Assembly (NCBI RefSeq): GCF_025231485.1
Contig: NZ_CP104003.1
Coordinates: forward strand, 496,001 to 560,000
Source: Salinirubellus salinus
GTDB taxonomy: Archaea; Halobacteriota; Halobacteria; Halobacteriales; Haloarculaceae
Length of the DNA: 64,000 nucleotides
Direction of reading: 5' to 3'
The position numbers and the translations under genes are program-made. Positions 1 through 64,000 of this stretch are shown one piece after another. Under the pieces are notes generated by a model, which did no database searches, was not told the origin of the DNA, and saw only the letters and a program-made list of their open reading frames with translations. How positions within the stretch are numbered: the first letter of the stretch is position 1; each line of letters opens with the position of its first letter.

Positions 1-495
1 GACCATCGCCTCCTGTTCCTAATCGACGAAGCCCACCGGGTCGCCCCGCAGTCGGGGAGCTATCCAGAGGTGATCGGCGGGCTCGCGACGACCGGGCGTG
101 GTGAGCAGAAGTCGGCGGCGTGGGTGTCTCAGCGGCCGGCCTCGGTCGACAAGGACGTGTTCGGGAACTTCGATGCCCGGTTCTTCGGCGGGTTCAAAGA
201 CAAGAACGACCTGAACGCCATCGACGCCATCACCGAGTACCCCAAGGAGGTCCACCAGCCCGGTGGGTCGCGGGTCCCGTCGCTGCCGGAGGAACTCCAC
301 GCCCCGGATGCGGGCGCGGTGAGCGTCCGGAAGTGGTCGAAGGAACTGCCCGACGGGTCGAAGGTGACGACGAACAGCGAGTGGATCTACTCCGACGACG
401 ACGGGGAGCTCGCCCGGCTCCAGTCTGCCGAAGACTGGAACCCGAAGTGCGACCACGTCGGCGCCTCCGGGGTCGGTATCGACGTAGGACTCTGA
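1..495 (+). CDS. Genome-packaging ATPase, C-terminal part (5' end outside window)
   Basis: The visible 164 residues begin just before a Walker B segment (LLFLIDEAHR, residues 4-13) followed by a sensor-like stretch ending in SQRP (residues 48-51), the arrangement of FtsK/HerA-like packaging ATPases of the PRD1-adenovirus lineage. The Walker A loop must lie left of the window. In SH1-like haloviruses this ATPase pumps DNA into preformed membrane-containing capsids and is encoded just upstream of the capsid genes, as here. The gene ends in TGA, one base before the ATG of the next ORF. A VirB4/TraG-type conjugation ATPase is the alternative, but the following capsid-sized genes favour packaging. 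Confidence 0.72.
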   Translation, partial: DHRLLFLIDEAHRVAPQSGSYPEVIGGLATTGRGEQKSAAWVSQRPASVDKDVFGNFDARFFGGFKDKNDLNAIDAITEYPKEVHQPGGSRVPSLPEELHAPDAGAVSVRKWSKELPDGSKVTTNSEWIYSDDDGELARLQSAEDWNPKCDHVGASGVGIDVGL

Positions 496-496
496 G

Positions 497-643
497 ATGA
501 GCGAGACACACGTGACCCTCTACGGCGACGCGGCGAGCGAGTTCGACGACCTGGCCGAGCGCCTCGAGGAGGAACTCGGGATCGAGACGAACGCGGGCGT
601 AGTCCGATACCTCCTCAGACAGGAAGGGCCACGTCATCGGTAG
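497..643 (+). CDS. 48-aa putative ribbon-helix-helix protein
   Basis: A 48-codon ORF starts one base after the ATPase stop. The sequence has one short strand (VTLYGD), then two predicted helices separated by a GI turn, which fits a minimal ribbon-helix-helix (CopG/Arc-like) DNA-binding fold. It is acidic, as expected for a haloarchaeal virus. Its place between the ATPase and the membrane/capsid genes suggests a regulator of the virion operon or an accessory packaging protein; neither role is shown. The fold assignment is my reading of the pattern, not a database match. The following 107 bases (644-750) hold no gene I can support. Confidence 0.5.
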   Translation: MSETHVTLYGDAASEFDDLAERLEEELGIETNAGVVRYLLRQEGPRHR

Positions 644-750
644 CCCGCGGGACCCGCGTGGTCCCCGCGGTCGCCGCGTCTCGCGCCGTCTTCCCAACTC
701 TCAGTTTGTCGGTTCTTCAACCGGAGCGACCCGCTACGACCCGATGTAGC

Positions 751-1038
751 ATGGAGTTTGGAGATGCCTTCGGTAAACTCGCAGACGAACAGTTCCTCAT
801 GGACGCCGGCGCGGCGCTCGGCGGCTACATGAGCGCGAACCTCGCCCAGCAGTACGGTCCCAACGTGGCGATGGGCTACACGGTGCCGCCCGAGGTGTAC
901 GACGCCGGTGTCGTGGTCGGCGCCGAGCTCGCGCTCTCGGGCCGGATGAAGCGCCACGTCCAGGTCGGCGGCGGCGTCGCCCTCGGTGAGGACCTCGCCC
1001 GGCGGACGGGTGTGCTGGCCCGCATCGGAGGTAACTGA
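751..1038 (+). CDS. Small virion membrane protein, VP12-like by position
   Basis: 95 residues with alternating Gly/Ala-rich segments (about residues 18-35 and 48-62) that could lie in or on a membrane, and an RMKRH basic patch near residue 66. It ends two bases before the first capsid gene. In SH1-like viruses a protein of about 10 kDa associated with the internal membrane (VP12) is encoded at exactly this place, between the ATPase and VP7. The identification rests on size, composition and synteny; there is no diagnostic motif. The ATG at 751 is the only start that gives a protein free of overlap with the preceding spacer. Confidence 0.5.
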   Translation: MEFGDAFGKLADEQFLMDAGAALGGYMSANLAQQYGPNVAMGYTVPPEVYDAGVVVGAELALSGRMKRHVQVGGGVALGEDLARRTGVLARIGGN

Positions 1039-1040
1039 GC

Positions 1041-1571
1041 ATGGCGAACGAGACCAACCTCTTCATCAACAACGGTGCGACCGGTGAGGCGGTCGAGAAG
1101 CTCACGAACACCCCCTCGGCTCCGGGCGCGACGCCCATCGTGAAGATCTCTCCCTCGCGAGGGCTGTTCCTCCGTATCGCCAACCAGGTGGCGAAGGGGA
1201 GCAACGTCGGCGTCCCGGTCTACATGGACCTGTACGACTCGAACGGCGACCCGATTCCGCCGAACTCGGCGGTGTTCTTCGCCCTCGAGGTGCAGGGGAT
1301 GGAGCAACCGGTGAAGGTCAGCGCGAAGAAGTCCAACCTCTCGTTCTACGTCGCGAACGACATCACGACCCAGCGCGACGAGGACAACATCGACAACGCG
1401 AAGATCGTCCTCCAGCGCCCGGAGACGTCCGCGACGGACGAGCCGATCCAGGCGATCAACGTCCGGGACATCGACGCGATGTACTTCCAGCTCGAGGCGA
1501 GCGCCGCCGTCGACTGGTCCCAGTCCGAGTGGCAGGTCGACAACCAGGCCGTTCGACAGGGTGAGCGGTAG
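1041..1571 (+). CDS. Candidate small major capsid protein, VP7-like
   Basis: 176 residues, no membrane segment and no signal peptide, with many alternating hydrophobic/polar strands, consistent with a single beta-barrel (jelly-roll) capsid protein. Halopanivirales build their shell from two different single-barrel proteins encoded side by side, the smaller first (SH1 VP7, about 185 residues). This gene ends in TAG and the next begins at the very next base, so the two should be made in fixed ratio. The absence of cysteine fits a capsid protein. The assignment is by size, order and predicted strand content; a structure prediction would settle it. Confidence 0.62.
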   Translation: MANETNLFINNGATGEAVEKLTNTPSAPGATPIVKISPSRGLFLRIANQVAKGSNVGVPVYMDLYDSNGDPIPPNSAVFFALEVQGMEQPVKVSAKKSNLSFYVANDITTQRDEDNIDNAKIVLQRPETSATDEPIQAINVRDIDAMYFQLEASAAVDWSQSEWQVDNQAVRQGER

Positions 1572-2297
1572 ATGTTCAGCAACGGTGTGCGCCGGCGTCT
1601 GAGTGACCTCGGGCGCCGGCGAGACGAACTCAGCCCCGACGACTTCGAGACGGCGGTGAACTCGCAGGGGAAGGACTCGGTCGTCGCGACGCTCCAGGCC
1701 GACGCCGTGCTCGCGCTGATGAGTGGCCGGGCTCACCCGCTGAAGCTCGCCGTGCCGGCCTACGAGTCGTTCACGACCGACGGGACGGCCGACAACACGG
1801 AGACGTTCACCCTCACCCACGACATCGTCGACTCGCCCGACACGCTCGACGCGGTCGTGTGGCTCGACGGGACCTACTACGGTACGCCGGACAGCATCGA
1901 CTACTCGACCGGCGACATCGACGTGACCGACTCGGGGACGAACTCCACTGTTCACGTCTACTACGTCTCGGGGAAGGCCGCCACGCTGAACCTCCGGAAG
2001 GTGGCGGCCGACGGGAACACTCGCGAGGACCTCTTCACGGTGAACCCGGCGCTGGTCCACCAGACGAACCAGGCCGAACAGCCCGAGTTCCTCACGCTCG
2101 ACGAGTCGCAGGCCCAGCCGTTCGTCGCGGCGGACATGAGCCTCGAGGTCGTCGTCAACGCCCCCTACACCGTCCGGTACACGGACCCGGACGGCGACGG
2201 GACCGAGCCGACGAACGCGCTACTGTCCATCCCGGTTCAGCGTGGCGAGGGTGTCATCGACGGGCTCGCCCCCGAGATCAAGGCGCACATGCGGTGA
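1572..2297 (+). CDS. Candidate large major capsid protein, VP4-like
   Basis: 241 residues, starting immediately after the stop of the 176-residue capsid candidate. The N-terminus is basic (several arginines in the first 20 residues), possibly facing the membrane or DNA; the remainder is strand-rich with Asp/Thr-rich turns, compatible with a barrel carrying an inserted tower domain. SH1 VP4 has about 232 residues and follows VP7 in the same order. In that family VP4 and VP7 dimers form the capsomers with one or more towers. No sequence motif proves identity, but paired adjacent genes of these sizes next to a packaging ATPase are distinctive of the order. Confidence 0.63.
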   Translation: MFSNGVRRRLSDLGRRRDELSPDDFETAVNSQGKDSVVATLQADAVLALMSGRAHPLKLAVPAYESFTTDGTADNTETFTLTHDIVDSPDTLDAVVWLDGTYYGTPDSIDYSTGDIDVTDSGTNSTVHVYYVSGKAATLNLRKVAADGNTREDLFTVNPALVHQTNQAEQPEFLTLDESQAQPFVAADMSLEVVVNAPYTVRYTDPDGDGTEPTNALLSIPVQRGEGVIDGLAPEIKAHMR

Positions 2298-2305
2298 GGT
2301 GACCT

Positions 2306-2584
2306 ATGATGACCGCTGAGTACCGTGGACCGTTCGAGATGGTGGGTGCATCATCGGCAGCATCGACCTCAACGCTGGCGTCGTCGATGACGACGACTGC
2401 TACACCAGCACCGACGATGGGCGGACAGCTTGGCACGACTGTCAACGTCGAGTCGGTCCCACAGTCGCCCGTTGACGCGTTCTTCGAGCAGACTAGCTGG
2501 AAACGCGAGGACGTCGAGTTAGTGTTGAATGGCCTCTCGGTCGTTGCAGTGTTGGTCGCGACTTACTGGAAGGTGAGTTCCTGA
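2306..2584 (+). CDS. Small virion membrane protein, VP13-like by position
   Basis: 92 residues: a Thr/Ser/Ala-rich low-complexity N-terminal half (residues 15-40) and one C-terminal hydrophobic helix (about residues 73-88) ending in a short polar tail. A GAGGTGA ribosome-binding sequence lies 5 bases before the ATG at 2306; a second ATG follows directly at 2309. SH1 encodes a similarly small single-helix protein (VP13) right after VP4, so a role anchoring the capsid to the internal membrane is plausible. The stop overlaps the ATG of the next gene (TGATG). The DNA here is noticeably more AT-rich and the protein less acidic than its neighbours. Confidence 0.52.
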   Translation: MMTAEYRGPFEMVGASSAASTSTLASSMTTTATPAPTMGGQLGTTVNVESVPQSPVDAFFEQTSWKREDVELVLNGLSVVAVLVATYWKVSS

Positions 2585-2697
2585 TGTCCGACCGAAAGAC
2601 TACAATTGAGATCGAGATCGAGGACGTCACCGAAGAAGAAGAGCGAACGCTCCGCGAGCGCGCCGGAATGGACGGACAAGGAGGCCACAATGGTTGA
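2584..2697 (+). CDS. 37-aa acidic microprotein in virion operon
   Basis: A 37-codon ORF whose ATG overlaps the preceding stop and whose end overlaps the next start by 8 bases. The product opens with a short charged strand (TIEIEIEDV) followed by a Glu/Arg-rich helix and a glycine-rich tail. It has no cysteines or membrane segment. Translational coupling on both sides argues that it is really made rather than a chance ORF. I do not recognise a family. It is retained because it fills exactly the gap between two supported genes in an otherwise gapless operon. Confidence 0.42.
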   Translation: MSDRKTTIEIEIEDVTEEEERTLRERAGMDGQGGHNG

Positions 2698-3073
2698 CGT
2701 CGTCCCGTCGCCGGAACCAGATGCCCGGCCGTTCAACGAGCCCGCGAGCGTGACGCTTGACCCTGGCCAGAAAGCGACGGTCAGGTTCACACCAGAACAG
2801 CGGGTGACGGAGTTCACGCTTCCAATCCTCGCCATCTCAAAGGCCCGAAACACGCTGTACCAGGCTCGTATCGACGACACGATTCGGTTCGGACCGGCGC
2901 CAGCGCCGCCGACTGACATCGACGATATGGGAGTGACGTTCCTCCCGGCACTCTCGTTCAGTCAGTCGCTGGAGGTGGAGATTACGCGAGTCTCGGCTGC
3001 TGCCGGAACTCAGACGTACTTCATTCAGCCGGTCGGCTGGGAACCTACTGGAGGTGAATCCAATGGCGCTTGA
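2690..3073 (+). CDS. 127-aa putative virion protein
   Basis: A soluble, strand-rich protein of 127 residues with a proline-rich N-terminal stretch (residues 4-20) and a repeated hydrophobic/polar alternation. The start at 2690 is chosen because GGAGG lies five bases upstream. It lacks cysteine, helices are not obvious, and the AT-richer composition matches the neighbouring 92-aa gene. In SH1-like viruses the genes after the capsid pair encode minor structural proteins (VP2, VP5, VP10, VP9), so this is probably one of them. I cannot say which. The 3' end overlaps the next gene by 11 bases. Confidence 0.5.
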   Translation: MVDVVPSPEPDARPFNEPASVTLDPGQKATVRFTPEQRVTEFTLPILAISKARNTLYQARIDDTIRFGPAPAPPTDIDDMGVTFLPALSFSQSLEVEITRVSAAAGTQTYFIQPVGWEPTGGESNGA

Positions 3074-3452
3074 TACTGCCACAGAGGTTGAGCAGCTCAA
3101 ACGCGTTCAGGATTCCGAGGGAACCGTCACGGCTCCAGCAAACGAGGACCTGCAGCAGGCGATACGTGACCGGCTCTCGAATGCTGACGGCATCTTCGCC
3201 GACGCGGTCGACCCGACGACGGACGCGGCGGGCGAGGACCTGCCGAGCAACAGCGTGAAGGACGGCTGTGAGGTGGCCATCGTCGCGGACCCGAATAACG
3301 CCGGCCCGATCTACTTCGGGCCGCAGGGCGGCGTTGTGGTGCCGCTCCCGGCTGGTGGAGCGACCACCCAGCGAGTGAAGGATACGAACAGTATCCGGGT
3401 GCGGGCGTCGCAGGCTGGCGACACCGTTTACGTGGTCGGGGAGGTGGCCTGA
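3063..3452 (+). CDS. 129-aa putative virion protein
   Basis: 129 residues starting at an ATG five bases after a full GGAGGTGA ribosome-binding site, which decides this start over the in-frame ATG at 3054. The first half is helical and acidic with a VEQLKRVQ segment; the second half is strand-rich (about residues 66-129) with glycine/proline turns, ending in VYVVGEVA. There is no membrane segment. An N-terminal coiled or helical part followed by a small beta domain would suit a vertex or spike-base protein. The stop overlaps the ATG of the following spike-like gene. Function is inferred only from position within the virion operon. Confidence 0.5.
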   Translation: MALDTATEVEQLKRVQDSEGTVTAPANEDLQQAIRDRLSNADGIFADAVDPTTDAAGEDLPSNSVKDGCEVAIVADPNNAGPIYFGPQGGVVVPLPAGGATTQRVKDTNSIRVRASQAGDTVYVVGEVA

Positions 3453-3751
3453 TGGCGGGATACGCTGCTGGCGGCCGCGGACCGAGTGGAGTGCGTGGCC
3501 CTGATGGCGGTCTCGGTCGGATGCCCGACCACGAGGGTGACGCCGAACCCACCGCCCCCGCGTTCGCAGCGGTGTGGCTCGACACGTCGGGCGACACGCC
3601 GGTTTTGAAGGTCTACGACGGGCAGGACTGGCACGCCGAACCCACCGAGGCGACGCTCCCGTTCGGGCTCCGGGCTCGGAAGGAGAACCCCGGCCGCGGC
3701 CGTGGTCGAGGTCGCGGCAACGGTCGCGGCGCCGGCAAGGGGGTGAAGTGA
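3452..3751 (+). CDS. 99-aa spike-associated protein with Arg/Gly-rich tail
   Basis: 99 residues that open with MAGYA, the same five residues that open the next gene, followed by a glycine-rich linker and a short domain containing AVWLDTSGD and VYDGQDW (residues 40-60). The next protein has a matching LGDLWFDTD / VFDSTGW pair, so the two share an N-terminal module. This WxDT...VYDGxxW pattern recurs in phage tail-fibre and baseplate proteins. The C-terminus is an alternating Arg-Gly tail (GRGRGRGRGNGRG), unusual in an acidic proteome and possibly DNA- or surface-binding. It probably forms part of the vertex complex with the 306-aa protein. Confidence 0.52.
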   Translation: MAGYAAGGRGPSGVRGPDGGLGRMPDHEGDAEPTAPAFAAVWLDTSGDTPVLKVYDGQDWHAEPTEATLPFGLRARKENPGRGRGRGRGNGRGAGKGVK

Positions 3752-3752
3752 G

Positions 3753-4673
3753 ATGGCGGGCTACGCCTCTCCGGGCGGCGGTGGGTTCGACTACGTCCAG
3801 CCGGGTGAGCCGAACAACCCGCAACTCGGCGATCTCTGGTTCGACACGGACGCCGGGAGCGACGGGAGCGGCGAGGCGAAGGTGTTCGACTCGACCGGCT
3901 GGGTGGTGACGGGCTACGCCTCGCACACTGACCTGATGGACATCGGGGCGGATGACCACCACTCGCCGGTGACGGTGAGCGACCCACTCACGGAGAACGG
4001 CACGCAGGGGCTCGGGCTCTCTATCGGTGATGGGGTGACGCTCTCGGGTGGGGCACTCGTGGCGGCGCTCTCGACCGGCCTCACTATCGACGGTGGCGGG
4101 AACGTTCGAGTGGCGCCGGAGGGCATCACGAACGCACTCATCGCGGCCGACGCGGTCGGATCGAGCCAGATACAGGCGGGTGCTGTCCGCCACGGGACCG
4201 AAGCAGACACGCCGAGCGACGCTCACCACTCTCGATACACGGACGGCGAGGCGAGCAACGCGGCGCCGGTGCAGTCGGTGGACGGGCAGACTGGTGACGT
4301 AGACACCGGGCCGTCGTTCCGGTATGTCACCGGCCAGCGAAGCGCCGACTGGTGGGACGGGAGCGACGGGACGAACGCCTACATCGGGAGCAACGACACC
4401 GTCACCAACGAAGTGACACATCCCTTCTACGGGGCCACCGGTTTCAGACTCGAACTCGACCCATCCTCATCCGTTGACGTGGCCGACTTGGAGGTGTTGG
4501 ACGCTGACGGTAGCATCGTCTACACCTTCGACTCGGCCGAACTGTCCAACGCGGTGGGTGGGTCGACAGAGGTGACGCTTGGCTCTCCGGTGTCGTTCAA
4601 GGGGTTCCGGGCGGGCACGAACAGTTCCACAACGCTATACGTGACTTCACTCGCCCCGAGAGAGCCGCTCTAA
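3753..4673 (+). CDS. 306-aa putative receptor-binding spike protein
   Basis: 306 residues. The N-terminal module (about 1-50) duplicates that of the preceding gene. Residues 55-70 hold a SHTDLMDIGADDHH stretch and residues 152-165 an HHSRYTDGEA stretch, both typical of phage tail-fibre proteins, where such His-rich loops act in trimeric shafts. A glycine/threonine-rich shaft lies between them, and a strand-rich C-terminal domain (about 190-306) would be the host-binding tip. In SH1 the vertex spikes are built from VP3 and VP6, encoded downstream of the capsid genes, so this is a candidate VP3/VP6 counterpart. Rapid divergence of such tips would explain why the C-terminal part is unrecognisable. 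Confidence 0.6.
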   Translation: MAGYASPGGGGFDYVQPGEPNNPQLGDLWFDTDAGSDGSGEAKVFDSTGWVVTGYASHTDLMDIGADDHHSPVTVSDPLTENGTQGLGLSIGDGVTLSGGALVAALSTGLTIDGGGNVRVAPEGITNALIAADAVGSSQIQAGAVRHGTEADTPSDAHHSRYTDGEASNAAPVQSVDGQTGDVDTGPSFRYVTGQRSADWWDGSDGTNAYIGSNDTVTNEVTHPFYGATGFRLELDPSSSVDVADLEVLDADGSIVYTFDSAELSNAVGGSTEVTLGSPVSFKGFRAGTNSSTTLYVTSLAPREPL

Positions 4674-4675
4674 CT

Positions 4676-4697
4676 ACGGCCCGGAGGGGCCGGCAAC
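4676..4697 (+). repeat. Hairpin repeat copy 1 (covarying stem)
   Basis: Directly after the spike gene stop: stem CGGCCC/GGGCCG with loop GGAG, followed by GCAAC. A second copy at 5041-5062 keeps the pairing with a changed base pair (CGGCCT/AGGCCG). Both follow stop codons, which suggests an RNA element such as a processing or termination signal. A 14-codon ORF at 4714-4758 that overlaps the next ATG might be a leader peptide, but support is weak. Confidence 0.6.
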
Positions 4698-4754
4698 CCT
4701 CCGATACCAACCAATGACAGAGAACACGACGCTGGCGGTCAGGAGCCGCTTGGA

Positions 4755-5036
4755 ATGATAGACAAGGAGTTCCCCCACGACACCGAGCCGGACGGGGACG
4801 TGAGCCTGCCGCACCACTTCTGGATAGGGGTGGCGGCGGCGGTGTTCTCGTTCTGGTCGGTGTGGCCGGCCTATCCGGCGGTCGGCGCAGTCGGGACACT
4901 GGTGGGCCTGCTCGTGGCGCTCGACGACGCTGTCGAGCACGCGTTCGGGGTGGCGACACCGATCGACCAGCTGTGGAATCGGTGGCTCCGCGACATGGTC
5001 GTTGGACTCGACGAGCGAATCCGAAGAGGCGAATAA
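4755..5036 (+). CDS. 93-aa membrane protein, possibly holin-like
   Basis: 93 residues with an acidic N-terminus, two closely spaced hydrophobic helices (about residues 23-40 and 42-60) containing paired tryptophans and Gly/Ala-rich faces, and a charged C-terminal helix ending DERIRRGE. Two transmembrane helices, small size and a charged tail are the hallmarks of holins, but also of minor membrane proteins of the SH1 particle. It stands alone between two copies of a repeated hairpin (4676-4697 and 5041-5062), so its expression may be set apart from the rest of the operon. An AGGAG sequence lies about ten bases upstream. Confidence 0.45.
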   Translation: MIDKEFPHDTEPDGDVSLPHHFWIGVAAAVFSFWSVWPAYPAVGAVGTLVGLLVALDDAVEHAFGVATPIDQLWNRWLRDMVVGLDERIRRGE

Positions 5037-5040
5037 AAGT

Positions 5041-5062
5041 ACGGCCTGCCGAGGCCGGCAAC
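5041..5062 (+). repeat. Hairpin repeat copy 2 (covarying stem)
   Basis: Follows the stop codon of the 93-aa gene. Stem CGGCCT/AGGCCG with loop GCCG, then GCAAC, as in the copy at 4676-4697. Relative to that copy one C-G pair has become T-A with both strands altered, which preserves the fold. Confidence 0.6.
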
Positions 5063-5075
5063 TCGGCACTGAACC

Positions 5076-5201
5076 ATGAACAACGGAAAATCCGCGCTCG
5101 GCGGGGTCGGACTGGTGGCGCTGCTGGCCGCCTCGGGCTCTGCCGGCGCAACGACAGAGGCACAGGTCGGCGGCCAGCCCGCCGTGAAGGTGATCGACTG
5201 A
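5076..5201 (+). CDS. 41-aa hydrophobic microprotein
   Basis: A 41-codon ORF beginning 13 bases after the second hairpin copy and ending in a TGATG overlap with the next gene. Residues 8-24 are a Gly/Ala/Leu-rich hydrophobic segment that could be a signal peptide or single membrane helix, followed by a polar tail (TTEAQVGGQPAVKVID). A cleavage site after SAGA would leave a very short peptide, so an integral membrane microprotein is more likely. No family is recognised. Coupling to the following gene is the main support that it is translated. Confidence 0.42.
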   Translation: MNNGKSALGGVGLVALLAASGSAGATTEAQVGGQPAVKVID

Positions 5202-5815
5202 TGGCCCAGCTCAACTGGAATCTAGGCGGTGGTGGGTCATCCTCTTCCGACGACGGAGGCGGGAGTACGAGCTCCGACAGCGGGAGTACGGTCAGCTGGG
5301 ACGACTATGGTGACGGGCTCGCTGACTCGGGCGGGTCGAGCACCGACGCGTACACGGATGACCCGCGAACGAATGCCGACAACTGGGATGGCGATTCGGA
5401 CGACGGTGGAAGCGACGACAGCGTGACGTTCGAAGACCTCGGCTACGGCGAGACCTCTGGTATCGACAATGGGGGTTCGAGCAGCGGGTCGGATAGCGGT
5501 AGCAGTTCGTCATACAGCCAGTACAACGACGCGCGTCAGGACCCGGACAACTGGGACGGTGACCCGTCGACGGGCGACAACGATGGCATCGACGATGAGG
5601 ACGGTGACGTTCAGGAGCAGGCCAGCGCGTGGGACGAGTTGAACGTCTCGGCAAACGAGGGGACAGGCGGAGCGACACAAGACGGGTCCACGCCGGGCGA
5701 GAGCGCCCAGCCGTTCTTCGTCCCCATCGCACCCGATACAGGATCGATGTCGCCGGGACTGCTCGTGGGGGCTGGCCTCCTCGGGGCCCTCCTACTCAGC
5801 GGGGGCGGTGGCTGA
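5201..5815 (+). CDS. 204-aa Gly/Ser/Asp-rich repeat protein with C-terminal membrane anchor
   Basis: A low-complexity acidic protein: residues 8-60 are runs of G, S and D. Two imperfect repeats contain the shared core DNWDGD, near residues 64 and 119. A single hydrophobic helix near the C-terminus (about 182-200: LLVGAGLLGALLL) is followed by a glycine tail. The layout, a long flexible acidic ectodomain anchored at its C-terminus, suits a fibre or linker rooted in the internal membrane of the particle. SH1 VP2 is also a long repetitive fibre protein, but lengths and repeats differ and I do not equate them. Start and stop both overlap neighbouring genes. Confidence 0.48.
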   Translation: MAQLNWNLGGGGSSSSDDGGGSTSSDSGSTVSWDDYGDGLADSGGSSTDAYTDDPRTNADNWDGDSDDGGSDDSVTFEDLGYGETSGIDNGGSSSGSDSGSSSSYSQYNDARQDPDNWDGDPSTGDNDGIDDEDGDVQEQASAWDELNVSANEGTGGATQDGSTPGESAQPFFVPIAPDTGSMSPGLLVGAGLLGALLLSGGGG

Positions 5816-6291
5816 TGGGTATCGCGAGCAGTATCGAGGAAGACCTCGAGGCGAACGGCATCGATCCGGCCGACGCGGGGTACCAGGAGTTCGATGACGG
5901 CGACACCTGGGACGGGTCCAACGACTGGTGGAGCGGGCTCGTCGAGACCGCACAGAACCCCATCGACAGGGCGACAAACCCTTACGACACGGTAGCTGGT
6001 GCCGCCGACGCTGCAGCCCTTGGCTTCGATGAGGGGTTCGGCGGGCTCTACTCCCTCGTAGATGATGAGTCCGGCAACACCGCCGGCTCGGGCCAGTCGG
6101 AGATGTGGACGCCAACGGAGGGGAACGTCGACCAGACGGTCGAGGATTTCCAGAACGCGGCCGAGGCGGCTACGCCGGGGTGGCTCGACTGGACGCTGAA
6201 CAATCAAGAGTTCGTCGTCGGCCTGCTGCTCGTGCTAGCGTTCGCGGCGGCGACGAACGGCACTGTCGACGTCGGCGGGGTGACCGGCTGA
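5815..6291 (+). CDS. 158-aa C-terminally anchored virion protein
   Basis: 158 residues: an acidic soluble region with a GDTWDGSNDWW segment near residue 30 that echoes the DNWDGD repeats of the preceding protein, a helix-rich middle (residues 45-115) and a hydrophobic C-terminal helix (about 133-150) ending in a glycine-rich tail. The same C-terminal topology as the previous gene suggests that the two sit side by side in the virion membrane. The ATG overlaps the previous stop (TGATG). There is no recognisable family and no enzymatic motif. Confidence 0.48.
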   Translation: MGIASSIEEDLEANGIDPADAGYQEFDDGDTWDGSNDWWSGLVETAQNPIDRATNPYDTVAGAADAAALGFDEGFGGLYSLVDDESGNTAGSGQSEMWTPTEGNVDQTVEDFQNAAEAATPGWLDWTLNNQEFVVGLLLVLAFAAATNGTVDVGGVTG

Positions 6292-6293
6292 CG

Positions 6294-6554
6294 ATGGTCC
6301 TCGCGTTTGTCGACGTGGGGTGGCTCGGCTCGCCCGTCGATGTCGGGACGTTCGTCGTCGTGGTGACGATGTTCGTCTACGAGCTCCGACCGCGGACGCG
6401 GAAACTCGCGGCGGCGGTGGTCGCACTCGCGCGTGAACACCTGCGCGTCGACGCGGACCGGCTCCAGGACGAACTCGATGTCGACGAGTCCGAGGTGAAG
6501 GCGGTCCGTGCGACCATCGTTCGCGACGGCCGGGAGGACGGTGGTGGGTCGTGA
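6294..6554 (+). CDS. 86-aa membrane protein with basic/acidic coiled tail
   Basis: One hydrophobic helix at the N-terminus (about residues 3-27, starting LAFVDVGWLG) followed by a basic LRPRTRK stop-transfer patch and a long charged helix (about 38-70) rich in Glu, Asp and Arg with heptad-like spacing. This is an N-in or N-out single-span protein with a cytoplasmic or intravirion coiled helix. It sits two bases after the preceding gene and overlaps the next start by 4 bases (GTGA). A spanin- or scaffold-like role is conceivable; nothing in the sequence decides it. Confidence 0.45.
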   Translation: MVLAFVDVGWLGSPVDVGTFVVVVTMFVYELRPRTRKLAAAVVALAREHLRVDADRLQDELDVDESEVKAVRATIVRDGREDGGGS

Positions 6555-6688
6555 TCGAGTACGGATGGCTGCTCGAGCAGCGGGTACCGTGGTGGGCGTT
6601 CCTGCTCGCCCTGCTCACACGACCGTCGCAGTGGTCGACGACGGTGTGGTCGGTCGTCGAGGACCGGATGGGTGGTCAGAGTGAGTGA
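6551..6688 (+). CDS. 45-aa Trp-rich membrane microprotein
   Basis: A 45-codon ORF with a GTG start overlapping the preceding stop as GTGA. The centre (about residues 12-26, VPWWAFLLALL) is hydrophobic with paired tryptophans, the rest polar, so the product could cross or lie on a membrane. The 3' end overlaps the next ORF by 8 bases. I see no family. Its place within a chain of coupled genes is the evidence that it is real. Confidence 0.4.
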   Translation: MIEYGWLLEQRVPWWAFLLALLTRPSQWSTTVWSVVEDRMGGQSE

Positions 6689-6884
6689 CCTCCACGATCT
6701 CCCTCGCGGTGCTCGCGAACGCCCAGCCCTCCCCGGTCCGCACGGAGCGCAGCTGAAGGTGATGCGGATGGCTGGCGACATCACGTTGGTCGACCCGTCG
6801 AACTCCTCGGCGTGGATTACCGCCGACCCCGACGACATCGTCGAAGTCGGTACGAAGAGCGGCTTACCTGTCGTCGACGAGTGA
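6681..6884 (+). CDS. 67-aa protein, last gene of the rightward viral operon
   Basis: A 67-residue soluble ORF starting at GTG 6681, which overlaps the previous gene; an in-frame GTG at 6672 is an alternative start. The product has a Pro/Arg-rich N-terminus and a small beta-like domain (residues 27-65) with GDITLVDPSN and DDIVEV segments. I have the impression of similar short proteins in other haloarchaeal proviruses but cannot name a family. The gene is followed by 48 bases (6885-6932) without coding potential before the convergent helicase gene, so transcription from both sides must end there. Confidence 0.45.
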   Translation: MSDLHDLPRGARERPALPGPHGAQLKVMRMAGDITLVDPSNSSAWITADPDDIVEVGTKSGLPVVDE

Positions 6885-6932
6885 CGAAGCCGGGGCTGTC
6901 GGACCGCCGCGTGACCGACCGTTTTCTCGCTG

Positions 6933-9323
6933 CTACTCCTCGGCCGGTGGTGGATTAGCAGCACCTCGCCAGTCCCAGACGGACCCCGCCGACCCACTCT
7001 GAGCCTCTGGCGTGTCGTCGACGGTAGCGTGGACGATGTTGGGGTCTAGAATCGAGACGGCGTAGGTATAGGGTCCTCCTACGACATCCGGCGCGGGGTG
7101 AGGGTCGCGGTCGTGTTTGAGGTCGTAGTCGACCGTGCTGTCCGGGATGGTCTCATCGGCAGCGTAGAGCGTCGCTCCGTAGCGTCCTTCGCCCTCGTAT
7201 AGGTCGATGAGGTTCTCCTCGGCGAGTCGCTTCAACGTCCGCGTGGCGTGGCGCTTCGAAACACCACTCGCGTCGGCGAGCTCTTGTGCCGATACCTTCT
7301 CCGAGCTCGCACGGAGCTCCTCGAGGACGGCCCGCTGTTTGTCGGTCGCGAGCCACGACACGCCGGGGACTTGGACGTCCGCGAAACCGGGAGGAATCGC
7401 GTCGGTCCTCACGAACACCGTGGCGCTGGACTCCGGGTCCTCCGGACGCCTAGCGTACCGTCCGGCCGCCTGCGCGGTGTGGCTCTCTCGAACGGACGCG
7501 AGGACGGCCTGCGCCGTCTCGGCGTCTTCGCCGACGAAGCCGCGGCCGCGGGCCCGCTTGTGACCGACGCCGTCGCAGGACGAGCAGCCCTCGCCGTCAC
7601 ACGAATCGCAGGGGGTCTCAGACCGTTCGACGGTGGCGTCACAGTCGAGTTCGGCGACCAGATCGAGAACGTACCCGTCGCCGGGGTCCAGACAACCGAG
7701 CACGAGGCCGATGGACTCGTCGGCGAAGTCGTTTCGGCTCTTCTCCTCGCCGTAGTGCATCGTCTCGGGGTCGTCGACGCCAACGTCCTCGAGAAGCGAC
7801 CCGACGCGCTGCTCGACGGACATCGTGGTGATGGCCGTCGCGAGCCCGGCGCCGTACTTGGCGCGGAGATGTTCGACGAGCGCGCCGGTGCCACGCTCGT
7901 CGAAGTAGCGACCGGAGGCGAGCGGGCGAGTGGCGTCGCCCACCTGGACGACACGGAGCCCGCGCTCATAGCGGCGCCAGAGCCGCCGCTCGTCGGGGGC
8001 GAGGACCTGCTTCGGCTGGATGTACGGCAGGGTATTCGCCTGCCAGACGGGCCTCGCAGGGTGAGCGTCGAGCCCGAGCAGGCTCCGTGCGAGCGAGAAG
8101 TCGGGCGTCACTCGGACGGTGCGAACGTCGTTCTGTTCGTCGAGGACGACGGTCAGCCACTCGCGGTTCCAGCTGTCGTCGTCGACGGCGCCGGCGTCGA
8201 GGCGTGGGGGCTCGATAGGTGTCTTACCGACACGCCGGCCGTTGGCCCGCTGCTCCGCGTTGAAAATGGCCCGCGTTAGCCCCGGCGCGAGCGTGTGAGC
8301 GTGGTTGGCTTCGAAGTACCACTCCCGCTCGGGCTCCTCCGCGAGGAGCTCCTGGAGGCGGTCACGTTCGGCGGCCGCGTCGCCGCGGTAGTCCTCATGT
8401 CGCGAGAGACCGATGAAGGACTCCCAGCTGGTCACGGGCGCGTCGATCTCCTGCAGGTAGCTCGCGACGATGTTCCGAACCTCGCCCGTGGTGAGGTCTT
8501 CACAATAGTCGGGGCGCTCGTCGATGACGACGTTCGTCCCCATCCGCATCGAGGGTACGTGCGCGAACTGATGAGTGCCGATGACGAGCGGGTGGTCGCC
8601 TTCGCGAAGGTCTTCCCATTGCTGGATGGCGGGGCAAACGCCCTCCTCCTCGCAGGGGAGGGCGCCGGACTGGTCCATGTGTTCCTCGAGGTAGCGGTGG
8701 ACGGCAGAGAACGCGAGTCCACGCCCATCGCACATCGCGCTGATCCAGTGGGACGCGGCCTGCCCGTTGATCGTGATGGGGTCGTGGTCGAGGTCCGCGC
8801 AGCCCTCGTCCTCGTCGGGCGGGTCAAAGTCGCCCGCAGCGACCGGGCACGCTTCGTGCCTACTCTGGAGGACGATATGCTCACCACCATACTCGCGGGC
8901 GGCCTCAGCCGCCTCGTCTCTCGCGTCGCGTGTGGCCGAGAGGTGGACGACCGGCTTCCCGCCGGTGATGTCGTCCCGTGCGCCCCAGCGGGTTCGAGCG
9001 ATAGTGCCGCTCTTGCCGAGGGCGGTGGGTGCGTCGACGACACGGTCGTCTTCGTTGCGCATCACCGTCGCGATGGTGTCGAAGAGATGGTCGCGAGCGA
9101 CGTCGGTGGACGGCCATGAGAGTCCCCGCTTCCGGGCGGCGCGCCGACGCTCCTCGGGGTCGAGAGCATCCAGCTGCCCGAGCGGGAGTGTACTGGACGG
9201 CTGGAGGTCGGTCCGTTCGTCGTCGTCGCTAGGGGTGTCCTCGAGTTCGTGCCGCTGACTCTGGATGGACGTCTCGGCCGGGTCGTTGGTGTAGTCGATG
9301 AACGTGTCCCGCCCATCAGACAT
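6933..9323 (-). CDS. 796-aa XPD/DinG-like helicase with zinc knuckle and winged helix
   Basis: Probable viral replication helicase. A Walker A loop (APTALGKS, residues 98-105) and a Walker B (VVIDER, 265-270) bracket a cysteine-rich insert (C159, C175, C198, C224, C230), the layout of the iron-sulphur domain of XPD/DinG helicases; the GVCPAIQQWEDL and IGTHQFAH segments resemble the stretch before their DEAH box. A motif VI (QAAGRYARR, 618-626) completes the second RecA domain. Residues 572-583 form a DnaJ-type zinc knuckle (CDSC...CSSC), and residues 660-715 a winged helix-turn-helix. The start overlaps the previous stop by 8 bases. DEAH is replaced by DERP. Loading at an origin through the winged helix is an inference. 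Confidence 0.7.
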   Translation of the reverse strand: MSDGRDTFIDYTNDPAETSIQSQRHELEDTPSDDDERTDLQPSSTLPLGQLDALDPEERRRAARKRGLSWPSTDVARDHLFDTIATVMRNEDDRVVDAPTALGKSGTIARTRWGARDDITGGKPVVHLSATRDARDEAAEAAREYGGEHIVLQSRHEACPVAAGDFDPPDEDEGCADLDHDPITINGQAASHWISAMCDGRGLAFSAVHRYLEEHMDQSGALPCEEEGVCPAIQQWEDLREGDHPLVIGTHQFAHVPSMRMGTNVVIDERPDYCEDLTTGEVRNIVASYLQEIDAPVTSWESFIGLSRHEDYRGDAAAERDRLQELLAEEPEREWYFEANHAHTLAPGLTRAIFNAEQRANGRRVGKTPIEPPRLDAGAVDDDSWNREWLTVVLDEQNDVRTVRVTPDFSLARSLLGLDAHPARPVWQANTLPYIQPKQVLAPDERRLWRRYERGLRVVQVGDATRPLASGRYFDERGTGALVEHLRAKYGAGLATAITTMSVEQRVGSLLEDVGVDDPETMHYGEEKSRNDFADESIGLVLGCLDPGDGYVLDLVAELDCDATVERSETPCDSCDGEGCSSCDGVGHKRARGRGFVGEDAETAQAVLASVRESHTAQAAGRYARRPEDPESSATVFVRTDAIPPGFADVQVPGVSWLATDKQRAVLEELRASSEKVSAQELADASGVSKRHATRTLKRLAEENLIDLYEGEGRYGATLYAADETIPDSTVDYDLKHDRDPHPAPDVVGGPYTYAVSILDPNIVHATVDDTPEAQSGSAGSVWDWRGAANPPPAEE

Positions 9324-9720
9324 CGTCTCTCACCTCGCGAATGACCCGCAGTATGGGGTCGGGGACGTCGTCGATGCGGACGGGGATCCACGCCTTCGGG
9401 GTGTCCTCGAGCCGCGCCGGAACACCGACGTAGTCGGTCCATCCAGCGGCGCCGGCGTCGTCGACGACATGGACGAACCAGAGCTGGTTGCTGTGGTTGG
9501 GGCAGTTCCAGCCGCGCGAGCGGAGGGTGTCGGTGCCCTTCGCGAAGGCGCTGCGGACGCTGTCGGGGACGAGCCGGTCGACTGGCAGGTCGACCACTGC
9601 GGTACCTTGCCCTATGAGTGGGAACCCGCAGATGGGACAGCACTCGTCGTCGGTGACCGTCCGGATGGCCGGCGGAAGGGTGGTGGACGTCGACGTCGAG
9701 GATGCGTCTGCGCGCGACAT
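9316..9720 (-). CDS. 134-aa zinc-finger-like protein of the viral replication operon
   Basis: 134 residues: a Ser/Thr-rich start, a CPICGF half-knuckle at residues 28-33, a further cysteine and histidine (NCPNH, about residue 73) that could complete a zinc site, then a strand-rich domain (WFVHVVDD to WIPVRID, about 80-118). The start is the ATG at 9720, which overlaps the preceding stop as TGATG; an upstream in-frame ATG exists but would run through the neighbouring gene. The product is encoded directly upstream of the helicase with overlapping ends. It may be a replication cofactor or transcription regulator; no family is recognised. Confidence 0.5.
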   Translation of the reverse strand: MSRADASSTSTSTTLPPAIRTVTDDECCPICGFPLIGQGTAVVDLPVDRLVPDSVRSAFAKGTDTLRSRGWNCPNHSNQLWFVHVVDDAGAAGWTDYVGVPARLEDTPKAWIPVRIDDVPDPILRVIREVRDDV

Positions 9721-9917
9721 CAGGGTCCCTCCGAACCGGACTTGCGGCAGTCGGCGCAGACGATACCCTCGCCGGACGTGATGCCGCCACACTCCGGGCA
9801 GTCGGCCCACTCGGGGTCGGCACCGTACCGAGCAGCCTCCTCGGCGCGCTCCATCCGGGCGCACTCCCGACAGAGCCCGCGTCGCGGGGTGTGACCGCCG
9901 CAGGCGTCGCAGGTCAC
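9720..9917 (-). CDS. 65-aa double zinc-ribbon microprotein
   Basis: Eight cysteines are arranged as two ribbons: C3, C6, C16, C19 and C40, C43, C54, C57, each CxxC-x9/10-CxxC, separated by a charged helical linker (MERAEEAARYG). The GTG start overlaps the previous stop as GTGA. Such double ribbons are frequent in haloarchaeal plasmids and viruses and usually bind nucleic acid or protein partners. The regular spacing makes zinc binding very likely; the target is unknown. It belongs to a run of four small proteins made ahead of the helicase. Confidence 0.58.
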   Translation of the reverse strand: MTCDACGGHTPRRGLCRECARMERAEEAARYGADPEWADCPECGGITSGEGIVCADCRKSGSEGP

Positions 9918-10123
9918 AGGCTCACCCCCTCTGCGAGCGCGTGGTTGTGGCGACCGCCAGCGAGGGCGGCGGCGACGTGAACGGTGGTCGCCGGGCCGTC
10001 AGCGATGGCCGTGGCGGCCCGCCAACGGCGCTCGAAGTCGGCGTCCCAGCCGTGGCGTGAGCGCATCAGCGACCACCAGAGGTCGTCGAGGCGTTCGTGA
10101 AGAGAGCGGACGCCGAGGTTCAC
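9914..10123 (-). CDS. 69-aa helical protein of the viral early operon
   Basis: A 69-residue protein, helical throughout, with a Trp-rich amphipathic stretch (ERLDDLWWSLMRSRHGWD) near residues 10-27, then FERRWRAATAIAD and an Ala-rich helix. The start chosen is GTG at 10123: GGAGGTG lies six bases upstream and the codon overlaps the previous stop as GTGA. An earlier in-frame GTG at 10132 lacks such a site. There are no cysteines. Function is unknown; the composition suggests a protein-binding or DNA-binding helix bundle. Confidence 0.45.
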   Translation of the reverse strand: MNLGVRSLHERLDDLWWSLMRSRHGWDADFERRWRAATAIADGPATTVHVAAALAGGRHNHALAEGVSL

Positions 10124-10254
10124 GGCGAACACCTCCCATCGTCGAGGGCCTCGCAGCGCTGCTCGTCTTCCTCGATTTCGACGCCACAGTAGTCACAGAC
10201 CGGATTTTCGAGGTCTTCGACGTCGAGGCGCAGCCGGCGCTGTGCCTCAGACAT
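10120..10254 (-). CDS. 44-aa single zinc-finger microprotein, first gene of leftward operon
   Basis: A 44-codon ORF just downstream of the TATA box at 10297-10304. Two CxxC-like pairs (CDYC at residues 20-23 and C34...C42) could bind zinc, preceded by an acidic RLRLDVEDLENP strand. The ATG at 10254 is preceded by GGGGTGA at 5 bases; an in-frame ATG at 10260 is also possible. The stop overlaps the GTG of the next gene. The motif RLDVEDLENPVCDYCG suggests a rubredoxin-like or ribbon knuckle. It may act as an early regulator, but this is only inference from its first position. Confidence 0.48.
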   Translation of the reverse strand: MSEAQRRLRLDVEDLENPVCDYCGVEIEEDEQRCEALDDGRCSP

Positions 10255-10296
10255 AAACATCACCCCAAAACCGCAAGAAGGCGGCCGCTATGGGGG

Positions 10297-10304
10297 TTTT
10301 ATAT
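10297..10304 (-). promoter_or_regulatory. TATA box of the leftward viral operon
   Basis: On the minus strand the sequence reads CGATATAAAACC, a near-ideal archaeal TATA element in otherwise GC-rich DNA. Its centre lies about 45 bases before the ATG at 10254, giving a short leader. It starts four bases from the tRNA 3' end, so integration would leave it intact. Confidence 0.7.
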
Positions 10305-10307
10305 CGA

Positions 10308-10379
10308 TGGACTCGCCGGGATTTGAACCCGGGGCCTCTCCCATGCCAAGGGAGTGATCTACCGCTGATCTACGAGCCC
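10308..10379 (-). tRNA. tRNA-Ala (anticodon GGC)
   Basis: A 72-base gene folds as a complete cloverleaf. The acceptor stem pairs GGGCUCG with CGAGUCC (one G-U), the anticodon arm is CUCCC-UUGGCAU-GGGAG with anticodon GGC, and the T-loop is GGUUCAAAUCC. The discriminator base is A; CCA is not encoded. It decodes GCC, the most used alanine codon in such GC-rich genomes. Its 3' end borders the provirus, so the last bases probably also form the viral attachment site and should recur at the other end of the element. Confidence 0.93.
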
Positions 10380-10406
10380 GTACCTCCACGGTAGCCGAGG
10401 TTCGTG

Positions 10407-10412
10407 AATAAA
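10407..10412 (-). promoter_or_regulatory. TATA box of tRNA-Ala
   Basis: TTTATT on the minus strand, 28 bases upstream of the tRNA 5' end, which is the standard distance for archaeal tRNA promoters. Confidence 0.6.
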
Positions 10413-10526
10413 CCTACCGGAACGTGAACGGCCACGCACACCGGTACCGTGACACGGTTTCACTTTCGCTCCACTAGGCCCGCCTACTTGCCGTGGACGC
10501 TCGTATGGAGCCCCGAGGTCCCACCC

Positions 10527-10811
10527 ATGAGCACCAGACGGGACACCACCACCGACGGCGACGGACGACTGCACGAGGGCCAGCGCGTACGGGCTCGTTA
10601 CCGTGGCGGGGCTGTCGAGGGCGAGGTTCTCGAAGTTCGACGGGCCGGCGATGCCACGCGCGTCGTCCTCGACGTCGACGGCGAGGCGGAACTCGACACG
10701 GACGCGAGCCGCGTCGAGCCGGTCGGGCCGCGCTGCCCCCGGTGTGAGGCGTCGCTCCCGCGGCGGCGGGCCTACCGCTGCGGGGCGTGTGGCGCGGACC
10801 TGGTCCAGTAG
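10527..10811 (+). CDS. 94-aa zinc-ribbon protein with small beta domain
   Basis: The first host gene right of the tRNA. The N-terminal part (residues 15-60) resembles a small SH3-like/KOW barrel (GQRVRARYRGG...GEVLEVRR...TRVVLDVDGE), and the C-terminus is a zinc ribbon with two CxxC knuckles (CPRC and CGAC). The ATG at 10527 is preferred to upstream starts because the preceding residues have no domain character. Such proteins are common and uncharacterised in haloarchaea; nucleic-acid binding is plausible from both modules. It is unlikely to belong to the provirus since it lies beyond the tRNA. Confidence 0.6.
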   Translation: MSTRRDTTTDGDGRLHEGQRVRARYRGGAVEGEVLEVRRAGDATRVVLDVDGEAELDTDASRVEPVGPRCPRCEASLPRRRAYRCGACGADLVQ

Positions 10812-10929
10812 CGTCGAAGAGAAAGCCATTAGTGCGCGCTCCGGTTCGGTACCGGTGGGAAGAGCACGGCCGCAAATCTGACTCGTCGTCTTTCTGGCGA
10901 CTTGGGATTGCGGAAGTGCGACTACGCAT

Positions 10930-10945
10930 ACCGGCACGTGCCGGT
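10930..10945. promoter_or_regulatory. 16-bp perfect palindrome in the rps15 leader
   Basis: ACCGGCACGTGCCGGT is a perfect 16-base palindrome ending 32 bases before the rps15 start. It could be an operator for a dimeric regulator or, if transcribed, a hairpin in the leader of the ribosomal operon. Confidence 0.45.
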
Positions 10946-10977
10946 CCGCCAGCGGTCTGTGCCTTCCAACCAGCACT

Positions 10978-11445
10978 ATGGCACGAATGCACACCCGCCG
11001 TCGGGGCTCGTCCGGTTCGGACCGCCCCGTGGCAGACGAACCGCCGGAGTGGAGCGACGTCGACAGCGAGGACATCGAGGCCCGCGTCGTCGAACTGGCA
11101 GAGCAGGGGCACGACCCGTCCCAGATCGGGATGAAACTGCGTGACGAGGGCGTGAAGGGCACGCCCGTCCCGAACGTCAAACTGGCGACCGGGAAGAAGG
11201 TCACCGCGATCCTCGAGGACAACGACGCCAAGCCCGACCTGCCGGAGGACCTCCGGAACCTGATGGAGCGGGCCATCCGCCTGCGCCGTCACATGGAGGA
11301 GAACAACAACGACGCGCAGAACAAGCGCGCGCTCCAGAACACGGAGTCGAAGATCCGACGCCTCGTCTCGTACTACCGCGGCGACGAACTCGACGAGGAG
11401 TTCACCTACTCCTTCGACGTGGCCGTCGACCTGCTCGAAGGCTGA
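10978..11445 (+). CDS. rps15: 30S ribosomal protein S15 (uS15)
   Basis: 155 residues, the usual archaeal length with the N-terminal extension (MARMHTRRRGSS...PPEW) and the central PSQIGMKLRDEGVKG and C-terminal ESKIRRLVSYYR segments of archaeal/eukaryotic S15. It binds 16S rRNA in the small-subunit platform. It heads a cluster with a DHH-like gene, KEOPS Pcc1 and ribosomal protein S3Ae, spaced by 6 bases or overlapping, which indicates one operon. The ATG at 10978 begins the conserved MARMH. A palindrome in the leader (10930-10945) may bear on regulation. Confidence 0.96.
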   Translation: MARMHTRRRGSSGSDRPVADEPPEWSDVDSEDIEARVVELAEQGHDPSQIGMKLRDEGVKGTPVPNVKLATGKKVTAILEDNDAKPDLPEDLRNLMERAIRLRRHMEENNNDAQNKRALQNTESKIRRLVSYYRGDELDEEFTYSFDVAVDLLEG

Positions 11446-11451
11446 TCGTCG

Positions 11452-12582
11452 ATGTCCGCCGCCGACCGTCCAGCGTCCGCCCCCGCCGCCAGCGACGTGG
11501 CCGCGGCGTGCCGCGAGGCCGGCCTCGTCCGCCTCGTGGGTACCGCCGACGGCGACGCCCTCGCCGCGGTGGGCGTCCTCGCCCGTGCCCTGCGCGCGGT
11601 CGACGTTCCCTTCCAGGCGAGCGTCGCGCCCGTCCCGGACCCGGGCGAGACCGACGCGGACCTGACGGTGACGGTCGGGACGGACAGCGGCGACCTGTCG
11701 TTCACGGCAGTCACGACGAGCGCACCCGCCTACGCCGCGGCCCGCGAACTCGCCGGTGCGGACGCCGACCCCGTGTTGGCGCTGGCCGGCGTGGTCGCCT
11801 CGGGCGCGGTACCGGGCGAGACCGGCGGTGATCTGCTCGACGCGGCGAGTCTCGACCGACGACCCGGACTCGGGATTCCAGTCGCAGACCCGGCCGACGG
11901 ACTGGCGCACTCGACGCTCGTCCACCTGCCCACCTCGGGCGACGTGGACGAGACACGGGTGACGCTGACCGACGCGGTCGGCACGCTCGAGGACCCGGAC
12001 GAGACGACCCACCGCAGACTGGCCTCGTTCCTCGCGCTGACGGCAGTGCGTGGGACGCCGGTGCGGACGGCCGACGTGGTCGAACGCGCGCTCCACCCCT
12101 ACGTGGGCGAGGCGTGTCCGTTCGCGACGCTCGCTGGCTTCGCGGACGTCCTCGACGCTGTCGCTCGGGAGCGCCCCGGCACCGGCGTCGCGCTGGCGCT
12201 GGGCCACGACGCCCGCGAGGCGGCGCTCTCGGCGTGGCGCGGGCACGGGACGCTCGCCCACGCGACGCTCGAGTCGGCCGACACGGGCCGGTACGACGGC
12301 CTGTTCGTCGTCCGCGCGGACGACGAGACGCCGCTCGGGACGGTTGCGCGGCTGGCGCGCGACTTCCGCTCGCCCGAACCGGCCGTCCTCGTCGTCGACG
12401 AGACGCGGGGCGCGGCCGCGCTCGCCGGTGCTCCCGGCGTGTGCGAGTCGCTCGACCGCGCGTGCTCGGCGCTCGGCCCGGACGGAGCCGTCGTCGGCCG
12501 GGGTGGCCTCGCACACGCCCGCTTCGACGCCGACACCGTCTCGACGACCGACCTCGTGACCGCGGTCAGGGAGGCAGTATGA
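11452..12582 (+). CDS. DHH-superfamily RecJ-like protein, apparently lacking catalytic motifs
   Basis: 376 residues between rps15 and pcc1, a place where haloarchaea keep a gene annotated as RecJ-like exonuclease. A TADGDALAAVGVLARAL segment (about residues 31-47) matches motif I of DHH phosphoesterases (D-x-D-x-x-A), and a C-terminal GGLAHARFD (about 345-353) resembles the GGH motif with the histidine displaced. The DHH triplet itself, which binds manganese, is absent. A degenerate fold suggests a structural or Cdc45-like role rather than nuclease activity. The stop overlaps the pcc1 start as ATGA. Alanine, aspartate and valine dominate. Confidence 0.7.
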   Translation: MSAADRPASAPAASDVAAACREAGLVRLVGTADGDALAAVGVLARALRAVDVPFQASVAPVPDPGETDADLTVTVGTDSGDLSFTAVTTSAPAYAAARELAGADADPVLALAGVVASGAVPGETGGDLLDAASLDRRPGLGIPVADPADGLAHSTLVHLPTSGDVDETRVTLTDAVGTLEDPDETTHRRLASFLALTAVRGTPVRTADVVERALHPYVGEACPFATLAGFADVLDAVARERPGTGVALALGHDAREAALSAWRGHGTLAHATLESADTGRYDGLFVVRADDETPLGTVARLARDFRSPEPAVLVVDETRGAAALAGAPGVCESLDRACSALGPDGAVVGRGGLAHARFDADTVSTTDLVTAVREAV

Positions 12583-12887
12583 CCGGGGCCGACGCCGACG
12601 AGCGGTCGGAGCGACCGGAGCGAGCGACCCGCCGGGCGACGCTGCGGACGACGCACGCCGACGCGACGGCCGTCGCCCGCGCGCTCGCACCGGACAACAC
12701 CGCCGAGATGCACACCCGCGTCGAGGGTTCCACCGTCGTGACGACGGTGGCACGCGAGACGACCGGTGGACTGCGCTCGACCGTCGACGACTACGTGACG
12801 AACATGCAGGTGGCCGACGAACTCCACACGGACGCACAGACCGAAGAACGTACACACACCGACACCAACACAGACACCAATGAGTGA
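12579..12887 (+). CDS. pcc1: KEOPS complex subunit Pcc1
   Basis: 102 residues. The core (residues 17-88) has the Pcc1 pattern: a strand with an ATLRTTH start, a helix with ARALAPDN, then the strands VEGSTVVTTVARE and the helix GLRSTVDDYVTNMQVADEL. Pcc1 dimers bridge two Kae1 subunits of the KEOPS complex, which makes the t6A modification at position 37 of ANN-decoding tRNAs. The acidic Thr/Asp-rich tail is variable in haloarchaea. The gene overlaps its upstream neighbour by 4 bases and rps3ae by 8, so it is co-translated with ribosomal protein genes. Confidence 0.9.
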   Translation: MTGADADERSERPERATRRATLRTTHADATAVARALAPDNTAEMHTRVEGSTVVTTVARETTGGLRSTVDDYVTNMQVADELHTDAQTEERTHTDTNTDTNE

Positions 12888-13524
12888 ACGAAGCGTCTCC
12901 AAGCGAAAGCAGGAGAAGCGGTGGTACACCGTGCTCGCCCCGGAGCAGTTCGACCGGGCCGAACTCGGCACGACCCCCGCAGACGACCCCGAACAGCTCT
13001 ACGACCGAACCATCGAGACCACGCTCGGCGAACTGAACAACGACGCCGGCGAGAACAACACGAAGCTCACGTTCCGCATCGTGGACGTCGGCTCGGACTC
13101 CGCGTACACGGAGTTCGTCCGCCACGAACTCACACGGGACTACCAGCGCTCGCTCGTCCGCCGCGGCTCCTCGAAGATCGCCGCCTACGAGACGGTCCGG
13201 ACGACGGACGACTACCGCGTCCAGCTCCAGCCCGTCGCGTTCACGACGAAGAAGGCCGACCACTCCCAGGAGCGCGCCATCCGCCGGCTCATGATCGACA
13301 TGGTCCGCGAGGCCGCCGAGGAACGCACCTTCGAGGAGCTCGTCGCGAGCGTCGTCGAGGGACGGCTCTCCTCGGCCATCTACGCCGAGGCGAAGGAGAT
13401 CTACCCGCTGCGCCGCGCGGAGATCATGAAGACGACCCTCGAGGCCAGCCCCGAGGAGATCGAGGCCGAGGAAGAGGCCAGCGTCGCCGTCGACACCGAG
13501 GACGTCGCTGTCGACGAGGAGTAA
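12880..13524 (+). CDS. rps3ae: 30S ribosomal protein S3Ae (eS1)
   Basis: 214 residues, the normal archaeal length. Conserved features include the basic start SVSKRKQEKRWYTVLAP, the YDRTIETTLGEL segment, the SDSAYTEFVRHELTRDY block and the IYPLRRAEIMKT segment near residue 180. The C-terminus is a haloarchaeal acidic tail. eS1 sits on the platform near the mRNA exit. It is the last gene of the rps15 cluster; about 60 bases downstream lies the convergent halocyanin gene. An archaeal/eukaryotic-only family, it is a firm marker for the domain of the organism. Confidence 0.96.
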   Translation: MSERSVSKRKQEKRWYTVLAPEQFDRAELGTTPADDPEQLYDRTIETTLGELNNDAGENNTKLTFRIVDVGSDSAYTEFVRHELTRDYQRSLVRRGSSKIAAYETVRTTDDYRVQLQPVAFTTKKADHSQERAIRRLMIDMVREAAEERTFEELVASVVEGRLSSAIYAEAKEIYPLRRAEIMKTTLEASPEEIEAEEEASVAVDTEDVAVDEE

Positions 13525-13588
13525 CCGAACCCCGATCTCGTTTCTTCACCCGCCGCCGAGCGACTGCGCTCTCCCGGGTCGCGTGCTA

Positions 13589-14005
13589 CTACTCGGTGAC
13601 GACGACGGTCCCGACCATCCCGGCGCGCTCGTGTGGGATACAGAAGTAGGGGTGTTCACCGGGCGTCTCGAACGTGTACGACCAGGACTCACCGGGCGGG
13701 ACGTTCCCCCACGGGTCGGCGCTGGCGAACGCACTCCGGGCGGCCTGCTCGCTCTCGAAGCCACCCGAGGCCCAGTAGGTCGCTCGCTCGGGGAGCGCCT
13801 CCTCGTAGGCGGTGATGGAGTGCCCGCGCGACCCGTTGTTCACCCACGTCAGGGTGTCGCCGACGGCGACCTCGACGCGCTGTGGGATGTACGCGTTCTT
13901 CGCCATCTCGACGTCGCCCTGGGTGCCGCCCCCGGCGAGCGAGCACCCGGCCAGGGAGGCCAGTGCGCCCGTCCCGATCGCCGCGAGGAACGCCCGTCGT
14001 TGCAT
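13589..14005 (-). CDS. Halocyanin-type blue copper lipoprotein
   Basis: 138 residues. A twin-arginine-type start (MQRRAFLAAIGTG) ends in a lipobox LAGC with C21 for lipid attachment, so the protein should be exported folded and tethered outside the membrane. The cupredoxin domain (about 31-138) has the four type-1 copper ligands H62, C122, H125 and M130 (FCIPHERAGM). Halocyanins carry electrons between the quinol-oxidising complex and the terminal oxidase in haloarchaea. It is closely similar to the halocyanin at 50533-51156, including the SITAYE and ASGGF segments, but lacks the C-terminal membrane helix. It is monocistronic. Confidence 0.9.
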   Translation of the reverse strand: MQRRAFLAAIGTGALASLAGCSLAGGGTQGDVEMAKNAYIPQRVEVAVGDTLTWVNNGSRGHSITAYEEALPERATYWASGGFESEQAARSAFASADPWGNVPPGESWSYTFETPGEHPYFCIPHERAGMVGTVVVTE

Positions 14006-14116
14006 GGTCGGGCGTAGGGGTCGACCGGGTATAGGCGGCGTGGTTCGAGTGTCGAACCCCGTAGAACCGGCACCCGAAACGAACGTACTAAGAAACGGCC
14101 TGCCGACGGGACGGCC

Positions 14117-14845
14117 ATGCGTGTCAGTCCACGGTTTGTCGGCCGCCTCGGGGTGGCCGACGCGATAACCGTGGCGAACGCCGCGCTCGGGTTCGTGGCG
14201 GCGGCCGTCGCCACCGTGCACCCGACGATCGCGGCTCGCCTCATCCTGTTGGCCGCCATCGCCGACGGTCTCGACGGCGTCGTCGCCCGCAAGCGCGGGG
14301 GGACCCCCGCCGGCGAGTACCTCGACTCGCTCGCGGACGTGGCCTCGTTCGCCGTCGCGCCCGCCGTGTTCGTCTTCGCGCTCGCTCGCGGGGAGTTCGT
14401 CGCGGGCGGTGCCCTCGCCGACGCCTCCGTCCTCCTCGCGCTCGCGGTGCCCGCGGCGTTCGTCGCGATGGCCGTCGTCCGACTCGGCCTCTACACCGCG
14501 TACGACCTCGGCGATTCGTACACGGAGGGCGTCCAGACGACGCTCGCGGCGACGCTGCTCGCGACCCTCCACCTCGCCGACGTCGCGGGGCTCGTCGGCG
14601 TGAGCGAGGGCGTGCTCCTCCTCGCGGTGGCCGGCCTCTCGGTCTACCTGATGGTCGCGCCGATCACCTACCCGGAGCTGTTCGCGCGCGACGCGCTCCT
14701 CCTCGGGGGGTTACAGGCGCTCGCACTGCTGTTCCCGGCGTTCGCGGGGCGGGTGTTCCCGCGTGCCCTCCTCCTGTTCGCGCTGGCGTACCTCGTGCTC
14801 GCGCCCCGGTTCTACTGGCGCTCCACGGGGTCTGCGGACCCGTAA
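14117..14845 (+). CDS. pssA: Archaetidylserine synthase (CDP-alcohol phosphatidyltransferase)
   Basis: 242 residues, multi-span. The CDP-alcohol phosphatidyltransferase signature D-G-x2-A-R-x8-G-x3-D-x3-D lies at residues 53-76 (DGLDGVVARKR...GEYLDSLAD). It transfers a CDP-activated archaeol to serine at the cytoplasmic membrane, the first step towards archaetidylethanolamine. In haloarchaea a PssA of this size is also needed, with PssD, for lipid anchoring of ArtA-processed surface proteins. There are about seven further hydrophobic helices. Substrate choice (serine rather than inositol or glycerol) is inferred from length and overall resemblance. It stands alone between unrelated genes. Confidence 0.82.
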   Translation: MRVSPRFVGRLGVADAITVANAALGFVAAAVATVHPTIAARLILLAAIADGLDGVVARKRGGTPAGEYLDSLADVASFAVAPAVFVFALARGEFVAGGALADASVLLALAVPAAFVAMAVVRLGLYTAYDLGDSYTEGVQTTLAATLLATLHLADVAGLVGVSEGVLLLAVAGLSVYLMVAPITYPELFARDALLLGGLQALALLFPAFAGRVFPRALLLFALAYLVLAPRFYWRSTGSADP

Positions 14846-14968
14846 TCCTCGCGGCTCGCGTGTCGGTCGCTCGCGCACCCTGCCGCTCGCCTAGTGCGAG
14901 GCCTCCCGCTGGTCGACCTCGCGGCTGAGACCGCAATCCCTTTGCCCCGACCTGCCGCACTCGGGGAC

Positions 14969-16291
14969 ATGAGCAACGGGGACGACGAGGACGCTCCCGA
15001 CGATGCCGACGCGCCGGACGAGTCCACCGACGAGGTGGCCGTCGACGTCGACCGGGAGGAACTGGACGAGCGACTCGACGCCGCGAGCGAGGCCATCGAG
15101 GCCGCCGAGACCGAGGCAGACCTCGACGAGGTCGAGTCGGACATCGACGCCATCGCGGCCGACCTCGAAGCGGCCAGCCTCCCCGAACCGGAGGACGAGG
15201 ACGAGGAGGACCCGACCGAGGCCGTCGAGGCCCGACTCGAGGCGGTCCGCGAGGAACTCGAGGAAGCGCGCGGTCCCTACGCAGAGGACGTGGTCGCGGA
15301 CATCGAGTCCGCGCAGGAGACCATCGAGAGCGGCGAGTGGACCGAGCAGGGCGAGGACGAGGTCGCCGAGGCCGTCGACGCGTTCCTCGAGTCGGTCGCA
15401 GAGCCGCTCGACGCCGAGTACGACGTGGGTGCCGGGCTCGACGAGCACGTCGAGGTCCTGGGCGTGGTCGCGGAGGACGTCTCCGAAGCCGGGCTCGACG
15501 CCGACGAGGACGCCGACACCATCGCCGACCTCCTCGACGCGACGGACGCCCTCGAGACCGGCCTCGACGAGGCACAGGAGTGGGAGGACCTCACGGTGGT
15601 CCAGCAGATGCGCGCGAACGGGTTCTACGACCGGCTGAACTCGCGCAACCGGAAGGACTACCCGCCGGAGCTGTCGGTCGTCCGCATCGCCGAGAAGGAG
15701 AACGACCCCGAGCGGGTCCTGATGGCGATGGACCGCTTGACGTCGAAGTTCATGCAGGAGAACTGTCTCGAGGCGCTCAAGCGGATGGGCTCCCCGGAGG
15801 CCTACGACGACCTGATGGCGAAGGTCCAGAAGCGTGACTTCGACGCCATCGAGGCCATCGGCAAGATCGGGCCGGAGGCCGACGAGGCGACCGAGACGCT
15901 CCACGACTACATCGACGGGGAGGCGAACCCGCCGCTCCAGAAGGTCGTCCTCCGCGCGCTCGGCGAACTCGGGAACGAGGAGTCCACACAGCCGGTCGCC
16001 GACCGCCTCGTCGCGGAGGACCCGGAGGTCCGGTCGCAGGCAGCCCGTGCGCTCGGTCGCATCGGAGACACGCGCGCCATCGACCCGCTCGCCGACGTGC
16101 TGGCCGACGACGAGAACGACTCGGTCCGCGCGGCCGCGGCGTGGGGGCTGAACGCCATCGGTACCGAACGCGCCCTCGAGGCGGCCGCCGAGTACGCCGA
16201 CGACCGCTCGTACATCGTCCAGACCGAGGCCGAGGCCGCCCACGAGGCGCTCGGCGACGACGGCGAGCCGGAACCCGAAGCCGCGGCCTGA
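14969..16291 (+). CDS. HEAT-repeat protein with acidic helical N-terminal domain
   Basis: 440 residues from the ATG at 14969; the longer in-frame start is rejected because it adds non-acidic residues before a typical MSNGDDED beginning. The first half is a very acidic helical region (long Glu/Asp/Ala stretches up to about residue 205, probably coiled). The second half (about 230-430) contains five to six HEAT/PBS-lyase-like repeats with the patterns ALKRMGSPEAYDDL, ALGELGNEE, ALGRIGDTRAIDPLADVL and GLNAIGTERAL. These superhelices bind other proteins. No catalytic residues are seen. It is common in haloarchaea without known function. Confidence 0.82.
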   Translation: MSNGDDEDAPDDADAPDESTDEVAVDVDREELDERLDAASEAIEAAETEADLDEVESDIDAIAADLEAASLPEPEDEDEEDPTEAVEARLEAVREELEEARGPYAEDVVADIESAQETIESGEWTEQGEDEVAEAVDAFLESVAEPLDAEYDVGAGLDEHVEVLGVVAEDVSEAGLDADEDADTIADLLDATDALETGLDEAQEWEDLTVVQQMRANGFYDRLNSRNRKDYPPELSVVRIAEKENDPERVLMAMDRLTSKFMQENCLEALKRMGSPEAYDDLMAKVQKRDFDAIEAIGKIGPEADEATETLHDYIDGEANPPLQKVVLRALGELGNEESTQPVADRLVAEDPEVRSQAARALGRIGDTRAIDPLADVLADDENDSVRAAAAWGLNAIGTERALEAAAEYADDRSYIVQTEAEAAHEALGDDGEPEPEAAA

Positions 16292-16360
16292 AACGGCACG
16301 GCCGAGTCCGACTGACCCCCCGGCCGAACCTTCTTGTCGGATAGCGGGACCAGACGTCCC

Positions 16361-18001
16361 GTGTCGTCTCCCACGCCGACGCCCGTCGTAGCGCTCGCGT
16401 TCGCCGGACTCCTCGCTCTCGGAGCCGTGGCACCGGCCGTCGCTCTCGGACCGACCGAGCGGATCGACGACGGGCCGCGCATCACGGCTGCCTACCCCGA
16501 CCCACTCGCCGATGCCGACGTCGGCGAGTTCGTCGTCGTCAGTCACGCGCGCAACACCACCCTCTCCGACGGCGAGGGGTCGGTTCGCGTCCCCGCCGAC
16601 GGCACGGTCGCCCTCTCGGCCGCGCCGAACCGGACGCGGAACCTGACCGACCACCGGGTCGTGGGCGTGGACCTGCCGAGTCTCGCGAACGGTGGCGAGG
16701 TGCTGACGCTCACGCGCGACGGCGAGCGCCTCGCCCGCGTCGAGTACGACACCGCGAGGGAGGGGTCGGTCCGTCGCTGGCGGTACGACGGGGACGGTCG
16801 GGACGGGTGGGTGCCGCTCGGACGGACGGACCGCCCGGTCGTCGACACCGAGGGCGGGTCGGCGACGGCGTTCGTCCTCCCCGACGCACCTGGCCCGCCC
16901 GTCGAGACGCTGCGACGGGCCGACGAGCGCGTCCTGCTCGCCGGGTACACGTTCGCCTCCGAGCGGGCGACGCGGGCGCTCCTCGAGGCCCACCGTCGTG
17001 GTGTGGCCGTCCGCGTCCTGCTCGACGGGGGGCCGGTCGGCGGCATCTCGCGGCGGTCGGCCCGACTGCTGGACCGGTTGGCCGCCGCGGGCGTGGAGGT
17101 GCGGGTCCTCGCGGGACGGGCAACGCGCTACCGGTTCCACCACGCCAAGTACGCCGTGGTGGACGACCGCGCGCTCGTCCTGACCGAGAACTGGAAGCCC
17201 GCCGGGACCGGCGGGAACGGGTCTCGCGGCTGGGGGGTCCGACTGCGTGACCCCGAGGCGGCGGCCGCGCTGGCGGCGACGTTCCGGGCGGACGCCGGGT
17301 GGCGCGCGGCGGTGCCGTGGCACGAGTTCCGCGCGGGCCGGTACTTCGACCACCGTCCGCCGGCCAACGGTACGTTCCCGTCTCGTGTCGCCCCCACGAC
17401 GGTCTCGGTGTCGGGGGCGAGCGTCCTCGTCGCACCGGAGAACGCCGGCGACGCCGTCGTCTCCCGACTCGACGCGGCCGAGGAGTCGGTCCGGGTCCTG
17501 CAGGTGTCGGTCGACGGTCCCGACCAGCGATTCCTCCGGGCGGCGGTTCGGGCCGCAGGGCGCGGCGTCGAGGTTCGGCTCCTGCTCTCGGGAGCCTGGT
17601 ACGTGCGCGAGGAGAACCGTGCGCTGGCCGACCGGCTGAACACGCGCGCCGACCGGGAGGACCTGCCGCTCACGGTGCGACTGGCACGCCCCGCCGGCCG
17701 GTTCGAGAAGGTCCACGCGAAGGGCGCCGTCGTCGACGACACGGTCCTGCTCGGGTCGCTGAACTGGAACCCGACGTCGGCCCGCGAGAACCGCGAGGTG
17801 GTCGTCGCGCTGGAGAGTGCGGGGGCCGCCCGCTACTTCGCTGGGGTGTTCGACGAGGACTGGGCCGCGGCGGGAGCCCCCCGCGACACGGGACCGGCAC
17901 AACGGTTCCCGGTCGGACTGCTGGGTGCCGTCGCCGTCGGGGCGCTCGTGGCGCTCCTCGTGGCGAGTCGGCTGGAGTTCGGCGGTGGGCGGGGGTTCTG
18001 A
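16361..18001 (+). CDS. Secreted membrane-anchored phospholipase-D-family protein with lamin-tail domain
   Basis: 546 residues from GTG 16361, which puts a signal peptide (about 8-28) at the start; a TTG nine codons upstream is less likely. Residues 40-130 look like a lamin-tail beta sandwich (GEFVVV...NGGEVLTL). Two phospholipase D motifs follow: H261-x-K263-x4-D268 and H452-x-K454-x4-D459, both intact with the trailing ENW/LNW asparagine. A C-terminal helix (517-536) anchors it outside the cell. The family includes phospholipases, nucleases and cardiolipin synthases; lamin-tail fusions are typical of secreted nucleases, so extracellular DNA or lipid cleavage are both possible. Confidence 0.83.
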   Translation: MSSPTPTPVVALAFAGLLALGAVAPAVALGPTERIDDGPRITAAYPDPLADADVGEFVVVSHARNTTLSDGEGSVRVPADGTVALSAAPNRTRNLTDHRVVGVDLPSLANGGEVLTLTRDGERLARVEYDTAREGSVRRWRYDGDGRDGWVPLGRTDRPVVDTEGGSATAFVLPDAPGPPVETLRRADERVLLAGYTFASERATRALLEAHRRGVAVRVLLDGGPVGGISRRSARLLDRLAAAGVEVRVLAGRATRYRFHHAKYAVVDDRALVLTENWKPAGTGGNGSRGWGVRLRDPEAAAALAATFRADAGWRAAVPWHEFRAGRYFDHRPPANGTFPSRVAPTTVSVSGASVLVAPENAGDAVVSRLDAAEESVRVLQVSVDGPDQRFLRAAVRAAGRGVEVRLLLSGAWYVREENRALADRLNTRADREDLPLTVRLARPAGRFEKVHAKGAVVDDTVLLGSLNWNPTSARENREVVVALESAGAARYFAGVFDEDWAAAGAPRDTGPAQRFPVGLLGAVAVGALVALLVASRLEFGGGRGF

Positions 18002-18007
18002 ACCGGG

Positions 18008-18475
18008 CTACGGACAGCGCGTCTCGCAGATGCGGTCGACGATACGACCCGTCGAGAGGAGTTCGTCGTCGCGGACGGTCTCGCGCGGTGAGGCGCGCCG
18101 GACGTCACACTCCAGTCCGCGGGCCGCGAGCGCGCCGGCCACGTCCTCCTCGTCGTGGTACTGGTCGTGTCCGAGGACGATACAGTCGGGGTCGATGCGT
18201 TCGATGGGGACGAAGAAGTCCTCGAGGTGGCCGAGGTGGGCCTCGTCGACGGGGTCCAGTGCCGCGACCATCTCCCGGCGCTGTTCGTCCGAGAGCACGG
18301 GTGGCTCCTTGTGGGTCACGTTGGCCGCGCGTGCGAGGATGACGTGGAGTTCCTCGCCCATCGACTTGGCCTCGTGGAGGTAGTGGACGTGGCCGGGGTG
18401 GAGGATGTCGAAGGTGCCCTGGGCGACGACCCGACCGTAGGCCGGCCCGCCGTCACGGTCCTCGTCCCCGCTCAT
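18008..18475 (-). CDS. ribL: FAD synthase, archaeal RibL type
   Basis: 155 residues, one nucleotidyltransferase domain. The [13 protein letters not shown] stretch (residues 21-33) carries the HxGH nucleotide-binding motif, and ISTG...-type STGRIVDRI near the C-terminus matches the second ATP site. RibL adenylates FMN to FAD in archaea using CTP/ATP-type chemistry, and is unrelated to bacterial RibF. Start ATG 18475 overlaps the stop of the upstream JAMM protease gene by 4 bases, and a cytidylyltransferase-JAMM pair is a recurring arrangement in haloarchaea. Cysteines near the C-terminus (CDV, CETRC) fit the redox-sensitive archaeal enzyme. Confidence 0.9.
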
Positions 18476-18963
18476 CGTCTCTCCTCGTCCAGTTCCGCGT
18501 CGATGTCCGCCTGCGAGAAGTCGAAGAACGCCTCGTCGCGCACGTCCACGTCGAGGACGGGCAGGTCGACCGGTTCGCCGTCGCGGTCGAACGCCTGCCA
18601 CGAGTCGCGGGTGTAGGGGTAGCCGACGATGATGTGGACCTGTCCCTTGCCGAAGGTCATCAGGTCGGCGTCGCTCGGGCGGAGGACGCCGTTCGGGTGC
18701 GAGTGGACGGAGCCGGCGGCGCGCACGTCGTTGGGGATCATGTTGGTGTCGACGGTCGCACTGACGGGGTTGGACTCCGTCCCGGGGATGACGAGGACGT
18801 CGGTGAGGACGGTACCGTCCCGGTCGAGACCGAGTTTGCGGGCGTCCTCGCCACGGAGGAAGCCCATGTACTCGTCGGGGTGGGCGTCCTCGCTCGCCTC
18901 GATGGCGAACTCGAGGGCGTCGGCGGCGATACCGATGACACCCGACGACCGGAACAGGCGCAT
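18472..18963 (-). CDS. JAMM/MPN+ metalloprotease
   Basis: 163 residues from ATG 18963. The zinc-protease signature is complete: E31, then H87-x-H89-P90-x6-S97-x2-D100 (VHSHP...PSDAD). Archaeal JAMM proteases of this kind cleave isopeptide bonds to ubiquitin-like SAMP modifiers, or SAMP C-terminal extensions. Two paralogues are known in Haloferax; this one sits beside ribL as the second paralogue does there, though desampylase activity was shown mainly for the other. The N-terminal helix and the acidic C-terminal tail ([11 protein letters not shown]) are typical. Overlap with ribL suggests a two-gene operon. Confidence 0.86.
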
Positions 18964-19181
18964 ATCTGAAGGTCGGCCGGCCGCCAACTAAGCGTTCCGT
19001 TCGGTCGCTAGTGGTGGCTCGTGGACCCTCACTCGCTTCGGCTGCCGAGGCACAGACGTGCTCGCGGGTCGCTGCGCTCCCCGCTCGCCGGTCCGAGGAA
19101 TCTCACTCGCCTCGCTCGTTCGGTTCCTCGTCCTCGCTCCGAGTGACAACGCTTAAACTCGGAGATGCCCGCTATCGGGTA
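18964..19181. other. Intergenic region with short repeats before the S1-DHH gene
   Basis: 218 bases between divergent genes. It holds two copies of CTCACTCGC (near 19029 and 19102), a 7-base inverted repeat CGAGGAA/TTCCTCG (19094-19100 and 19124-19130) and a TTAAAC element near 19153 that could be the TATA box of the gene at 19182. I see no credible gene. Confidence 0.4.
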
Positions 19182-21095
19182 ATGACGCACTCTTCCGACG
19201 CCGGCGGCGCCGGCGAGACGGTCCCTGACCGGGGGACCACTGTCTACGACCTCGCTCCCGGTTGCACCTTGGAGGACGTGTCGGCCGGAAATCACTACCA
19301 CGCGACCGTCAACGGTGTCGTCGAGTACGGTGTCTTCGTCGACCTCTCGGCGAGCCTCTCCGGGCTCGTCCACGTCTCGGAACTCGACGGGACCTACGAC
19401 GTCGGCGACGAACTAATCGTGGAACTGCTCGAGGTCCGCGAGAACGGCGACCTCTCGTTCGCCGAACGGGACCTGGACGACTACGTGACCGAGTCCGTGG
19501 ACGCCGGCGGCGACGTCGACGTGGCCGACCTCCGGGACTCCGTGGGACGGACCGTCACCATCGAGGGCCGTGTCGTGCAGGTCAAGCAGACCGGCGGACC
19601 GACCATCTTCCACGTCGCCGACGGCACCGGTATCGTCCCGGGCGCGGCGTTCGAGGAGGCCGGCGTCCGTGCGCACCCCGAGGTCGGCCGCGAGGACGTC
19701 GTCCGCGTCGTGGGCGAGGTCGAGACCCGCGACGGCGCACTCCAGCTGGAGGTCGAGTCCCTCTCGCGCCTCCGTGGTGAGGCCGAGGCCGAGGTGACCG
19801 ACCGACTGGAGGCCCGGCTGGAAGAGCGGGCCGAACCCGCCGAGGTCGACCCGCTCGTGGAGTGGGAGGCGTTCGAGAAACTCCGCCCCGGGCTGGAGGC
19901 CATCGCCAGCCGGCTCCGCCGTGCGGTGCTCGGCGGCCGCCCCATCCGGATGCGACACCACGCGGACGGCGACGGGATGTGCGCCTCCATCCCGCTGCAG
20001 GCGGCACTCGAGAACTTCGTCGCCTCGGTCCACGAGGACCCCGACGCGCCGCGACACCTGCTGAAGCGGCTCCCCTCGAAGGCGCCGTTCTACGAGATGG
20101 AGGACGTGACGCGCGACCTGAACTTCGCGCTGGAGGACGAGGAGCGCCACGGCCAGCGCCTCCCGCTCCTCCTGATGCTCGACAACGGCTCGACGGAGGA
20201 GGACACGCCGGCGTACCGCGCGGTCAAGCAGTACGACATCCCGGTCCTCGTCGTCGACCACCACCACCCCGACCCGGACGCGGTGGCGCCGCTCGTCGAG
20301 GAGCACGTCAACCCCTACCTCCACGACGAGGACTACCGCATCACGACGGGGATGATGTGTGTCGAACTCGCGCGGCTCATCGACCCCGACCTGACCGAGG
20401 ACCTGCGGCACATCCCGGCCGTCGCGGGCCTCTCGGACCGCTCGCGCGCCGAGACGATGGACGAGTTCCTCGCGCTGGCCGACGAGGCCGGCTACTCCGA
20501 GGACGACCTCGAACGGGTCGGCGAGGCGCTCGACTACGCCGCACACTTCCTCCGGTACAACGACGGCCGCTCGTTCATCAACGACGTGCTGAACGTGGCG
20601 TGCGACGACGAGGAGCGCCACCGCGAACTCGTCGAGTTCCTCTCCTCGCGTGCCGAGCGCGACGTACAGCGACAACTCGGCGACGCGATGCCCCACGTCG
20701 AACACGAGGACCTGCCCAACGGCGCGCACCTCTACCGCCTCGACGTGGACGAGCACGCCCACCGGTTCACCTACCCGGCGCCCGGTAAGACGACCGGTCG
20801 GATCCACGACGAGAAGGTGCTGGAGACGGGGGACCCGGTCATCACCATCGGCTACGGGCCGGACTTCGCGGTGCTCCGTTCCGACGGCGTCCGCCTCGAC
20901 ATCCCGCAGATGGTGACGGAACTCTCCGAGGAACTGCCCGGCGCCGGCGTCTCTGGTGGGGGGCACCTCGTCGTCGGCTCCATCAAGTTCGTCTCCGGCA
21001 CCCGCGAGACGGTGCTGGACGCGCTGGTGGAGAAGATGGGCGAGGCGGAACTCGACGAGGAGCTCCGTTCGACGCTCGTCCGGGACGACGACTGA
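19182..21095 (+). CDS. S1-OB-DHH family phosphoesterase (RecJ-like nuclease)
   Basis: 637 residues from ATG 19182 (upstream in-frame codons lie in repetitive noncoding DNA). Domains: S1 RNA-binding fold at about 34-97 (NGVVEYGVFVDLS...GLVHVSEL), a second OB fold at about 123-195, and a DHH phosphoesterase core with RHHADGDG (258-265), DNGST (334-338) and VDHHHPDPD (358-366), then a DHHA1-like end with SGGGHLVVG. All manganese ligands appear present, in contrast to the degenerate gene at 11452. Haloarchaeal proteins of this architecture are annotated RecJ4-like single-strand nucleases. A role in RNA or DNA end processing is probable; the substrate cannot be read from sequence. Confidence 0.85.
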   Translation: MTHSSDAGGAGETVPDRGTTVYDLAPGCTLEDVSAGNHYHATVNGVVEYGVFVDLSASLSGLVHVSELDGTYDVGDELIVELLEVRENGDLSFAERDLDDYVTESVDAGGDVDVADLRDSVGRTVTIEGRVVQVKQTGGPTIFHVADGTGIVPGAAFEEAGVRAHPEVGREDVVRVVGEVETRDGALQLEVESLSRLRGEAEAEVTDRLEARLEERAEPAEVDPLVEWEAFEKLRPGLEAIASRLRRAVLGGRPIRMRHHADGDGMCASIPLQAALENFVASVHEDPDAPRHLLKRLPSKAPFYEMEDVTRDLNFALEDEERHGQRLPLLLMLDNGSTEEDTPAYRAVKQYDIPVLVVDHHHPDPDAVAPLVEEHVNPYLHDEDYRITTGMMCVELARLIDPDLTEDLRHIPAVAGLSDRSRAETMDEFLALADEAGYSEDDLERVGEALDYAAHFLRYNDGRSFINDVLNVACDDEERHRELVEFLSSRAERDVQRQLGDAMPHVEHEDLPNGAHLYRLDVDEHAHRFTYPAPGKTTGRIHDEKVLETGDPVITIGYGPDFAVLRSDGVRLDIPQMVTELSEELPGAGVSGGGHLVVGSIKFVSGTRETVLDALVEKMGEAELDEELRSTLVRDDD

Positions 21096-21187
21096 ACGGC
21101 GCCTTCGTGTTGGTTTTCTAACTGGATTCTCGTCCGGCTTTACGATTCAGGCTAGCCGTTTAGCCGGGAGGAGCCCGAGGAGGCCTC

Positions 21188-21574
21188 ATGGTCGAGCACA
21201 ACGAGAGCGGCCGCCCCGCCGAGGCGAGTGCCGACGTCCACGCCCTGCGCTGTGGCCGGGCGGTGATGGAACTGTCGCTCGACGCGGTGTTCACCGTCCT
21301 CGCCACTCGACGCCGACGGGTCCTCCTCCGAGTGCTGGCCGACGCCGACGCCTGCAGTATCGACGACCTCGTCGAGTGGGTGACGACCCGCGAGCGACAG
21401 CTCGGTGACGGCGACCCCGACCGCGAGGTGGTGCGCGCCGAACTCGAGCGGGTGCACCTCCCGATGCTCGCGGACCACCGCATCGTCGACTACGACGAGC
21501 GCGGGGGCGACGTCCGGTACTACGGCCACCCGGTGGTGGAGGAGTACCTCCAGCACGCGGCGGGCTTCGAGTGA
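21188..21574 (+). CDS. DUF7344-like winged-helix protein
   Basis: 128 residues with a helix-turn-helix region (about 32-100): LDAVFTVLATRRRRVLLRVLA, then SIDDLVEWV, then the recognition-type helix VVRAELERVHLPMLADHRIVDYD and a wing with VRYYGHP. This matches the haloarchaeal HTH family where LSxDxxFxxLxNxRRR is the hallmark. Such proteins are presumed transcription regulators without known targets. An extended N-terminus of about 28 residues is variable. The upstream spacer has a TTTACGATT element. There is no operon partner; the next gene is convergent. Confidence 0.78.
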   Translation: MVEHNESGRPAEASADVHALRCGRAVMELSLDAVFTVLATRRRRVLLRVLADADACSIDDLVEWVTTRERQLGDGDPDREVVRAELERVHLPMLADHRIVDYDERGGDVRYYGHPVVEEYLQHAAGFE

Positions 21575-21616
21575 GAGCTGGGTACGGACCGCGTGGGAGA
21601 GCGCGGGGACCGTCCC

Positions 21617-22795
21617 TCAGAACAGGTCCGCGTCGACGAGCCGCTCGACGGCCTCGCGGAGCCGCTCCTCGCTCGCGGCGTAGGAGATACGGGCGTGCCC
21701 CGGCGCGTTGAACGCGCTCCCCGGCACCGTGGCTACGTGGGCCTCCTCGATGGCGGCCTCGCACCACGCGTGGTCGTCGTCGGGGTCGCTGCCGGCCCTC
21801 GAGCCGTCGACGGGGAGCATCATGTAGAACGCGCCGTCGGGGACGGCGACGTCGACGCCCGCCTCGTCGAGGCGGTCGACGAGCATCTCGCGGCGCTCGT
21901 CGAACGCGTCACGCATCTCCGTGACCGCGTCGTCGGTGTTCGTGAGCGCCTCCACGCCCGCGTGCTGCACGAAGTTCACTGCGCAGGTCACCGAGTGGCT
22001 GTGGAGTTTGCTGGCCTGCTCGACGATGGGCTTCGGTGCGGCGAAGTAGCCCAGGCGCCACCCGGTCATCGAGTAGGCCTTCGAGAAGCCGTTGAGCGTG
22101 ACCGTCCGGTCACCCATCCCGTCGAGGCTCCCGAGCGAGGTGGCCTCGACGCCGTAGGTGATCTCCTTGTATATCTCGTCGGAGATGACGGTGACGTCGT
22201 GTTCGACGGCGAGGTCACGGACGCCCTCCAGCGCGGCGTCGGAGAAGACGGCACCCGTCGGGTTCGACGGGGAGTTGACGACGAGGAGCTCCGTGTCGTC
22301 GGAGACCGTCTCGGCGAGGTCGTCGAGTGCGGGCTCCAGCTGGAAGTCGTGGGGCGCGAGGTCCACGCGCGAGAGCGAGCCGCCCGCGAGCTTCGCCATC
22401 GCCTCGTAGCTGACCCACGCGGGGTCGAGCAGGACGACCTCGTCCCCGTCGTCGATGAGCGTCTGGAACACCTCGTAGAGTGCCTGTTTGCCGCCGGGCG
22501 TGACGATGATCTCGTCGGTGCCGTAGTCGAGGCCGTCGGCCGCGAGCTTCTCGCTGATGGCCTCGCGGAGCGCGGGGATGCCGTTCGAGGACGTGTAGCC
22601 CGTGTGCCCGGCGTCCATCGCGGCCTTCCCGGCCTCGACGACGTTCTCCGGAGTGGGGAAGTCAGGTTCTCCCACCGAGAGGTCCACCACGTCCACCCCG
22701 TCGGCCTCCAGTTCCCCGGCGAGGTTGGAGATGGCGATGGTCGCGGACGGTTCTACTCTGCCGACGCGTGCTGCGAAGTCGAATTCCATTGTCAT
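21617..22795 (-). CDS. Aspartate aminotransferase (class I/II PLP enzyme)
   Basis: 392 residues. PLP-binding residues are in place: N178 in SPSNPTG, D206 and Y209 in ISDEIY, the Schiff-base lysine K239 in NGFSKAYSMTGWR, and the substrate-carboxylate arginine R247-type in GWRLGY. This is the Ib-subgroup pattern common to archaeal and Gram-positive aspartate aminotransferases, which swap amino groups between aspartate and 2-oxoglutarate. The start overlaps the ribH stop (ATGA); another methionine two codons later is possible. Other amino-acid substrates cannot be excluded. Pairing with ribH is conserved in some haloarchaea, without an obvious metabolic link. Confidence 0.88.
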   Translation of the reverse strand: MTMEFDFAARVGRVEPSATIAISNLAGELEADGVDVVDLSVGEPDFPTPENVVEAGKAAMDAGHTGYTSSNGIPALREAISEKLAADGLDYGTDEIIVTPGGKQALYEVFQTLIDDGDEVVLLDPAWVSYEAMAKLAGGSLSRVDLAPHDFQLEPALDDLAETVSDDTELLVVNSPSNPTGAVFSDAALEGVRDLAVEHDVTVISDEIYKEITYGVEATSLGSLDGMGDRTVTLNGFSKAYSMTGWRLGYFAAPKPIVEQASKLHSHSVTCAVNFVQHAGVEALTNTDDAVTEMRDAFDERREMLVDRLDEAGVDVAVPDGAFYMMLPVDGSRAGSDPDDDHAWCEAAIEEAHVATVPGSAFNAPGHARISYAASEERLREAVERLVDADLF

Positions 22796-23202
22796 GCGAG
22801 TGCCTCCACCATGTCGATGGCGCTGTCTACCGCTTCCGCCCCCTTGTCGGTTCGCTCTACCGCTTCGGCCGCGGACTGCCCCGGCCCGGTGATGCCGAGC
22901 GTGACGGGGGTGTCCCGGTCGAGCGAGACCCGACTGATCTGCTGGGCCGCGGCGTGCCCGATTGCCTGGTCGTGGTCCGTGTCGCCGGTGATTATCGCAC
23001 CGAGCACCGCGACGGCCTGCACGTCCTCGCGCCGTGCGAGGCGGTCGGCCGCGAGCGGCGTCTCGTAGACCCCCGGCACCTCGATGGTGTCGACGATCTC
23101 GGCGTCGCGTGCGGCGGCCGCCTCGCGGGCGGCGTCGGCCATCCGATGCGTGACCGGCGCCTCCTTGTTGTACTGGGAGACGACGAGTCCGAGTCTGACC
23201 AT
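22792..23202 (-). CDS. ribH: 6,7-dimethyl-8-ribityllumazine synthase
   Basis: 136 residues, the short archaeal form. The start MVRLGLVVSQYN aligns with the phosphate-loop strand of lumazine synthases; IEVPGVYETPLAA (about 41-53), VLGAIITGDTDHD (about 67-79, histidine proton donor) and the closing helix region with ITGPGQSAAEA are typical. It condenses the ribulose-derived butanone phosphate with the ribityl-amino-uracil, the penultimate step of riboflavin synthesis, and forms hollow icosahedral or pentameric assemblies. The stop overlaps the aminotransferase start. The same window has ribL for the later FAD step, 4 kb away. Confidence 0.92.
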   Translation of the reverse strand: MVRLGLVVSQYNKEAPVTHRMADAAREAAAARDAEIVDTIEVPGVYETPLAADRLARREDVQAVAVLGAIITGDTDHDQAIGHAAAQQISRVSLDRDTPVTLGITGPGQSAAEAVERTDKGAEAVDSAIDMVEALA

Positions 23203-23516
23203 GTGCCACGGGTCGAAAGCAGGGGTGAAAGTCGTGCCGTTTCCTGCAGTCCGCTCGTGGCTCGTCGGCGACCGTGCCAGCGTGGCCGACGGCACGGAAC
23301 CGCCCGACACGGCTCCGGTCAGCTGTGCTGCTGGTTCGGACAGGTCCCTCGACCTGTCAGCTCTCGTACTGCTCGGCGAGAACCACGACCTCTCGGGTCT
23401 CCGAACGGTCGCGGGTTCCCGAGCCGTGCGAGGGGTTCGCTCGCCGGCTGTCGGGGGTTCTACCCCCGGTCCCAACCAGAAACGTTCTAACCCCGGCGAC
23501 CACCAACAGGGACCAG
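23203..23516. other. 314-bp intergenic region, divergent promoters
   Basis: This lies between divergent ribH and agl23 and must carry both promoters. I find no supported gene. A perfect hairpin CGGGGGT-TCT-ACCCCCG (23452-23468) lies about 50 bases before the agl23 start, and TTCTAACC at 23485 may be its TATA-proximal region. Confidence 0.4.
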
Positions 23517-25331
23517 ATGGCCGCCCGAACCGACGACAGCGACTACCTCCACTCGCTCTCGGTCCTCGACCGCGTACCCTACCTCGGCGACGCGGACGAC
23601 GCCACCCGCGGTGTCGTCCTCACCGTCGTCGCCGGACTCCTCCTCCGACTGGTCGCGCTGGGTGCGCGCCCGGCCCACTTCGACGAGGGACGGGTCGCGT
23701 ACTTCACCGAGTACTTCGTGCGCACCGGTGCGTTCGAGTACCGCTCCATCATCCACGGCCCGTTCATCCAGCACGTCAACGCCGCGCTGTTCCCCGTCCT
23801 CGGTCCCACGGACTTCGCGTCACGGCTCGTCGTCGCCCTCGTCGGCGCGGCCCTCCCCGCCACCGCCCTCCTCCTGCGACACCGCCTGCGCGACACGGAG
23901 ACCGTCGCGCTCGCGCTGTTCCTCGCACTCAACCCCGTCCTGCTCTACTACTCGCGGTTCTCGCGGTCGTCCATCCTCGTCGCCGGGTTCATGTTCGGCG
24001 CGTTCGCGCTGTTCGTCTACGCCTACGACACCCGCGACGTGCGCCCGTTCTACCTCGGGACGCTCCTGGTGGGCTTCGGCTTCGCCTCGAAGGAGAACGC
24101 CATCCTCTACGTGCTCTGTTGGCTCGGCGCCGGTGCGCTCGTCGCCGACCGCGCGCTGTTCGGCCCCCGCGACTACGACGGGGGGAGCGACCGCGTCCGG
24201 GCGCTCTACGCCCGAACACGTGACCGGGGCGACGGCGAGACGGTCGTCCGCGTGGCCTCGCACGCCATCCTCGCGAGCGTCCTGCTCCTCGTCGTCGTCC
24301 TGTTCTTCTACGCCCCCCGTGGGGCCGGGTCGCCGGTCGAGGTGGGCGGCCAGCCCGTCGGCCTGTACGGCCTGCTCTCGAATCCCGGTGCGTTCGGGGG
24401 GGTGCTGGACGCCACCATCGGCGACATCGAGAAGATCGCCTACTGGTTCGAGCAGTCGGGGAGCGAGGGCGGCGAGGCGCTGACCGTCAGTGGACTCGTC
24501 GACAAGTTCGTCAACTTCGGCGGGCAGACCCTCGAGACGTACGCCTACTACGCGGCCGCGCTCGGGACGTTCGGCGTCCTCGGGTTCCTGTACGAGCGGT
24601 ACGGCGCCGCGCGCCCCCGGCCGTTCGTGATGTTCGCGTCCTACTGGGCGTTCGCGTCGGCCATCGGCTATCCCATCGGGACGGACATCTACGGCGCGTG
24701 GATCACGGTGAACGTCCTCGTCCCGCTCGCCATCCCGGCTGCGGTGACGCTGGCCGCACTCTACCGCGTCGGCTGGGAGTCGTTCGCCGACGACGACCGG
24801 GTCTCGGTCGGTCTGGTCGCCGTCCTCTTCCTGCTGGTCGGCGGGCAACTGGCCGTCGCCACTGCCAACGGCGTCTACCTGAACGACGACACGGCCGACG
24901 GGATGGTCCAGTACGCCCAGCCGAGCGACTCGATGCGGCAGGCGACCGAGGCGATGCGCGAGGCCGAGCGGAGCGGCGCCGACCCCGCCGTGCTCGTCTA
25001 CGGTGACCTCTACGTCGACAACGAGGACGACTTCGTCGGGCTCGGGAACGACGACATCAGGGTCCCGCTGCACCCACAGTGTATGAAGTTCTTCCCGTCG
25101 CTCTCGCTCCCGTGGTACCACTACAAGGACGACATCGGTACGGTGTGTGCGAGCAACAGCACACAGTTCGACGAGGCCTACGCCGGTGAACCACCGGTCG
25201 TCCTCGCGCCCGTCGTCCACGAGTCGTTCCTCGACGAGCGACTCGAGGGCTACGAGAAGTCGACGTTCTACCTCCGGACCGCCGCGGGCGACCGGAAGGA
25301 GACACTACTGTACGTCCGGGCCGAGGAGTGA
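23517..25331 (+). CDS. Flippase-activity-associated protein Agl23-like (GT-C membrane protein)
   Basis: 604 residues with 11-13 transmembrane helices and an extracytoplasmic C-terminal domain. The first loop has HFDEGRVAYF (residues 55-64), the acidic-pair loop expected of GT-C glycosyltransferases such as PMT/ArnT. YYSRFSRSSI and ASKENAILYV match the TIGR03663-type family linked in Haloferax to flipping or transfer of dolichol-phosphate sugars in N-glycosylation. The ATG at 23517 begins MAARTDDSDYLHSL, right before the first helix region; the longer upstream frame covers intergenic DNA. Activity (glycosyltransferase or flippase aid) is not settled for the family. Confidence 0.78.
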   Translation: MAARTDDSDYLHSLSVLDRVPYLGDADDATRGVVLTVVAGLLLRLVALGARPAHFDEGRVAYFTEYFVRTGAFEYRSIIHGPFIQHVNAALFPVLGPTDFASRLVVALVGAALPATALLLRHRLRDTETVALALFLALNPVLLYYSRFSRSSILVAGFMFGAFALFVYAYDTRDVRPFYLGTLLVGFGFASKENAILYVLCWLGAGALVADRALFGPRDYDGGSDRVRALYARTRDRGDGETVVRVASHAILASVLLLVVVLFFYAPRGAGSPVEVGGQPVGLYGLLSNPGAFGGVLDATIGDIEKIAYWFEQSGSEGGEALTVSGLVDKFVNFGGQTLETYAYYAAALGTFGVLGFLYERYGAARPRPFVMFASYWAFASAIGYPIGTDIYGAWITVNVLVPLAIPAAVTLAALYRVGWESFADDDRVSVGLVAVLFLLVGGQLAVATANGVYLNDDTADGMVQYAQPSDSMRQATEAMREAERSGADPAVLVYGDLYVDNEDDFVGLGNDDIRVPLHPQCMKFFPSLSLPWYHYKDDIGTVCASNSTQFDEAYAGEPPVVLAPVVHESFLDERLEGYEKSTFYLRTAAGDRKETLLYVRAEE

Positions 25332-25396
25332 CCCTGTCGGGGACGAGACAACAGTTTCTAACGTCGCCGGCGACTCACACCGAGCACTGATAGCCG

Positions 25397-26488
25397 ATGA
25401 ACGCAGTCGAGATCGGGCTCCGCCTGACCGCCGGCGTACTGCTCATCCTCGCCAACGGCTTCTTCGTCGCCATCGAGTTCGCGTTGACGCGTGCGCGCCA
25501 GTTCACGGAGGAGGAGTTCGTGGACGGCGACGCTCGACTCGAGCGAGCCTGGGAGATGACCCAGGACCTCGAACTCTACCTGACGACCTGTCAGGTCGGC
25601 ATCACCGCGTCGAGTATCGCGGTCGGTATCGTCGCGGAACCCGCACTGGCGGCGCTGTTCGAACCGCTGTTCGGCGGCACGCCGCTGGCGACCATCGGGG
25701 CCGGCGCGCTCATCGCGTACTTCATCATCAACCTCGTCCACCTGACCCACGGCGAGCAGACCCCCACGTACCTCGGGGTCGAGCGCTCGCGGTGGGTCTG
25801 TCGCTACGGAGCCGCGCCGCTCTACTACTTCTACGTGATCATCTCGCCCATCATCACGCTGGGTGACTGGGTGGCGAAAGGGACCCTTCGCCTGTTCGGC
25901 GTCGAGATGACCGGCGCGTGGCTCGAGGCCGAGGAGGACGCCATCGAGTCGCGCGCCCAGCTCCGCAACCGCGTCAGTTCGCTGCTCGAGCGCGGTGAAC
26001 TCTCCGGGGAGCGGCACGACGAGGTGCTGGCCGCGCTGGAGGCCGGGACGACCGAGGTCCGCGAGGTGATGGTGGCCGAGGAGGACGTGGTCGCGCTCTC
26101 GACGGCCGTGTCGGTCGAGGAGAACCTCGAACGGATGTCCGGCACACCCCACACCCGATTTCCACTCGTCGGCGACGACGCCGACGACTTCGTCGGTATC
26201 GTCTACGTCCCGAGCGTGGTCGAGCACGTCGACGCCCTGAAAGACGGCGAGCTGTCGTTCGCCGACATCGCGGCCCCGCCGATGACCATCTCGGCGAACA
26301 CCTCCATCAGCGACGCCATCGACCAGTTCCAGGCCGAGAGTCAGGAACTCGCGCTGGTGCTCTCGGAGGGTGAGGTGGTCGGTCTGCTCACGGCCACCGA
26401 CGCGCTGGAGGCCGTCGTGGGCGACCTGGAGGACCCGCTCGACGGGTCGTCCGGAGCGGGGACCGACGCCGGGGCCACCCCCTCCTGA
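25397..26488 (+). CDS. CNNM/DUF21 membrane protein with CBS domains
   Basis: 363 residues. Residues 1-190 form the CNNM transmembrane domain: helix 1 with LILANGFFVAIEFALTRAR, the TTCQVGITASSIAVGIVAEPAL segment and the HGEQTPTYLGVE segment (PK replaced by PT in the usual GEQ-PK motif). Residues 215-350 contain a CBS pair (VREVMVAEEDVVALS... and PMTISANTSISDAI...GLLTATDAL) that binds adenine nucleotides. The family (CorC/HlyC, CNNM) exports magnesium or similar cations. The usual C-terminal CorC_HlyC domain is missing, which makes it shorter than most bacterial members. It is monocistronic. Confidence 0.85.
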   Translation: MNAVEIGLRLTAGVLLILANGFFVAIEFALTRARQFTEEEFVDGDARLERAWEMTQDLELYLTTCQVGITASSIAVGIVAEPALAALFEPLFGGTPLATIGAGALIAYFIINLVHLTHGEQTPTYLGVERSRWVCRYGAAPLYYFYVIISPIITLGDWVAKGTLRLFGVEMTGAWLEAEEDAIESRAQLRNRVSSLLERGELSGERHDEVLAALEAGTTEVREVMVAEEDVVALSTAVSVEENLERMSGTPHTRFPLVGDDADDFVGIVYVPSVVEHVDALKDGELSFADIAAPPMTISANTSISDAIDQFQAESQELALVLSEGEVVGLLTATDALEAVVGDLEDPLDGSSGAGTDAGATPS

Positions 26489-26546
26489 CCGACGCGCCCC
26501 GTCGAGAAACGAAACCGATAGGCCGGCCCGCACGGACGCCCCGCCT

Positions 26547-27749
26547 ATGGAACTCACGTCGCCCGGTCCGACCCTCGGCGTGGTCGGAGGCGGGCAACTC
26601 GGCCGGATGCTCGGCGAGGCGGCCGGACCGCTCGGCGTCGAACTCGTCGTCTCCGACCCGACTCCCGACTGCCCCGCGAGTCCCGTCGTCCGCGACCAGG
26701 TCGTCGGCGCGTTCGACGACTACGAGACGCTCCGCGAACTCGCCGAGCGCGCGGACGTGCTGACCTACGAGATCGAACTCGCGGACCCGGACACGCTCGC
26801 GCGGGTGAGCGAGGAGACGGGGACACCGGTCCACCCGGACCCGGACACCCTGCGGACGATACAGGACAAACTCCGACAGAACGAGTCCTACGCCGCGGCG
26901 GGGATCCCCACCCCGGAGTTCCGTCGCGTCGACGACGTCGCGGACCTCCGTGCCGCGGGCGAGGAGCTCGGCTGGCCGGTGATGCTGAAGGCCCGCGAAG
27001 GCGGGTACGACGGGCGCGGGAACCTCCCCTGCGAGGGCCCCGAGGACGCCGACGCCGCGCTCGCCGAGGTCGGCGGGGAGAACGCCGTGGCCGAGGCGAT
27101 GGTCCCGTTCGAGCGTGAACTCGCGGTCATCGGCTGCCGCGGCCCGGACGGTATCGACACGTTCCCCGTGACCGAGACCGTCCACCGGGAGGAGATACTC
27201 CGTGAGAGCGTCTCGCCGGCGCGGACCGACGAGGCGACGCTGGAACGCGCCGAGGAGGTGGCGCGTGAGGTACTGGGGACGCTCGACGGTCGGGGCGTCT
27301 ACGGCATCGAACTGTTCGAGTGCGCGTCGCCACGCGACGCGGATGCGAGCATTGAGCGGAGCGACCCGCGAGCGGGTGACATCCTCGTCAACGAGGTCGC
27401 CCCCCGCCCACACAACTCCGGCCACTGGACCATCGAGGGGTGTGACGTCTCGCAGTTCGAACAGCACGTCCGCGCGGTGGTCGGCCTGCCGCTCGGGAGC
27501 ACGCGCCGACGCGCGCCCACGGTGTCGGCGAACATCCTCGGGGACGTGGACGAGACACGCCCCGCACGACTCGCCGGGGCGGACGAGGCGCTCTCGGTCC
27601 CGCGGCTGGCGATGCACTGGTACGGCAAGCGCGACGTGCGGCCGCTGCGGAAGATGGGCCACGTCACGTTGTCCGGCGAGGGAGACGAGGACGTGGACGA
27701 ACTACTCGACGCGGTGCGCACGGTCCGCGACGGTCTGACGTTCCGCTGA
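26547..27749 (+). CDS. purK: N5-carboxyaminoimidazole ribonucleotide synthase
   Basis: 400 residues. The N-terminus has GVVGGGQLGRML (about residues 10-21), the canonical PurK dinucleotide-like loop; the ATP-grasp core includes MLKAREGGYDGRGN and NEVAPRPHNSGHWTIEGC, and the C-terminal domain MHWYGKRDVRPLRKMGHV. PurK uses ATP and bicarbonate to carboxylate aminoimidazole ribonucleotide in purine synthesis. PurE, which takes the product, lies 1.1 kb downstream on the same strand, separated by two small membrane-protein genes. The ATG at 26547 is preferred; the longer frame upstream overlaps the CBS gene. Confidence 0.95.
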   Translation: MELTSPGPTLGVVGGGQLGRMLGEAAGPLGVELVVSDPTPDCPASPVVRDQVVGAFDDYETLRELAERADVLTYEIELADPDTLARVSEETGTPVHPDPDTLRTIQDKLRQNESYAAAGIPTPEFRRVDDVADLRAAGEELGWPVMLKAREGGYDGRGNLPCEGPEDADAALAEVGGENAVAEAMVPFERELAVIGCRGPDGIDTFPVTETVHREEILRESVSPARTDEATLERAEEVAREVLGTLDGRGVYGIELFECASPRDADASIERSDPRAGDILVNEVAPRPHNSGHWTIEGCDVSQFEQHVRAVVGLPLGSTRRRAPTVSANILGDVDETRPARLAGADEALSVPRLAMHWYGKRDVRPLRKMGHVTLSGEGDEDVDELLDAVRTVRDGLTFR

Positions 27750-27798
27750 GTCCCGGCGAGCGACAAGATTCTTGCCGGGCGACCTGCACCTCCCCACG

Positions 27799-28533
27799 AT
27801 GGCGCCCTCCACCCGCCGCCTGCTGCTGGTCCTCCTCGTCTCCGTCGCCCTGTTCGCGAACCCGGTGTGGCTGTTCCCGAACGAAGGCGAGACGCGCTAC
27901 ACGTACGAGCGGAGCGAACTCGTCCCGCAGGGCGACGACGTCGAGTACGACCCGGTCGTCGACCCGAATCACGGTGGCTACTCCAACGACCTCTCGGGGG
28001 TCGGTTGCGAGTCGGTGTTCGGACAGCGGACAGACCGTGACCTGAGCGAGCGGGTCTGCGCGTTCGAACAGTCCGTCGCCGACGACGGCCCCGTGACCGT
28101 CGCCGGGTACGACAGAGTCGGTATCCGTGTCGGCTACGTCGAACTCGACGACGGCTACTACCATCGGACGCTCGGCGGGGGGAACGGGACGGCCACGCTG
28201 ACACTCGAACCCCTCCCGGCCGAGCAGGTACTGGCGAACGTGAGCGGTGACGGCGTCTCGGATGTGGCGGCAGACCGGGTCCAGCGCTCTCGTGTGGCTC
28301 TGCGGGCCGTGGTGTCCGGTGAACCGGTCGAGAGCCCCCAGAACCCGAGCGACGTGGCTGTCGGACAGGTCTACGCGCTCGGCGGCGACTACTACGCTGC
28401 GTTCGTCACCGGAAGCGAGTCCATCGGGTCGCCCGTCCCCGACCCGGTGCGACTGCTCGCGTCGTTCGTCGGCTTCGTCGGTGGGCTGAGCGCGCTCCTG
28501 CTCGGCCTCGCGAGGCTCCCCGTCGAGGAGTAG
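27799..28533 (+). CDS. 244-aa membrane-anchored extracytoplasmic protein, unknown
   Basis: An N-terminal signal-anchor (LLLVLLVSVALFANPVWLF, about residues 7-25) and a C-terminal hydrophobic helix (about 217-240) flank a 190-residue acidic outer domain with aromatic and glycine-rich strands. Two cysteines (about C75 and C90) might form a disulphide. Start ATG 27799 places the signal at once. I recognise no family. It follows purK by 49 bases and may share its transcript, but its topology suggests an envelope function unrelated to purine synthesis. Confidence 0.6.
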   Translation: MAPSTRRLLLVLLVSVALFANPVWLFPNEGETRYTYERSELVPQGDDVEYDPVVDPNHGGYSNDLSGVGCESVFGQRTDRDLSERVCAFEQSVADDGPVTVAGYDRVGIRVGYVELDDGYYHRTLGGGNGTATLTLEPLPAEQVLANVSGDGVSDVAADRVQRSRVALRAVVSGEPVESPQNPSDVAVGQVYALGGDYYAAFVTGSESIGSPVPDPVRLLASFVGFVGGLSALLLGLARLPVEE

Positions 28534-28565
28534 CGAGAGCACGGTGTCGACCGACCGCGGCCGAC

Positions 28566-28757
28566 TCAGTCGGCCGACGAGTCCGGCGTCGCGTCCGGCA
28601 ACAGGCGGTAGAGTCCCGTGGCGAAGACGAGTGTCAGGACGGTGCCGACGACGACGGGCACGAACCCGGTCGGGTCCGGACCGAGCGAGAGTCCGAGGCC
28701 GAACGCGGTCGGGAGCGCGACGAGCACGGCGAGGACGGCTCTGAGTGGAGGGCGCAC
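28566..28757 (-). CDS. 63-aa two-helix membrane protein
   Basis: The GTG start at 28757 gives MRPPLRAVLAVLVALPTAFG, one hydrophobic helix, then a Gly/Pro turn and a second helix (VPVVVGTVLTLVFATGLYRLL) with a short acidic tail. A two-span hairpin of this kind is a frequent haloarchaeal conserved protein of unknown role. It lies between and opposite to purK and purE. An alternative upstream start would add a charged, non-hydrophobic stretch. It is convergent with the 244-aa gene, separated by 32 bases. Confidence 0.5.
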   Translation of the reverse strand: MRPPLRAVLAVLVALPTAFGLGLSLGPDPTGFVPVVVGTVLTLVFATGLYRLLPDATPDSSAD

Positions 28758-28839
28758 GGAGCGGACTGGCGCGGGGACGGACAAAATCCTGGCGAACCGG
28801 ACCACAACCACGATTACCTCCCCGCTCGCGCCCCCTCGT

Positions 28840-29457
28840 ATGAGCGACGCCGTGCAGTCTCTGGTCGACGACCTGCGTGCCGAAGCCGAGCGCGACCGCC
28901 CGACCGAGGAGACCCCCGAGGTCGGTATCGTGATGGGGTCGGACTCGGACCTGCCCGTGATGGACGGGGCGTACGACGCCCTGACCGAACTCGGGTTCGA
29001 GGAGGTCACCGACGACGACGACCCGCCCGAGGCGCGATTCACGTTCGAGACCTACGTCGTGAGCGCGCATCGCACGCCCAACCTGATGTACGCCTACGCG
29101 GAGACCGCTCGGGAACGGGGCCTCGACGTGCTCATCGCCGGCGCCGGGGGCAAGAGCGCGGACCTGCCGAACATGACGGCGAGCATCGCGTACCCGCTGC
29201 CCGTCATCGGGGTCCCGGTCCAGGAGAAGAGCGTCTCGTCGGTCATCGGGATGCCGACGGGCGCGCCGCTGGTGGCGGTGGACGCGGGCAAGTCGTTCAA
29301 CGCCGCGCTGTCCGCCGTGCAGGTGCTCGCCCGCGCGCACCCAGAACTGGAGACGCGGCTGGAAGCGTACCACGAGGCCCTGCAGGACGGCGTCGGGACG
29401 GTCTCCCGGGAACTCCACGAGCGTGGCACCGCGACGTTCCGAGCCTCGCGGAAGTGA
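28840..29457 (+). CDS. purE: N5-CAIR mutase, purine biosynthesis
   Basis: 205 residues. The diagnostic VGIVMGSDSDLPVM (about residues 26-39), YVVSAHRTPNLMYAYA (about 71-86) and AGAGGKSADLPNMTAS (about 99-114) form the active site of class I PurE, which moves the carboxyl group of N5-CAIR to carbon 4. It works directly after PurK. The acidic N-terminal helix of about 22 residues is a haloarchaeal extension. ATG 28840 is preceded by a pyrimidine-rich leader. Coordination with purK is expected, but the two are not in one tight operon here. Confidence 0.95.
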   Translation: MSDAVQSLVDDLRAEAERDRPTEETPEVGIVMGSDSDLPVMDGAYDALTELGFEEVTDDDDPPEARFTFETYVVSAHRTPNLMYAYAETARERGLDVLIAGAGGKSADLPNMTASIAYPLPVIGVPVQEKSVSSVIGMPTGAPLVAVDAGKSFNAALSAVQVLARAHPELETRLEAYHEALQDGVGTVSRELHERGTATFRASRK

Positions 29458-29553
29458 CCGTCTGTCGGGAGCGGACCGGTTCCGCGAAACCGCGCGCACG
29501 CGGCGTTATCAACTCTTATGTACGGGTGCTACTAACGTCGCTACGATAGAGCC

Positions 29554-29961
29554 GTGAGCAATCCATGGATCGCTATCGGTGCGCTCGCGCTGGTGGGACT
29601 CCTCGTACCCCTCGTCATGGTGGGTGCGTCGAGTCTCCTCCGCCCGAGTGTTCCGGAGCAAGGTAAACGCGCCGTCTACGAGTCCGGCGAAGTCCCGACG
29701 GGCAACACGCGCATCCGCTTCAACATCCAGTACTACATGGTGGCGCTGTTGTTCGTCATCTTCGACATCGAGACCGTCCTCATCTTCCCGTGGACGGTCA
29801 TCTACCGGGACGCCGTGTCCTCGGCCGGCATCGTGCCGGTACTGGTACCGATGCTCGTGTTCATCGGCGTCCTCGTCGTCGGTCTGGCGTGGGCGTGGCG
29901 TAACGGCGCCGTCCGCTGGGTCAAGAGCCCGCGGGCGGACCGCAGAGAGACCGCAGAGTAA
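29554..29961 (+). CDS. nuoA: NADH-quinone oxidoreductase-like complex subunit A
   Basis: 135 residues, three membrane helices. Segments YESGEVPTGNTRIRFNIQYY and LLFVIFDIETVLIFPW are the quinone-site loop and helix 2 of NuoA. It is the first gene of the Complex I operon, with a GTG start and nuoB two bases downstream. The subunit lines the quinone cavity beside NuoH and NuoCD. A CTTATGTACGG element around 29514 may be the promoter. The electron donor is uncertain since NADH-binding subunits are not encoded here. Confidence 0.94.
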   Translation: MSNPWIAIGALALVGLLVPLVMVGASSLLRPSVPEQGKRAVYESGEVPTGNTRIRFNIQYYMVALLFVIFDIETVLIFPWTVIYRDAVSSAGIVPVLVPMLVFIGVLVVGLAWAWRNGAVRWVKSPRADRRETAE

Positions 29962-29963
29962 CA

Positions 29964-30638
29964 ATGAGTTCCGAAGACATACAGACGACGCAGGAAGCCC
30001 GCATGGGCGAGGGCGTCGACAACCGATTCAACTCGAAACTGCGTGAGGCGTTCGGCTCCTCGCCGTTCATCCTCACGAAGTTCGACAAGTTCATGAACTG
30101 GGTGCGGGGCTCCTCGATGTTCATGCTGCAGTTCGGCATCGCCTGCTGCAGCATCGAGATGATGCACACCTACGCGGTCAAGCACGACCTCGACCGCTTC
30201 GGTGCCGGTGTCCCCCGCGCGTCGCCGCGCCAGGCGGACGTCATCATCGTTCCGGGGACCATCGTCTCGAAGTTCGCCCCGCGGATGAAGCGCGTCTACG
30301 ACCAGATGCCCGAGCCGAAGTTCGTCGTCGGGATGGGCTCCTGTACCATCTCCGGTGGCCCCTTCCAGGAGGGCTACAACGTCATCAAGGGTGCCGAGGA
30401 GGTCATCCCGGTGGACATCCACGTCCCCGGCTGCCCGCCCCGCCCCGAGGCGCTGGTCTACGGCATCGCGAAACTCCAGGAACGTATCGCCAACGGCGAG
30501 ACGTCGCCGGTCACGGTCAAGCCGTACGAACTCGAGCAGTTCGGTGACCTCGACCGCGACGAACTCGTCCAGCACCTCGCCAGCGAGATCGACGAGGAGG
30601 ACCTCGTCATGCGCTACAACTGGGCCGATTCGCCATGA
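29964..30638 (+). CDS. nuoB: Complex I subunit B (cluster N2)
   Basis: 224 residues. The cysteines that hold the terminal 4Fe-4S cluster N2 are all present: C61 and C62 (GIACCSIEMM), C127 (GSCTIS) and C157 (PGCPPRPE). The N-terminal 50 residues contain a helix typical of peripheral contact with NuoH. N2 passes electrons to the quinone. The stop overlaps the nuoCD start by 4 bases (ATGA). Length is a little above bacterial NuoB because of the acidic C-terminal extension seen in haloarchaea. Confidence 0.96.
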   Translation: MSSEDIQTTQEARMGEGVDNRFNSKLREAFGSSPFILTKFDKFMNWVRGSSMFMLQFGIACCSIEMMHTYAVKHDLDRFGAGVPRASPRQADVIIVPGTIVSKFAPRMKRVYDQMPEPKFVVGMGSCTISGGPFQEGYNVIKGAEEVIPVDIHVPGCPPRPEALVYGIAKLQERIANGETSPVTVKPYELEQFGDLDRDELVQHLASEIDEEDLVMRYNWADSP

Positions 30639-32320
30639 GTCTGGAACGACCAGAGCGACCCGACAGCGGCGACCTCGTCGGCGTGACGGAGGACGGCATC
30701 GACTACGAGGCGCTCGAGGAACTGCTCGGCGACCTCGTCATCGGTCGCGAGAGCCACGTCAACGCGGAGGCGTTCGTCGTCCGACCGGACGAGGTCGCCA
30801 CCGCGCTCGGCACGCTCCGGAACGAGGCGGGCTTCGACCACCTCTCCTGTGTCACCGCACAGGAGTACGAGGACCGCTTCGAGTCCATCTACCACCTCCG
30901 GAAGTTCGACGAGCCGACCCACGAGGTCGGTCTCGTCGTGCCGACCGCGAAGGACGACCCGCGCAGCCAGTCCGGCAACTCGGTGTTCCGCACCGCCGAC
31001 TGGCACGAGCGCGAGGCCTACGACCTCGTCGGCATCCAGTACGACGACCACCCGGACCTCCGGCGCATCCTGTTGCCGGAGACGTGGCAGGGCCACCCGC
31101 TCGGGCTGGATTACAACCCCGAGAAGCCCCAGATCGTCACGCTCCGCGAGCACGCGAACCCGCTGGAGGAGGACCACCGTTCGGGCGAGAACAGCGACAC
31201 GATGTTCGTCAACATCGGGCCGCACCACCCCGCCACGCACGGTGTTCTGCACCTGAAGACGACGCTCGACGGCGAGCAGGTCGCGGACGTGGAACCGGAC
31301 ATCGGCTACCTCCACCGCTGTGAGGAGCAGATGTGCCAGCAGTCGACGTACCGTCACCAGATCATGCCGTACCCGGACCGCTGGGACTACATCTCGGCCG
31401 GCATCCTCAACGAGTGGGCGTACGCCCGCGCCGCCGAGGACATGGCCGACATCGAGGTCCCGGAGTACGCGCAGGTCATCCGGACGATGTCCGCCGAACT
31501 CTGCCGCATCGCGGCGCACCTGCTCGCGGTCGGCACGTTCGCGCTCGACGTCTACGGCGACTTCACGGCCATCTTCATGTACTCCACCCGGGACCGCGAG
31601 GTCGTCCAGAACATCCTCGAGGACCTCACGGGTCAGCGGCTGATGTTCAACTACCTCCGTCTCGGTGGCGTGGCGTGGGACCTCCCCGAGCCCCGCGAGG
31701 AGTTCTTCGAGAAGACGCGCGACTTCCTCGACGAGCTCCCCGGTCGGCTGGAGGAGTACCACGACATGATCACCTCGAACGAGATCTTCCAGATGCGGTG
31801 TGTCAACACCGGCGTCCTCTCGCCCGAGAAGGCCAAGTCGTACGGCGCGACCGGACCGGTCGCCCGTGGCTCGGGCATCGACTACGACCTCCGCCGCGAC
31901 GACCCGTACGGGTACTACGACGAACTCGACTGGGACGTCGTCACAGAGGACGGCTGTGACAACTACAGCCGGGTCCTCGTCCGGATGCGCGAGGTCGAGG
32001 AGAGCGCGAAGATCATCGAGCAGTGCGTGAACCTGCTCGAGGACTGGCCCGAGGAGGAGCGGACCATCCAGGCCAACGTCCCGCGCACCCTCAAGCCCGA
32101 CCCGGACACCGAGATCTACCGGGCGGTCGAGGCCGCGAAGGGTGAACTCGGCATCTACATGCGCTCGGACGGCACGGACAAGCCGGCGCGGTTCAAGATC
32201 CGGTCGCCGTGCTTCTCGAACCTGCAGACGCTCCCGGAGATGTCCGAGGGTGAATACGTGCCCGACCTCATCGCCTCGCTCGGCAGCCTCGACATCGTGC
32301 TCGGGGAGGTGGACCGGTGA
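30635..32320 (+). CDS. nuoCD: Complex I fused subunit C/D
   Basis: 561 residues. Residues 30-165 are NuoC (30-kDa subunit signature around ADWHEREAYDLVGI...DLRRILLPE, 121-149). From about residue 188 the NuoD (49-kDa) domain begins with NIGPHHPATHGVLH (193-206), followed by YLHRCEEQ, RTMSAELCRI and the C-terminal DIVLGEVDR. The HHPATHG loop lies at the quinone head-group site. C/D fusion is standard in haloarchaea as in enterobacteria. The end overlaps nuoH as GTGATG. Its large size and perfect motifs leave little doubt. Confidence 0.96.
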   Translation: MSLERPERPDSGDLVGVTEDGIDYEALEELLGDLVIGRESHVNAEAFVVRPDEVATALGTLRNEAGFDHLSCVTAQEYEDRFESIYHLRKFDEPTHEVGLVVPTAKDDPRSQSGNSVFRTADWHEREAYDLVGIQYDDHPDLRRILLPETWQGHPLGLDYNPEKPQIVTLREHANPLEEDHRSGENSDTMFVNIGPHHPATHGVLHLKTTLDGEQVADVEPDIGYLHRCEEQMCQQSTYRHQIMPYPDRWDYISAGILNEWAYARAAEDMADIEVPEYAQVIRTMSAELCRIAAHLLAVGTFALDVYGDFTAIFMYSTRDREVVQNILEDLTGQRLMFNYLRLGGVAWDLPEPREEFFEKTRDFLDELPGRLEEYHDMITSNEIFQMRCVNTGVLSPEKAKSYGATGPVARGSGIDYDLRRDDPYGYYDELDWDVVTEDGCDNYSRVLVRMREVEESAKIIEQCVNLLEDWPEEERTIQANVPRTLKPDPDTEIYRAVEAAKGELGIYMRSDGTDKPARFKIRSPCFSNLQTLPEMSEGEYVPDLIASLGSLDIVLGEVDR

Positions 32321-33402
32321 TGCCGGTCGACCCCGTGGTCGCACAGACCACCGTCGACACGCTCGGGAGCCTGCTCGGACTGGGCGAACTCAGCCCGCTC
32401 GAGGACTTCCTGCTCTCGTTCGTCGTGGCCGGTGGAATCGTCACGTTCCTGCTCACGCTCGTGGCGGTCTCCGGCATCTGGGGCAAGCGGAAGATCACGG
32501 CGGCGTTCACCGACCGCATCGCGGTCAACCGCATCGGACCGTTCGGCCTCCTCATCATCGTGGCCGACGCGGTGCGACTCCTCTCGAAGGAGCTCATCGT
32601 CCCCGAGGGCGTCGACCGTCCCGCGTGGGACATCGCCCCGTTCGTGATGGTGTCGAGCGCGCTGCTCGGCTTCGCCGTCATCCCGATGGGGAGCGGCATC
32701 CAGCTGGCCGACCCCGAGGTGGGACTGGCCTACGTCTTCGCGGTGGCGTCCATCGCGTCCGTCGGGCTCGTCATGGCCGGCTACTCCTCGAACAACAAGT
32801 ACTCGCTGCTCGGCGGCCTGCGCGCCGTCGCACAGAACCTCGCCTACGAGATTCCGCTCATCCTCACGGCTGCGTCGGTAGTCATCTTCGCCGGCACGCT
32901 CCAGATGAGCGGCATCGTCGAGGCGCAGAACGTGGCGCTCGTCGACCTCGGCGGTTTCGGCATCAAGTCCTGGTACGCGTTCGTGAACCCGTTCGCGTTC
33001 CTGCTGTTCATGGCGGCGAACCTCGCTGAGGTCGGCCGGAACCCGTTCGACATCCCGGAGGCACCGACCGAGATCGTCGCCGGGTGGCAGACCGAGTACT
33101 CCTCGGTCTACTTCGTGCTGGCGTACCTCTCCGAGTTCATCCACATCTTCCTCGGCGGGGCCATCATCACGACCATCTTCCTCGGCGGCCCGACGAGTCC
33201 CATCGTCGGCCTCGAGATCCTGCCCGGCTTCGTCTGGTTCGTCATCAAGATCCTGGCGGTGTACCTGTTCACCCAGTGGATGCGCTCGGCCATCCCGCGT
33301 GTCCGCATCGACCAGCTCATCGAGATCGGCTGGAAGGGGATGCTGGTGCTCTCGTTCGCGAACCTCGTGCTCACGGCGGTCATCGTGGGGCTGATAGTAT
33401 GA
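32320..33402 (+). CDS. nuoH: Complex I subunit H
   Basis: About 360 residues with eight to nine membrane helices. Conserved parts: ERK-like GKRKITAAFTDRIAVNRIGPFGLL, then ADAVRLLSKE in loop 1, ANLAEVGRNPFDIPEAPTEIVAGWQTEYS for the quinone-chamber loop and RIRVDQL-like VRIDQLIEIGWK near the end. It forms the quinone tunnel with NuoB and NuoCD. The start can be GTG 32317 or ATG 32320; the latter is used here. It overlaps nuoI by 4 bases. Confidence 0.95.
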   Translation: MPVDPVVAQTTVDTLGSLLGLGELSPLEDFLLSFVVAGGIVTFLLTLVAVSGIWGKRKITAAFTDRIAVNRIGPFGLLIIVADAVRLLSKELIVPEGVDRPAWDIAPFVMVSSALLGFAVIPMGSGIQLADPEVGLAYVFAVASIASVGLVMAGYSSNNKYSLLGGLRAVAQNLAYEIPLILTAASVVIFAGTLQMSGIVEAQNVALVDLGGFGIKSWYAFVNPFAFLLFMAANLAEVGRNPFDIPEAPTEIVAGWQTEYSSVYFVLAYLSEFIHIFLGGAIITTIFLGGPTSPIVGLEILPGFVWFVIKILAVYLFTQWMRSAIPRVRIDQLIEIGWKGMLVLSFANLVLTAVIVGLIV

Positions 33403-33860
33403 TCGGACTACTCAAATCGATGGCAACGACGATGAAACACGCGCTCGACGGGAACACGTTCACCGTGGAGTACCCGGAGACGGCCCCCGAGGTCAGTCCC
33501 CGGTTCCGCGGTGTCCACAAGTTCTCCCAGGAGCGCTGCATCTGGTGTCGCCAGTGCGAGAACGTCTGTCCGAACGACACCATCCAGATCGTCACGGACG
33601 ACCAGCGCAACGGCGAGCAGTACAACCTCCACATCGGCCAGTGTATCTACTGCCGGCTGTGCGAGGAGGTCTGCCCCGTCGACGCCATCCTGCTCACGCA
33701 GAACTTCGAGTTCACGGCGGACACCAAGGACGAGTTCGCCTACAACATGGAGCAGCTGAAGAACGTCCCCTGGTACAAGGACATCGACCCGCTCGCCTCC
33801 CGCGAGCCCGACCGCGGTGCGTGGATCGGGGAGGGTGAGGGGGAAGTGGACTACCAGTAG
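33399..33860 (+). CDS. nuoI: Complex I subunit I (two 4Fe-4S clusters)
   Basis: 153 residues. Two ferredoxin motifs bind N6a and N6b: C47, C50, C53, C57 (CIWCRQCENVCP) and C82, C85, C88, C92 (CIYCRLCEEVCP), with the order completed by proline after the fourth cysteine. It relays electrons to N2. The C-terminal acidic tail is haloarchaeal. It is the last gene of the first Complex I block: in other haloarchaea nuoJ follows at once, whereas here the sequence runs into a T-rich stretch (TTTTCTCG) and strong hairpins before unrelated genes. Confidence 0.96.
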   Translation: MIGLLKSMATTMKHALDGNTFTVEYPETAPEVSPRFRGVHKFSQERCIWCRQCENVCPNDTIQIVTDDQRNGEQYNLHIGQCIYCRLCEEVCPVDAILLTQNFEFTADTKDEFAYNMEQLKNVPWYKDIDPLASREPDRGAWIGEGEGEVDYQ

Positions 33861-33881
33861 ACGACCAAACTTTTCTCGTCG

Positions 33882-33963
33882 GGTTCGCGCGAAGCGCGAA
33901 CCGCTCTCTGCTCGCGGGCGCGCAGCGCCCGCTCGCATGGTACGTGGTGGCTCCGCCACCACG
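33882..33963 (+). repeat. Three consecutive perfect GC-rich triloop hairpins
   Basis: Right behind nuoI: stem GGTTCGCGC with loop GAA (33882-33902), stem GCGGGCGC with loop GCA (33914-33932), and stem CGTGGTGGC with loop TCC (33943-33963). All stems are perfect, 8-9 pairs, with 3-base loops. A weaker CGCGGC/GCCGCG pair lies at 33991-34014. They could end or process the first nuo transcript. No gene is seen in 33861-34088. Confidence 0.65.
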
Positions 33964-34088
33964 CTCCTCGAAAACCTTGGATTCAGAACGCGCGGCTCGC
34001 TGGCGCTCGCCGCGGGTAGCTACACTCGACTGCCCCAGCACCGCTACCGCACCGGAGATTTATCAAGGAGAGCGCAGCATCCGAGAGT

Positions 34089-35018
34089 ATGCCCCTCCGT
34101 GTTGCCCTCCGCCTCCTGGACGACCGGTACGACGGCCAGCCAGCCGTGTGGCTCGTCGGCCTCGCGTTCGGTCTCGTCCTCGGCGCGGGCTACGCCCTGC
34201 TGTTCGTCGTCGACTCGCCCGTCACGAACGCCGTCGGCTACGCCGCGTTCGTCCTGCTCGTCGCTCCACTGTTCGGCGCGGCGCTCTGGCCGTACGCGCG
34301 GGGTGAGCCGCCCGGATCGCTCCGGACCCTCGTGCGCGACTCGCTCCAGCGGTACCCCCGCCTGCTCGGTGCCCGCGTGGCCTACACGCTCCTGTTGCTC
34401 GCGGCCGCCCTCGCGCTCGTGTCGCTCGCAGGCGTGCTGGCGACGCTCGCGTCCGCCGGGAACTACCTGCTCGGCGGCGGCGCGACGACGCTGGGTGAGC
34501 GCGCGGCGACGGGGACGGCCGCCCTCGTCGCTGCCGCGCTGGTACTTGTCGGTCTGAGCGTCGCTCGTGTGCTGTTCGGTTTCCTCGACGCGGCCGCGCT
34601 CGAGCGAGGGACCATCCGCGGGGTGCTGGACGAGGCACTCTCGGCGGTCCTGCGCGCACCGGGTCGCGTCGTGGCCGCCACGGCTGGCCTCGCCGTCTAC
34701 CGCGTCGGGGTCCCGCTCGTCTTCTACTTCTTCGTCGCCACGAACGTCGACACGTACCGGTTCGTCGAGCGAGCGTTCCAGAGTCCACGGCTGGCCATCG
34801 TCCCGCCCGACGCCCCGTCGTACGCCTCGGCGCCCGACCCATCACTCGCCCCCGAACTGCTGGCCGGCCTCGTGCTCGTCGACGTGCTGGTCACGACGGC
34901 CGTCTGGCCGGTGGCGCTCGGGTACCACTTCACGCTGTTCGAGACGATCCGGGCCCACCGTGCCGAGGACGACAGAGAGACGGCGTCGGCGCCGTCGACG
35001 GCGCCCGAGGCTCAGTAG
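34089..35018 (+). CDS. 309-aa multi-span membrane protein, unknown
   Basis: Six to seven hydrophobic helices rich in Ala, Leu and Val, a ARVAYTLLLLAAALALVSL helix and an FYFFVATN segment ahead of an outer loop of about 60 residues, and an acidic tail. Similar multi-span proteins are widespread in haloarchaea and sometimes resemble glycerophosphoryl-diester-type membrane domains, but I cannot name this one. It lies inside the gap that splits the Complex I genes and converges with the next gene, overlapping it by 7 bases at the stop codons. No Complex I motif is present. Confidence 0.65.
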   Translation: MPLRVALRLLDDRYDGQPAVWLVGLAFGLVLGAGYALLFVVDSPVTNAVGYAAFVLLVAPLFGAALWPYARGEPPGSLRTLVRDSLQRYPRLLGARVAYTLLLLAAALALVSLAGVLATLASAGNYLLGGGATTLGERAATGTAALVAAALVLVGLSVARVLFGFLDAAALERGTIRGVLDEALSAVLRAPGRVVAATAGLAVYRVGVPLVFYFFVATNVDTYRFVERAFQSPRLAIVPPDAPSYASAPDPSLAPELLAGLVLVDVLVTTAVWPVALGYHFTLFETIRAHRAEDDRETASAPSTAPEAQ

Positions 35019-35947
35019 TGCAGGAGGTCAGCGAGCAACTGCTGCAGCGTCGGTGACGCGCCTGCGGGCTGGCGTACCTCCGCGGTGCCGTACTGGTCCA
35101 CGCGCGTCTCCACCTCGTACTCGACGGTCTCCTGCCCGAAGGTCTCGCCCGCCTCACGCGGGGGCACGTCGTAGCGGAGGACGCGCCGTTCGCGGATGGT
35201 CCGGAGCCGGCCCGTCTCCGCGTCGACGGTGACGCTGATGCGACTGCCGTCGAGCAGTTCGGCGCCGAACGGTATGGGCCGCGTCTCGAAGTGCTGGTCG
35301 GCCTCGTCGATGACGTAGGTGCGGGTGCCGTTCGACCGGTCGGCGACCCGCCACGAGGCGTCGTGGGGGACGAACACGTCGCCGTAGAGTTCGCGGACGT
35401 TCTCGCGCGCTACGTCCGCGGCCCGGTTCGGGTCGACGAACCGCGGCGGAGCGTTCGAGTCGGGTCCGTACACCGTCGCGTTCGCGTCCGCACCGACCCC
35501 CACCTCGCTGACGAAACCCCCGTCCGTGTGGTATATCACGGTCCGTCCCGGCCGTTCGAGGATGCCTGCGTGGAGGAACGCCCCGAACGAGTGGAACTGC
35601 GTCGAGCGGTTCACGGGGTCGCTCCTGCCCGGCGTCGCGTAGGTGTCGTAGACCGCGAGGTGCTGTTTCTCGGAGAACTCACGCAGGTGCGTGTACTCGG
35701 CGTGGAGGTCGCGGTCACCCGTGTCGTCGACGACGTACACGCGCGTGACGAGGCGGTGGTCGAGGACGTTCAGCAGACGCCCGGACTGCTGGACCACCTC
35801 GCGCGGCGGCTGGTCCGTGTCGACGGTGGTCTCCCCCGCCGGATACGGGGCCCCGACGTCGGCGATGCGGACGCCCGCGGTGATACCACCGAGCGCGAGG
35901 CAGACGAGCAGGACGGCGACGACCTGCCGCGAGGTTGGGCGGTTCAT
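35012..35947 (-). CDS. 311-aa secreted or anchored protein, unknown
   Basis: An N-terminal hydrophobic segment (VVAVLLVCLALGGITAGV, about residues 9-26) acts as a signal or anchor; the residue before the cysteine does not fit a lipobox. The outer domain is strand-rich and acidic, with a repeated pattern of short VxVDDTG and TVDAETGRLRTIRERR strands near residues 235-255 that recall PepSY-like beta folds, though this is weak. Its start overlaps the end of the next lipoprotein gene by 4 bases, so the two form an operon opposite to the nuo genes. Confidence 0.6.
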   Translation of the reverse strand: MNRPTSRQVVAVLLVCLALGGITAGVRIADVGAPYPAGETTVDTDQPPREVVQQSGRLLNVLDHRLVTRVYVVDDTGDRDLHAEYTHLREFSEKQHLAVYDTYATPGRSDPVNRSTQFHSFGAFLHAGILERPGRTVIYHTDGGFVSEVGVGADANATVYGPDSNAPPRFVDPNRAADVARENVRELYGDVFVPHDASWRVADRSNGTRTYVIDEADQHFETRPIPFGAELLDGSRISVTVDAETGRLRTIRERRVLRYDVPPREAGETFGQETVEYEVETRVDQYGTAEVRQPAGASPTLQQLLADLLHY

Positions 35948-36432
35948 CCGTCCTCCGTCGCCGTCCCGTCGGCCGTCGGCCGAGGTGTCGGGGTGGGTGT
36001 GGGCTGCTCCTCGGCCCGGTAGACGTCGAGCGAGACGGAGTTCTCGCCGTCGGGGCCGGTCCAGACGACCCGGACGTCGCCACGGGACGGGGCGGGGACG
36101 CGGATCTCGTCGCCGACGCCGACCGGGAACGACTGGGTGGCCCCCCCGTCGTCGGAGTCGTCCGCTCGGACGTCGGTCCCGGCCCAGAGGCGCGAGTTCG
36201 CGCGCTCGTCTCGCGGGTCGACTCTGACCACGAGGGCGCCGGTGTTCTCGGCGGTGAACTCGTTACCGGCGGCGTGTCGAACGCGGTAGGCCGAGTCCCC
36301 GGGGAGATACTCGTACTCGGCTCGGAGCTGTGGTTCGTTGGCGTTCGCGCCGGGAGTCCGTGGACTGCCACGGAGGGGTAGACAGCCGGCGAGGGCTGCG
36401 GACCCGGCGGCGAGGAGGGCGCGACGGTCCAT
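35944..36432 (-). CDS. Tat lipoprotein with type IV pilin-like outer domain
   Basis: 162 residues. A twin-arginine-like start MDRRALLAAGSAAL leads to the lipobox LAGC (C17). The outer part has segments VRHAAGNEFTAENTGALVVRVD and GDEIRVP...GDVRVVWTG that resemble the C-terminal half of haloarchaeal pilin_N-type proteins (beta sandwich with a closing VWTG strand), followed by a Thr/Pro-rich tail with TPTPTPRPT. It is probably a surface lipoprotein with a pilin-like module and O-glycosylated tail. It is encoded divergently from nuoJ, 160 bases away, and likely shares a regulatory region with it. Confidence 0.68.
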   Translation of the reverse strand: MDRRALLAAGSAALAGCLPLRGSPRTPGANANEPQLRAEYEYLPGDSAYRVRHAAGNEFTAENTGALVVRVDPRDERANSRLWAGTDVRADDSDDGGATQSFPVGVGDEIRVPAPSRGDVRVVWTGPDGENSVSLDVYRAEEQPTPTPTPRPTADGTATEDG

Positions 36433-36592
36433 GCGGTGGACACCCTCCGGTTCGTGAAAGTCCTGTGGGTCGATACGTGCGCTGGGACGGTGTGGACGGG
36501 CCCACGACGGGGAGAGTGAGGCTGTTTTCGGCCGCCCGCACGCACGCGGGAAACAGCAAGCTTGAAACCGATTCTCCGTAAGGTGGTACGTA

Positions 36593-36865
36593 ATGGCTCT
36601 ACTGGAGACACTGACGTTCGCGCTGTTCGCGCTGGTGACGGCCGGCAGCAGCCTGGGCGTCGTGTTGGTCCGGGACGTCTGGCACGCGGCCCTGTTGTTG
36701 GGCGTGGCGCTGACCAGCGTCGCCGTCCACTACGTGATGCTCCGCGCGGAGTTCCTCGCGGCGATGCAGATACTGGTGTACGTGGGTGGGGTACTCATCC
36801 TCATCACGTTCGCCGTGATGCTCGTCCGTGAGCAGGGCCCCGAGACGGAGGTGACCCGCGCGTGA
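36593..36865 (+). CDS. nuoJ1: Complex I subunit J, N-terminal part
   Basis: 90 residues, three membrane helices. The VVLVRDVWHAALLLGVALTSVAVHYVML and QILVYVGGVLILITFAVML segments are the first helices of NuoJ, including the helix-3 pi-bulge region with YVGG. In haloarchaea NuoJ is split into two adjacent genes. It ends in a GTGA overlap with nuoJ2. This gene needs its own promoter here because nuoI is 2.7 kb away. The upstream stretch has GCAAGCTTGAAACC (36556-36569), perhaps containing it. Confidence 0.93.
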   Translation: MALLETLTFALFALVTAGSSLGVVLVRDVWHAALLLGVALTSVAVHYVMLRAEFLAAMQILVYVGGVLILITFAVMLVREQGPETEVTRA

Positions 36866-37212
36866 CGACGCGCCCCCGACTCGAACGGAACAAGCGACAG
36901 GCCGTCGGCCTGCTCGCGTTTGTCCTGTTCGGCGTCCTCTCGGCGGTGTTCCTCGCCGCCGAGTTCGGAACCCCGGCCGGCTTCCCCGGCGAGGGTTCCA
37001 TCACCGCCTCCATCGGGTACGCGATGTTCAACCTCGCAGGCGGCGCGTTCGACGCCGAGGGGTTCCTCATCGTCTTCCTGGTCATCGCGCTGGTACTGGA
37101 CGCGGCGCTCGACGCCGCTGTGATGCTCGGCAGCCGCGAGACGGAGGAGGGAGGGTTCCTCCCCCTGACCGACGGCGGCAAGGACGACGAACGGAAGGGG
37201 GGTGACCGCTGA
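36862..37212 (+). CDS. nuoJ2: Complex I subunit J, C-terminal part
   Basis: 116 residues with a GTG start overlapping nuoJ1 and a stop overlapping nuoK (TGATG). Two hydrophobic helices (about 14-33 and 68-92) match helices 4 and 5 of NuoJ; SITASIGYAMFNLAGGAFDAEGFLIVFLV is the outer loop and last helix. The tail is charged. It forms part of the proton path with NuoK in the membrane arm. Confidence 0.88.
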   Translation: MTTRPRLERNKRQAVGLLAFVLFGVLSAVFLAAEFGTPAGFPGEGSITASIGYAMFNLAGGAFDAEGFLIVFLVIALVLDAALDAAVMLGSRETEEGGFLPLTDGGKDDERKGGDR

Positions 37213-37517
37213 TGGCGGTCCCGACCGAGTACTACCTCGTCCTCTCGGCGGCCGTGTTCTGTATCGGCCTGTTCGGCATCCTCACGCGACGGAACGCGCT
37301 GATGTTCCTGATGAGCGTGGAGCTGATGTTGAACGCCGCGAACATCAACCTCGTCGCGTTCTCGTTCATGCACGGGAACCTCACGGGACAGGTGTTCAGC
37401 CTGTTCACGATGGCGCTGGCGGCGGCCGAGGTGGCCGTCGGCATCGGCATCATCCTCGTGCTCTACCGCAACTTCGAGGACGTCGACGTGACCAAGGCGA
37501 CGACTCTGAGGTGGTAA
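37212..37517 (+). CDS. nuoK: Complex I subunit K
   Basis: 101 residues, the standard length. Three helices; the conserved glutamates for proton movement lie in SVELMLNAANIN and ALAAAEVAVGIGI. The opening YYLVLSAAVFCIGLFGILTRRNALMFLM and the ending ILYRNFEDVDVTKA-like segment are typical of NuoK. The gene is packed between nuoJ2 (1-base overlap) and nuoL (3 bases later). Confidence 0.96.
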   Translation: MAVPTEYYLVLSAAVFCIGLFGILTRRNALMFLMSVELMLNAANINLVAFSFMHGNLTGQVFSLFTMALAAAEVAVGIGIILVLYRNFEDVDVTKATTLRW

Positions 37518-37520
37518 ACT

Positions 37521-39569
37521 ATGGCAGAAGGAATCTTCGCGTTCGTCCCGGCTATCGCCGCGTTGCCGTTCGTCTCGTTCCTGCTCGCGCTCGTCGCGGG
37601 CAAGTACCTCCCCAAGCGCGGTGCCATCGCCGGCATCGCGGCGATGACGGGGTCACTCATCATCTCGGTGCTCGCACTCCTCTCGGTGGCCGGTATCATC
37701 GGTGAACCGGGCATCAGTCAGGAGGTGCTCTACCAGTGGACGATCGGACAGGGGACGTTCGACCTCCACTTCGGCATCCTCGTCGACCAGCTCTCGGCGC
37801 TGATGCTGGTCATCGTCTCGCTCGTCTCGCTGCTGGTCCACGTGTTCTCTCTGGGCTACATGAACGACGAGGGCGAGACCGGCCTCCCGCGGTACTACGC
37901 CGAACTCGGCTTCTTCTCGGGGTCGATGCTGGCGTTCGTGATGGCCGACAACCTCCTGATGGCGTTCATGTTCTTCGAACTCGTCGGGCTGGCGTCGTAC
38001 CTGCTCATCGGCTTCTGGTTCCGCGGGCCGTCGCCGCCGTCGGCCGCGAAGAAGGCGTTCCTCGTCACCCGCTTCGGTGACTACTTCTTCCTCATCGGCG
38101 TGATCGCCGTCTTCGCCACGTTCGGCACCGCCGGGTTCGCCGGCAGCGAGGGGTTCCCCCACCTCGCCGAACAGGCGCTGAACGGCGAGCACTCGGTGAC
38201 CACGTTCTTCGGCCTCGGTGAACAGGCGTGGTTCACCGTCGTGGGCCTGCTCGTCCTCGGTGGCGTGATGGGCAAGTCCGCGCAGTTCCCGTTCCACACG
38301 TGGCTCCCGGACGCGATGGAGGGTCCGACCCCCGTCTCGGCGCTCATCCACGCCGCGACGATGGTCGCCGCCGGCGTCTACCTCGTCGCCCGGATGTACG
38401 GCTTCTACGCGGTCTCCCCGACGGCACTCGCCGTCATCGCGTTCGTGGGTGGGTTCACCGCCCTGTTCGCGGCGACGATGGGCGTCGTCAAGGAGGAGAT
38501 CAAGCAGGTGCTCGCGTACTCCACCATCAGCCAGTACGGCTACATCATGCTCGCGCTGGGGACGGGTGGCTACATCGCGGGCGTCTTCCACCTCACCACG
38601 CACGCCATCTTCAAGGCACTCCTGTTCCTCGGGGCTGGCTCGGTCATCATCGCGATGCACCACAACGAGGACATGTGGGACATGGGTGGGCTGAAGGACA
38701 AGATGCCGGTGACCTACTACGCGTTCCTCTCCGGGTCGCTGGCGCTCGCGGGCATCATCCCGTTCTCCGGCTTCTGGTCGAAGGACGAGGTGCTGTTCGA
38801 GGCGCTCATCCACGGCCTCGGCAGCCCGCTCCTGCTCGGCGCGTGGGCGATGGGCCTGCTCGCTGTCTTCTTCACCGGCTTCTACACCTTCCGGATGGTG
38901 CTGCTCACCTTCCACGGTGAACCCCGGTCGGACACCGCGCGTGACCCGCACGGCGTCCGCTGGAACGTGAAGGGGCCGCTCGCGGTGCTCGGGACCCTCG
39001 CCGCGGTCGTCGGCGTCATCAACCTCGTGCCCGTCGAGAAGTTGACGGGGGCGAACATCGACTTCCTGCACGACTTCCTGAACGCGGACTCGGCGAACGC
39101 GGCGTTCGTCGGCTTCCACCACTACGAGGTCCTGCTGGAGGAACAGGCCGGCATCGCACCGTCCTACATCGGTGGGGAGATAACCACGCTGCTCGCGTCG
39201 GCCGCGCTCTCGCTCGGTCTGGCGCTCGCGGGTGCGGGCCTCGCGTTCGCGCTCTACCGCGGTCCCGAGCCCGAGCGTCACACGGAGAAACTCGGTTCGG
39301 TCAGAGACTTGCTCTTCAACAACTACTACCAGGACGAGTATCAGGTCTGGCTGGCACAGGACGTCGGCGTGGGCATCGCCCGCGTCGCCGACCGGTTCGA
39401 CCAGGGGGTCGTCGACGGGGCGGTGAACTTCGTCTCCTCCGTCTCCCTGTTCTCCGGTGACCGCCTGCGGCGCATCCAGACCGGCATCGTGTCCAACTAC
39501 GCGGCCCTCGTCACCCTGGGGCTCGTACTGCTGCTGGTGGCGTTCGGCGTCACCGGGGGGTGGTTCTAG
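37521..39569 (+). CDS. nuoL: Complex I subunit L (proton pump)
   Basis: 682 residues, about 16 helices. Antiporter-like core with MFFELVGLASYLLIGFWF (functional glutamate), FPFHTWLPDAMEGPTPVSALIHAATMVAAGVYL, AYSTISQYGYIMLALGTGG and FSGFWSKDEVLF. The long lateral helix HL expected in NuoL is represented by the C-terminal region after residue 550, which includes LLFNNYYQDEYQVWLAQDVG. One base separates it from nuoM. It is one of three homologous proton-pumping subunits. Confidence 0.96.
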   Translation: MAEGIFAFVPAIAALPFVSFLLALVAGKYLPKRGAIAGIAAMTGSLIISVLALLSVAGIIGEPGISQEVLYQWTIGQGTFDLHFGILVDQLSALMLVIVSLVSLLVHVFSLGYMNDEGETGLPRYYAELGFFSGSMLAFVMADNLLMAFMFFELVGLASYLLIGFWFRGPSPPSAAKKAFLVTRFGDYFFLIGVIAVFATFGTAGFAGSEGFPHLAEQALNGEHSVTTFFGLGEQAWFTVVGLLVLGGVMGKSAQFPFHTWLPDAMEGPTPVSALIHAATMVAAGVYLVARMYGFYAVSPTALAVIAFVGGFTALFAATMGVVKEEIKQVLAYSTISQYGYIMLALGTGGYIAGVFHLTTHAIFKALLFLGAGSVIIAMHHNEDMWDMGGLKDKMPVTYYAFLSGSLALAGIIPFSGFWSKDEVLFEALIHGLGSPLLLGAWAMGLLAVFFTGFYTFRMVLLTFHGEPRSDTARDPHGVRWNVKGPLAVLGTLAAVVGVINLVPVEKLTGANIDFLHDFLNADSANAAFVGFHHYEVLLEEQAGIAPSYIGGEITTLLASAALSLGLALAGAGLAFALYRGPEPERHTEKLGSVRDLLFNNYYQDEYQVWLAQDVGVGIARVADRFDQGVVDGAVNFVSSVSLFSGDRLRRIQTGIVSNYAALVTLGLVLLLVAFGVTGGWF

Positions 39570-41135
39570 ATGCTGATCGAACTGCTGCTGGCGCTCTGCC
39601 TGCTCGGGGCGGGGGTCGTCTTCTTCCTCCCCGACCGGTTCGCGCCGAAGGCGTCGCTCGGCATCTCGCTCGCGCCGCTCGCCGTCTCGCTGTACATGTA
39701 CGCCGTCTACGACGGCACGGGCAACGCGCTCATCGACGGCTCTGGCTCCATCGCCTTCGAGTCGATGGCCGAGTGGATCGCCGTCGGCCCCTACGCGCTG
39801 AACTGGCACGTCGGGCTCGACGGCGTCTCGATGCCACTCGTCCTGCTCTCGACGGTGCTGGTCCCGCTGGCCATCCTCGCCTCGTGGACCCCCATCGACG
39901 ACCGCGAGAGCCAGTTCTACGGGCTCGTCCTCTTCATGGAGGCGGCCCTCATCGGTGTGTTCGCCGCGCTGGACTTCTTCGTCTGGTTCGTCTTCTGGGA
40001 GGGCGTCCTCATCCCGATGTACTTCCTCATCGGCGTCTGGGGCGGCCCGCGCCGGAAGTACGCGGCGATCAAGTTCTTCGTCTACACGAACGTCGCGTCG
40101 CTGGTGATGTTCATCGGGTTCTTCGGGCTCGTGTTCGGGCTGGGTGACAGCATCACGACGCTCGACATGCCGGCCATCGCCGGGGCGCTCCGCGCGGGCG
40201 AACTCGCCGCGCTCGGGCCCATCGGGCCGGAGCTGCTGGCGGTGCTCGCGTTCTTCGCGATGTTCGTCGGCTTCGGCGTGAAGGTGCCCATCGTCCCGTT
40301 CCACACGTGGCTGCCGGACGCTCACGTCGAAGCCCCGACGCCTATCTCCGTGCTGCTGGCGGGGGTACTCCTGAAGATGGGGACGTACGCGCTGCTCCGG
40401 TTCAACTTCACGATGCTGCCCGGCGTCGCCCAGGACTACGCGGTGGTCATCGCCGCGGTCGCCGTGATCTCGGTCATCTACGGCGCGATGCTCGCGCTGG
40501 CACAGCAGGACCTCAAGCGCATCGTCGCGTACTCCTCCGTCTCGTCGATGGGGTACGTCATCCTCGGACTGGTCGCGTACACCACGTACGGCTTCGGTGG
40601 CGCCACGTTCCAGATGGTCGCCCACGGCCTCATCTCGGGGCTGATGTTCGCCTGCGTCGGCGTCATCTACAACGTCACGCACACGCGCATGGTCGGGGAC
40701 ATGTCCGGACTCGCGGATCGGATGCCCATCACGACCGGCGCGTTCGTCGCGGGGGCGTTCGGCTACGCCGGACTCCCGCTGATGGCCGGGTTCGCCGCGG
40801 AGTTCTTCATCTTCGTCGGCGCGTTCCAGTCGACCGTCATCCCGAACGACGGGATGGCTATCATGACGGGAGTGGCGATGTTCGGCATCGTCATCGTGGC
40901 GGGCTACCTGCTCTGGGCGATGCAGCGGACGCTGTTCGGCCCGTTCAGTTACGACGGTGACTACGAGATCCGCGAGGCAGCGCGCCACGACGTGGTGCCG
41001 CTGCTGACGCTCATCGTGCTCATCGTCGCGCTGGGCACGTTCCCGAACGACATCTTCTTCGACATGATTCAGGATGCGATCAACCCCGTCATCGACATGG
41101 GTGGCGTGGTGCTGGACTACGGAGGTGGTGCATAG
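39570..41135 (+). CDS. nuoM: Complex I subunit M (proton pump)
   Basis: 521 residues, about 14 helices, starting directly after nuoL. FWEGVLIPMYFLIGVWGGPRRKYAAIKFF holds the functional glutamate and the RKYAAIKFF helix start; VPFHTWLPDAHVEAPTPISVLLAGVLLKMGTYALLRF is the discontinuous helix 7 region, and AYSSVSSMGYVILG the helix 8 region. Order and motifs are of NuoM rather than NuoN. The stop is followed immediately by the nuoN ATG. Confidence 0.96.
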   Translation: MLIELLLALCLLGAGVVFFLPDRFAPKASLGISLAPLAVSLYMYAVYDGTGNALIDGSGSIAFESMAEWIAVGPYALNWHVGLDGVSMPLVLLSTVLVPLAILASWTPIDDRESQFYGLVLFMEAALIGVFAALDFFVWFVFWEGVLIPMYFLIGVWGGPRRKYAAIKFFVYTNVASLVMFIGFFGLVFGLGDSITTLDMPAIAGALRAGELAALGPIGPELLAVLAFFAMFVGFGVKVPIVPFHTWLPDAHVEAPTPISVLLAGVLLKMGTYALLRFNFTMLPGVAQDYAVVIAAVAVISVIYGAMLALAQQDLKRIVAYSSVSSMGYVILGLVAYTTYGFGGATFQMVAHGLISGLMFACVGVIYNVTHTRMVGDMSGLADRMPITTGAFVAGAFGYAGLPLMAGFAAEFFIFVGAFQSTVIPNDGMAIMTGVAMFGIVIVAGYLLWAMQRTLFGPFSYDGDYEIREAARHDVVPLLTLIVLIVALGTFPNDIFFDMIQDAINPVIDMGGVVLDYGGGA

Positions 41136-42629
41136 ATGGCGATAACCCCCGACTGGGCCGCGATGGCGCCGGTGCTGGTGCTCGCCGTGTTCGCGCTGCT
41201 GCTGTTCGTCGTGGACAGCATCGACCCGGACTCGACGAACAACCCGCTGCTGGCGGGTATCGCGGCGCTCGGGAGTGGGACGGCGATGATCGTCGCCCTC
41301 GTCTACCTCCTGAGCGGGGTCGGCCAGACGGACGGTGCCATCTCGCTGTACGGCGGACAGCTCGTCGTCGACGGGATGTCGCTCCTGTTCATCGTCATCT
41401 TCACGAGCGTCGCCACGCTCGTCCACGTCGGCTCCATCGACTACCTCGCGGACCTGGAGTACCAGGCCGAGTACTACATGCTCGTCACCCTGGCCACCCT
41501 GGGGATGAGCCTGATGGCGACCGCGGGGTCGCTCGCGACGGTGTTCGTCTCGCTCGAACTCGCCTCGCTCCCGTCCTACGCACTCGTGGCGTTCCTCAAG
41601 AACAACCGCGGGAGCGTCGAGGCCGGCCTGAAGTACTTCCTCATCGGTGCGCTCGCGTCGGCCATCTTCGCCTACGGCATCTCGCTGGTGTACGGCGTGG
41701 CGGGTGCGCTGAACCTCGAGGCCATCGCCACCGCCGTGGCCGGCACGGAACTGGTCGGCATCCTCGGCGTCGGCATCCTCATGATCACGATGGGGTTCGC
41801 GTTCAAGACGGCCAGCGTCCCGGTTCACTTCTGGGCGCCGGAGGCCTACGAGGGTGCGCCCGCACCCATCAGCGCGTTCATCTCGTCGGCCTCGAAGGCC
41901 GCCGGGTTCGTCGTGCTCTACCGCGTGTTCGTCGTCGCGTTCCCCATCTCGGCGGTCGCGTCGGCCATCGACTGGGTCCTGCTGTTCCAGGTGCTGGCAA
42001 TCGTGACGATGACTGTCGGGAACTTCGCCGCGGCCACGCAGGAGAACGTGAAGCGGATGCTGGCGTACTCCTCCATCGGCCAGGCCGGCTACGTCCTCAT
42101 CGGCGTGGCCGCCCTGACCGGCGTGGGTGACCAGTCACTCGCGTTCGGCGCCGGGATGCTCCACATGCTCGTCTACGGCTTCATGAACACGGGCGCGTTC
42201 CTGTTCATCGCCATGGGCGAGTACTGGGGGCTCGGCCGCCGGTTCGAGGACTACAATGGCCTCGCGAAGAAGGCGCCCGTCGCCTGCGTCGCGATGACCG
42301 TGTTCATGTTCTCGCTCGCGGGCCTGCCCATCGGCGGCGGGTTCCTCTCGAAGTACTTCCTGCTGCTCGGGACGGTCAGCGCGGGGGTCTGGTGGCTCGG
42401 CGCGGTGCTGGCCATCAACAGCGCCCTGTCGCTGTTCTACTACAGCCGCGTGGTGAAGGCGATGTGGATCGAGGAGCCGAACGGCAATCTCGAAGCCATC
42501 GACCGGCGTGGATACCCCTCGGGCCTCTACGCCGCCGTGATCGTCGCGGGCGTCGTCACCGTCCTCCTGCTGCCCGCCATCGGGCTCTTCTCGGGGACGG
42601 CGTTCGACGCTGCCGCCGCGCTGCTGTAA
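41136..42629 (+). CDS. nuoN: Complex I subunit N (proton pump)
   Basis: 497 residues, about 14 helices. SLELASLPSYALVAFLKNNRGSVEAGLKYFLIGALASAIFAYGISLVYG is typical, as are VPVHFWAPEAYEGAPAPISAFISSASKAAGF and AYSSIGQAGYVLIGV. It closes the membrane arm at the NuoA/J/K side. It is the last gene of the Complex I set: no nuoE, nuoF or nuoG follows, and the next gene points the other way. The complex should therefore accept electrons from a donor other than NADH through the peripheral arm, as proposed for archaeal 11-subunit forms. Confidence 0.96.
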   Translation: MAITPDWAAMAPVLVLAVFALLLFVVDSIDPDSTNNPLLAGIAALGSGTAMIVALVYLLSGVGQTDGAISLYGGQLVVDGMSLLFIVIFTSVATLVHVGSIDYLADLEYQAEYYMLVTLATLGMSLMATAGSLATVFVSLELASLPSYALVAFLKNNRGSVEAGLKYFLIGALASAIFAYGISLVYGVAGALNLEAIATAVAGTELVGILGVGILMITMGFAFKTASVPVHFWAPEAYEGAPAPISAFISSASKAAGFVVLYRVFVVAFPISAVASAIDWVLLFQVLAIVTMTVGNFAAATQENVKRMLAYSSIGQAGYVLIGVAALTGVGDQSLAFGAGMLHMLVYGFMNTGAFLFIAMGEYWGLGRRFEDYNGLAKKAPVACVAMTVFMFSLAGLPIGGGFLSKYFLLLGTVSAGVWWLGAVLAINSALSLFYYSRVVKAMWIEEPNGNLEAIDRRGYPSGLYAAVIVAGVVTVLLLPAIGLFSGTAFDAAAALL

Positions 42630-42647
42630 CCCGGCCGACCAACCTTC

Positions 42648-43724
42648 TCACAGTCCGCTCGCACCCGTCAGCACCGCGTCCGCGCCGAACGCCCCCAGCA
42701 GCGCGATGGCGGGGAGCGGGTAGAGCCAGTAGGTGACGAACGGGCGGACCACGAGCGGCAGACTCGATGCCACCAGCAGCGCGACCAGGAGGTGTGGGGT
42801 CCCCCAGGCAGTCAGTGGTCGGTCGCGCATCGCGACGATGGCGCGACCCAGTCCCCACAGCGAGAGCGCGAGCACCACCCACAGCTGGAGGTGCATCCGG
42901 AGCGTGTAGCGCCACCACGTCCCCGTCGAGACGAAGACGGAGGGGCCGTACGAGAGGAGGTACGGGGCCGCGGACCCGACCGTCGCACGGACCGCCCCGA
43001 TGAGCGACGGCCAGCCCCACACCGTGAGGACGGCGCCGTAGACGAGCGTGGTGACCAGTGCGCCGGTGACGAGGAACCGGCCGAGCCACCGTCGCGACCG
43101 ACCGGCCTCGACGTAGCCGTCGTACGCGACCACGGGGAGAGCGAAGACGGCGTGTTGCGAGCAGAGCACTGCGCAAGCGACGCCGACCCCACGGCTGGTC
43201 GGCGACCGGGTGGCGAGCGCGAACAGGGTGCCCGCGACCGCGAGCGACCGGACGTTGACGACGGTGCCGTCCACGAGCGGGAGGGCGAGGAGGAAGAGGA
43301 GTGCCGCCAGCGCTCCCGTCCGGGAGTGCCCACGGACGGCGGCAGCCTGCCAGAGGAACGCCGCGGCGAGTCCGTTGGCGAGCGCCACGAGCAGGACGAG
43401 CGCGAGGACGTACTCGCCGGTGAGGTACGCGCCGACGTTGAGCAGTTCGAACAGCGGCGGCTTGTTGTCGACCGCGACGCCGGTGTAGAGCGGCGTCCCG
43501 GACGCGACGGCGGCGGCGAGGTCGGACCAGACCAGTCGCAGGTCGGGGTGGAGCGACACCTCGCCGGTCGAGAGGCGTGCGAGCCGACGCAGGCCGCCGA
43601 ACAGGCCCGCGGCGAGCAACAGTGCGAGGAACGCGGTGTGGGTGGGGAGGGCGTCGGGGAAGCGCCGCCGGACCGGGCGTGGCACCGGGGCACTCTGCCC
43701 GGTGGGGCTGTCGGAGGGGACCAT
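42648..43724 (-). CDS. GT-C-like membrane glycosyltransferase, putative
   Basis: 358 residues with eight to nine helices. The first outer loop after helix 1 has LYTGVAVDNKPPLFELLN (about residues 80-97); DNKPPL is a hallmark of ArnT/PMT-type dolichol-phosphate-sugar-dependent transferases, where the acidic residue is near the active site. An Arg-rich N-terminus of 28 residues precedes helix 1. It converges with nuoN, 18 bases apart. A role in surface glycosylation is likely; the sugar and acceptor are unknown. It is shorter than most GT39/GT83 enzymes because it lacks a large outer C-terminal domain. Confidence 0.65.
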   Translation of the reverse strand: MVPSDSPTGQSAPVPRPVRRRFPDALPTHTAFLALLLAAGLFGGLRRLARLSTGEVSLHPDLRLVWSDLAAAVASGTPLYTGVAVDNKPPLFELLNVGAYLTGEYVLALVLLVALANGLAAAFLWQAAAVRGHSRTGALAALLFLLALPLVDGTVVNVRSLAVAGTLFALATRSPTSRGVGVACAVLCSQHAVFALPVVAYDGYVEAGRSRRWLGRFLVTGALVTTLVYGAVLTVWGWPSLIGAVRATVGSAAPYLLSYGPSVFVSTGTWWRYTLRMHLQLWVVLALSLWGLGRAIVAMRDRPLTAWGTPHLLVALLVASSLPLVVRPFVTYWLYPLPAIALLGAFGADAVLTGASGL

Positions 43725-43837
43725 CGACGACGATTCGACGGGTGGGCCCCTCTCGGTTCGGGAGAGTGAGACGGCTCTTTAACCCTCCTCGTGGTGACGA
43801 CGGTGGGTTTTAGACGCGGAGGCCGCTACGTCGGGGC

Positions 43838-45334
43838 ATGACGACCCGGTTGTTCCTCGGCTGTGGCGCGTTCGGGCGCCGTCTCGTCGAAGGCCTCGAG
43901 GAGCGACCGGGCAGTCTGCTGGTCCTGACCGACGAGGACAGCCGGGTGACGTCGCTCCGTGAGGACGGGATCCACGCGGAGGCGATGGCCGTCGAAGACC
44001 CCGAGGCCGTCCGTGCTCGGGCCGGCGAGGTGGACACCGTCGTCGTGGCCGGCGACGACCCGGAGCGCAACCGTCGCCTGGCGGCCGTCGCCAGCGAGGC
44101 GTACCCCGACGCCTTCGTACTCGGCTACGTGGGCGACCACGCGGCACCAGCGGACCGTGCGGCGCTCGACGGACTCGTCGACCGGACGGTGGACCTCGGG
44201 AAATCGGTGTCAGACTCGCTGGCGGGGAGTATCGACGAGTCGGGCTACCGGACCCGTCGGCTCCAGCGTGTCCTGCGGCGACTCGACGGGCCGCTCGCCG
44301 TCGTCACGCACGACAACCCGGACCCAGACGCCATCGCCTCGGCGGTGGCGCTCGAACGCCTCGCCGAACGGGCCGGCGTCGAGAGCGAGGTGTGTTACTA
44401 CGGGGCCATCAGCCACCAGGAGAACCGCGCGTTCGTGAACCTGCTCGACTTCCGGCTGACGAACCTCGACCCGGACGCCGACCTCTCGCGGTTCGGGTCG
44501 GTCGCGCTCGTCGACCACTCGCGGCCCGGCGTCAACGACGGCCTCCCGCCGGAGACGGACGTGGCGCTCGTCCTCGACCACCACCCGCCGCGCGAGCCCG
44601 TCGAGGCGCGGTTCGTCGACCTGCGCTCGAACGTCGGGGCTACCTCGACGCTGCTGACGGACTACCTCCGACGGCTGGAACTCGAACCGAACGAGGAACT
44701 CGCCACGGGCCTGCTGTTCGGCATCCGCGTCGACACGAACGACTTCGCCCGCGAGGTGTGTGTCGAGGACTTCGAGGCGGCGTCGTACCTGCTCGAGTTC
44801 GCCAACGTCGACACGCTGGCGAAGGTGGAGAGTCCCTCGATGTCACCCGAGACGCTCGACACCATCGGGTCGGCCATCGACAACCGCGTCGTGGAGGCGG
44901 ACGTGCTGGTCTCCTGCGTGGGGTCGGCGCCGGACCGCGACGCGCTCGCGCAGGCCGCCGACAAGCTACTCGACCTGGAGGACGTGACCACCACGTTCGT
45001 CTTCGGCTACACCGACGAGATGGTGTACGCTTCCGCGCGCGCCCGCGGGACGGACATCGACCTCGGGGAGACGCTCCGCGAGGCGTTCGACCAGGTGGGG
45101 AGCGCCGGCGGTCACGCGGACATGGCGGGCGCGCAACTCCCCATCGGGATGCTGGTCGACCCGGAGGACGAGGAGCCGTTCGAGGCGGTCCGCGAGGTGG
45201 TCGCAGAGCGGTTCTTCGAGACACTGGAGCTCCGCCCGACACGGCGCTCGCCGGACGCGTTCGACGACGGGCGCTACGCGGGCCCCGAGAGCGGCCCCAG
45301 ACCGGAAGGCCACCTCGGGACCGACGGGAGGTAG
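43838..45334 (+). CDS. Nucleotide-binding-DHH-DHHA1 fusion phosphoesterase
   Basis: 498 residues. Residues 1-125 resemble a TrkA-N/RCK Rossmann domain (LFLGCGAFGRRLVEGL... with acidic TDED), then a DHH phosphoesterase: THDNPDPDA (157-165), VDHSRPG, LDHHPPRE and, in the DHHA1 part, GSAGGHADMAG. All metal ligands appear present. Proteins of this build are widespread in haloarchaea, and the DHH-DHHA1 core resembles NrnA oligoribonuclease or cyclic-dinucleotide phosphodiesterases. The Rossmann part might sense a nucleotide. It is monocistronic. Substrate is not determined by sequence. Confidence 0.85.
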   Translation: MTTRLFLGCGAFGRRLVEGLEERPGSLLVLTDEDSRVTSLREDGIHAEAMAVEDPEAVRARAGEVDTVVVAGDDPERNRRLAAVASEAYPDAFVLGYVGDHAAPADRAALDGLVDRTVDLGKSVSDSLAGSIDESGYRTRRLQRVLRRLDGPLAVVTHDNPDPDAIASAVALERLAERAGVESEVCYYGAISHQENRAFVNLLDFRLTNLDPDADLSRFGSVALVDHSRPGVNDGLPPETDVALVLDHHPPREPVEARFVDLRSNVGATSTLLTDYLRRLELEPNEELATGLLFGIRVDTNDFAREVCVEDFEAASYLLEFANVDTLAKVESPSMSPETLDTIGSAIDNRVVEADVLVSCVGSAPDRDALAQAADKLLDLEDVTTTFVFGYTDEMVYASARARGTDIDLGETLREAFDQVGSAGGHADMAGAQLPIGMLVDPEDEEPFEAVREVVAERFFETLELRPTRRSPDAFDDGRYAGPESGPRPEGHLGTDGR

Positions 45335-45413
45335 TCCGCGGCCGGTCGGCACCGGGCCTCTCGTGACGACGCCGACGCGGGGTTTTTGTCCACGGCTCTC
45401 CGACGCTCACTCG

Positions 45414-46229
45414 ATGGACCGTGACGCGAAGCCGCGAGTCAGGGACTACATGACCCGGGACGTCCAGACCGTCTCGGGCGACGACAACGTCGCGGACGTC
45501 GCGCTCCGTATCGCCGAATCGGACGGCCACGGGGGGTTCCCGGTCACGAACGGACGCAAGGTCGAGGGGTTCGTCTCGGCTCGCGACCTCCTGCTGGCCG
45601 ACGACAACGACCCGATATTCAAGGTCATGACCCGCGACCTCGTGGTGGCTCACCCCGAGATGCGCATCAACGACGCCGCGCGCGTCATCCTCCGGTCGGG
45701 CATCCAGAAGCTCCCCGTGGTCGACGACGCGGGCAACCTCGTCGGCATCATCTCGAACGCCGACGTCATCCGCTCGCAGATCGAGCGGGCCACCCCGGAG
45801 AAGGTGGGGAAACTGAAACAGACCCTCCAGAACATCCACGGTGTCGGCGCGCGCGAGGAACGGCGTACCGTCCGGCTCGACCAACTCACCCCGACACAGA
45901 CGAAGGTCTACTCGGACGAGTTGGAGGGGCGCACGTACGAACTGGAGAACGGGCTGGCCGAACCCCTCGTCGTCATCGACAACCCGCGCTCGCGCGGGGG
46001 GAAGAGTCACCTCCTGCTCGCCGACGGCCACCACCGCGTGAAGGCGGCTCAGCGCCTCGGCATCGAGGAGATGGACGCCTACGTCATCGTCCTCGACGAA
46101 CCGGTCGACCTCGGGATGGCCGAGACGGCACGCAAGGAGAACCTGGAGACCATCTCGGACATCGAGGAGGTCGACTACGCCCACCACCCGCTCGTGGAGA
46201 CGACCAAGCGACTGCAGGACCGCGAGTAA
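45414..46229 (+). CDS. CBS-pair protein fused to ParB/Srx-like domain
   Basis: 271 residues from ATG 45414. Residues 8-125 form a tandem CBS pair (VRDYMTRDVQTVSGDDNVADVALRI ... VMTRDLVVAHPEMRINDAARVI ... GIISNADVI), the adenosyl-ligand sensor. Residues 155-260 look like a ParB/sulfiredoxin-type fold: VRLDQLTPTQTKVYSDELEGR, PLVVIDNP, then LLLADGHHRVKAAQRLG, the DGHHRxxA motif. In ParB-like proteins that motif binds and hydrolyses CTP or cuts nucleic acid. A nucleotide-regulated enzyme is the natural reading. The function is unproven. Confidence 0.82.
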   Translation: MDRDAKPRVRDYMTRDVQTVSGDDNVADVALRIAESDGHGGFPVTNGRKVEGFVSARDLLLADDNDPIFKVMTRDLVVAHPEMRINDAARVILRSGIQKLPVVDDAGNLVGIISNADVIRSQIERATPEKVGKLKQTLQNIHGVGAREERRTVRLDQLTPTQTKVYSDELEGRTYELENGLAEPLVVIDNPRSRGGKSHLLLADGHHRVKAAQRLGIEEMDAYVIVLDEPVDLGMAETARKENLETISDIEEVDYAHHPLVETTKRLQDRE

Positions 46230-46244
46230 CGCCCGGTCGGCCCC

Positions 46245-46700
46245 TCAGTCGACGACCACACCCGCCCTCGCGGCCGCTCGTTCTGCCGCCCCCGCCGTCT
46301 CGTAGAGCCGGGTCATCCGCTCGAAGAACAGTGCCATGCCGAAGAGCATCCAGAGTGTCAGGAGCGCCGTCCGCACGGGCCGTCGCGCCAGCGCCGCCCG
46401 GAGCGTGAGGAACGGGACCGGTGCGAAGCAGGCGACCAGCAGGAGGCCGACCGGCGAGTTCCCGCCCCGTGCCAGCAGGACCCGCTCGCCGAGGACGACC
46501 CGCGTCCCCCACGCGCCGTCGTCGGCCGGTGGGTCGGCCAGCAGCGGTCCCACGCCGACGAGGGCGAGCACCGAACACAGCACGCGCGGGTCGCGCCGGT
46601 AGACGGCGAGGACGAGCGTCACGTAGGCTGCGGGGTAGGCGTAGACCGTCGCGGGTGTCGCGTGCCCGGCCCACAGGCGCGTCGTGTCGAGCGTGACCAC
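46245..46700 (-). CDS. 151-aa membrane protein, unknown
   Basis: Four hydrophobic helices: about residues 18-31 (PAAYVTLVLAVY), 37-50, 76-95 (VGLLLVACFAPVPFLTL) and 105-125 (ALLTLWMLFGMALFFERM), the last followed by an Ala/Arg-rich helix. The GTG start at 46700 (VTLDTTRLW) is chosen because upstream codons run towards the divergent ABC gene with no hydrophobic content; a GTG further upstream cannot be excluded. No family recognised with certainty. It is divergent from the ABC exporter and convergent with the CBS-ParB gene. Confidence 0.5.
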   Translation of the reverse strand: MVTLDTTRLWAGHATPATVYAYPAAYVTLVLAVYRRDPRVLCSVLALVGVGPLLADPPADDGAWGTRVVLGERVLLARGGNSPVGLLLVACFAPVPFLTLRAALARRPVRTALLTLWMLFGMALFFERMTRLYETAGAAERAAARAGVVVD

Positions 46701-46789
46701 GAGCGCGAGACGGCCCCCGACCGCATGAGCGTTCGCCCCACGCCTCTCCCACCGGCAACCTTTCACACGCACCGCCCGACTGTACGACA

Positions 46790-47845
46790 GTGAACGCGAA
46801 CGGGCAGGTCCCCGCCGCGGTCGACGCGGCCGCCACCTCGGCGCCCGCACTGGTCGTCCGGGACCTCGAGAAACGCTACGGACGCGGTGACGGTGCGGTG
46901 ACGGCACTCGACGGCGTCTCGTTCGAGGTGGCTCGCGGGTCGGTCGTCGGACTGCTCGGGCCGAACGGGGCCGGCAAGACGACGGCGCTGAAGTCCGCGC
47001 TCGGCCTCCTCCTCCCGGACGCCGGTACGGTCTCGGTGATGGGTGTCGACGTCGCCAGCGACCCGAAGCGGGCCTACCGACACGTCGGCGCGATGCTCGA
47101 GGGCGCACGCAACGTCTACTGGCGGCTCACTCCCCGCGAGAACCTGCGCTTCTTCGCCTCGCTGCAGGGGCTCCCGCAGACCGAGGCTCGAGCAGCCTAC
47201 CACGACCAGCTGCTGGAGACGGTGGACCTCGCGGACCGCGCCGGTGACTCGCTCAACGACTTCTCACAGGGGATGAAACAGAAGGTGGCGCTCGCCTGCA
47301 CGCTGGCACGCGAGACGCCCGTCGTCTTCCTCGACGAACCGACGCTCGGCCTCGACGTCGAGGCGACGCGGAACCTCCGCGAGCGAGTGCGCGCGCTCGC
47401 CGACGAGGAGGGCCGCACGGTGGTCCTCTCCAGTCACGACATGGACGTGGTCCAGGCGGTCTGCGACCGCGTCGTCATCATGAACGAGGGGCGCGTCGTC
47501 GCGGACGACGAGGTGGACTCCCTGGTGGGGCTGTTCCGCACCCGCGAGTACGCCGTCACCGTCGACGGATCGGCCGACACGGTCCGAGCCGCGCTCGACG
47601 GGGCGTTCGAGCCGACGGCGTTCCGGGAGCTAGCCGAGCGGACGGCGTTCGAGGTGACGGTCCCGGACGATCGGTTCTACGACCTGACCGACGCGCTCCG
47701 GGGGGCCGGCCTGCAGGTGTCGTCGATGTCGGCCGTCGAACCGGACCTCGAGGAGGCGTTCCTCAGGCTGACCGAGCGCGGCGGCGAGACGCCGCGCACG
47801 GCCGAGCGAGTCGCCCCCACGCCGGGGCCGGAGGGCGAGCGATGA
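46790..47845 (+). CDS. ABC transporter ATP-binding protein
   Basis: 351 residues, GTG start. Walker A GPNGAGKTT (57-65), a degenerate signature FSQGM in place of LSGGQ, Walker B VVFLDEPTLGLD and the switch histidine in SSHDMD are all present. The long C-terminal domain (about 240-351) resembles the DrrA-type extension. It overlaps the permease gene by 4 bases, so the two form one exporter. Such ABC-2 exporters move drugs, lipids or polysaccharides; the substrate is unknown. The divergent small membrane protein is a possible partner. Confidence 0.92.
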   Translation: MNANGQVPAAVDAAATSAPALVVRDLEKRYGRGDGAVTALDGVSFEVARGSVVGLLGPNGAGKTTALKSALGLLLPDAGTVSVMGVDVASDPKRAYRHVGAMLEGARNVYWRLTPRENLRFFASLQGLPQTEARAAYHDQLLETVDLADRAGDSLNDFSQGMKQKVALACTLARETPVVFLDEPTLGLDVEATRNLRERVRALADEEGRTVVLSSHDMDVVQAVCDRVVIMNEGRVVADDEVDSLVGLFRTREYAVTVDGSADTVRAALDGAFEPTAFRELAERTAFEVTVPDDRFYDLTDALRGAGLQVSSMSAVEPDLEEAFLRLTERGGETPRTAERVAPTPGPEGER

Positions 47846-48633
47846 GCGTCCGGACGAGCGTGGCCGAGACGGTGGTCCTCGCCCGCGCCGTCGCGTACAA
47901 GTCGCTCATCCTGCGGGTCCGCTACGCGTTCAACACGCTGACGAGTCTCCTGACCCTCTACATCTTCTTCGCGCTCCTGTTCTTCGGGGGACGCGCCATC
48001 GCGCCGCAGGCCATCGACGACTCGCTGACCGGTATCATCGTCGGCTTCTTCCTCATCCTGACCGCGACGGTGGCGTACGCCGACCTCTCGTGGGAGCTCA
48101 TCCGCGAGGCCCAGTGGGGGACCCTCGAACAGCTCTACATGTCGCCGCTCGGGTTCGGCCGCGTCGTCACCGTCAAGACGGCCGTAAACCTGCTGTTCGC
48201 GTTCGGCTTCGGCGGCGTCCTGCTGGGCGCGATGCTGGTGACGACCGGCGAACGACTGGTCCTGGACCCGCTCGTGGTCGTCCCCGTCGGGCTCCTCTCG
48301 GTCTGTACGGCCGTCGGCGTCGGCTACGTGCTCGGTGGGCTGGCGCTCGTGTTCAAGCGCATCGAGAACGTGTTCCAGATCGTCCAGTTCTCCTTCCTCG
48401 GCCTCGTCGCCGCGCCCGTGGACCAGTTCCCGCTACTCAAACTCCTGCCGCTCGCGCTCGGTGCCGACCTCCTGCGTGAGGGCATGGGACAGGGGACCCC
48501 GCTCTGGGGCCTGCCGACGGGCGACCTCGCCCTGCTGGTCGGCACGGCGGCGGGGTACCTGGTCGTCGGCTACGCGCTGTTCGGACTGCTGAGTCGGAAG
48601 GCGCGAGCGGACGGGAAACTCGGGAAGTACTAG
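47842..48633 (+). CDS. ABC-2 type exporter permease
   Basis: 263 residues with six membrane helices, no signal peptide. Helix 1 region YAFNTLTSLLTLYIFFALLFFGG, coupling segment SWELIREAQWGTLEQLYMSPLGFG (the E-x-G-T-L-E-x-L motif of ABC-2 permeases) and the following helices fit. It overlaps the ATPase gene. Functional exporter would be a dimer of each subunit. After its stop there are about 85 bases without a gene before a convergent one. Confidence 0.9.
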   Translation: MSVRTSVAETVVLARAVAYKSLILRVRYAFNTLTSLLTLYIFFALLFFGGRAIAPQAIDDSLTGIIVGFFLILTATVAYADLSWELIREAQWGTLEQLYMSPLGFGRVVTVKTAVNLLFAFGFGGVLLGAMLVTTGERLVLDPLVVVPVGLLSVCTAVGVGYVLGGLALVFKRIENVFQIVQFSFLGLVAAPVDQFPLLKLLPLALGADLLREGMGQGTPLWGLPTGDLALLVGTAAGYLVVGYALFGLLSRKARADGKLGKY

Positions 48634-48718
48634 CCGCGTCTCGCAGTTCGCTCCGGCGGAGCAAGCTCCACCGACGGTCGAAACGTCGCAGGAAGTCGGC
48701 CACAGAGTCGTCGCCTCG

Positions 48719-48901
48719 TCACCGCATCGTCGCGAGGTCGAACACCGCGTCCGCGTCGACGGCGACGAACGCCGTCATCGCGAGGTCGTCCGACGGCTCG
48801 TAGAAGACGACGCCCGACCCACCGGACGGGTGCTCGATGACGGTACGCTCCAGCGGCCGTCGCTCGTCGTCGCGCCGAGCAGGGGTGGAGGTCGTCGTCA
48901 T
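48719..48901 (-). CDS. 60-aa haloarchaeal small protein
   Basis: 60 residues. The sequence has a charged N-terminus (MTTTSTPARRDDERRPLERT) and one small beta domain (VIEHPSGGSGVVFYEPSDDLAMTAF, about 21-45) ending in a short helix. This pattern (HPSGGSGVVFYEP...DDLAMTAFVA) is recurrent among short haloarchaeal proteins of unknown function, and DUF7331 is my best guess for the family. Upstream and close to the following secreted acidic protein gene (5-base gap), it may be the second gene of that transcript. Confidence 0.5.
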   Translation of the reverse strand: MTTTSTPARRDDERRPLERTVIEHPSGGSGVVFYEPSDDLAMTAFVAVDADAVFDLATMR

Positions 48902-48905
48902 CGCC

Positions 48906-49484
48906 TCACACCTCCGTGGTCGGCGTGGCCGTCGCGGTCTCGGTCGAGTCGCCGTCCTCATCGGTCTCCGGTTCCTCCGTCTCCGGTTCGTCGGTGCTGG
49001 TCGCCTCCGCGTCCGCGCCGTCGTCCGGCGTCACGTCGCTGACCGCGGTACCAAAGTCGTCCAGTTCACCGTCGAGGAAGGAGACGATTCGCTGGTTGAT
49101 CTCGGAGACGTGGGCCGGCACCTGCTCGGGGAGGTCGGCCGGCGGCCCTCGTCGCTCCTGTGCGTCAGCGGCCCCGACGGGGGCCGCCTCGCTACGCGGC
49201 GTCTCGGCGTCCGAGGCGTCGCGGGGGTCTGCCATCGCTTCGCTGTCGTCGGCCGCGTCGGACTCGTCGACCGCGCGGGCCTCGACCTCGTCACGGCTCA
49301 TCCCGTCGTCGCGTGCGTCCGTGGTGTTCGCGTCGACGTCCCCGTCGTCTGTCGGTGCGTCCGCCGCGTTCGAGCCCGCGTCGTCGGGCACGTTTCCGTT
49401 ACCCGGCGTCGCGGCGACCGCGCCGACCCCGGTCGTCACGACCAGGACGGCCAGCAAGGCCGCGCTGAGCTTGGTCACGTTCAT
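48906..49484 (-). CDS. Secreted acidic low-complexity protein
   Basis: 192 residues. A Sec-type signal peptide (LSAALLAVLVVTTGVGAVAA, about 6-25) is followed by an extremely acidic region full of Asp, Ala, Thr and Glu. One short helical segment is folded-looking: DLPEQVPAHVSEINQRIVSFLDGEL (about 117-141). The tail is Thr/Glu-rich (ETATATPTTEV). No cysteines, no enzymatic motif. It should be an extracellular, intrinsically disordered surface protein. Its promoter region carries five phased GAACG motifs (49552-49595), so it may be regulated. Confidence 0.6.
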   Translation of the reverse strand: MNVTKLSAALLAVLVVTTGVGAVAATPGNGNVPDDAGSNAADAPTDDGDVDANTTDARDDGMSRDEVEARAVDESDAADDSEAMADPRDASDAETPRSEAAPVGAADAQERRGPPADLPEQVPAHVSEINQRIVSFLDGELDDFGTAVSDVTPDDGADAEATSTDEPETEEPETDEDGDSTETATATPTTEV

Positions 49485-49551
49485 CGCGTCTCGACGTGGC
49501 GGATGCGTCCCACTCGAAGGGGTGAATGCGTTCGGTCGGATTCAGGCGTTC

Positions 49552-49595
49552 GAACGCTTCGAACGGCCGACGAACGGTTTGAACGGACGAGAACG
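49552..49595. promoter_or_regulatory. Five phased GAACG repeats (regulatory candidate)
   Basis: GAACG occurs at 49552, 49561, 49572, 49581 and 49591, with spacings 9, 11, 9 and 10 bases, so the motifs fall on one face of the helix. The first is inside the perfect 12-base palindrome GCGTTCGAACGC (49546-49557). The cluster lies upstream of the secreted acidic protein gene and just after the cytochrome b gene. Confidence 0.55.
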
Positions 49596-49608
49596 TGGGG
49601 TGGCAGCC

Positions 49609-50367
49609 TCAGCGCGGCGGCCGCAGGCGGTAGTACCGCCGGTTCAGCTCGAACATGTATCCCTCGCGCATCGTCCGGAGGACGGCGTACGTTATGAATC
49701 CCGCCACGAACGGCAGGAGGAACGTCAGGTCGAACAGGAGCCGGATGGGTATCGGCACCAGGTTCTGGACGGAGAGGACGCTGATGGTGAGGGCGAACAC
49801 CACGCCGCCGACACCCACCGCGGCCCAGAACGGTTCCTCGACGGGCCGTCGAGCCGACCCCTTGTTGAGGAAGGGGACGATGGCGATGAAGCCGACGACG
49901 ACGAGGTTCGCCAGCACCCCGTACGTCCGGTCGGCCAGCAGTTTCTCCCCGCCCAGCAGGGCGAGGTCGGGGTTGAGCGGCCCGAGCTTCAGCAGGCCGA
50001 ACGACCAGTAGAGGTACCAGTCCGGCAGGATGATTGCCGGGGTCTGCGCGGGGTTCGCGGGCGCCCCGATGTGGGGCGGGAGCGCCGCCGACAGGAGGAT
50101 GATCATCCCCACAAAGAAGCTCGTGATGGCGAAGTTCCGGACCATCTCGTGGGGCCACGCCGGGAACGCGAGCACGTCGCGTTCGACGTAGTCGGACTCG
50201 TTCCTGAGGACCTGGTCCTCGTAGCGCGCCCGCTCGAAGTACTCGTAGGTCAGCCGTGCCAGTCCCTGTGTACGAGCCTTGCGGTCACGCCACGACGGCA
50301 GCTCGTCGTCGGGAGGGACCACCGACGGCAGGCCGCCGTCGGGCTCGACGCTCGACTCGGTTCCCAT
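49609..50367 (-). CDS. petD: Cytochrome b C-terminal half (subunit IV/PetD-like)
   Basis: 252 residues. A 70-residue hydrophilic N-terminus is followed by four helices (about 78-95, 145-165, 180-200, 212-235). The quinol-oxidation loop has PDWY (115-118) in LPDWYLYWSFGLLKL, a known variant of PEWY. This corresponds to helices E-H of cytochrome b and to subunit IV of b6f complexes. The heme-binding half and the Rieske protein are not encoded next to it in the window. The next upstream gene is a halocyanin, the probable electron acceptor. The inverted repeat at 50405-50419 overlaps its promoter. Confidence 0.78.
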   Translation of the reverse strand: MGTESSVEPDGGLPSVVPPDDELPSWRDRKARTQGLARLTYEYFERARYEDQVLRNESDYVERDVLAFPAWPHEMVRNFAITSFFVGMIILLSAALPPHIGAPANPAQTPAIILPDWYLYWSFGLLKLGPLNPDLALLGGEKLLADRTYGVLANLVVVGFIAIVPFLNKGSARRPVEEPFWAAVGVGGVVFALTISVLSVQNLVPIPIRLLFDLTFLLPFVAGFITYAVLRTMREGYMFELNRRYYRLRPPR

Positions 50368-50404
50368 CTCTGTGCCGTCCGGTTACGTGCCCTGCCAACA
50401 TATA

Positions 50405-50419
50405 CCGTTCGATGAACGG
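50405..50419. promoter_or_regulatory. Inverted repeat at the cytochrome b promoter
   Basis: CCGTTC-GAT-GAACGG, perfect 6-base arms, directly beside a TATATG element (50399-50404 on the minus strand) about 35 bases before the cytochrome b start. The arms contain the GAACG core that is repeated at 49552-49595. Confidence 0.5.
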
Positions 50420-50532
50420 GGTGTAGCGAGGCTCTCTCATGGTTTTGGGACCGACGAGGGGGAAACACGGGGGACGGTAGTACGCGCAGTCGCCGACCAG
50501 ACACGCCGAGTCCGTGGTCGGGTCCCGCTCGG

Positions 50533-51156
50533 TCACTCCTCCTCGACGTCGTAGTCGCCGCCGTACTTCATGAAGAAGTACGCGAGCCCGAGGGTGGAGA
50601 GCATCGCCGTCAACACGGCGATGGTGAGCGTGCGCGCGCTGTCGGGGACCTCCGGGAGCGAGGGGCCCGGTTCCGGGGTCGGTTCGACGGGGGCGCCCTC
50701 CTCCACGGTGATGGACGCGACCATCCCCGCGGACTCGTGGGGGATGCAGAAGTAGTCGTACTGACCGACGACCTCGAATGTGTGTTCGTACGTCTCGCCA
50801 CCGGCGACATCGCCGCTGTCGGGGTCGCCCGCCGAGTACGACGACCGGGCCGCGCTCTCCTCGGCGAAGCCACCGCTGGCGAAGAACTCGGCCTCCTCGG
50901 GGATGTCGTCCTCGTAGGCCGTCACGGAGTGGCCGATGCTCCCAACGTTGTCCCAGACGATGGTGGTCCCCGGCGGGATGGTCGCCGCCGCGGGGTCGAA
51001 CACCAGCGCGTCGGTCATGTCGATGGTCCGGGTCGCCTGTCCACGTGCCTCTCCAGCCCCGACGGCCGTGCCCGTGCCAGCCGCGGCACCGGCTCCAACC
51101 GCCCCTGCCACGCCGCGCATCAACCCACGTCGACTCGTGACTGCCGTCTCCTCCAT
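50533..51156 (-). CDS. Membrane-anchored halocyanin
   Basis: 207 residues. Twin arginines R9R10 begin a Tat-type signal (RRGLMRGVAGAVGAGAAAG). The cupredoxin domain (about 42-152) binds type-1 copper through H76, C137, H140 and M145 (FCIPHESAGM). A Pro/Glu linker (PVEPTPEPGPSLPEVP) leads to a C-terminal membrane helix (about 176-196) and acidic tail. It should sit outside the membrane next to the cytochrome b it is encoded with, and pass electrons to the terminal oxidase. The domain is clearly paralogous to the lipid-anchored halocyanin at 13589. Confidence 0.92.
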   Translation of the reverse strand: MEETAVTSRRGLMRGVAGAVGAGAAAGTGTAVGAGEARGQATRTIDMTDALVFDPAAATIPPGTTIVWDNVGSIGHSVTAYEDDIPEEAEFFASGGFAEESAARSSYSAGDPDSGDVAGGETYEHTFEVVGQYDYFCIPHESAGMVASITVEEGAPVEPTPEPGPSLPEVPDSARTLTIAVLTAMLSTLGLAYFFMKYGGDYDVEEE

Positions 51157-51217
51157 GAGCGGTCCGAGGGACGCCTGCCGACAAAAGCGTTCGCCCGCCC
51201 TGTGCCAGTTCCGTGGC

Positions 51218-52501
51218 TCAGGCTCGCTCGCTCAACCGCAGTATCGTCCCGGTCAGCGTGTCGACGCCGACCTCGAGTGAGTCCTCGTCGACGTCGAACG
51301 TCGCCGTGTGGTGCCCACCGGGGTGGTCCGTGCCGATGCCGACGTAGGTCGCCGCCCCCCCGTTGTCCTGCACGTACTGCATCAGGTAGGTGGCGTCCTC
51401 GCTCCCGCCGAGGTCGCCACGCCGCCGGACGCTGTCGACGCCACGGACCCCACCGGCGACCTCGGCGACCACGTCGACCAGTTCCTCGTCGCTGGTGGCC
51501 GACGGCGCCTCGCCGACCACCTCCCACGACGCCTCGCAGCCGTGCGACGTCGCGGCCCCCTCCAGCACGGACTCCGCCCGTTCGAGGACGTAGTCGCGGA
51601 GTTCGGTCGTCTCGCCACGCGCCTCCATCTCGATGAACGCGTGTTCCGGGACGATGTTGCTCGCCGTCCCGCCGCCCACGCGCCCCGCGTTGATCCGCGT
51701 CGCCCCGTCCAGGTGCCGCGGGATGCCGTAGAGGTTCTGCACGGCCGTCGCCATCGCCTGGACCGCGTTGTACCCCTCCTCCGGGTGTTTGCCGGCATGC
51801 GCGGGGTGGCCGTCGAAGTCGACACGTAACTGCGTCACCGCGAGGAACCCGTCCATGCCGGCGACGACCTCCCCGCTCGGGAAGTCGAGGCCGACGTGGG
51901 CCGCCAGGAGGTAGTCGACGTCGTCGAGGTGGCCCGACTCGGCCATCGCGCGGCCCCCTCCCACGACCTCCTCGGCCGGCTGGAAGAACACCTTCAGCGT
52001 TCCGGAGAACCCGCTCTCCTTCACGGCCTCGACGACGCCGAGACCGAACGTGGCGTGCGCGTCGTGGCCGCAGGCGTGCATCTGCCCCTCGTGCTCCGAG
52101 CGGAACCCCTCGCCCGCGGGGGCGTGGTCACCCTCCTCGGCCTCGCGCTGTGGCAGGCCGTCGATGTCCACCCGCAGCGCGACGGTCGGCCCCTCGCCGC
52201 GTTCGAGGACCGCGAGACAGCCGGTGTAGCCGCCACGCATCGCCTCCAGCAGTTCGGGGTCGGCACCCGCATTGCGCGCGCGGTCCCACGCGACGTCTAG
52301 CTCCTCGCCGGCCGGGACGCTCATCCGCAGGTCCGGGTCCATCGCCTCACGGCCGACGTACAGGTGGTCGACGCCCACCTCGCGGAGTTCCTCGACGATA
52401 CGGGCCGTGGTCCAGAACTCGGTCCACGCCGTCTCTGGCTTTCGGTGCAGTTCGCGACGGAACGCGACGAGTCGGTCGCGTCGGGACGCCTGCTGGCTCA
52501 T
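51218..52501 (-). CDS. M20 family amidohydrolase/peptidase
   Basis: 427 residues. Metal ligands of the M20 fold are recognisable: C144 and H146 in HACGHDAHA, E177/E178 in QPAEEVV, the AAHVGLDF histidine and the C-terminal GTDHPGGHHTATFD. A dimerisation lid domain (about 215-330) is inserted with DGHPAHAGKHPEEGYNAV. Cysteine as metal ligand is typical of the indole-acetyl-amino-acid/hippurate hydrolase branch that removes acyl or amino-acid groups; the substrate is not known. It is monocistronic. Confidence 0.88.
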   Translation of the reverse strand: MSQQASRRDRLVAFRRELHRKPETAWTEFWTTARIVEELREVGVDHLYVGREAMDPDLRMSVPAGEELDVAWDRARNAGADPELLEAMRGGYTGCLAVLERGEGPTVALRVDIDGLPQREAEEGDHAPAGEGFRSEHEGQMHACGHDAHATFGLGVVEAVKESGFSGTLKVFFQPAEEVVGGGRAMAESGHLDDVDYLLAAHVGLDFPSGEVVAGMDGFLAVTQLRVDFDGHPAHAGKHPEEGYNAVQAMATAVQNLYGIPRHLDGATRINAGRVGGGTASNIVPEHAFIEMEARGETTELRDYVLERAESVLEGAATSHGCEASWEVVGEAPSATSDEELVDVVAEVAGGVRGVDSVRRRGDLGGSEDATYLMQYVQDNGGAATYVGIGTDHPGGHHTATFDVDEDSLEVGVDTLTGTILRLSERA

Positions 52502-52603
52502 GGGTGCGCAACGGGCGGCGCGGTGATAGAACTGGCGCGTTCACGCGCGGTCCCGGCCGGGGTCACCGACCATCTTATCCCGGTCGGCCGGATACCGGGA
52601 GAT

Positions 52604-52888
52604 ATGCCCGAAGAGACACTGTTCGAGTCCGAGGCCGACCAGCGCCGTGCCGACGTGGCCGCCTACTTCCGTGCGTTCGCGGAGAAACTGGAGTCCGGGG
52701 GCGACGTGACGCTCAGCGCCGCCGGCGAGTCGATCACCGTCACCGTCCCGGACACCGTCGAGTTCGAGGTGGAGGTCGAACGCGAGGGGAAGGAGGGGAA
52801 GCCGGGCGAACTCAGCATCGAGTTCGAACTGGAGTGGGACGAGGACGCGGTCGGGGCGGGCGGCGACGGGTCGCTCCGTATCGAGTGA
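52604..52888 (+). CDS. Amphi-Trp domain protein
   Basis: 94 residues from ATG 52604. The pattern ETLFESEADQRRADVAAYFRAFAEKLESGGDVTLSA, then ITVTVPDTVEFEVEVE and closing IEFELEWDE, is the amphi-Trp family, an all-archaeal/bacterial small domain with a conserved tryptophan at the end of the last strand. The function is unknown; it occurs alone or in repeats. ATG lies about 30 bases after a TTATCCCGG stretch. It is convergent with the S10-like gene 4 bases on. Confidence 0.8.
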   Translation: MPEETLFESEADQRRADVAAYFRAFAEKLESGGDVTLSAAGESITVTVPDTVEFEVEVEREGKEGKPGELSIEFELEWDEDAVGAGGDGSLRIE

Positions 52889-52892
52889 GTCC

Positions 52893-53216
52893 TCAGCCGG
52901 CGTTCTGGACGCGCTCGACGTCCGCCTCGAGGTGGATCCCGTTCGGGTACTCGTCGCCGGCTACCGACCGAGCGAACTCGTCGTGGCCCACGATGGCGAT
53001 GGTCCGGACGTACACCGTGTAGTGCCACGGGTCGAACGCGTCGGCCTCGTCGTCCAGGCGTTTCTGCATCGGGACGCGGCGCTCCTGCAGGGGTTCGGGG
53101 TTCGGCCCACGCATCTCTACCCCCTTCCGGCTCGCACGCTGCTTGATGTCCGTGACGACGCGCTCGAGACTCTCGCGGTCGCCGGACTGGAGTGTGAGTC
53201 GGGTGACGAACGGCAT
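52893..53216 (-). CDS. uS10/mL48-like ribosomal-protein-family member
   Basis: 107 residues from ATG 53216. PFVTRLTLQSGDRESLERVVTDIKQRASRKGVEMRGPNPEPLQERRVPMQKRL follows the S10 fold (strand-helix-strand with the loop that in S10 contacts rRNA), and HYTVYVRTIAIVGHDEFARSV the second half. It differs from genuine S10, which in archaea lies with elongation factor 1-alpha, so this is the haloarchaeal paralogue of the uS10/mL48 family. Its role could be a ribosome-associated factor. The Arg/Lys content is higher than its neighbours, consistent with RNA binding. Confidence 0.78.
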   Translation of the reverse strand: MPFVTRLTLQSGDRESLERVVTDIKQRASRKGVEMRGPNPEPLQERRVPMQKRLDDEADAFDPWHYTVYVRTIAIVGHDEFARSVAGDEYPNGIHLEADVERVQNAG

Positions 53217-53316
53217 TACCGGGAGATACCCGTGCGCGGCCAAAAGCCCACCCCTTCGTCCGCGGACTCGTCACGTGGCCGACGCGACTAACTCCCTGCG
53301 TCGCCCACCACGGACG

Positions 53317-53775
53317 ATGCCCTCCCTCGACCAGCGGGTCCCGCTCCGGGACACGCCCCGACACTGGCAGTCGATGCTGGCGCTCGAACTCCTGGCCGTC
53401 GGCGCACTCGTCGTCTCGATGCTCGTCACGCTCGCGACTCCAGAGAGCCGGGCCGCCGCGCCGGGCCGCATCTACGAGTCACTCCTCGTGACGGTCGTGT
53501 TCGGCCTGCCTGCACTCGCCGCGCTGGCGACGGGTGCACTCGACGGTGGCCTCCTCCGTGCACTCGGCCTCGCGGTGCTCCCGTCGCTCGCGTGGACCGT
53601 GACGGTGCCCGCCGGGTACGCGCTTCGGCGGGCGCTCGGCTACGGCCTCCCGATTCCGGACTCGCCGCTGTGGGCCATCGCGGGGACGTTCCTCGCCTTC
53701 GGCCTCGTCGGCGGGGTGGTCGGCTTCCTCGTCGGGCGCGTTGGCCTCCTCCTGTGGCGTCGACGGGGAGCCTGA
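53317..53775 (+). CDS. 152-aa membrane protein, unknown
   Basis: Four hydrophobic helices: about residues 20-41 (MLALELLAVGALVVSMLVTL), 55-72 (LLVTVVFGLPALAALAT), 82-100 and 118-145 (FLAFGLVGGVVGFLVGRVGLLLW). It has an acidic, proline-containing N-terminus and a basic end. No family is recognised. ATG 53317 follows a GGACG stretch, the longer frame upstream being antisense to the S10-like gene. Convergent with the crotonase. Confidence 0.55.
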   Translation: MPSLDQRVPLRDTPRHWQSMLALELLAVGALVVSMLVTLATPESRAAAPGRIYESLLVTVVFGLPALAALATGALDGGLLRALGLAVLPSLAWTVTVPAGYALRRALGYGLPIPDSPLWAIAGTFLAFGLVGGVVGFLVGRVGLLLWRRRGA

Positions 53776-53784
53776 CGCCGCCCG

Positions 53785-54552
53785 CTACTGGAACTCCGCG
53801 TCCCGCTTCTCGAGGAACGCCTGCATCCCCTCTCGCTGGTCGGGCGTGCCGAACAGCCCCGACCACGCGCGCCGTTCGAACGCCAGCCCCGAGTCGAGGT
53901 CGCCCTCGTGGACCCGGTTGAGCGCCTCCTTCGCCGTCCGCATCGCGAACGCGGGCATCGCGGCTATCTCCTCGGCCAGCTCCGTCGCGCGAGCGAGCGC
54001 CTCCCCCTCGGGGACGACCTCGCCGACGAGGCCGATGTCCTGGGCCTTCTCGGCGCCGACCCGCTCACCGAGGAACACCATCCGTCGGGCGTGCTCGTCA
54101 CCGACGATACGCGAGAGGCGCTGGGTCCCGCCCCAGCCGGGGACGATACCGAGCGTTATCTCGGTCTGGCCCACGAGCGCGTTCTCGGCTGCGACGCGGA
54201 TGTCGGCCGCGAGCGCGAGTTCACAGCCACCGCCGAAGGCGTAGCCGTTCACCGCGGCGACGACGGGCGCCGGGAACGCCTCGACGGCGTCCATCACGTC
54301 GTGCCCGAGTTCCGCGTAGGCCTGTGCCGCCTCGGTGTCGAGGTCCTGCATGTGGGCGATGTCGGCGCCCGCGACGAACGCCTTCTCGCCGGCGCCCGTC
54401 AGCACGAGCGCGCGGGCGCGGTCGGCCGCCTCCGCGAGCGCGTCGCCGATGCCCTCGAGGGTCTCGACGTTCAGCGCGTTCATCGCGTCCGGTCGGTCGA
54501 CCGTCAGTGTCGCCACGTCGCCGTCCCAGTCCAGTCGTACGGTATCGGACAT
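53785..54552 (-). CDS. Enoyl-CoA hydratase/isomerase family (crotonase)
   Basis: 255 residues. Crotonase fold: oxyanion-hole segments AGEKAFVAGADIAHM (about 53-67) and NGYAFGGGCELALAADIRVA (about 101-120), the catalytic glutamate region VGQTEITLGIVPGWGGTQRL (about 127-147), and the C-terminal tail KRDAEFQ. Length and residues match short-chain enoyl-CoA hydratases of beta-oxidation-like pathways. Isomerase or other crotonase activity cannot be excluded. It is monocistronic. Confidence 0.88.
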   Translation of the reverse strand: MSDTVRLDWDGDVATLTVDRPDAMNALNVETLEGIGDALAEAADRARALVLTGAGEKAFVAGADIAHMQDLDTEAAQAYAELGHDVMDAVEAFPAPVVAAVNGYAFGGGCELALAADIRVAAENALVGQTEITLGIVPGWGGTQRLSRIVGDEHARRMVFLGERVGAEKAQDIGLVGEVVPEGEALARATELAEEIAAMPAFAMRTAKEALNRVHEGDLDSGLAFERRAWSGLFGTPDQREGMQAFLEKRDAEFQ

Positions 54553-54641
54553 ATCCGGTCACTCGAAGGGGGAGGTGATAACGGCTGTCACGCGCGCCCG
54601 CCTCCACAACGGAAAATACCCCCCGGCACCTCGGGCCAGAT

Positions 54642-55142
54642 ATGGAACTCTCCGAGGAGGCGAAATCGCGGCTCGCCGACGTCGTCACCCTCCAGCCGAC
54701 CAAGAACGCGGAATTGCAGGAGCGCTGGGGGATGGAGAGCGGCAGCGAGGTCCACCGGTACCTCGAGAACGAACTGAAGGAGTACTACTATCGCGACGAG
54801 AACAGCCTCATCCGGGCCACGGCTGAGGCGGCCGAACTGGTCGACGTCGAACCCGGCATCGAGGACGACGGTGAGGGCGGGGCCCCGAGCGTCCTTCGCG
54901 TCCCCGACCTCCAGTACCACGTCCTCGCCGTGGTGCCCGACAGTGGCGAGGACTCCATCAGCGTCGTCGCCACGCTCCAGCGACTCCGCGAGGAGACAGA
55001 CCTCGACCCCGAGGTCGACGACGTCCGCGCGGCGCTACGGAGTCTCGCGAACAAGGGCGCACTCGAGACGGTCAAGCGGACCGTGCCGACCTACCGGCTG
55101 GCCGTCGCGCGTGACTCGCTCACCGTCGAACTGGCCGCCTGA
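54642..55142 (+). CDS. DUF5797-like haloarchaeal protein
   Basis: 166 residues. The N-terminus MELSEEAKSRLADVVTLQPTKNAELQERWGMESGSEVHRYLENELKEYYYRDENSLIRATAEAAELV has the DUF5797 character: winged-helix-like with LQPTKN and a Tyr-triplet. A second domain (about 80-166) has VLAVVPDSGEDSISVVATLQRLRE and a basic VKRTVPTYRLAVAR. It looks like a putative HTH regulator widely kept in haloarchaea with no known target. Convergent with the small redox protein, 25 bases away. Confidence 0.78.
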   Translation: MELSEEAKSRLADVVTLQPTKNAELQERWGMESGSEVHRYLENELKEYYYRDENSLIRATAEAAELVDVEPGIEDDGEGGAPSVLRVPDLQYHVLAVVPDSGEDSISVVATLQRLREETDLDPEVDDVRAALRSLANKGALETVKRTVPTYRLAVARDSLTVELAA

Positions 55143-55167
55143 GTCGCCCGAGCCGCTCGAACTGCCC

Positions 55168-55398
55168 TCAGAGCCGCGCGCGGAGGGCCCGCGCCAGTTC
55201 GTCCGGGTCGTAGTCACCGTCCTCGTGTTTGTCGTAGAGCGTCTCACCGTCGGCCTCGACCCGGAACACGCCGTGGTCGCCCGTCACGAGCGCGACGCGG
55301 TCGAGGTCCTCGCCGAACGTCTCCAGAAAGTGCCGCTGGAGGACGACCGCCCGGTCGAGGAAGCCACACGGCACGCAGTACTCTATCTCGACGTCCAT
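55168..55398 (-). CDS. Rdx/SelT-SelW family small redox protein
   Basis: 76 residues. Starts with MDVEIEYCVPCGF: the CxxC (C8, C11) after the first strand is the thioredoxin-like active site of the SelW/SelH/Rdx family. GVFRVEADGETLYDKHEDGDYD is the typical second half. A member of a small thiol redox family of unknown substrate. It lies 42 bases downstream of the 231-aa membrane protein and may be co-transcribed with it. Confidence 0.85.
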   Translation of the reverse strand: MDVEIEYCVPCGFLDRAVVLQRHFLETFGEDLDRVALVTGDHGVFRVEADGETLYDKHEDGDYDPDELARALRARL

Positions 55399-55440
55399 AC
55401 CGGGACGAGCCGCGCCACGAGCGTAAAGCCGGCGCTCGCG

Positions 55441-56136
55441 TCAGTCCAGCCGCGCCGTCAGCGCCCGCAGGTCGGCCACGGTCGGGCGCCAGACCAGCAA
55501 CCCGACGGTGAGGACGAAGACGGCCGTCGAGAGGAGGTACGACTGGGCGTACGCGGCCGTCGCCACGGCGCCGGCGCCGCCGACGAACCCGGAGAGCACG
55601 CCCGCGACGACCGGGAGGGTGCAGGAGACACAGGAGAACAGTCCCAGCAGTCCCCCGAGTGCGCCCCCGGTGGCGTCGAGCACCGTCGCGTAGACGAGGT
55701 ACGCCAGCGCGAGGTAGCCGACCATCTTGAACGGGAGGAGGGCGAACTGGAACAGTTCGCCGCCGTAGATGAGGGCGGGCGCCCACCCCGGTGGGAGCGC
55801 GGTGAACTCGAACCGGAGACCGACCGGGACACCGCCCGAGACGCCGTACAGCCCGCCGACGTAGCCCAGCAAGAGGAAGTAGCCCGCACCGAGCACGCGT
55901 GCGGCCCACAGTCGGAGCCCACTCGCGTCGGGGAGCCGGGTCCGCCAGACGGCCCAGAGTCCGACGTTGATCCAGACGAACGGGTAGACGTAGAACAGCG
56001 GCCGGGTTATCGTCGGCTGGACGACGGCGAGGTAGGCGAACACGACGAGCAGTTCGAGGTTGACCAGCGCCGCGCCGTAGAGGAGGGTCTCGCGGCGCAG
56101 CGGGAGGCCGTCCAGCCGTCGCTGGATGGTACTCAT
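55441..56136 (-). CDS. 231-aa membrane protein of the oxidase neighbourhood
   Basis: Six to seven helices. A GLFSCVSCTLPVVAGVLSGFVGG segment (about 165-187) has a CxxC pair at the end of a helix with the following Pro and Gly, reminiscent of copper or thiol sites in small transport proteins. There is no signal peptide cleavage site. It is encoded 92 bases downstream of the heme O synthase gene, same strand, and upstream of a redox protein, so a role in oxidase assembly is possible. I do not recognise a family with certainty. Confidence 0.6.
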   Translation of the reverse strand: MSTIQRRLDGLPLRRETLLYGAALVNLELLVVFAYLAVVQPTITRPLFYVYPFVWINVGLWAVWRTRLPDASGLRLWAARVLGAGYFLLLGYVGGLYGVSGGVPVGLRFEFTALPPGWAPALIYGGELFQFALLPFKMVGYLALAYLVYATVLDATGGALGGLLGLFSCVSCTLPVVAGVLSGFVGGAGAVATAAYAQSYLLSTAVFVLTVGLLVWRPTVADLRALTARLD

Positions 56137-56227
56137 TCGTCCCCTAGTTGGTGGTGCGGGCGCTTGAAACTCGCGAAAGCGGGGGCCGCTCCACGACGGT
56201 GTCCCGGCACGGCCCGACGACGTCCGC

Positions 56228-57622
56228 TCAGAACAGGAGGACGTCGACGACGATGGCGACCAGCAGCGTCCCGAGGTAGGCGTTCGAGGCGTGGAACGCG
56301 CGGAACGCCGCCCGTTCGGTCTGCTCCCAGTGGAGGCGGACGACGGTCCAGAGGAAGACGGCGCCGAAGACCACGGTCGTCGCGGCGTAGAGCCAGCCGA
56401 GCCCGGTCATCGCGGCGAGGGCGGCGGCGCCGACGAGCGTCGCGCCGAGGTAGTAGAGGATGTGCTTGCGGGTCACCGTCTCGCCGCGGACGACGGGCAT
56501 CATCGGGAACCCGCCCTTCTCGTAGTCGTCCTTGTACGCCAGCGCGAGGTTGTAGAAGTGCGCGGGCGTCCAGAGGAACACGACGCCGGCGAGCGCGACG
56601 CCGGCGAGGCCCACCTCACCGGTGACGGCCACCCAGCCGATGAGCGCGGGGAGTGCGCCGGCGGCTCCGCCGATGACCGTGTTCTGGACGGTGTTGGGCT
56701 TCAGGAGCAGGGTGTAGACGACGGAGTAGAACACGATGGCGGTCAGCCCGAGGACCGCGGCGAGCAGGTTGACCTGCCAGAACGCGACCAGCGAGAGTGC
56801 CGCGAGTGTCAGGCCGAACACGAGTGCGTTCGGCACCGGCACCTCGTGGGTGGCCAGCGGTCGGTCGCTCGTGCGGTCCATCTTCCGGTCTACGTCGCGC
56901 TCGAGGACGTGGTTGAACGTGCCGCTCGCCCCGATGGCGAGGACACCGCCGCCGAGCGTGTAGAGGACCGTCCGCAGCCCGAGTCCGTCCGCGCCGGCGG
57001 CCAGCACCATCCCGGCTGATGCGACGAGCGCGAGCAGCCACATCAGCCGTGGCTTGGTGAGCTGGAAGTACGCCCAGAGGGTGGCGCGCGCCCGCTCGCC
57101 CAACGAGTCGTAGGTCGGCGTCGGGGCTGGCGGCACCTCGCTGGGCAGGTCGGGTTCGGGGACGCTCACCGGCGACTCGTTCACGTCTCCCGTCTCGCGC
57201 TCCAGTTGCCACGCGAGCGCCAGCAGGAGCGAGCCGAAGATGGCGACCGCGAGGAGGAGGTGGCCGCCGGAGAGCAGCGCCGGTGCACCGGTCAGGGCGA
57301 CGAACGCGCCGAACAGGACCTGCATCGGGTAGAGCGCGACGGCCACGAGGAGCGCCCCCCCGACGCGACGTGGGGTGTCCGCACGGTAGCCGAGGACGGC
57401 CGTCGCGACGACGAGGACGCCGACGACGGCGGCGACGACACGGTGGCCAGCCGCCACGAGGAACGCCGGGGTGAGCGCCGCCCCCTCGCCGGGGGCACAG
57501 AGGGGCCACCCGCCGCAGGCGGCCGCGGCGTCGGCCAGTGCAGCCGTGGCCCCCACGACGAGCAGCGCGTAGACACCAACCGCGGTGGCTGCGAGCGACC
57601 GGGTGAAGCGGGTGGTGGACAT
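56228..57622 (-). CDS. ctaB: Heme O synthase (protoheme IX farnesyltransferase) with half-CtaA N-terminal domain
   Basis: 464 residues. Residues 1-140 are four helices with the CtaA signature pair of cysteines C36 and C42 (CGGWPLC), and histidines H60 and H121, matching half of a heme A synthase. Residues 180-464 are UbiA-type prenyltransferase: NHVLERDVDRKMDRT (237-251) and KDDYEKGGFPMMP carry the aspartates that bind magnesium-diphosphate. It makes heme O from protoheme and farnesyl diphosphate for the terminal oxidase encoded next door. CtaB with this N-terminal extension occurs in other haloarchaea. Divergent from coxB. Confidence 0.93.
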   Translation of the reverse strand: MSTTRFTRSLAATAVGVYALLVVGATAALADAAAACGGWPLCAPGEGAALTPAFLVAAGHRVVAAVVGVLVVATAVLGYRADTPRRVGGALLVAVALYPMQVLFGAFVALTGAPALLSGGHLLLAVAIFGSLLLALAWQLERETGDVNESPVSVPEPDLPSEVPPAPTPTYDSLGERARATLWAYFQLTKPRLMWLLALVASAGMVLAAGADGLGLRTVLYTLGGGVLAIGASGTFNHVLERDVDRKMDRTSDRPLATHEVPVPNALVFGLTLAALSLVAFWQVNLLAAVLGLTAIVFYSVVYTLLLKPNTVQNTVIGGAAGALPALIGWVAVTGEVGLAGVALAGVVFLWTPAHFYNLALAYKDDYEKGGFPMMPVVRGETVTRKHILYYLGATLVGAAALAAMTGLGWLYAATTVVFGAVFLWTVVRLHWEQTERAAFRAFHASNAYLGTLLVAIVVDVLLF

Positions 57623-57730
57623 TCGAGCGACTCTTGGGAACCACGCTACTTAGAGGCCGCGTTTCGACCGACGGGACGCCACCGCCGCCGGTCCCCGAAC
57701 CCGGCCGCCCACGTCGCTTTCGGCAACTAC

Positions 57731-57748
57731 TTAGGACACAATTCCTAA
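57731..57748. promoter_or_regulatory. Inverted repeat at the coxB start region
   Basis: TTAGGA-CACAAT-TCCTAA, perfect 6-base arms, 10-27 bases before the coxB ATG, where the TATA box of a nearly leaderless gene should be. A CTACTTAG sequence precedes it and recurs near 57646 on the ctaB side. It could be an operator. Confidence 0.45.
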
Positions 57749-57757
57749 CGCGGAACC

Positions 57758-58549
57758 ATGAGACACCGGCGCGCTGCACTACGGGCGCTCCTCGGGGTCG
57801 GGCTCCTCGCGCTCCTCGCCGAGCCCGTCGCCGCACAGACGTCCATCAACTCGGAGCTCATCTCGGGCCTGAACCTCGACCTGCTGTACGTCGCCATCCC
57901 CATCACCATCCTGGTAGAGGGTATCCTCATCTACACGGTCATCCGGTACCGGGCAGACAAGGTCGACGAGGCGAAACCCACGCAGGAGAACCGCCGTCTC
58001 GAGATCACGTGGACCGTCGCAACCGCCGTCATCCTGCTGTTCGTCGGCTTCGCCGCCTACCAGGTGCTCGGCGTCGCCGCCGTCGGCGGCGTGACCGCTT
58101 CCACCAATCCGAACGCTCAGCCGGCCGCCGTCACCGAGGACTTCGACGGCGCCATCGGCCCGAACCCCGAGGAGACGAACGCCGTCCAGATCGACGTCGT
58201 CGCCGCGAAGTACTTCTGGGAGTACAACTACGAGACGGAGAACGGCACGGTCTCCGGGACCTCGACCGCGGGTGAGGCGTTGAAGATCCCCACCGACCGC
58301 CCGGTCTACCTCCACATCACGTCGACCGACTGGCTCCACGCGTTCCACGTCCCCGACCTCGGGCTGAAGCAGGACGCGTTCCCCGGCCAGTACAACACCA
58401 TCAAGACCGTCGCCTATGAGGAGGGCTCCTACCAGCTCTACTGTGCGGAGTACTGTGGTGTCGGTCACTCCGGGATGCTCGGACAGGTCGATGTGGTCTC
58501 CTCCGAGGAGTACGAGGAGTACCTCGACTCGAAGCAGTCCGAGGAGTGA
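57758..58549 (+). CDS. coxB: Cytochrome c oxidase subunit II (CuA)
   Basis: 263 residues. A signal peptide (about 8-26), two membrane helices (about 40-62 and 86-106) and an outer cupredoxin domain. The binuclear CuA site is complete: H197 (AFHVPDLG), C229, E231, C233, H237 and M240 (CAEYCGVGHSGM). It accepts electrons, here most likely from halocyanin, and passes them to heme in subunit I. It is followed at 129 bases by coxC. The promoter region holds the inverted repeat at 57731-57748. Confidence 0.96.
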   Translation: MRHRRAALRALLGVGLLALLAEPVAAQTSINSELISGLNLDLLYVAIPITILVEGILIYTVIRYRADKVDEAKPTQENRRLEITWTVATAVILLFVGFAAYQVLGVAAVGGVTASTNPNAQPAAVTEDFDGAIGPNPEETNAVQIDVVAAKYFWEYNYETENGTVSGTSTAGEALKIPTDRPVYLHITSTDWLHAFHVPDLGLKQDAFPGQYNTIKTVAYEEGSYQLYCAEYCGVGHSGMLGQVDVVSSEEYEEYLDSKQSEE

Positions 58550-58677
58550 ACTGACGCTCCGGCGGTCTCGACCACTCTCGCTTCTCGCGTTCGTCCCCGT
58601 CCGACAGCGACGCTTCTTGCCGCGATCCCCGCCCGCGAGTAGGAGGGTTTTTGCCCGCCGACTCGTAACCGCGGACC

Positions 58678-59532
58678 ATGAGTCACGAATCGGAAGAGGG
58701 TGGCCACGCCCACCACCTCCCGGCGGTCGAGGACTGGCCCCGTGGGTTCGGTGAGGCATCATGGTGGCCGTTCATCACCGCCATCGGCGCCTCGGTCATC
58801 TACGTCGGCATCGGGCTGTTCGTCCTCGCGCAGGGTGAGAACCCGTTCGTCCCGGAGATATACGGTCCCGCGGCGGCCGTCGCGGGCGTCGCCGTGTTCC
58901 TGATCGGCCTCTACGGCTGGGTCTACCACGCCTTCGTGAAGGCCTACTGGGACGGTGCCGGCCACGGGAGCGGCCTGAAGTTCGCGATGCTCCTGTTCCT
59001 CGGGAGTGAGATAGCCACCTTCGGTGCCGGGTTCGTCTACTACTTCTTCATCCGCGCGGACGCGTGGACGAATCTCCCCGAACTCGTCGTCTCGGGCAAC
59101 ATCTTCGGCAACCTCGTCATCGCCAACACCATCCTGCTCATCATCTCGAGCGTGACGCTGCACTACTCGCACGTCGCGCTCATCCGCGGTGACCGCCAGC
59201 GCTTCGTGGGCCTGCTCGGCGTGACGCTCCTGCTGGGCATCGTCTTCCTCGGCGGGCAGGTGTACGAGTACTACGAGTTCATCGTGCACGAGGGCTTCAC
59301 CATCACCGAGGGTGCCTACGCCTCGGCGTTCTACGGCCTGACCGGCCTCCACGGCCTCCACGTCTCGCTCGGGGCAGTGCTCCTGCTCATCGTCTTCATC
59401 CGGAGCCTGTACGGGCAGTACTCCCCCGAGCGCCACACCTCCGTCTCGACGGTGTCGATGTACTGGCACTTCGTCGACGTCGTCTGGGTGTTCCTCGTCG
59501 TCGTCCTGTACGTCGGGGCCGTCCTCGGCTGA
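58678..59532 (+). CDS. coxC: Cytochrome c oxidase subunit III
   Basis: 284 residues, seven membrane helices. Segments LLFLGSEIATFGAGFVYYFFIR (about 102-123), GGQVYEYYEFIVHEGFTITEGAYASAFYGLTGLHGLHVSLGA and YWHFVDVVWVFLVVVLY are characteristic of subunit III. The His-rich N-terminus (GGHAHHLP) precedes helix 1. It probably stabilises the proton-uptake path. coxA lies 3.7 kb downstream with five small or membrane proteins between, on the same strand. Confidence 0.95.
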   Translation: MSHESEEGGHAHHLPAVEDWPRGFGEASWWPFITAIGASVIYVGIGLFVLAQGENPFVPEIYGPAAAVAGVAVFLIGLYGWVYHAFVKAYWDGAGHGSGLKFAMLLFLGSEIATFGAGFVYYFFIRADAWTNLPELVVSGNIFGNLVIANTILLIISSVTLHYSHVALIRGDRQRFVGLLGVTLLLGIVFLGGQVYEYYEFIVHEGFTITEGAYASAFYGLTGLHGLHVSLGAVLLLIVFIRSLYGQYSPERHTSVSTVSMYWHFVDVVWVFLVVVLYVGAVLG

Positions 59533-59607
59533 ACGGTTCGACCCGCACCCGCACCGCACGGCCGTCGTTCGCAAGATACAGTTCCTCGCCGGCACTACTC
59601 CAGCCAG

Positions 59608-60996
59608 ATGCGTTCCCGTCCCCGCACTCGCACCGTCGTGCTCCTCGTCTCGCTCGTGGGAGCCGTGGCACTCTCGGGGACAGCGCTGGCGCACGGCGGG
59701 AGTCTGCGCTCGTCCCCCGCCCGCTCGCTGTCCATCCCACTCTGGCTCTTCCTCGCGACTGGCGGCGGCGTCGTCGGCGCCTCCTTCCTGCTGGCCTCGT
59801 TCGTCACCGACCGGGCGTTCATCCGCTCCGTGGAGGAGTACCGGCGGTCGGTGAGCCTCTCCGAGACCGTGGTCCGCGGACTCGTAGTGGTCGGCCGTGC
59901 GGTGGGCGTCCTCGGCCTCGTCGCCGTCGTCGGCGTCGGCCTGTTCGGCCCGCGCGAACCGCTGGCGAACCTCGCCGTGCTCGTCGTCTGGGTGGCGTGG
60001 TGGGCCGGGTTCACGATGACGACCTACACGCTCGGGAACACGTGGCCGGTCCTGAACCCGTGGCGGACCATCGCCTCGGTGCTCCCGTCGCTCGACCGGC
60101 CCTATCCCGAGCGGGTCGGGGCGTGGCCCGCCGTCGCCGGCCTGCTGGGACTCATCTGGCTGGAGGTGGTGAGTCCGCTCGCCGACGCCCCACGACTGCT
60201 GGCCGGCGTGGTCGTCGCCTACACCGTCGTCACGCTGGCGGGCGCCGTCTACCTCGGGACCGACCGCTACTTCGAGCGCGTCGACCCCGTCTCACGTGTG
60301 TTCCGCTACTACGGCGCGGTGGCGCCGCTCTACCGGGACGACGACGGTCGACTCCGGTTCCGCATCCCCGGAACGGGCCTCGAGAGCGAGACGCTCGTCG
60401 ACTCCCGCTCGGAGGTGGCGTTCGTCGTCGCGTTGCTCTGGGTGACGAGCTACGACGGCCTCGTGGCGACGCCGCCGTGGGGAGACGTACTCCGGCCGCT
60501 CGTGGGGCTCGGGGCCCCCGCGGCCCTGCTCTACCCGCTCGCGCTCGTGGCCGGGTTCGCCCTGTTCCTCGTCCTGTTCCGGGTGGCGGTCCGACGGGGC
60601 CGAGAGTCGGCCGAGTCGTACCTCGACGTCGACCTGCTGGCGCGCCGGTTCGCCCCCTCGCTCCTGGCCATCGCCGCCGGCTACCACCTCGCGCACTACC
60701 TCGGGTACTTCGTCGAACTCCTCCCGACGCTGCTCGGGGTGCTGACGGCCCCGCTCTCCCCCCCGGCGCCGCGGGCCATCGTCCTCCCGGTGTGGTTCGA
60801 CGGGTTCGAACTCGCGTTCGTCCTGCTCGGCCACCTCGTCGCCATCTGGGTGGCCCACGCCGTCGCGTACGACCTGTTCCCCTCGCGGATGCAGGCCATC
60901 CGCAGCCAGTACGCGCTCACCGCCGTGATGGTGTTCTACACGATGACCTCGCTCTGGATCGTCTCCCGACCGTACGCGGCCCCACCGTTCGTCTGA
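59608..60996 (+). CDS. 462-aa multi-span membrane protein, unknown
   Basis: A signal-like first helix ending in LAHGG and about eleven further helices. Conserved-looking features are the PWRTIASVLPSLDRPYPERVGAW loop, the KGR-free YFERVDPVSRVFRYYGAVAPLYRDDDG hydrophilic loop and late helices with HLAHYLGYFVELLPTLLG and FDGFELAFVLLGHLVAIWVAHAVAYD. Several histidines within helices (H in AGYHLAHYL, GHLVAIWVAHA) could bind heme or copper. It is encoded directly in the oxidase cluster, so a quinol-, heme- or metal-related role is possible, but no family is known to me. Confidence 0.62.
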   Translation: MRSRPRTRTVVLLVSLVGAVALSGTALAHGGSLRSSPARSLSIPLWLFLATGGGVVGASFLLASFVTDRAFIRSVEEYRRSVSLSETVVRGLVVVGRAVGVLGLVAVVGVGLFGPREPLANLAVLVVWVAWWAGFTMTTYTLGNTWPVLNPWRTIASVLPSLDRPYPERVGAWPAVAGLLGLIWLEVVSPLADAPRLLAGVVVAYTVVTLAGAVYLGTDRYFERVDPVSRVFRYYGAVAPLYRDDDGRLRFRIPGTGLESETLVDSRSEVAFVVALLWVTSYDGLVATPPWGDVLRPLVGLGAPAALLYPLALVAGFALFLVLFRVAVRRGRESAESYLDVDLLARRFAPSLLAIAAGYHLAHYLGYFVELLPTLLGVLTAPLSPPAPRAIVLPVWFDGFELAFVLLGHLVAIWVAHAVAYDLFPSRMQAIRSQYALTAVMVFYTMTSLWIVSRPYAAPPFV

Positions 60997-61247
60997 TGAC
61001 GGGGGAGGAGCCGAGCGCCGACCGGGTCGAGTGTCCGTACTGCGAGGCGGCGTTCGCCCGCGAGCGACACCGCGACCTGCACGTCGGACAGGCCCACGAC
61101 GAGGCGCTGACTCACGCCGAACGGGAGGCCTACGAGGCCGCCGAGGACGCCGAGCGCGAGGACCTCAGGCTGTTCCGGCTGAAGGCGCTGGCGGCGCTCG
61201 TGCTCGTCTACTTCGGCTTCCTCATCCTGTACGCGTTCTCGCTGTAG
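60996..61247 (+). CDS. 83-aa C2H2-like zinc finger protein with C-terminal membrane helix
   Basis: 83 residues, TGATG overlap with the preceding gene. C13, C16, H29 and H34 (CPYC...LHVGQAH) form a C2H2-like finger; a charged helical linker (about 37-60) leads to one membrane helix (about 62-82, AALVLVYFGFLILYAFSL). Tail-anchored zinc-finger proteins of this sort are seen near haloarchaeal oxidase genes. A regulator held at the membrane, or an assembly factor, are both possible. Confidence 0.62.
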   Translation: MTGEEPSADRVECPYCEAAFARERHRDLHVGQAHDEALTHAEREAYEAAEDAEREDLRLFRLKALAALVLVYFGFLILYAFSL

Positions 61248-61309
61248 CGAGGCCCACGCCTTGGCACCCGCCAAGCAACGGGGAAACCCGCTGGGAACCG
61301 TGACTGTCC

Positions 61310-62176
61310 ATGACAGGGCGTGGACTGCTCGTCGTGGTGGCGTTGCTCGTCGTGACCAGTGGCTGTGTCGGGCTCGGCGGTGGCGGTGACGCCCCGGCCG
61401 CGACCCCGTCGGCCAGTGCCTCGGGTGGCTCGGGCGGTTCGGGTGGCTCGTCCGGGAGTGGCTCCGGTAGTCCCGGTGGCTCGTCCGGCGGTGGCTCCGA
61501 CGGGGGGCGCGGCGGCGACCCGGTGGCCGGCTTCCAGCCAGTCGACGACTTCGACGACGTGCAGACCGAGGCCCAGATGGCGGACTACATCGACCGCTCG
61601 CCGTTCCCCGTCTTCCGCCCCGGCGAGTACTTCGTCTACGAGGGGACCAACGGGTTCCAGTCCGAGGACGACACGGGGATCCCGGTCCGGATGGAGATTC
61701 AGAGCGTCGAGGGTGGCGAGTGGCTGGACGCGGACCTCGAGGTGACGCTCACGCGGGGCGAGGAGACGGAAACCTACAGTTCGGCGGACGGGTCCATCGG
61801 TCGCATCCTCCTGAGCCCGGAGCTGGCGCTCACGCAGAACGGTCGAGGGTGGATCTGGCTCTACCGGTACAACGTGGTGACGAACGTCGACCCGCGCATC
61901 TCCGAACTCTCCGTGGGCGACACGTGGCGCTACGAGAGCCCCGACCGGGAGTCCGACGAGCCACCGAGCGGGTTCACCTTCGAGGTGACCGAGCAGCGCC
62001 AGTACGCCGGGCAGTCCTGCTTCGTGGTCGACACCTACCGCTTCGAGGGCGAGGAGTCGACGCTGTTCTCGAACACCTGTGTCGCCACGGACGTCGGGAT
62101 GCCGCTGTACTACGTCGTGTACCAGGACGACGGGGAGGTGCTCCTCGAGATGGAGCTGGTCGAGTACCGGCGCTGA
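61310..62176 (+). CDS. Lipoprotein with Gly/Ser linker, unknown outer domain
   Basis: 288 residues. A signal ending in lipobox TSGC (C19) is followed by a Gly/Ser-rich linker (about 37-68) and a strand-rich outer domain (about 80-288) containing FVYEGTNGFQ, RMEIQSVEGGEWLDADLEV, DTWRYESPDRESDEPPSGFTFEVTEQ and LLEMELVEYRR. Two cysteines (SCFVVDT and SNTCVAT, about 231 and 251) might form a disulphide. The shape resembles other haloarchaeal lipoproteins with a lipocalin-like or beta-sandwich unit. It lies between coxC and coxA, same strand. Confidence 0.62.
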   Translation: MTGRGLLVVVALLVVTSGCVGLGGGGDAPAATPSASASGGSGGSGGSSGSGSGSPGGSSGGGSDGGRGGDPVAGFQPVDDFDDVQTEAQMADYIDRSPFPVFRPGEYFVYEGTNGFQSEDDTGIPVRMEIQSVEGGEWLDADLEVTLTRGEETETYSSADGSIGRILLSPELALTQNGRGWIWLYRYNVVTNVDPRISELSVGDTWRYESPDRESDEPPSGFTFEVTEQRQYAGQSCFVVDTYRFEGEESTLFSNTCVATDVGMPLYYVVYQDDGEVLLEMELVEYRR

Positions 62177-62233
62177 CCGGCCCTCCCTGTCCGGGACCGA
62201 CGCGCCTTTGAGCGCGTGACCCTACACGCGGGT

Positions 62234-62656
62234 ATGGAGCAGCGTGCGGACACCGACACCGGGGGCGGCGTCGAGACGCCCAAGAAGATGAGTCCGTGGC
62301 CCCTGTTCGTCGCCGTCGGCCTCGCCGTGGCCGAGGTGGGTATCGTCATGGAAGGGTTGTACCCCGTGGCCGTCGCCGGCCTGTTGCTGTTCGTCGGGAG
62401 CGTGGCCGGCATCGTCCACGAGGCCGGCTACGTCGCGCGGCCGTGGAAACTGCTCGGGGCGCTCGGGGCACTCCTCGTCCTCGCGGGCGTGGGCGTGCTC
62501 TACTCACAGGTGGGTACGGACCTACTGAGCGCACTCGCGAGCGACAGCGTGGTCGTGGTGCGTGGCTACGCCATCCTCGGCGCGGGTGTCATCGCCGTCT
62601 TCGGCGGCTTCGCCGGCCGTTTCGTCGTCGACGCGGACCCGAGCGTCCCGGAGTGA
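62234..62656 (+). CDS. 140-aa membrane protein in oxidase cluster (DUF7541-like)
   Basis: Four helices: about residues 20-37 (PWPLFVAVGLAVAEVGIVM), 42-58, 76-92 and 108-127. The N-terminus is charged and polar (MEQRADTDTGGGVETPKKMSP). The arrangement matches small haloarchaeal proteins found with cox genes, for which I recall the label DUF7541, with moderate confidence. The ATG at 62234 is preferred to the GTG at 62216. It has no metal-binding motif. Probable assembly or accessory subunit. Confidence 0.6.
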   Translation: MEQRADTDTGGGVETPKKMSPWPLFVAVGLAVAEVGIVMEGLYPVAVAGLLLFVGSVAGIVHEAGYVARPWKLLGALGALLVLAGVGVLYSQVGTDLLSALASDSVVVVRGYAILGAGVIAVFGGFAGRFVVDADPSVPE

Positions 62657-62720
62657 CCAGCCCCCCCAGCGTCGTCCGCAAACAGTAACGTCTTACTTCC
62701 CCTCTCCAAACGGTCCGGTA

Positions 62721-63089
62721 ATGCCACAAGAGTCCCGCACCTTCGACCGCGAGACGCTCCTCGACCTGACGGTCAACGCCATCCCGCTCGGCATCATGTT
62801 GTTCTTCGTCGTCCTCTTCCTCGTCGTCAACCCGTTCGGGACGGACCTCGCCGCGCAGGCTATCCAGATGACCATCGTCATCGTGACGTTCGTCGCGCTG
62901 TTCATCCTCACCTACGTCTCCGGGAAGGCCATCTCGGAGTCCGAGAAGGAACTGGAGGCGATGCAGGGACTGGAGGCCGTCTCGGAGAGTGTCGGGGCCG
63001 AGGAGGTCGAGGCCGCCGAGGAGACCGAGGCCGAGGCGGACGACGAGGTCGAGGAGGCTGAGGCGGGCGCCGAGGAGACCGAAGAGTAG
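62721..63089 (+). CDS. 122-aa two-helix membrane protein (DUF6684-like)
   Basis: 122 residues from ATG 62721. Two helices (about 17-37, LGIMLFFVVLFLVVNPFG, and 44-65, IQMTIVIVTFVALFILTYVSGK) and a very acidic coiled tail of Glu/Ala repeats (about 70-122). The DRETLLDLTVNAIPLGIMLFF start is typical of a small haloarchaeal protein next to coxA that I believe is DUF6684. Two spans and a short inter-helix loop resemble a CoxD/subunit IV-like accessory. The promoter may include CTTACTT near 62692. Confidence 0.65.
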   Translation: MPQESRTFDRETLLDLTVNAIPLGIMLFFVVLFLVVNPFGTDLAAQAIQMTIVIVTFVALFILTYVSGKAISESEKELEAMQGLEAVSESVGAEEVEAAEETEAEADDEVEEAEAGAEETEE

Positions 63090-63250
63090 TCCGTTCCTCG
63101 ACCGCCGCTCGTCGCTGAACAGCGCACCTGCGGCCGCCCCCTCGGCTGGCGGCGGCCGGTGCTCATTCTTGCCGCTTTCTCGCCCCAGAGGAATCGGCCA
63201 CCCGCACGGCGTTCGCAACCTTTCTAACCCCTCAGTCCTCACCGTGGTGT

Positions 63251-64000
63251 ATGGCAGGAGAGCAGCTAGCGTTGACTGTCCTCATGGGGGTTCTACTGGT
63301 GGGCATCGTCGCCCTGGTGAGCCGCTACGGGGACCTGCGCTCGTACACGCCCCTCGCTGGTGGCGCCGGTTACGGCGGCGAGACCAGCCACGGGCACTCG
63401 GAGAAGCCAGCCGGTCTCATCCGCTGGTTCACCACAGTCGACCACAAGGACATCGGCATCCTGTACGGCCTCTACGGCACCATCGCCTTCCTCTGGGGCG
63501 GTGCCGCCGTCATGCTGATGCGTGTGGAACTGGCCGCACCGGGGTTCGACGTCATGCAGGCGCAGTTCTACAACAGCCTGCTCACGTCCCACGGCATCAC
63601 GATGCTGTTCCTGTTCGGGACGCCCATCATCGCGGCGTTCTCGAACTACTTCGTCCCGCTCCTCATCGGCGCGGACGACATGGCGTTCCCGCGCATCAAC
63701 GCCATCGCGTTCTGGCTGCTGCCCCCGGCGGCAGTCCTCATCTGGGCCGGGTTCTTCACCGCGCCCCTGACGGGCAACGAGATCGCGCCCGCCCAGACGA
63801 GCTGGACGATGTACACACCGCTGTCGGCCGAGCAGGTCAACCCCGGCGTCGACCTGATGCTGCTGGGTCTACACCTGTCCGGTGTCTCGGCGACGATGGG
63901 TGCGATCAACTTCATCGCGACCATCTTCACCGAGCGCTCGGAGAAGGTCAACTGGGCCAACCTCGACATCTTCAGCTGGACCATCCTCACCCAGAGCGCG
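63251..64000 (+). CDS. coxA: Cytochrome c oxidase subunit I, N-terminal part (3' end outside window)
   Basis: 250 residues before the window ends. An extra N-terminal helix (about 6-24) precedes the standard start FTTVDHKDIGILYG (60-73), then the helix-2 segment NSLLTSHGITMLFLFGTP with the low-spin heme ligand H114, and FSNYFVPLLIGADDMAFPRINAIAFWLLPP. These are the hallmarks of heme-copper oxidase type A subunit I. The CuB ligands and the second heme site would lie beyond the window. No fusion to coxC is seen, since that is a separate gene upstream. Confidence 0.96.
   Translation, partial: MAGEQLALTVLMGVLLVGIVALVSRYGDLRSYTPLAGGAGYGGETSHGHSEKPAGLIRWFTTVDHKDIGILYGLYGTIAFLWGGAAVMLMRVELAAPGFDVMQAQFYNSLLTSHGITMLFLFGTPIIAAFSNYFVPLLIGADDMAFPRINAIAFWLLPPAAVLIWAGFFTAPLTGNEIAPAQTSWTMYTPLSAEQVNPGVDLMLLGLHLSGVSATMGAINFIATIFTERSEKVNWANLDIFSWTILTQSA

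Follow-up and report, generated by a model that had tools for sequence, protein, structure and literature searches.

Complex I locus

The window, the 64,000-nucleotide stretch of the Salinirubellus salinus genome analysed here, carries a complete single set of haloarchaeal nuo genes (nuoA, B, CD, H, I, J1, J2, K, L, M and N) on one strand. Genes were called from an open reading frame (ORF) listing and with a codon-usage gene caller. Block 1, nuoA-nuoB-nuoCD-nuoH-nuoI (29554..33860, + strand; ORF listing, gene caller and Pfam), encodes the Q-module and the membrane subunits A and H. It consists of nuoA (29554-29961), nuoB (29964-30638), nuoCD (30635-32320), nuoH (32317-33402; Pfam NuoH) and nuoI (33402-33860; Pfam NuoI), all on the + strand, with a tight spacing that ranges from overlaps to a few nucleotides, as in relatives. 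Block 2, nuoJ1-J2-K-L-M-N (36593..42629, +), starts with nuoJ1 (36593-36865, +; Pfam NuoJ). A 2.7-kb insert with three non-nuo genes, two of them antisense, separates nuoI from nuoJ1, so that the locus is not a contiguous single-operon cluster. The earlier note on this DNA had ended nuoA-B-CD-H-I at 33860 and started nuoJ1 at 36593 with three unrelated genes between, and the ORF listing and the gene caller agree with it.

The gene set and order, A-B-CD-H-I / J1-J2-K-L-M-N, are the same as in the nuo cluster of Haloferax volcanii (HVO_0979 is its nuoB), which likewise lacks nuoE, F and G. One paper (PMC8305020) reports for haloarchaea a highly conserved nuo gene order and a lack of NuoEFG. The difference is at the nuoI/nuoJ1 junction, which is about 46-123 nt long in contiguous Haloferacales loci and 2.7 kb long with three genes in the window.

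One copy each of nuoH, nuoI and nuoJ1 was found genome-wide, and this is the sole complex I locus. Complex I formation therefore needs expression of both blocks. Two membrane subunits, A and H, are encoded in block 1. The split therefore does not coincide exactly with that between peripheral arm and membrane arm, and the division by arms in the earlier note is only roughly right.

The nuoI/nuoJ1 junction in haloarchaea

Ten nuo junctions were measured in 80 named haloarchaeal loci. For nine of them, the median was between about -9 and 29 nt and no true case exceeded 600 bp, the sole outlier (M|N in L069) lying in a locus cut off by a contig end. The nuoI/nuoJ1 junction exceeded 600 bp in 11 of 66 loci, and a further 10 loci had no nuoJ1 in the DNA fetched, some of them because of contig ends.

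In the family of the window, nuoI and nuoJ1 were both found in 134 sampled genomes, in 109 of them on one contig. Among these 109, the gap was below 500 bp in 44, 0.5-1 kb in 7 and 1-10 kb in 36, and in 22 the two genes were far apart or on opposite strands. In the other 25 of the 134, they were on different contigs, which is partly an effect of draft assembly. In 58 of the 109 same-contig genomes, nuoI and nuoJ1 were thus unlinked or at least 1 kb apart, and contiguity is therefore not a defining feature of nuo in this family. The contiguity that the earlier note expected of haloarchaeal nuo clusters is seen in most sampled loci of Haloferacales and Natrialbales (gaps of -7 to about 123 nt), and is not the rule in the window's own family. 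In the genera g4, g13, g14, g21 and g22, the two nuo halves were unlinked in every sampled genome.

A quick tree was made from NuoH, I, J1, J2 and K of nearly all the split genomes and only some of the tight ones. The state of the junction (tight, with insert, or unlinked) changes at least 26 times on it, an approximate number because sampling of the tight genomes was incomplete and the tree has open forks.

End of the first block

The sequence directly 3′ of nuoI is ACTTTTCTCG. A terminator-like element (33868..33963, +) consists of a TTTTC tract at 33870-33874 and three hairpins with arms of 9-13 nt (33882-33902, 33909-33937 and 33943-33963, +). The predicted RNA fold of 33861-34040 had z = -3.2 against shuffled sequences. 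In a GC-rich genome, a T-tract no more than a few tens of nucleotides behind a stop codon is the mark of the T-stretch terminators experimentally proven in H. volcanii (PMC7237163). As in these, the tract is followed by C just after the stop codon and hairpins are nearby; unlike these, it lies within a dispersed structured repeat found behind many genes. This 3′-end repeat (33861..34054, +) has 31 matches in its own genome; of 18 copies inspected, 13 begin no more than about 15 nt past the stop codon of a codirectional gene. It resembles a terminator cassette that is mobile or propagates. We also considered whether repeats on both flanks had caused the insertion and rejected this, as no further copy of the repeat behind nuoI lies near nuoJ1.

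T-tracts are enriched after nuoI family-wide. TTTT within 45 nt after the nuoI stop codon was present in none of 18 loci with overlapping genes, 3 of 28 with gaps of 42-130 nt, 19 of 32 with gaps of 130-500 nt and 39 of 85 split loci. As a control in the window, it followed none of 24 tight codirectional gene pairs and 2 of 10 codirectional pairs at least 100 nt apart. TTTT is not a universal terminator mark, because it was present at none of the 26 gene ends in the window that face a gene on the opposite strand. We infer that the T-tract and hairpins after nuoI probably terminate transcription.

A promoter-like element upstream of nuoJ1

A 16-bp promoter-like element, CAGCAAGCTTGAAACC, was found at 36554-36569 (+) by matrix score and by alignment of the upstream regions of relatives. 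The family consensus is TAGAAATCTTCAAAGG. Many loci have the BRE-like CGAAA, a published haloarchaeal BRE motif (PMC4983044), in the place where the window has CAGCAAG. The TATA part is TTCAAA or TTGAAA and not the canonical TTWT. The 5′ end of the element is 38-46 nt before the nuoJ1 ATG across loci (39 nt in the window), a spacing that fits a short-leader transcript. A haloarchaeal core promoter has the BRE CGAAA, a TATA part about 27 nt upstream of the start and a short leader. In comparison with this, the region has parts that resemble BRE and TATA at a fixed distance from the ATG.

The presence of the element followed the length of the junction. With a matrix trained without the window and a threshold of more than 8 bits at the expected place, it was detected in all 132 loci with a nuoI-nuoJ1 gap of at least 42 nt, whether contiguous, filled or unlinked (window included). 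It was detected in none of the 18 loci with a shorter gap or an overlap, which belong to Natrialbaceae-type genera. In L008, L019, L070 and other Natrialbaceae loci of this kind, nuoI and nuoJ1 overlap or are less than 42 nt apart and the element is absent, as if these loci had returned to a single operon or had never left it.

The element is also specific to nuoJ1. The copy in the window scored highest of the 127,970 positions there with 13.7 bits, which is weak by the family standard (median about 26 bits). A looser pattern matched 127 of the 132 nuoJ1 upstream regions with a gap of at least 42 nt and none of 1,235 upstream regions of other nuo genes; its only match in the 64-kb window was the nuoJ1 site. 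A strict exact pattern had 16 matches in 57 whole genomes, all at nuoJ1, and zero control matches. One motif shared by the promoters of nuoA and nuoJ1 was rejected: nuoA scored -6.9 with the nuoJ matrix, and its upstream region in relatives is of the usual TATA type (CTTATATGG).

The element is probably a promoter, and block 2 very probably has one of its own. The earlier note had arrived at the same view of block 2 and proposed a transcription start near 36560; the element is at 36554-36569. The anatomy supports this view, with the element 39 nt 5′ of nuoJ1 and the terminator-like sequence after nuoI.

The element might instead be a site for binding of a regulator, because it is more conserved and more gene-specific than the usual core promoter and has a non-canonical TATA part. 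We consider it unlikely that it serves for regulator binding or RNA processing while nuoJ-N is transcribed mainly by read-through from nuoA. Its restriction to nuoJ (16 of 16 matches) and its greater constancy than the usual TATA region would fit such a site. The nuo operon of H. volcanii was reported among transcripts of more than 7 ORFs (PMC6490895), which would fit as well; read-through can, in view of this transcript, coexist with an internal promoter. Against this explanation, the BRE-like CGAAA and the fixed distance to the ATG are those of short-leader or leaderless haloarchaeal promoters, and two leftward genes lie between the blocks in the window. The element is also kept where nuoJ-N is unlinked by hundreds of kilobases, which makes read-through impossible.

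Genes inserted at the junction

The three genes of the insert were designated X1, X2 and X3. X1 (34089-35018, +) encodes a protein of 309 amino acids with six hydrophobic spans; a TATA-like TTTATC is about 30 nt 5′ of its ATG. X2 (35012-35947, -) encodes an exported or membrane-anchored protein of 311 amino acids with one N-terminal span. X3 (35944-36432, -), which overlaps X2 by 4 nt, encodes a Tat-type lipoprotein of 162 amino acids with a lipobox-like LAGC in its N-terminus (MDRRALLAAGSAALAGC). None of the three belongs to a known family: searches against Pfam and NCBIfam gave zero family matches, and the matches to PDB profiles obtained with X2 homologues were no better than chance. The rightward multi-span protein and the leftward pair described in the earlier note were found again; "pilin-like" as a description of X3 was dropped, since the signal behind it is only the lipobox-like one.

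The same block is present in an independent genome, G048, of the sister genus g6 (sister to the window with support 97 in the tree of NuoH, I, J1, J2 and K). Identities are 54% for X1, with the homologue in the same place, 53% for X2 and 54% for X3. Order and orientation, X1(+)/X2(-)/X3(-) directly before nuoJ1, are kept, and the split is therefore not an assembly error. The trio was absent from the three other sampled g6 species. Comparison of the junction in relatives, the check proposed in the earlier note, thus found a split that recurs among the 109 family genomes and this particular trio only in G048. An old arrangement with the same three genes throughout the family, which the earlier note had set against its own reading, was not seen: only one other genome had a strong X1 match, and a search of 342 genomes of the order gave no second one (G048 was not listed as a match in that draw).

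In several other genera, X2 and X3 are neighbours at sites away from nuo, and X2 homologues extend to other families of the order. In genus g3 (L139, L144, L146, L148 and L149), the X3-X2 pair adjoins, far from nuo, a gene for an enzyme of about 400 amino acids that by eye is TIGR00300-like.

The block is not recent, because it is common to the window and a species of the sister genus at 53-54% identity. It probably dates from before, or about the time of, the separation from the sister genus. An old transfer would explain its distribution as briefly as a common ancestor that had the block, followed by two losses.

Junction genes were also called in 46 linked genomes (gaps of about 0.4-10.4 kb) and, for 17 unlinked genomes, next to either end of the break. 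They were mostly lineage-specific and unrelated to one another. Their Pfam names include sodium/calcium exchanger, response regulator, DNA methylase, bacteriorhodopsin-family protein, AI-2E transporter, DUF456, cupin and M19 peptidase. The bacteriorhodopsin-family gene between nuoI and nuoJ1 in L162 (G050) is halorhodopsin-like. Two genomes of one genus have a second full-length nuoCD between nuoI and nuoJ1 (L178:2353-3996 and L181:2349-4025), 73-74% identical to NuoCD of the window and downstream of the usual first copy. In g13 (L209, L211 and L213), the unlinked nuoJ-N is just 3′ of what reads as a cytochrome oxidase subunit I gene, so that the membrane block has joined another respiratory locus there.

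A functional tie of X1-X3 to complex I (in assembly, membrane insertion or regulation), with a position set by selection, appears very unlikely to us. Their order and orientation beside nuoJ1 are kept in two genera, and X1 is a membrane protein and X2 and X3 are envelope proteins, as such a tie would suggest. However, strong X1 matches are found in two genomes only, three of the four g6 species lack the trio, the X2-X3 pair travels far from nuo in other genera, and unrelated genes occupy the site in relatives. We take X1-X3 to be tolerated passengers at a weak point, probably without a role in complex I.

The earlier note had offered a recent insertion or inversion as one possibility. An event of this kind in this lineage alone, which would have split a contiguous operon and created or captured the promoter, is largely refuted and highly improbable: the mostly contiguous loci of Haloferacales and Natrialbales and the absence of X1 from nearly all other genomes favour it, but G048 has the same block in the same place, all four sampled g6 species and the neighbouring genus g9 are split too, the promoter element is also present in contiguous relatives, the genes called at the junction included no integrase, transposase or tRNA, and the GC content of X1-X3 (70-73%) is near the window mean (69%). 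The combination expected of a mobile-element insertion (mobility genes, lineage-restricted cargo and an empty site in close relatives) was not found, and the other g6 species have other cargo.

A probable arrangement in two transcription units with a permissive junction

The explanation that we favour, and regard as probable, is that the haloarchaeal complex I cluster consists of two neighbouring transcription units with a junction permissive for insertion, X1-X3 being one block of cargo. The nuoA-I unit would end at the terminator formed by the T-tract and hairpins. The nuoJ1-N unit would start from its own promoter, with the element about 40 nt 5′ of the nuoJ1 start codon as its core. DNA between nuoI and nuoJ1 would then be selectively cheap because block 2 is independent of read-through from block 1, and the junction was apparently broken repeatedly in the family because block 2 has its own conserved promoter. 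Time and again in this family, the junction has been widened or broken up, and unrelated genes have filled it or been lost from it.

The loci can be arranged in a series: overlap without the element; gaps of 46-130 nt with the element and rarely the terminator mark; gaps of 130-500 nt with both in most; insertion; and unlinking. The direction of this series in time would be as listed if the Natrialbaceae state is not a loss, which it could be.

We also considered a further reading, in which a dedicated nuoJ-specific element (consensus TCGAAATCTTCAAAGG) controls J-N separately from A-I and underlies the stepwise break-up of the operon. We hold this to be possible, with somewhat less than an even chance.

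Relation to other operons

When their gaps widen, haloarchaeal operons acquire internal promoters, and the insertion of genes may break them up (Seitzer et al. 2020; PMC7760734). That study makes no mention of nuo; here, the junction of one core energy complex shows the whole series, with a nuoJ-specific element. Among the papers that we searched, none was on the nuoI/nuoJ junction or on the nuoJ1 element. Break-up of haloarchaeal operons with internal promoters is thus known in general, and the nuoI/nuoJ1 case with its element would be a new variant.

Complex I operons often count as a textbook case of a conserved cluster that needs co-expression. In haloarchaea, one junction of this cluster broke many times while the others stayed tight. 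The loci provide a natural series for studying operon decay without loss of a stoichiometric complex. If the nuoJ-specific element acts as suggested, it would allow the two halves of complex I to be controlled separately.
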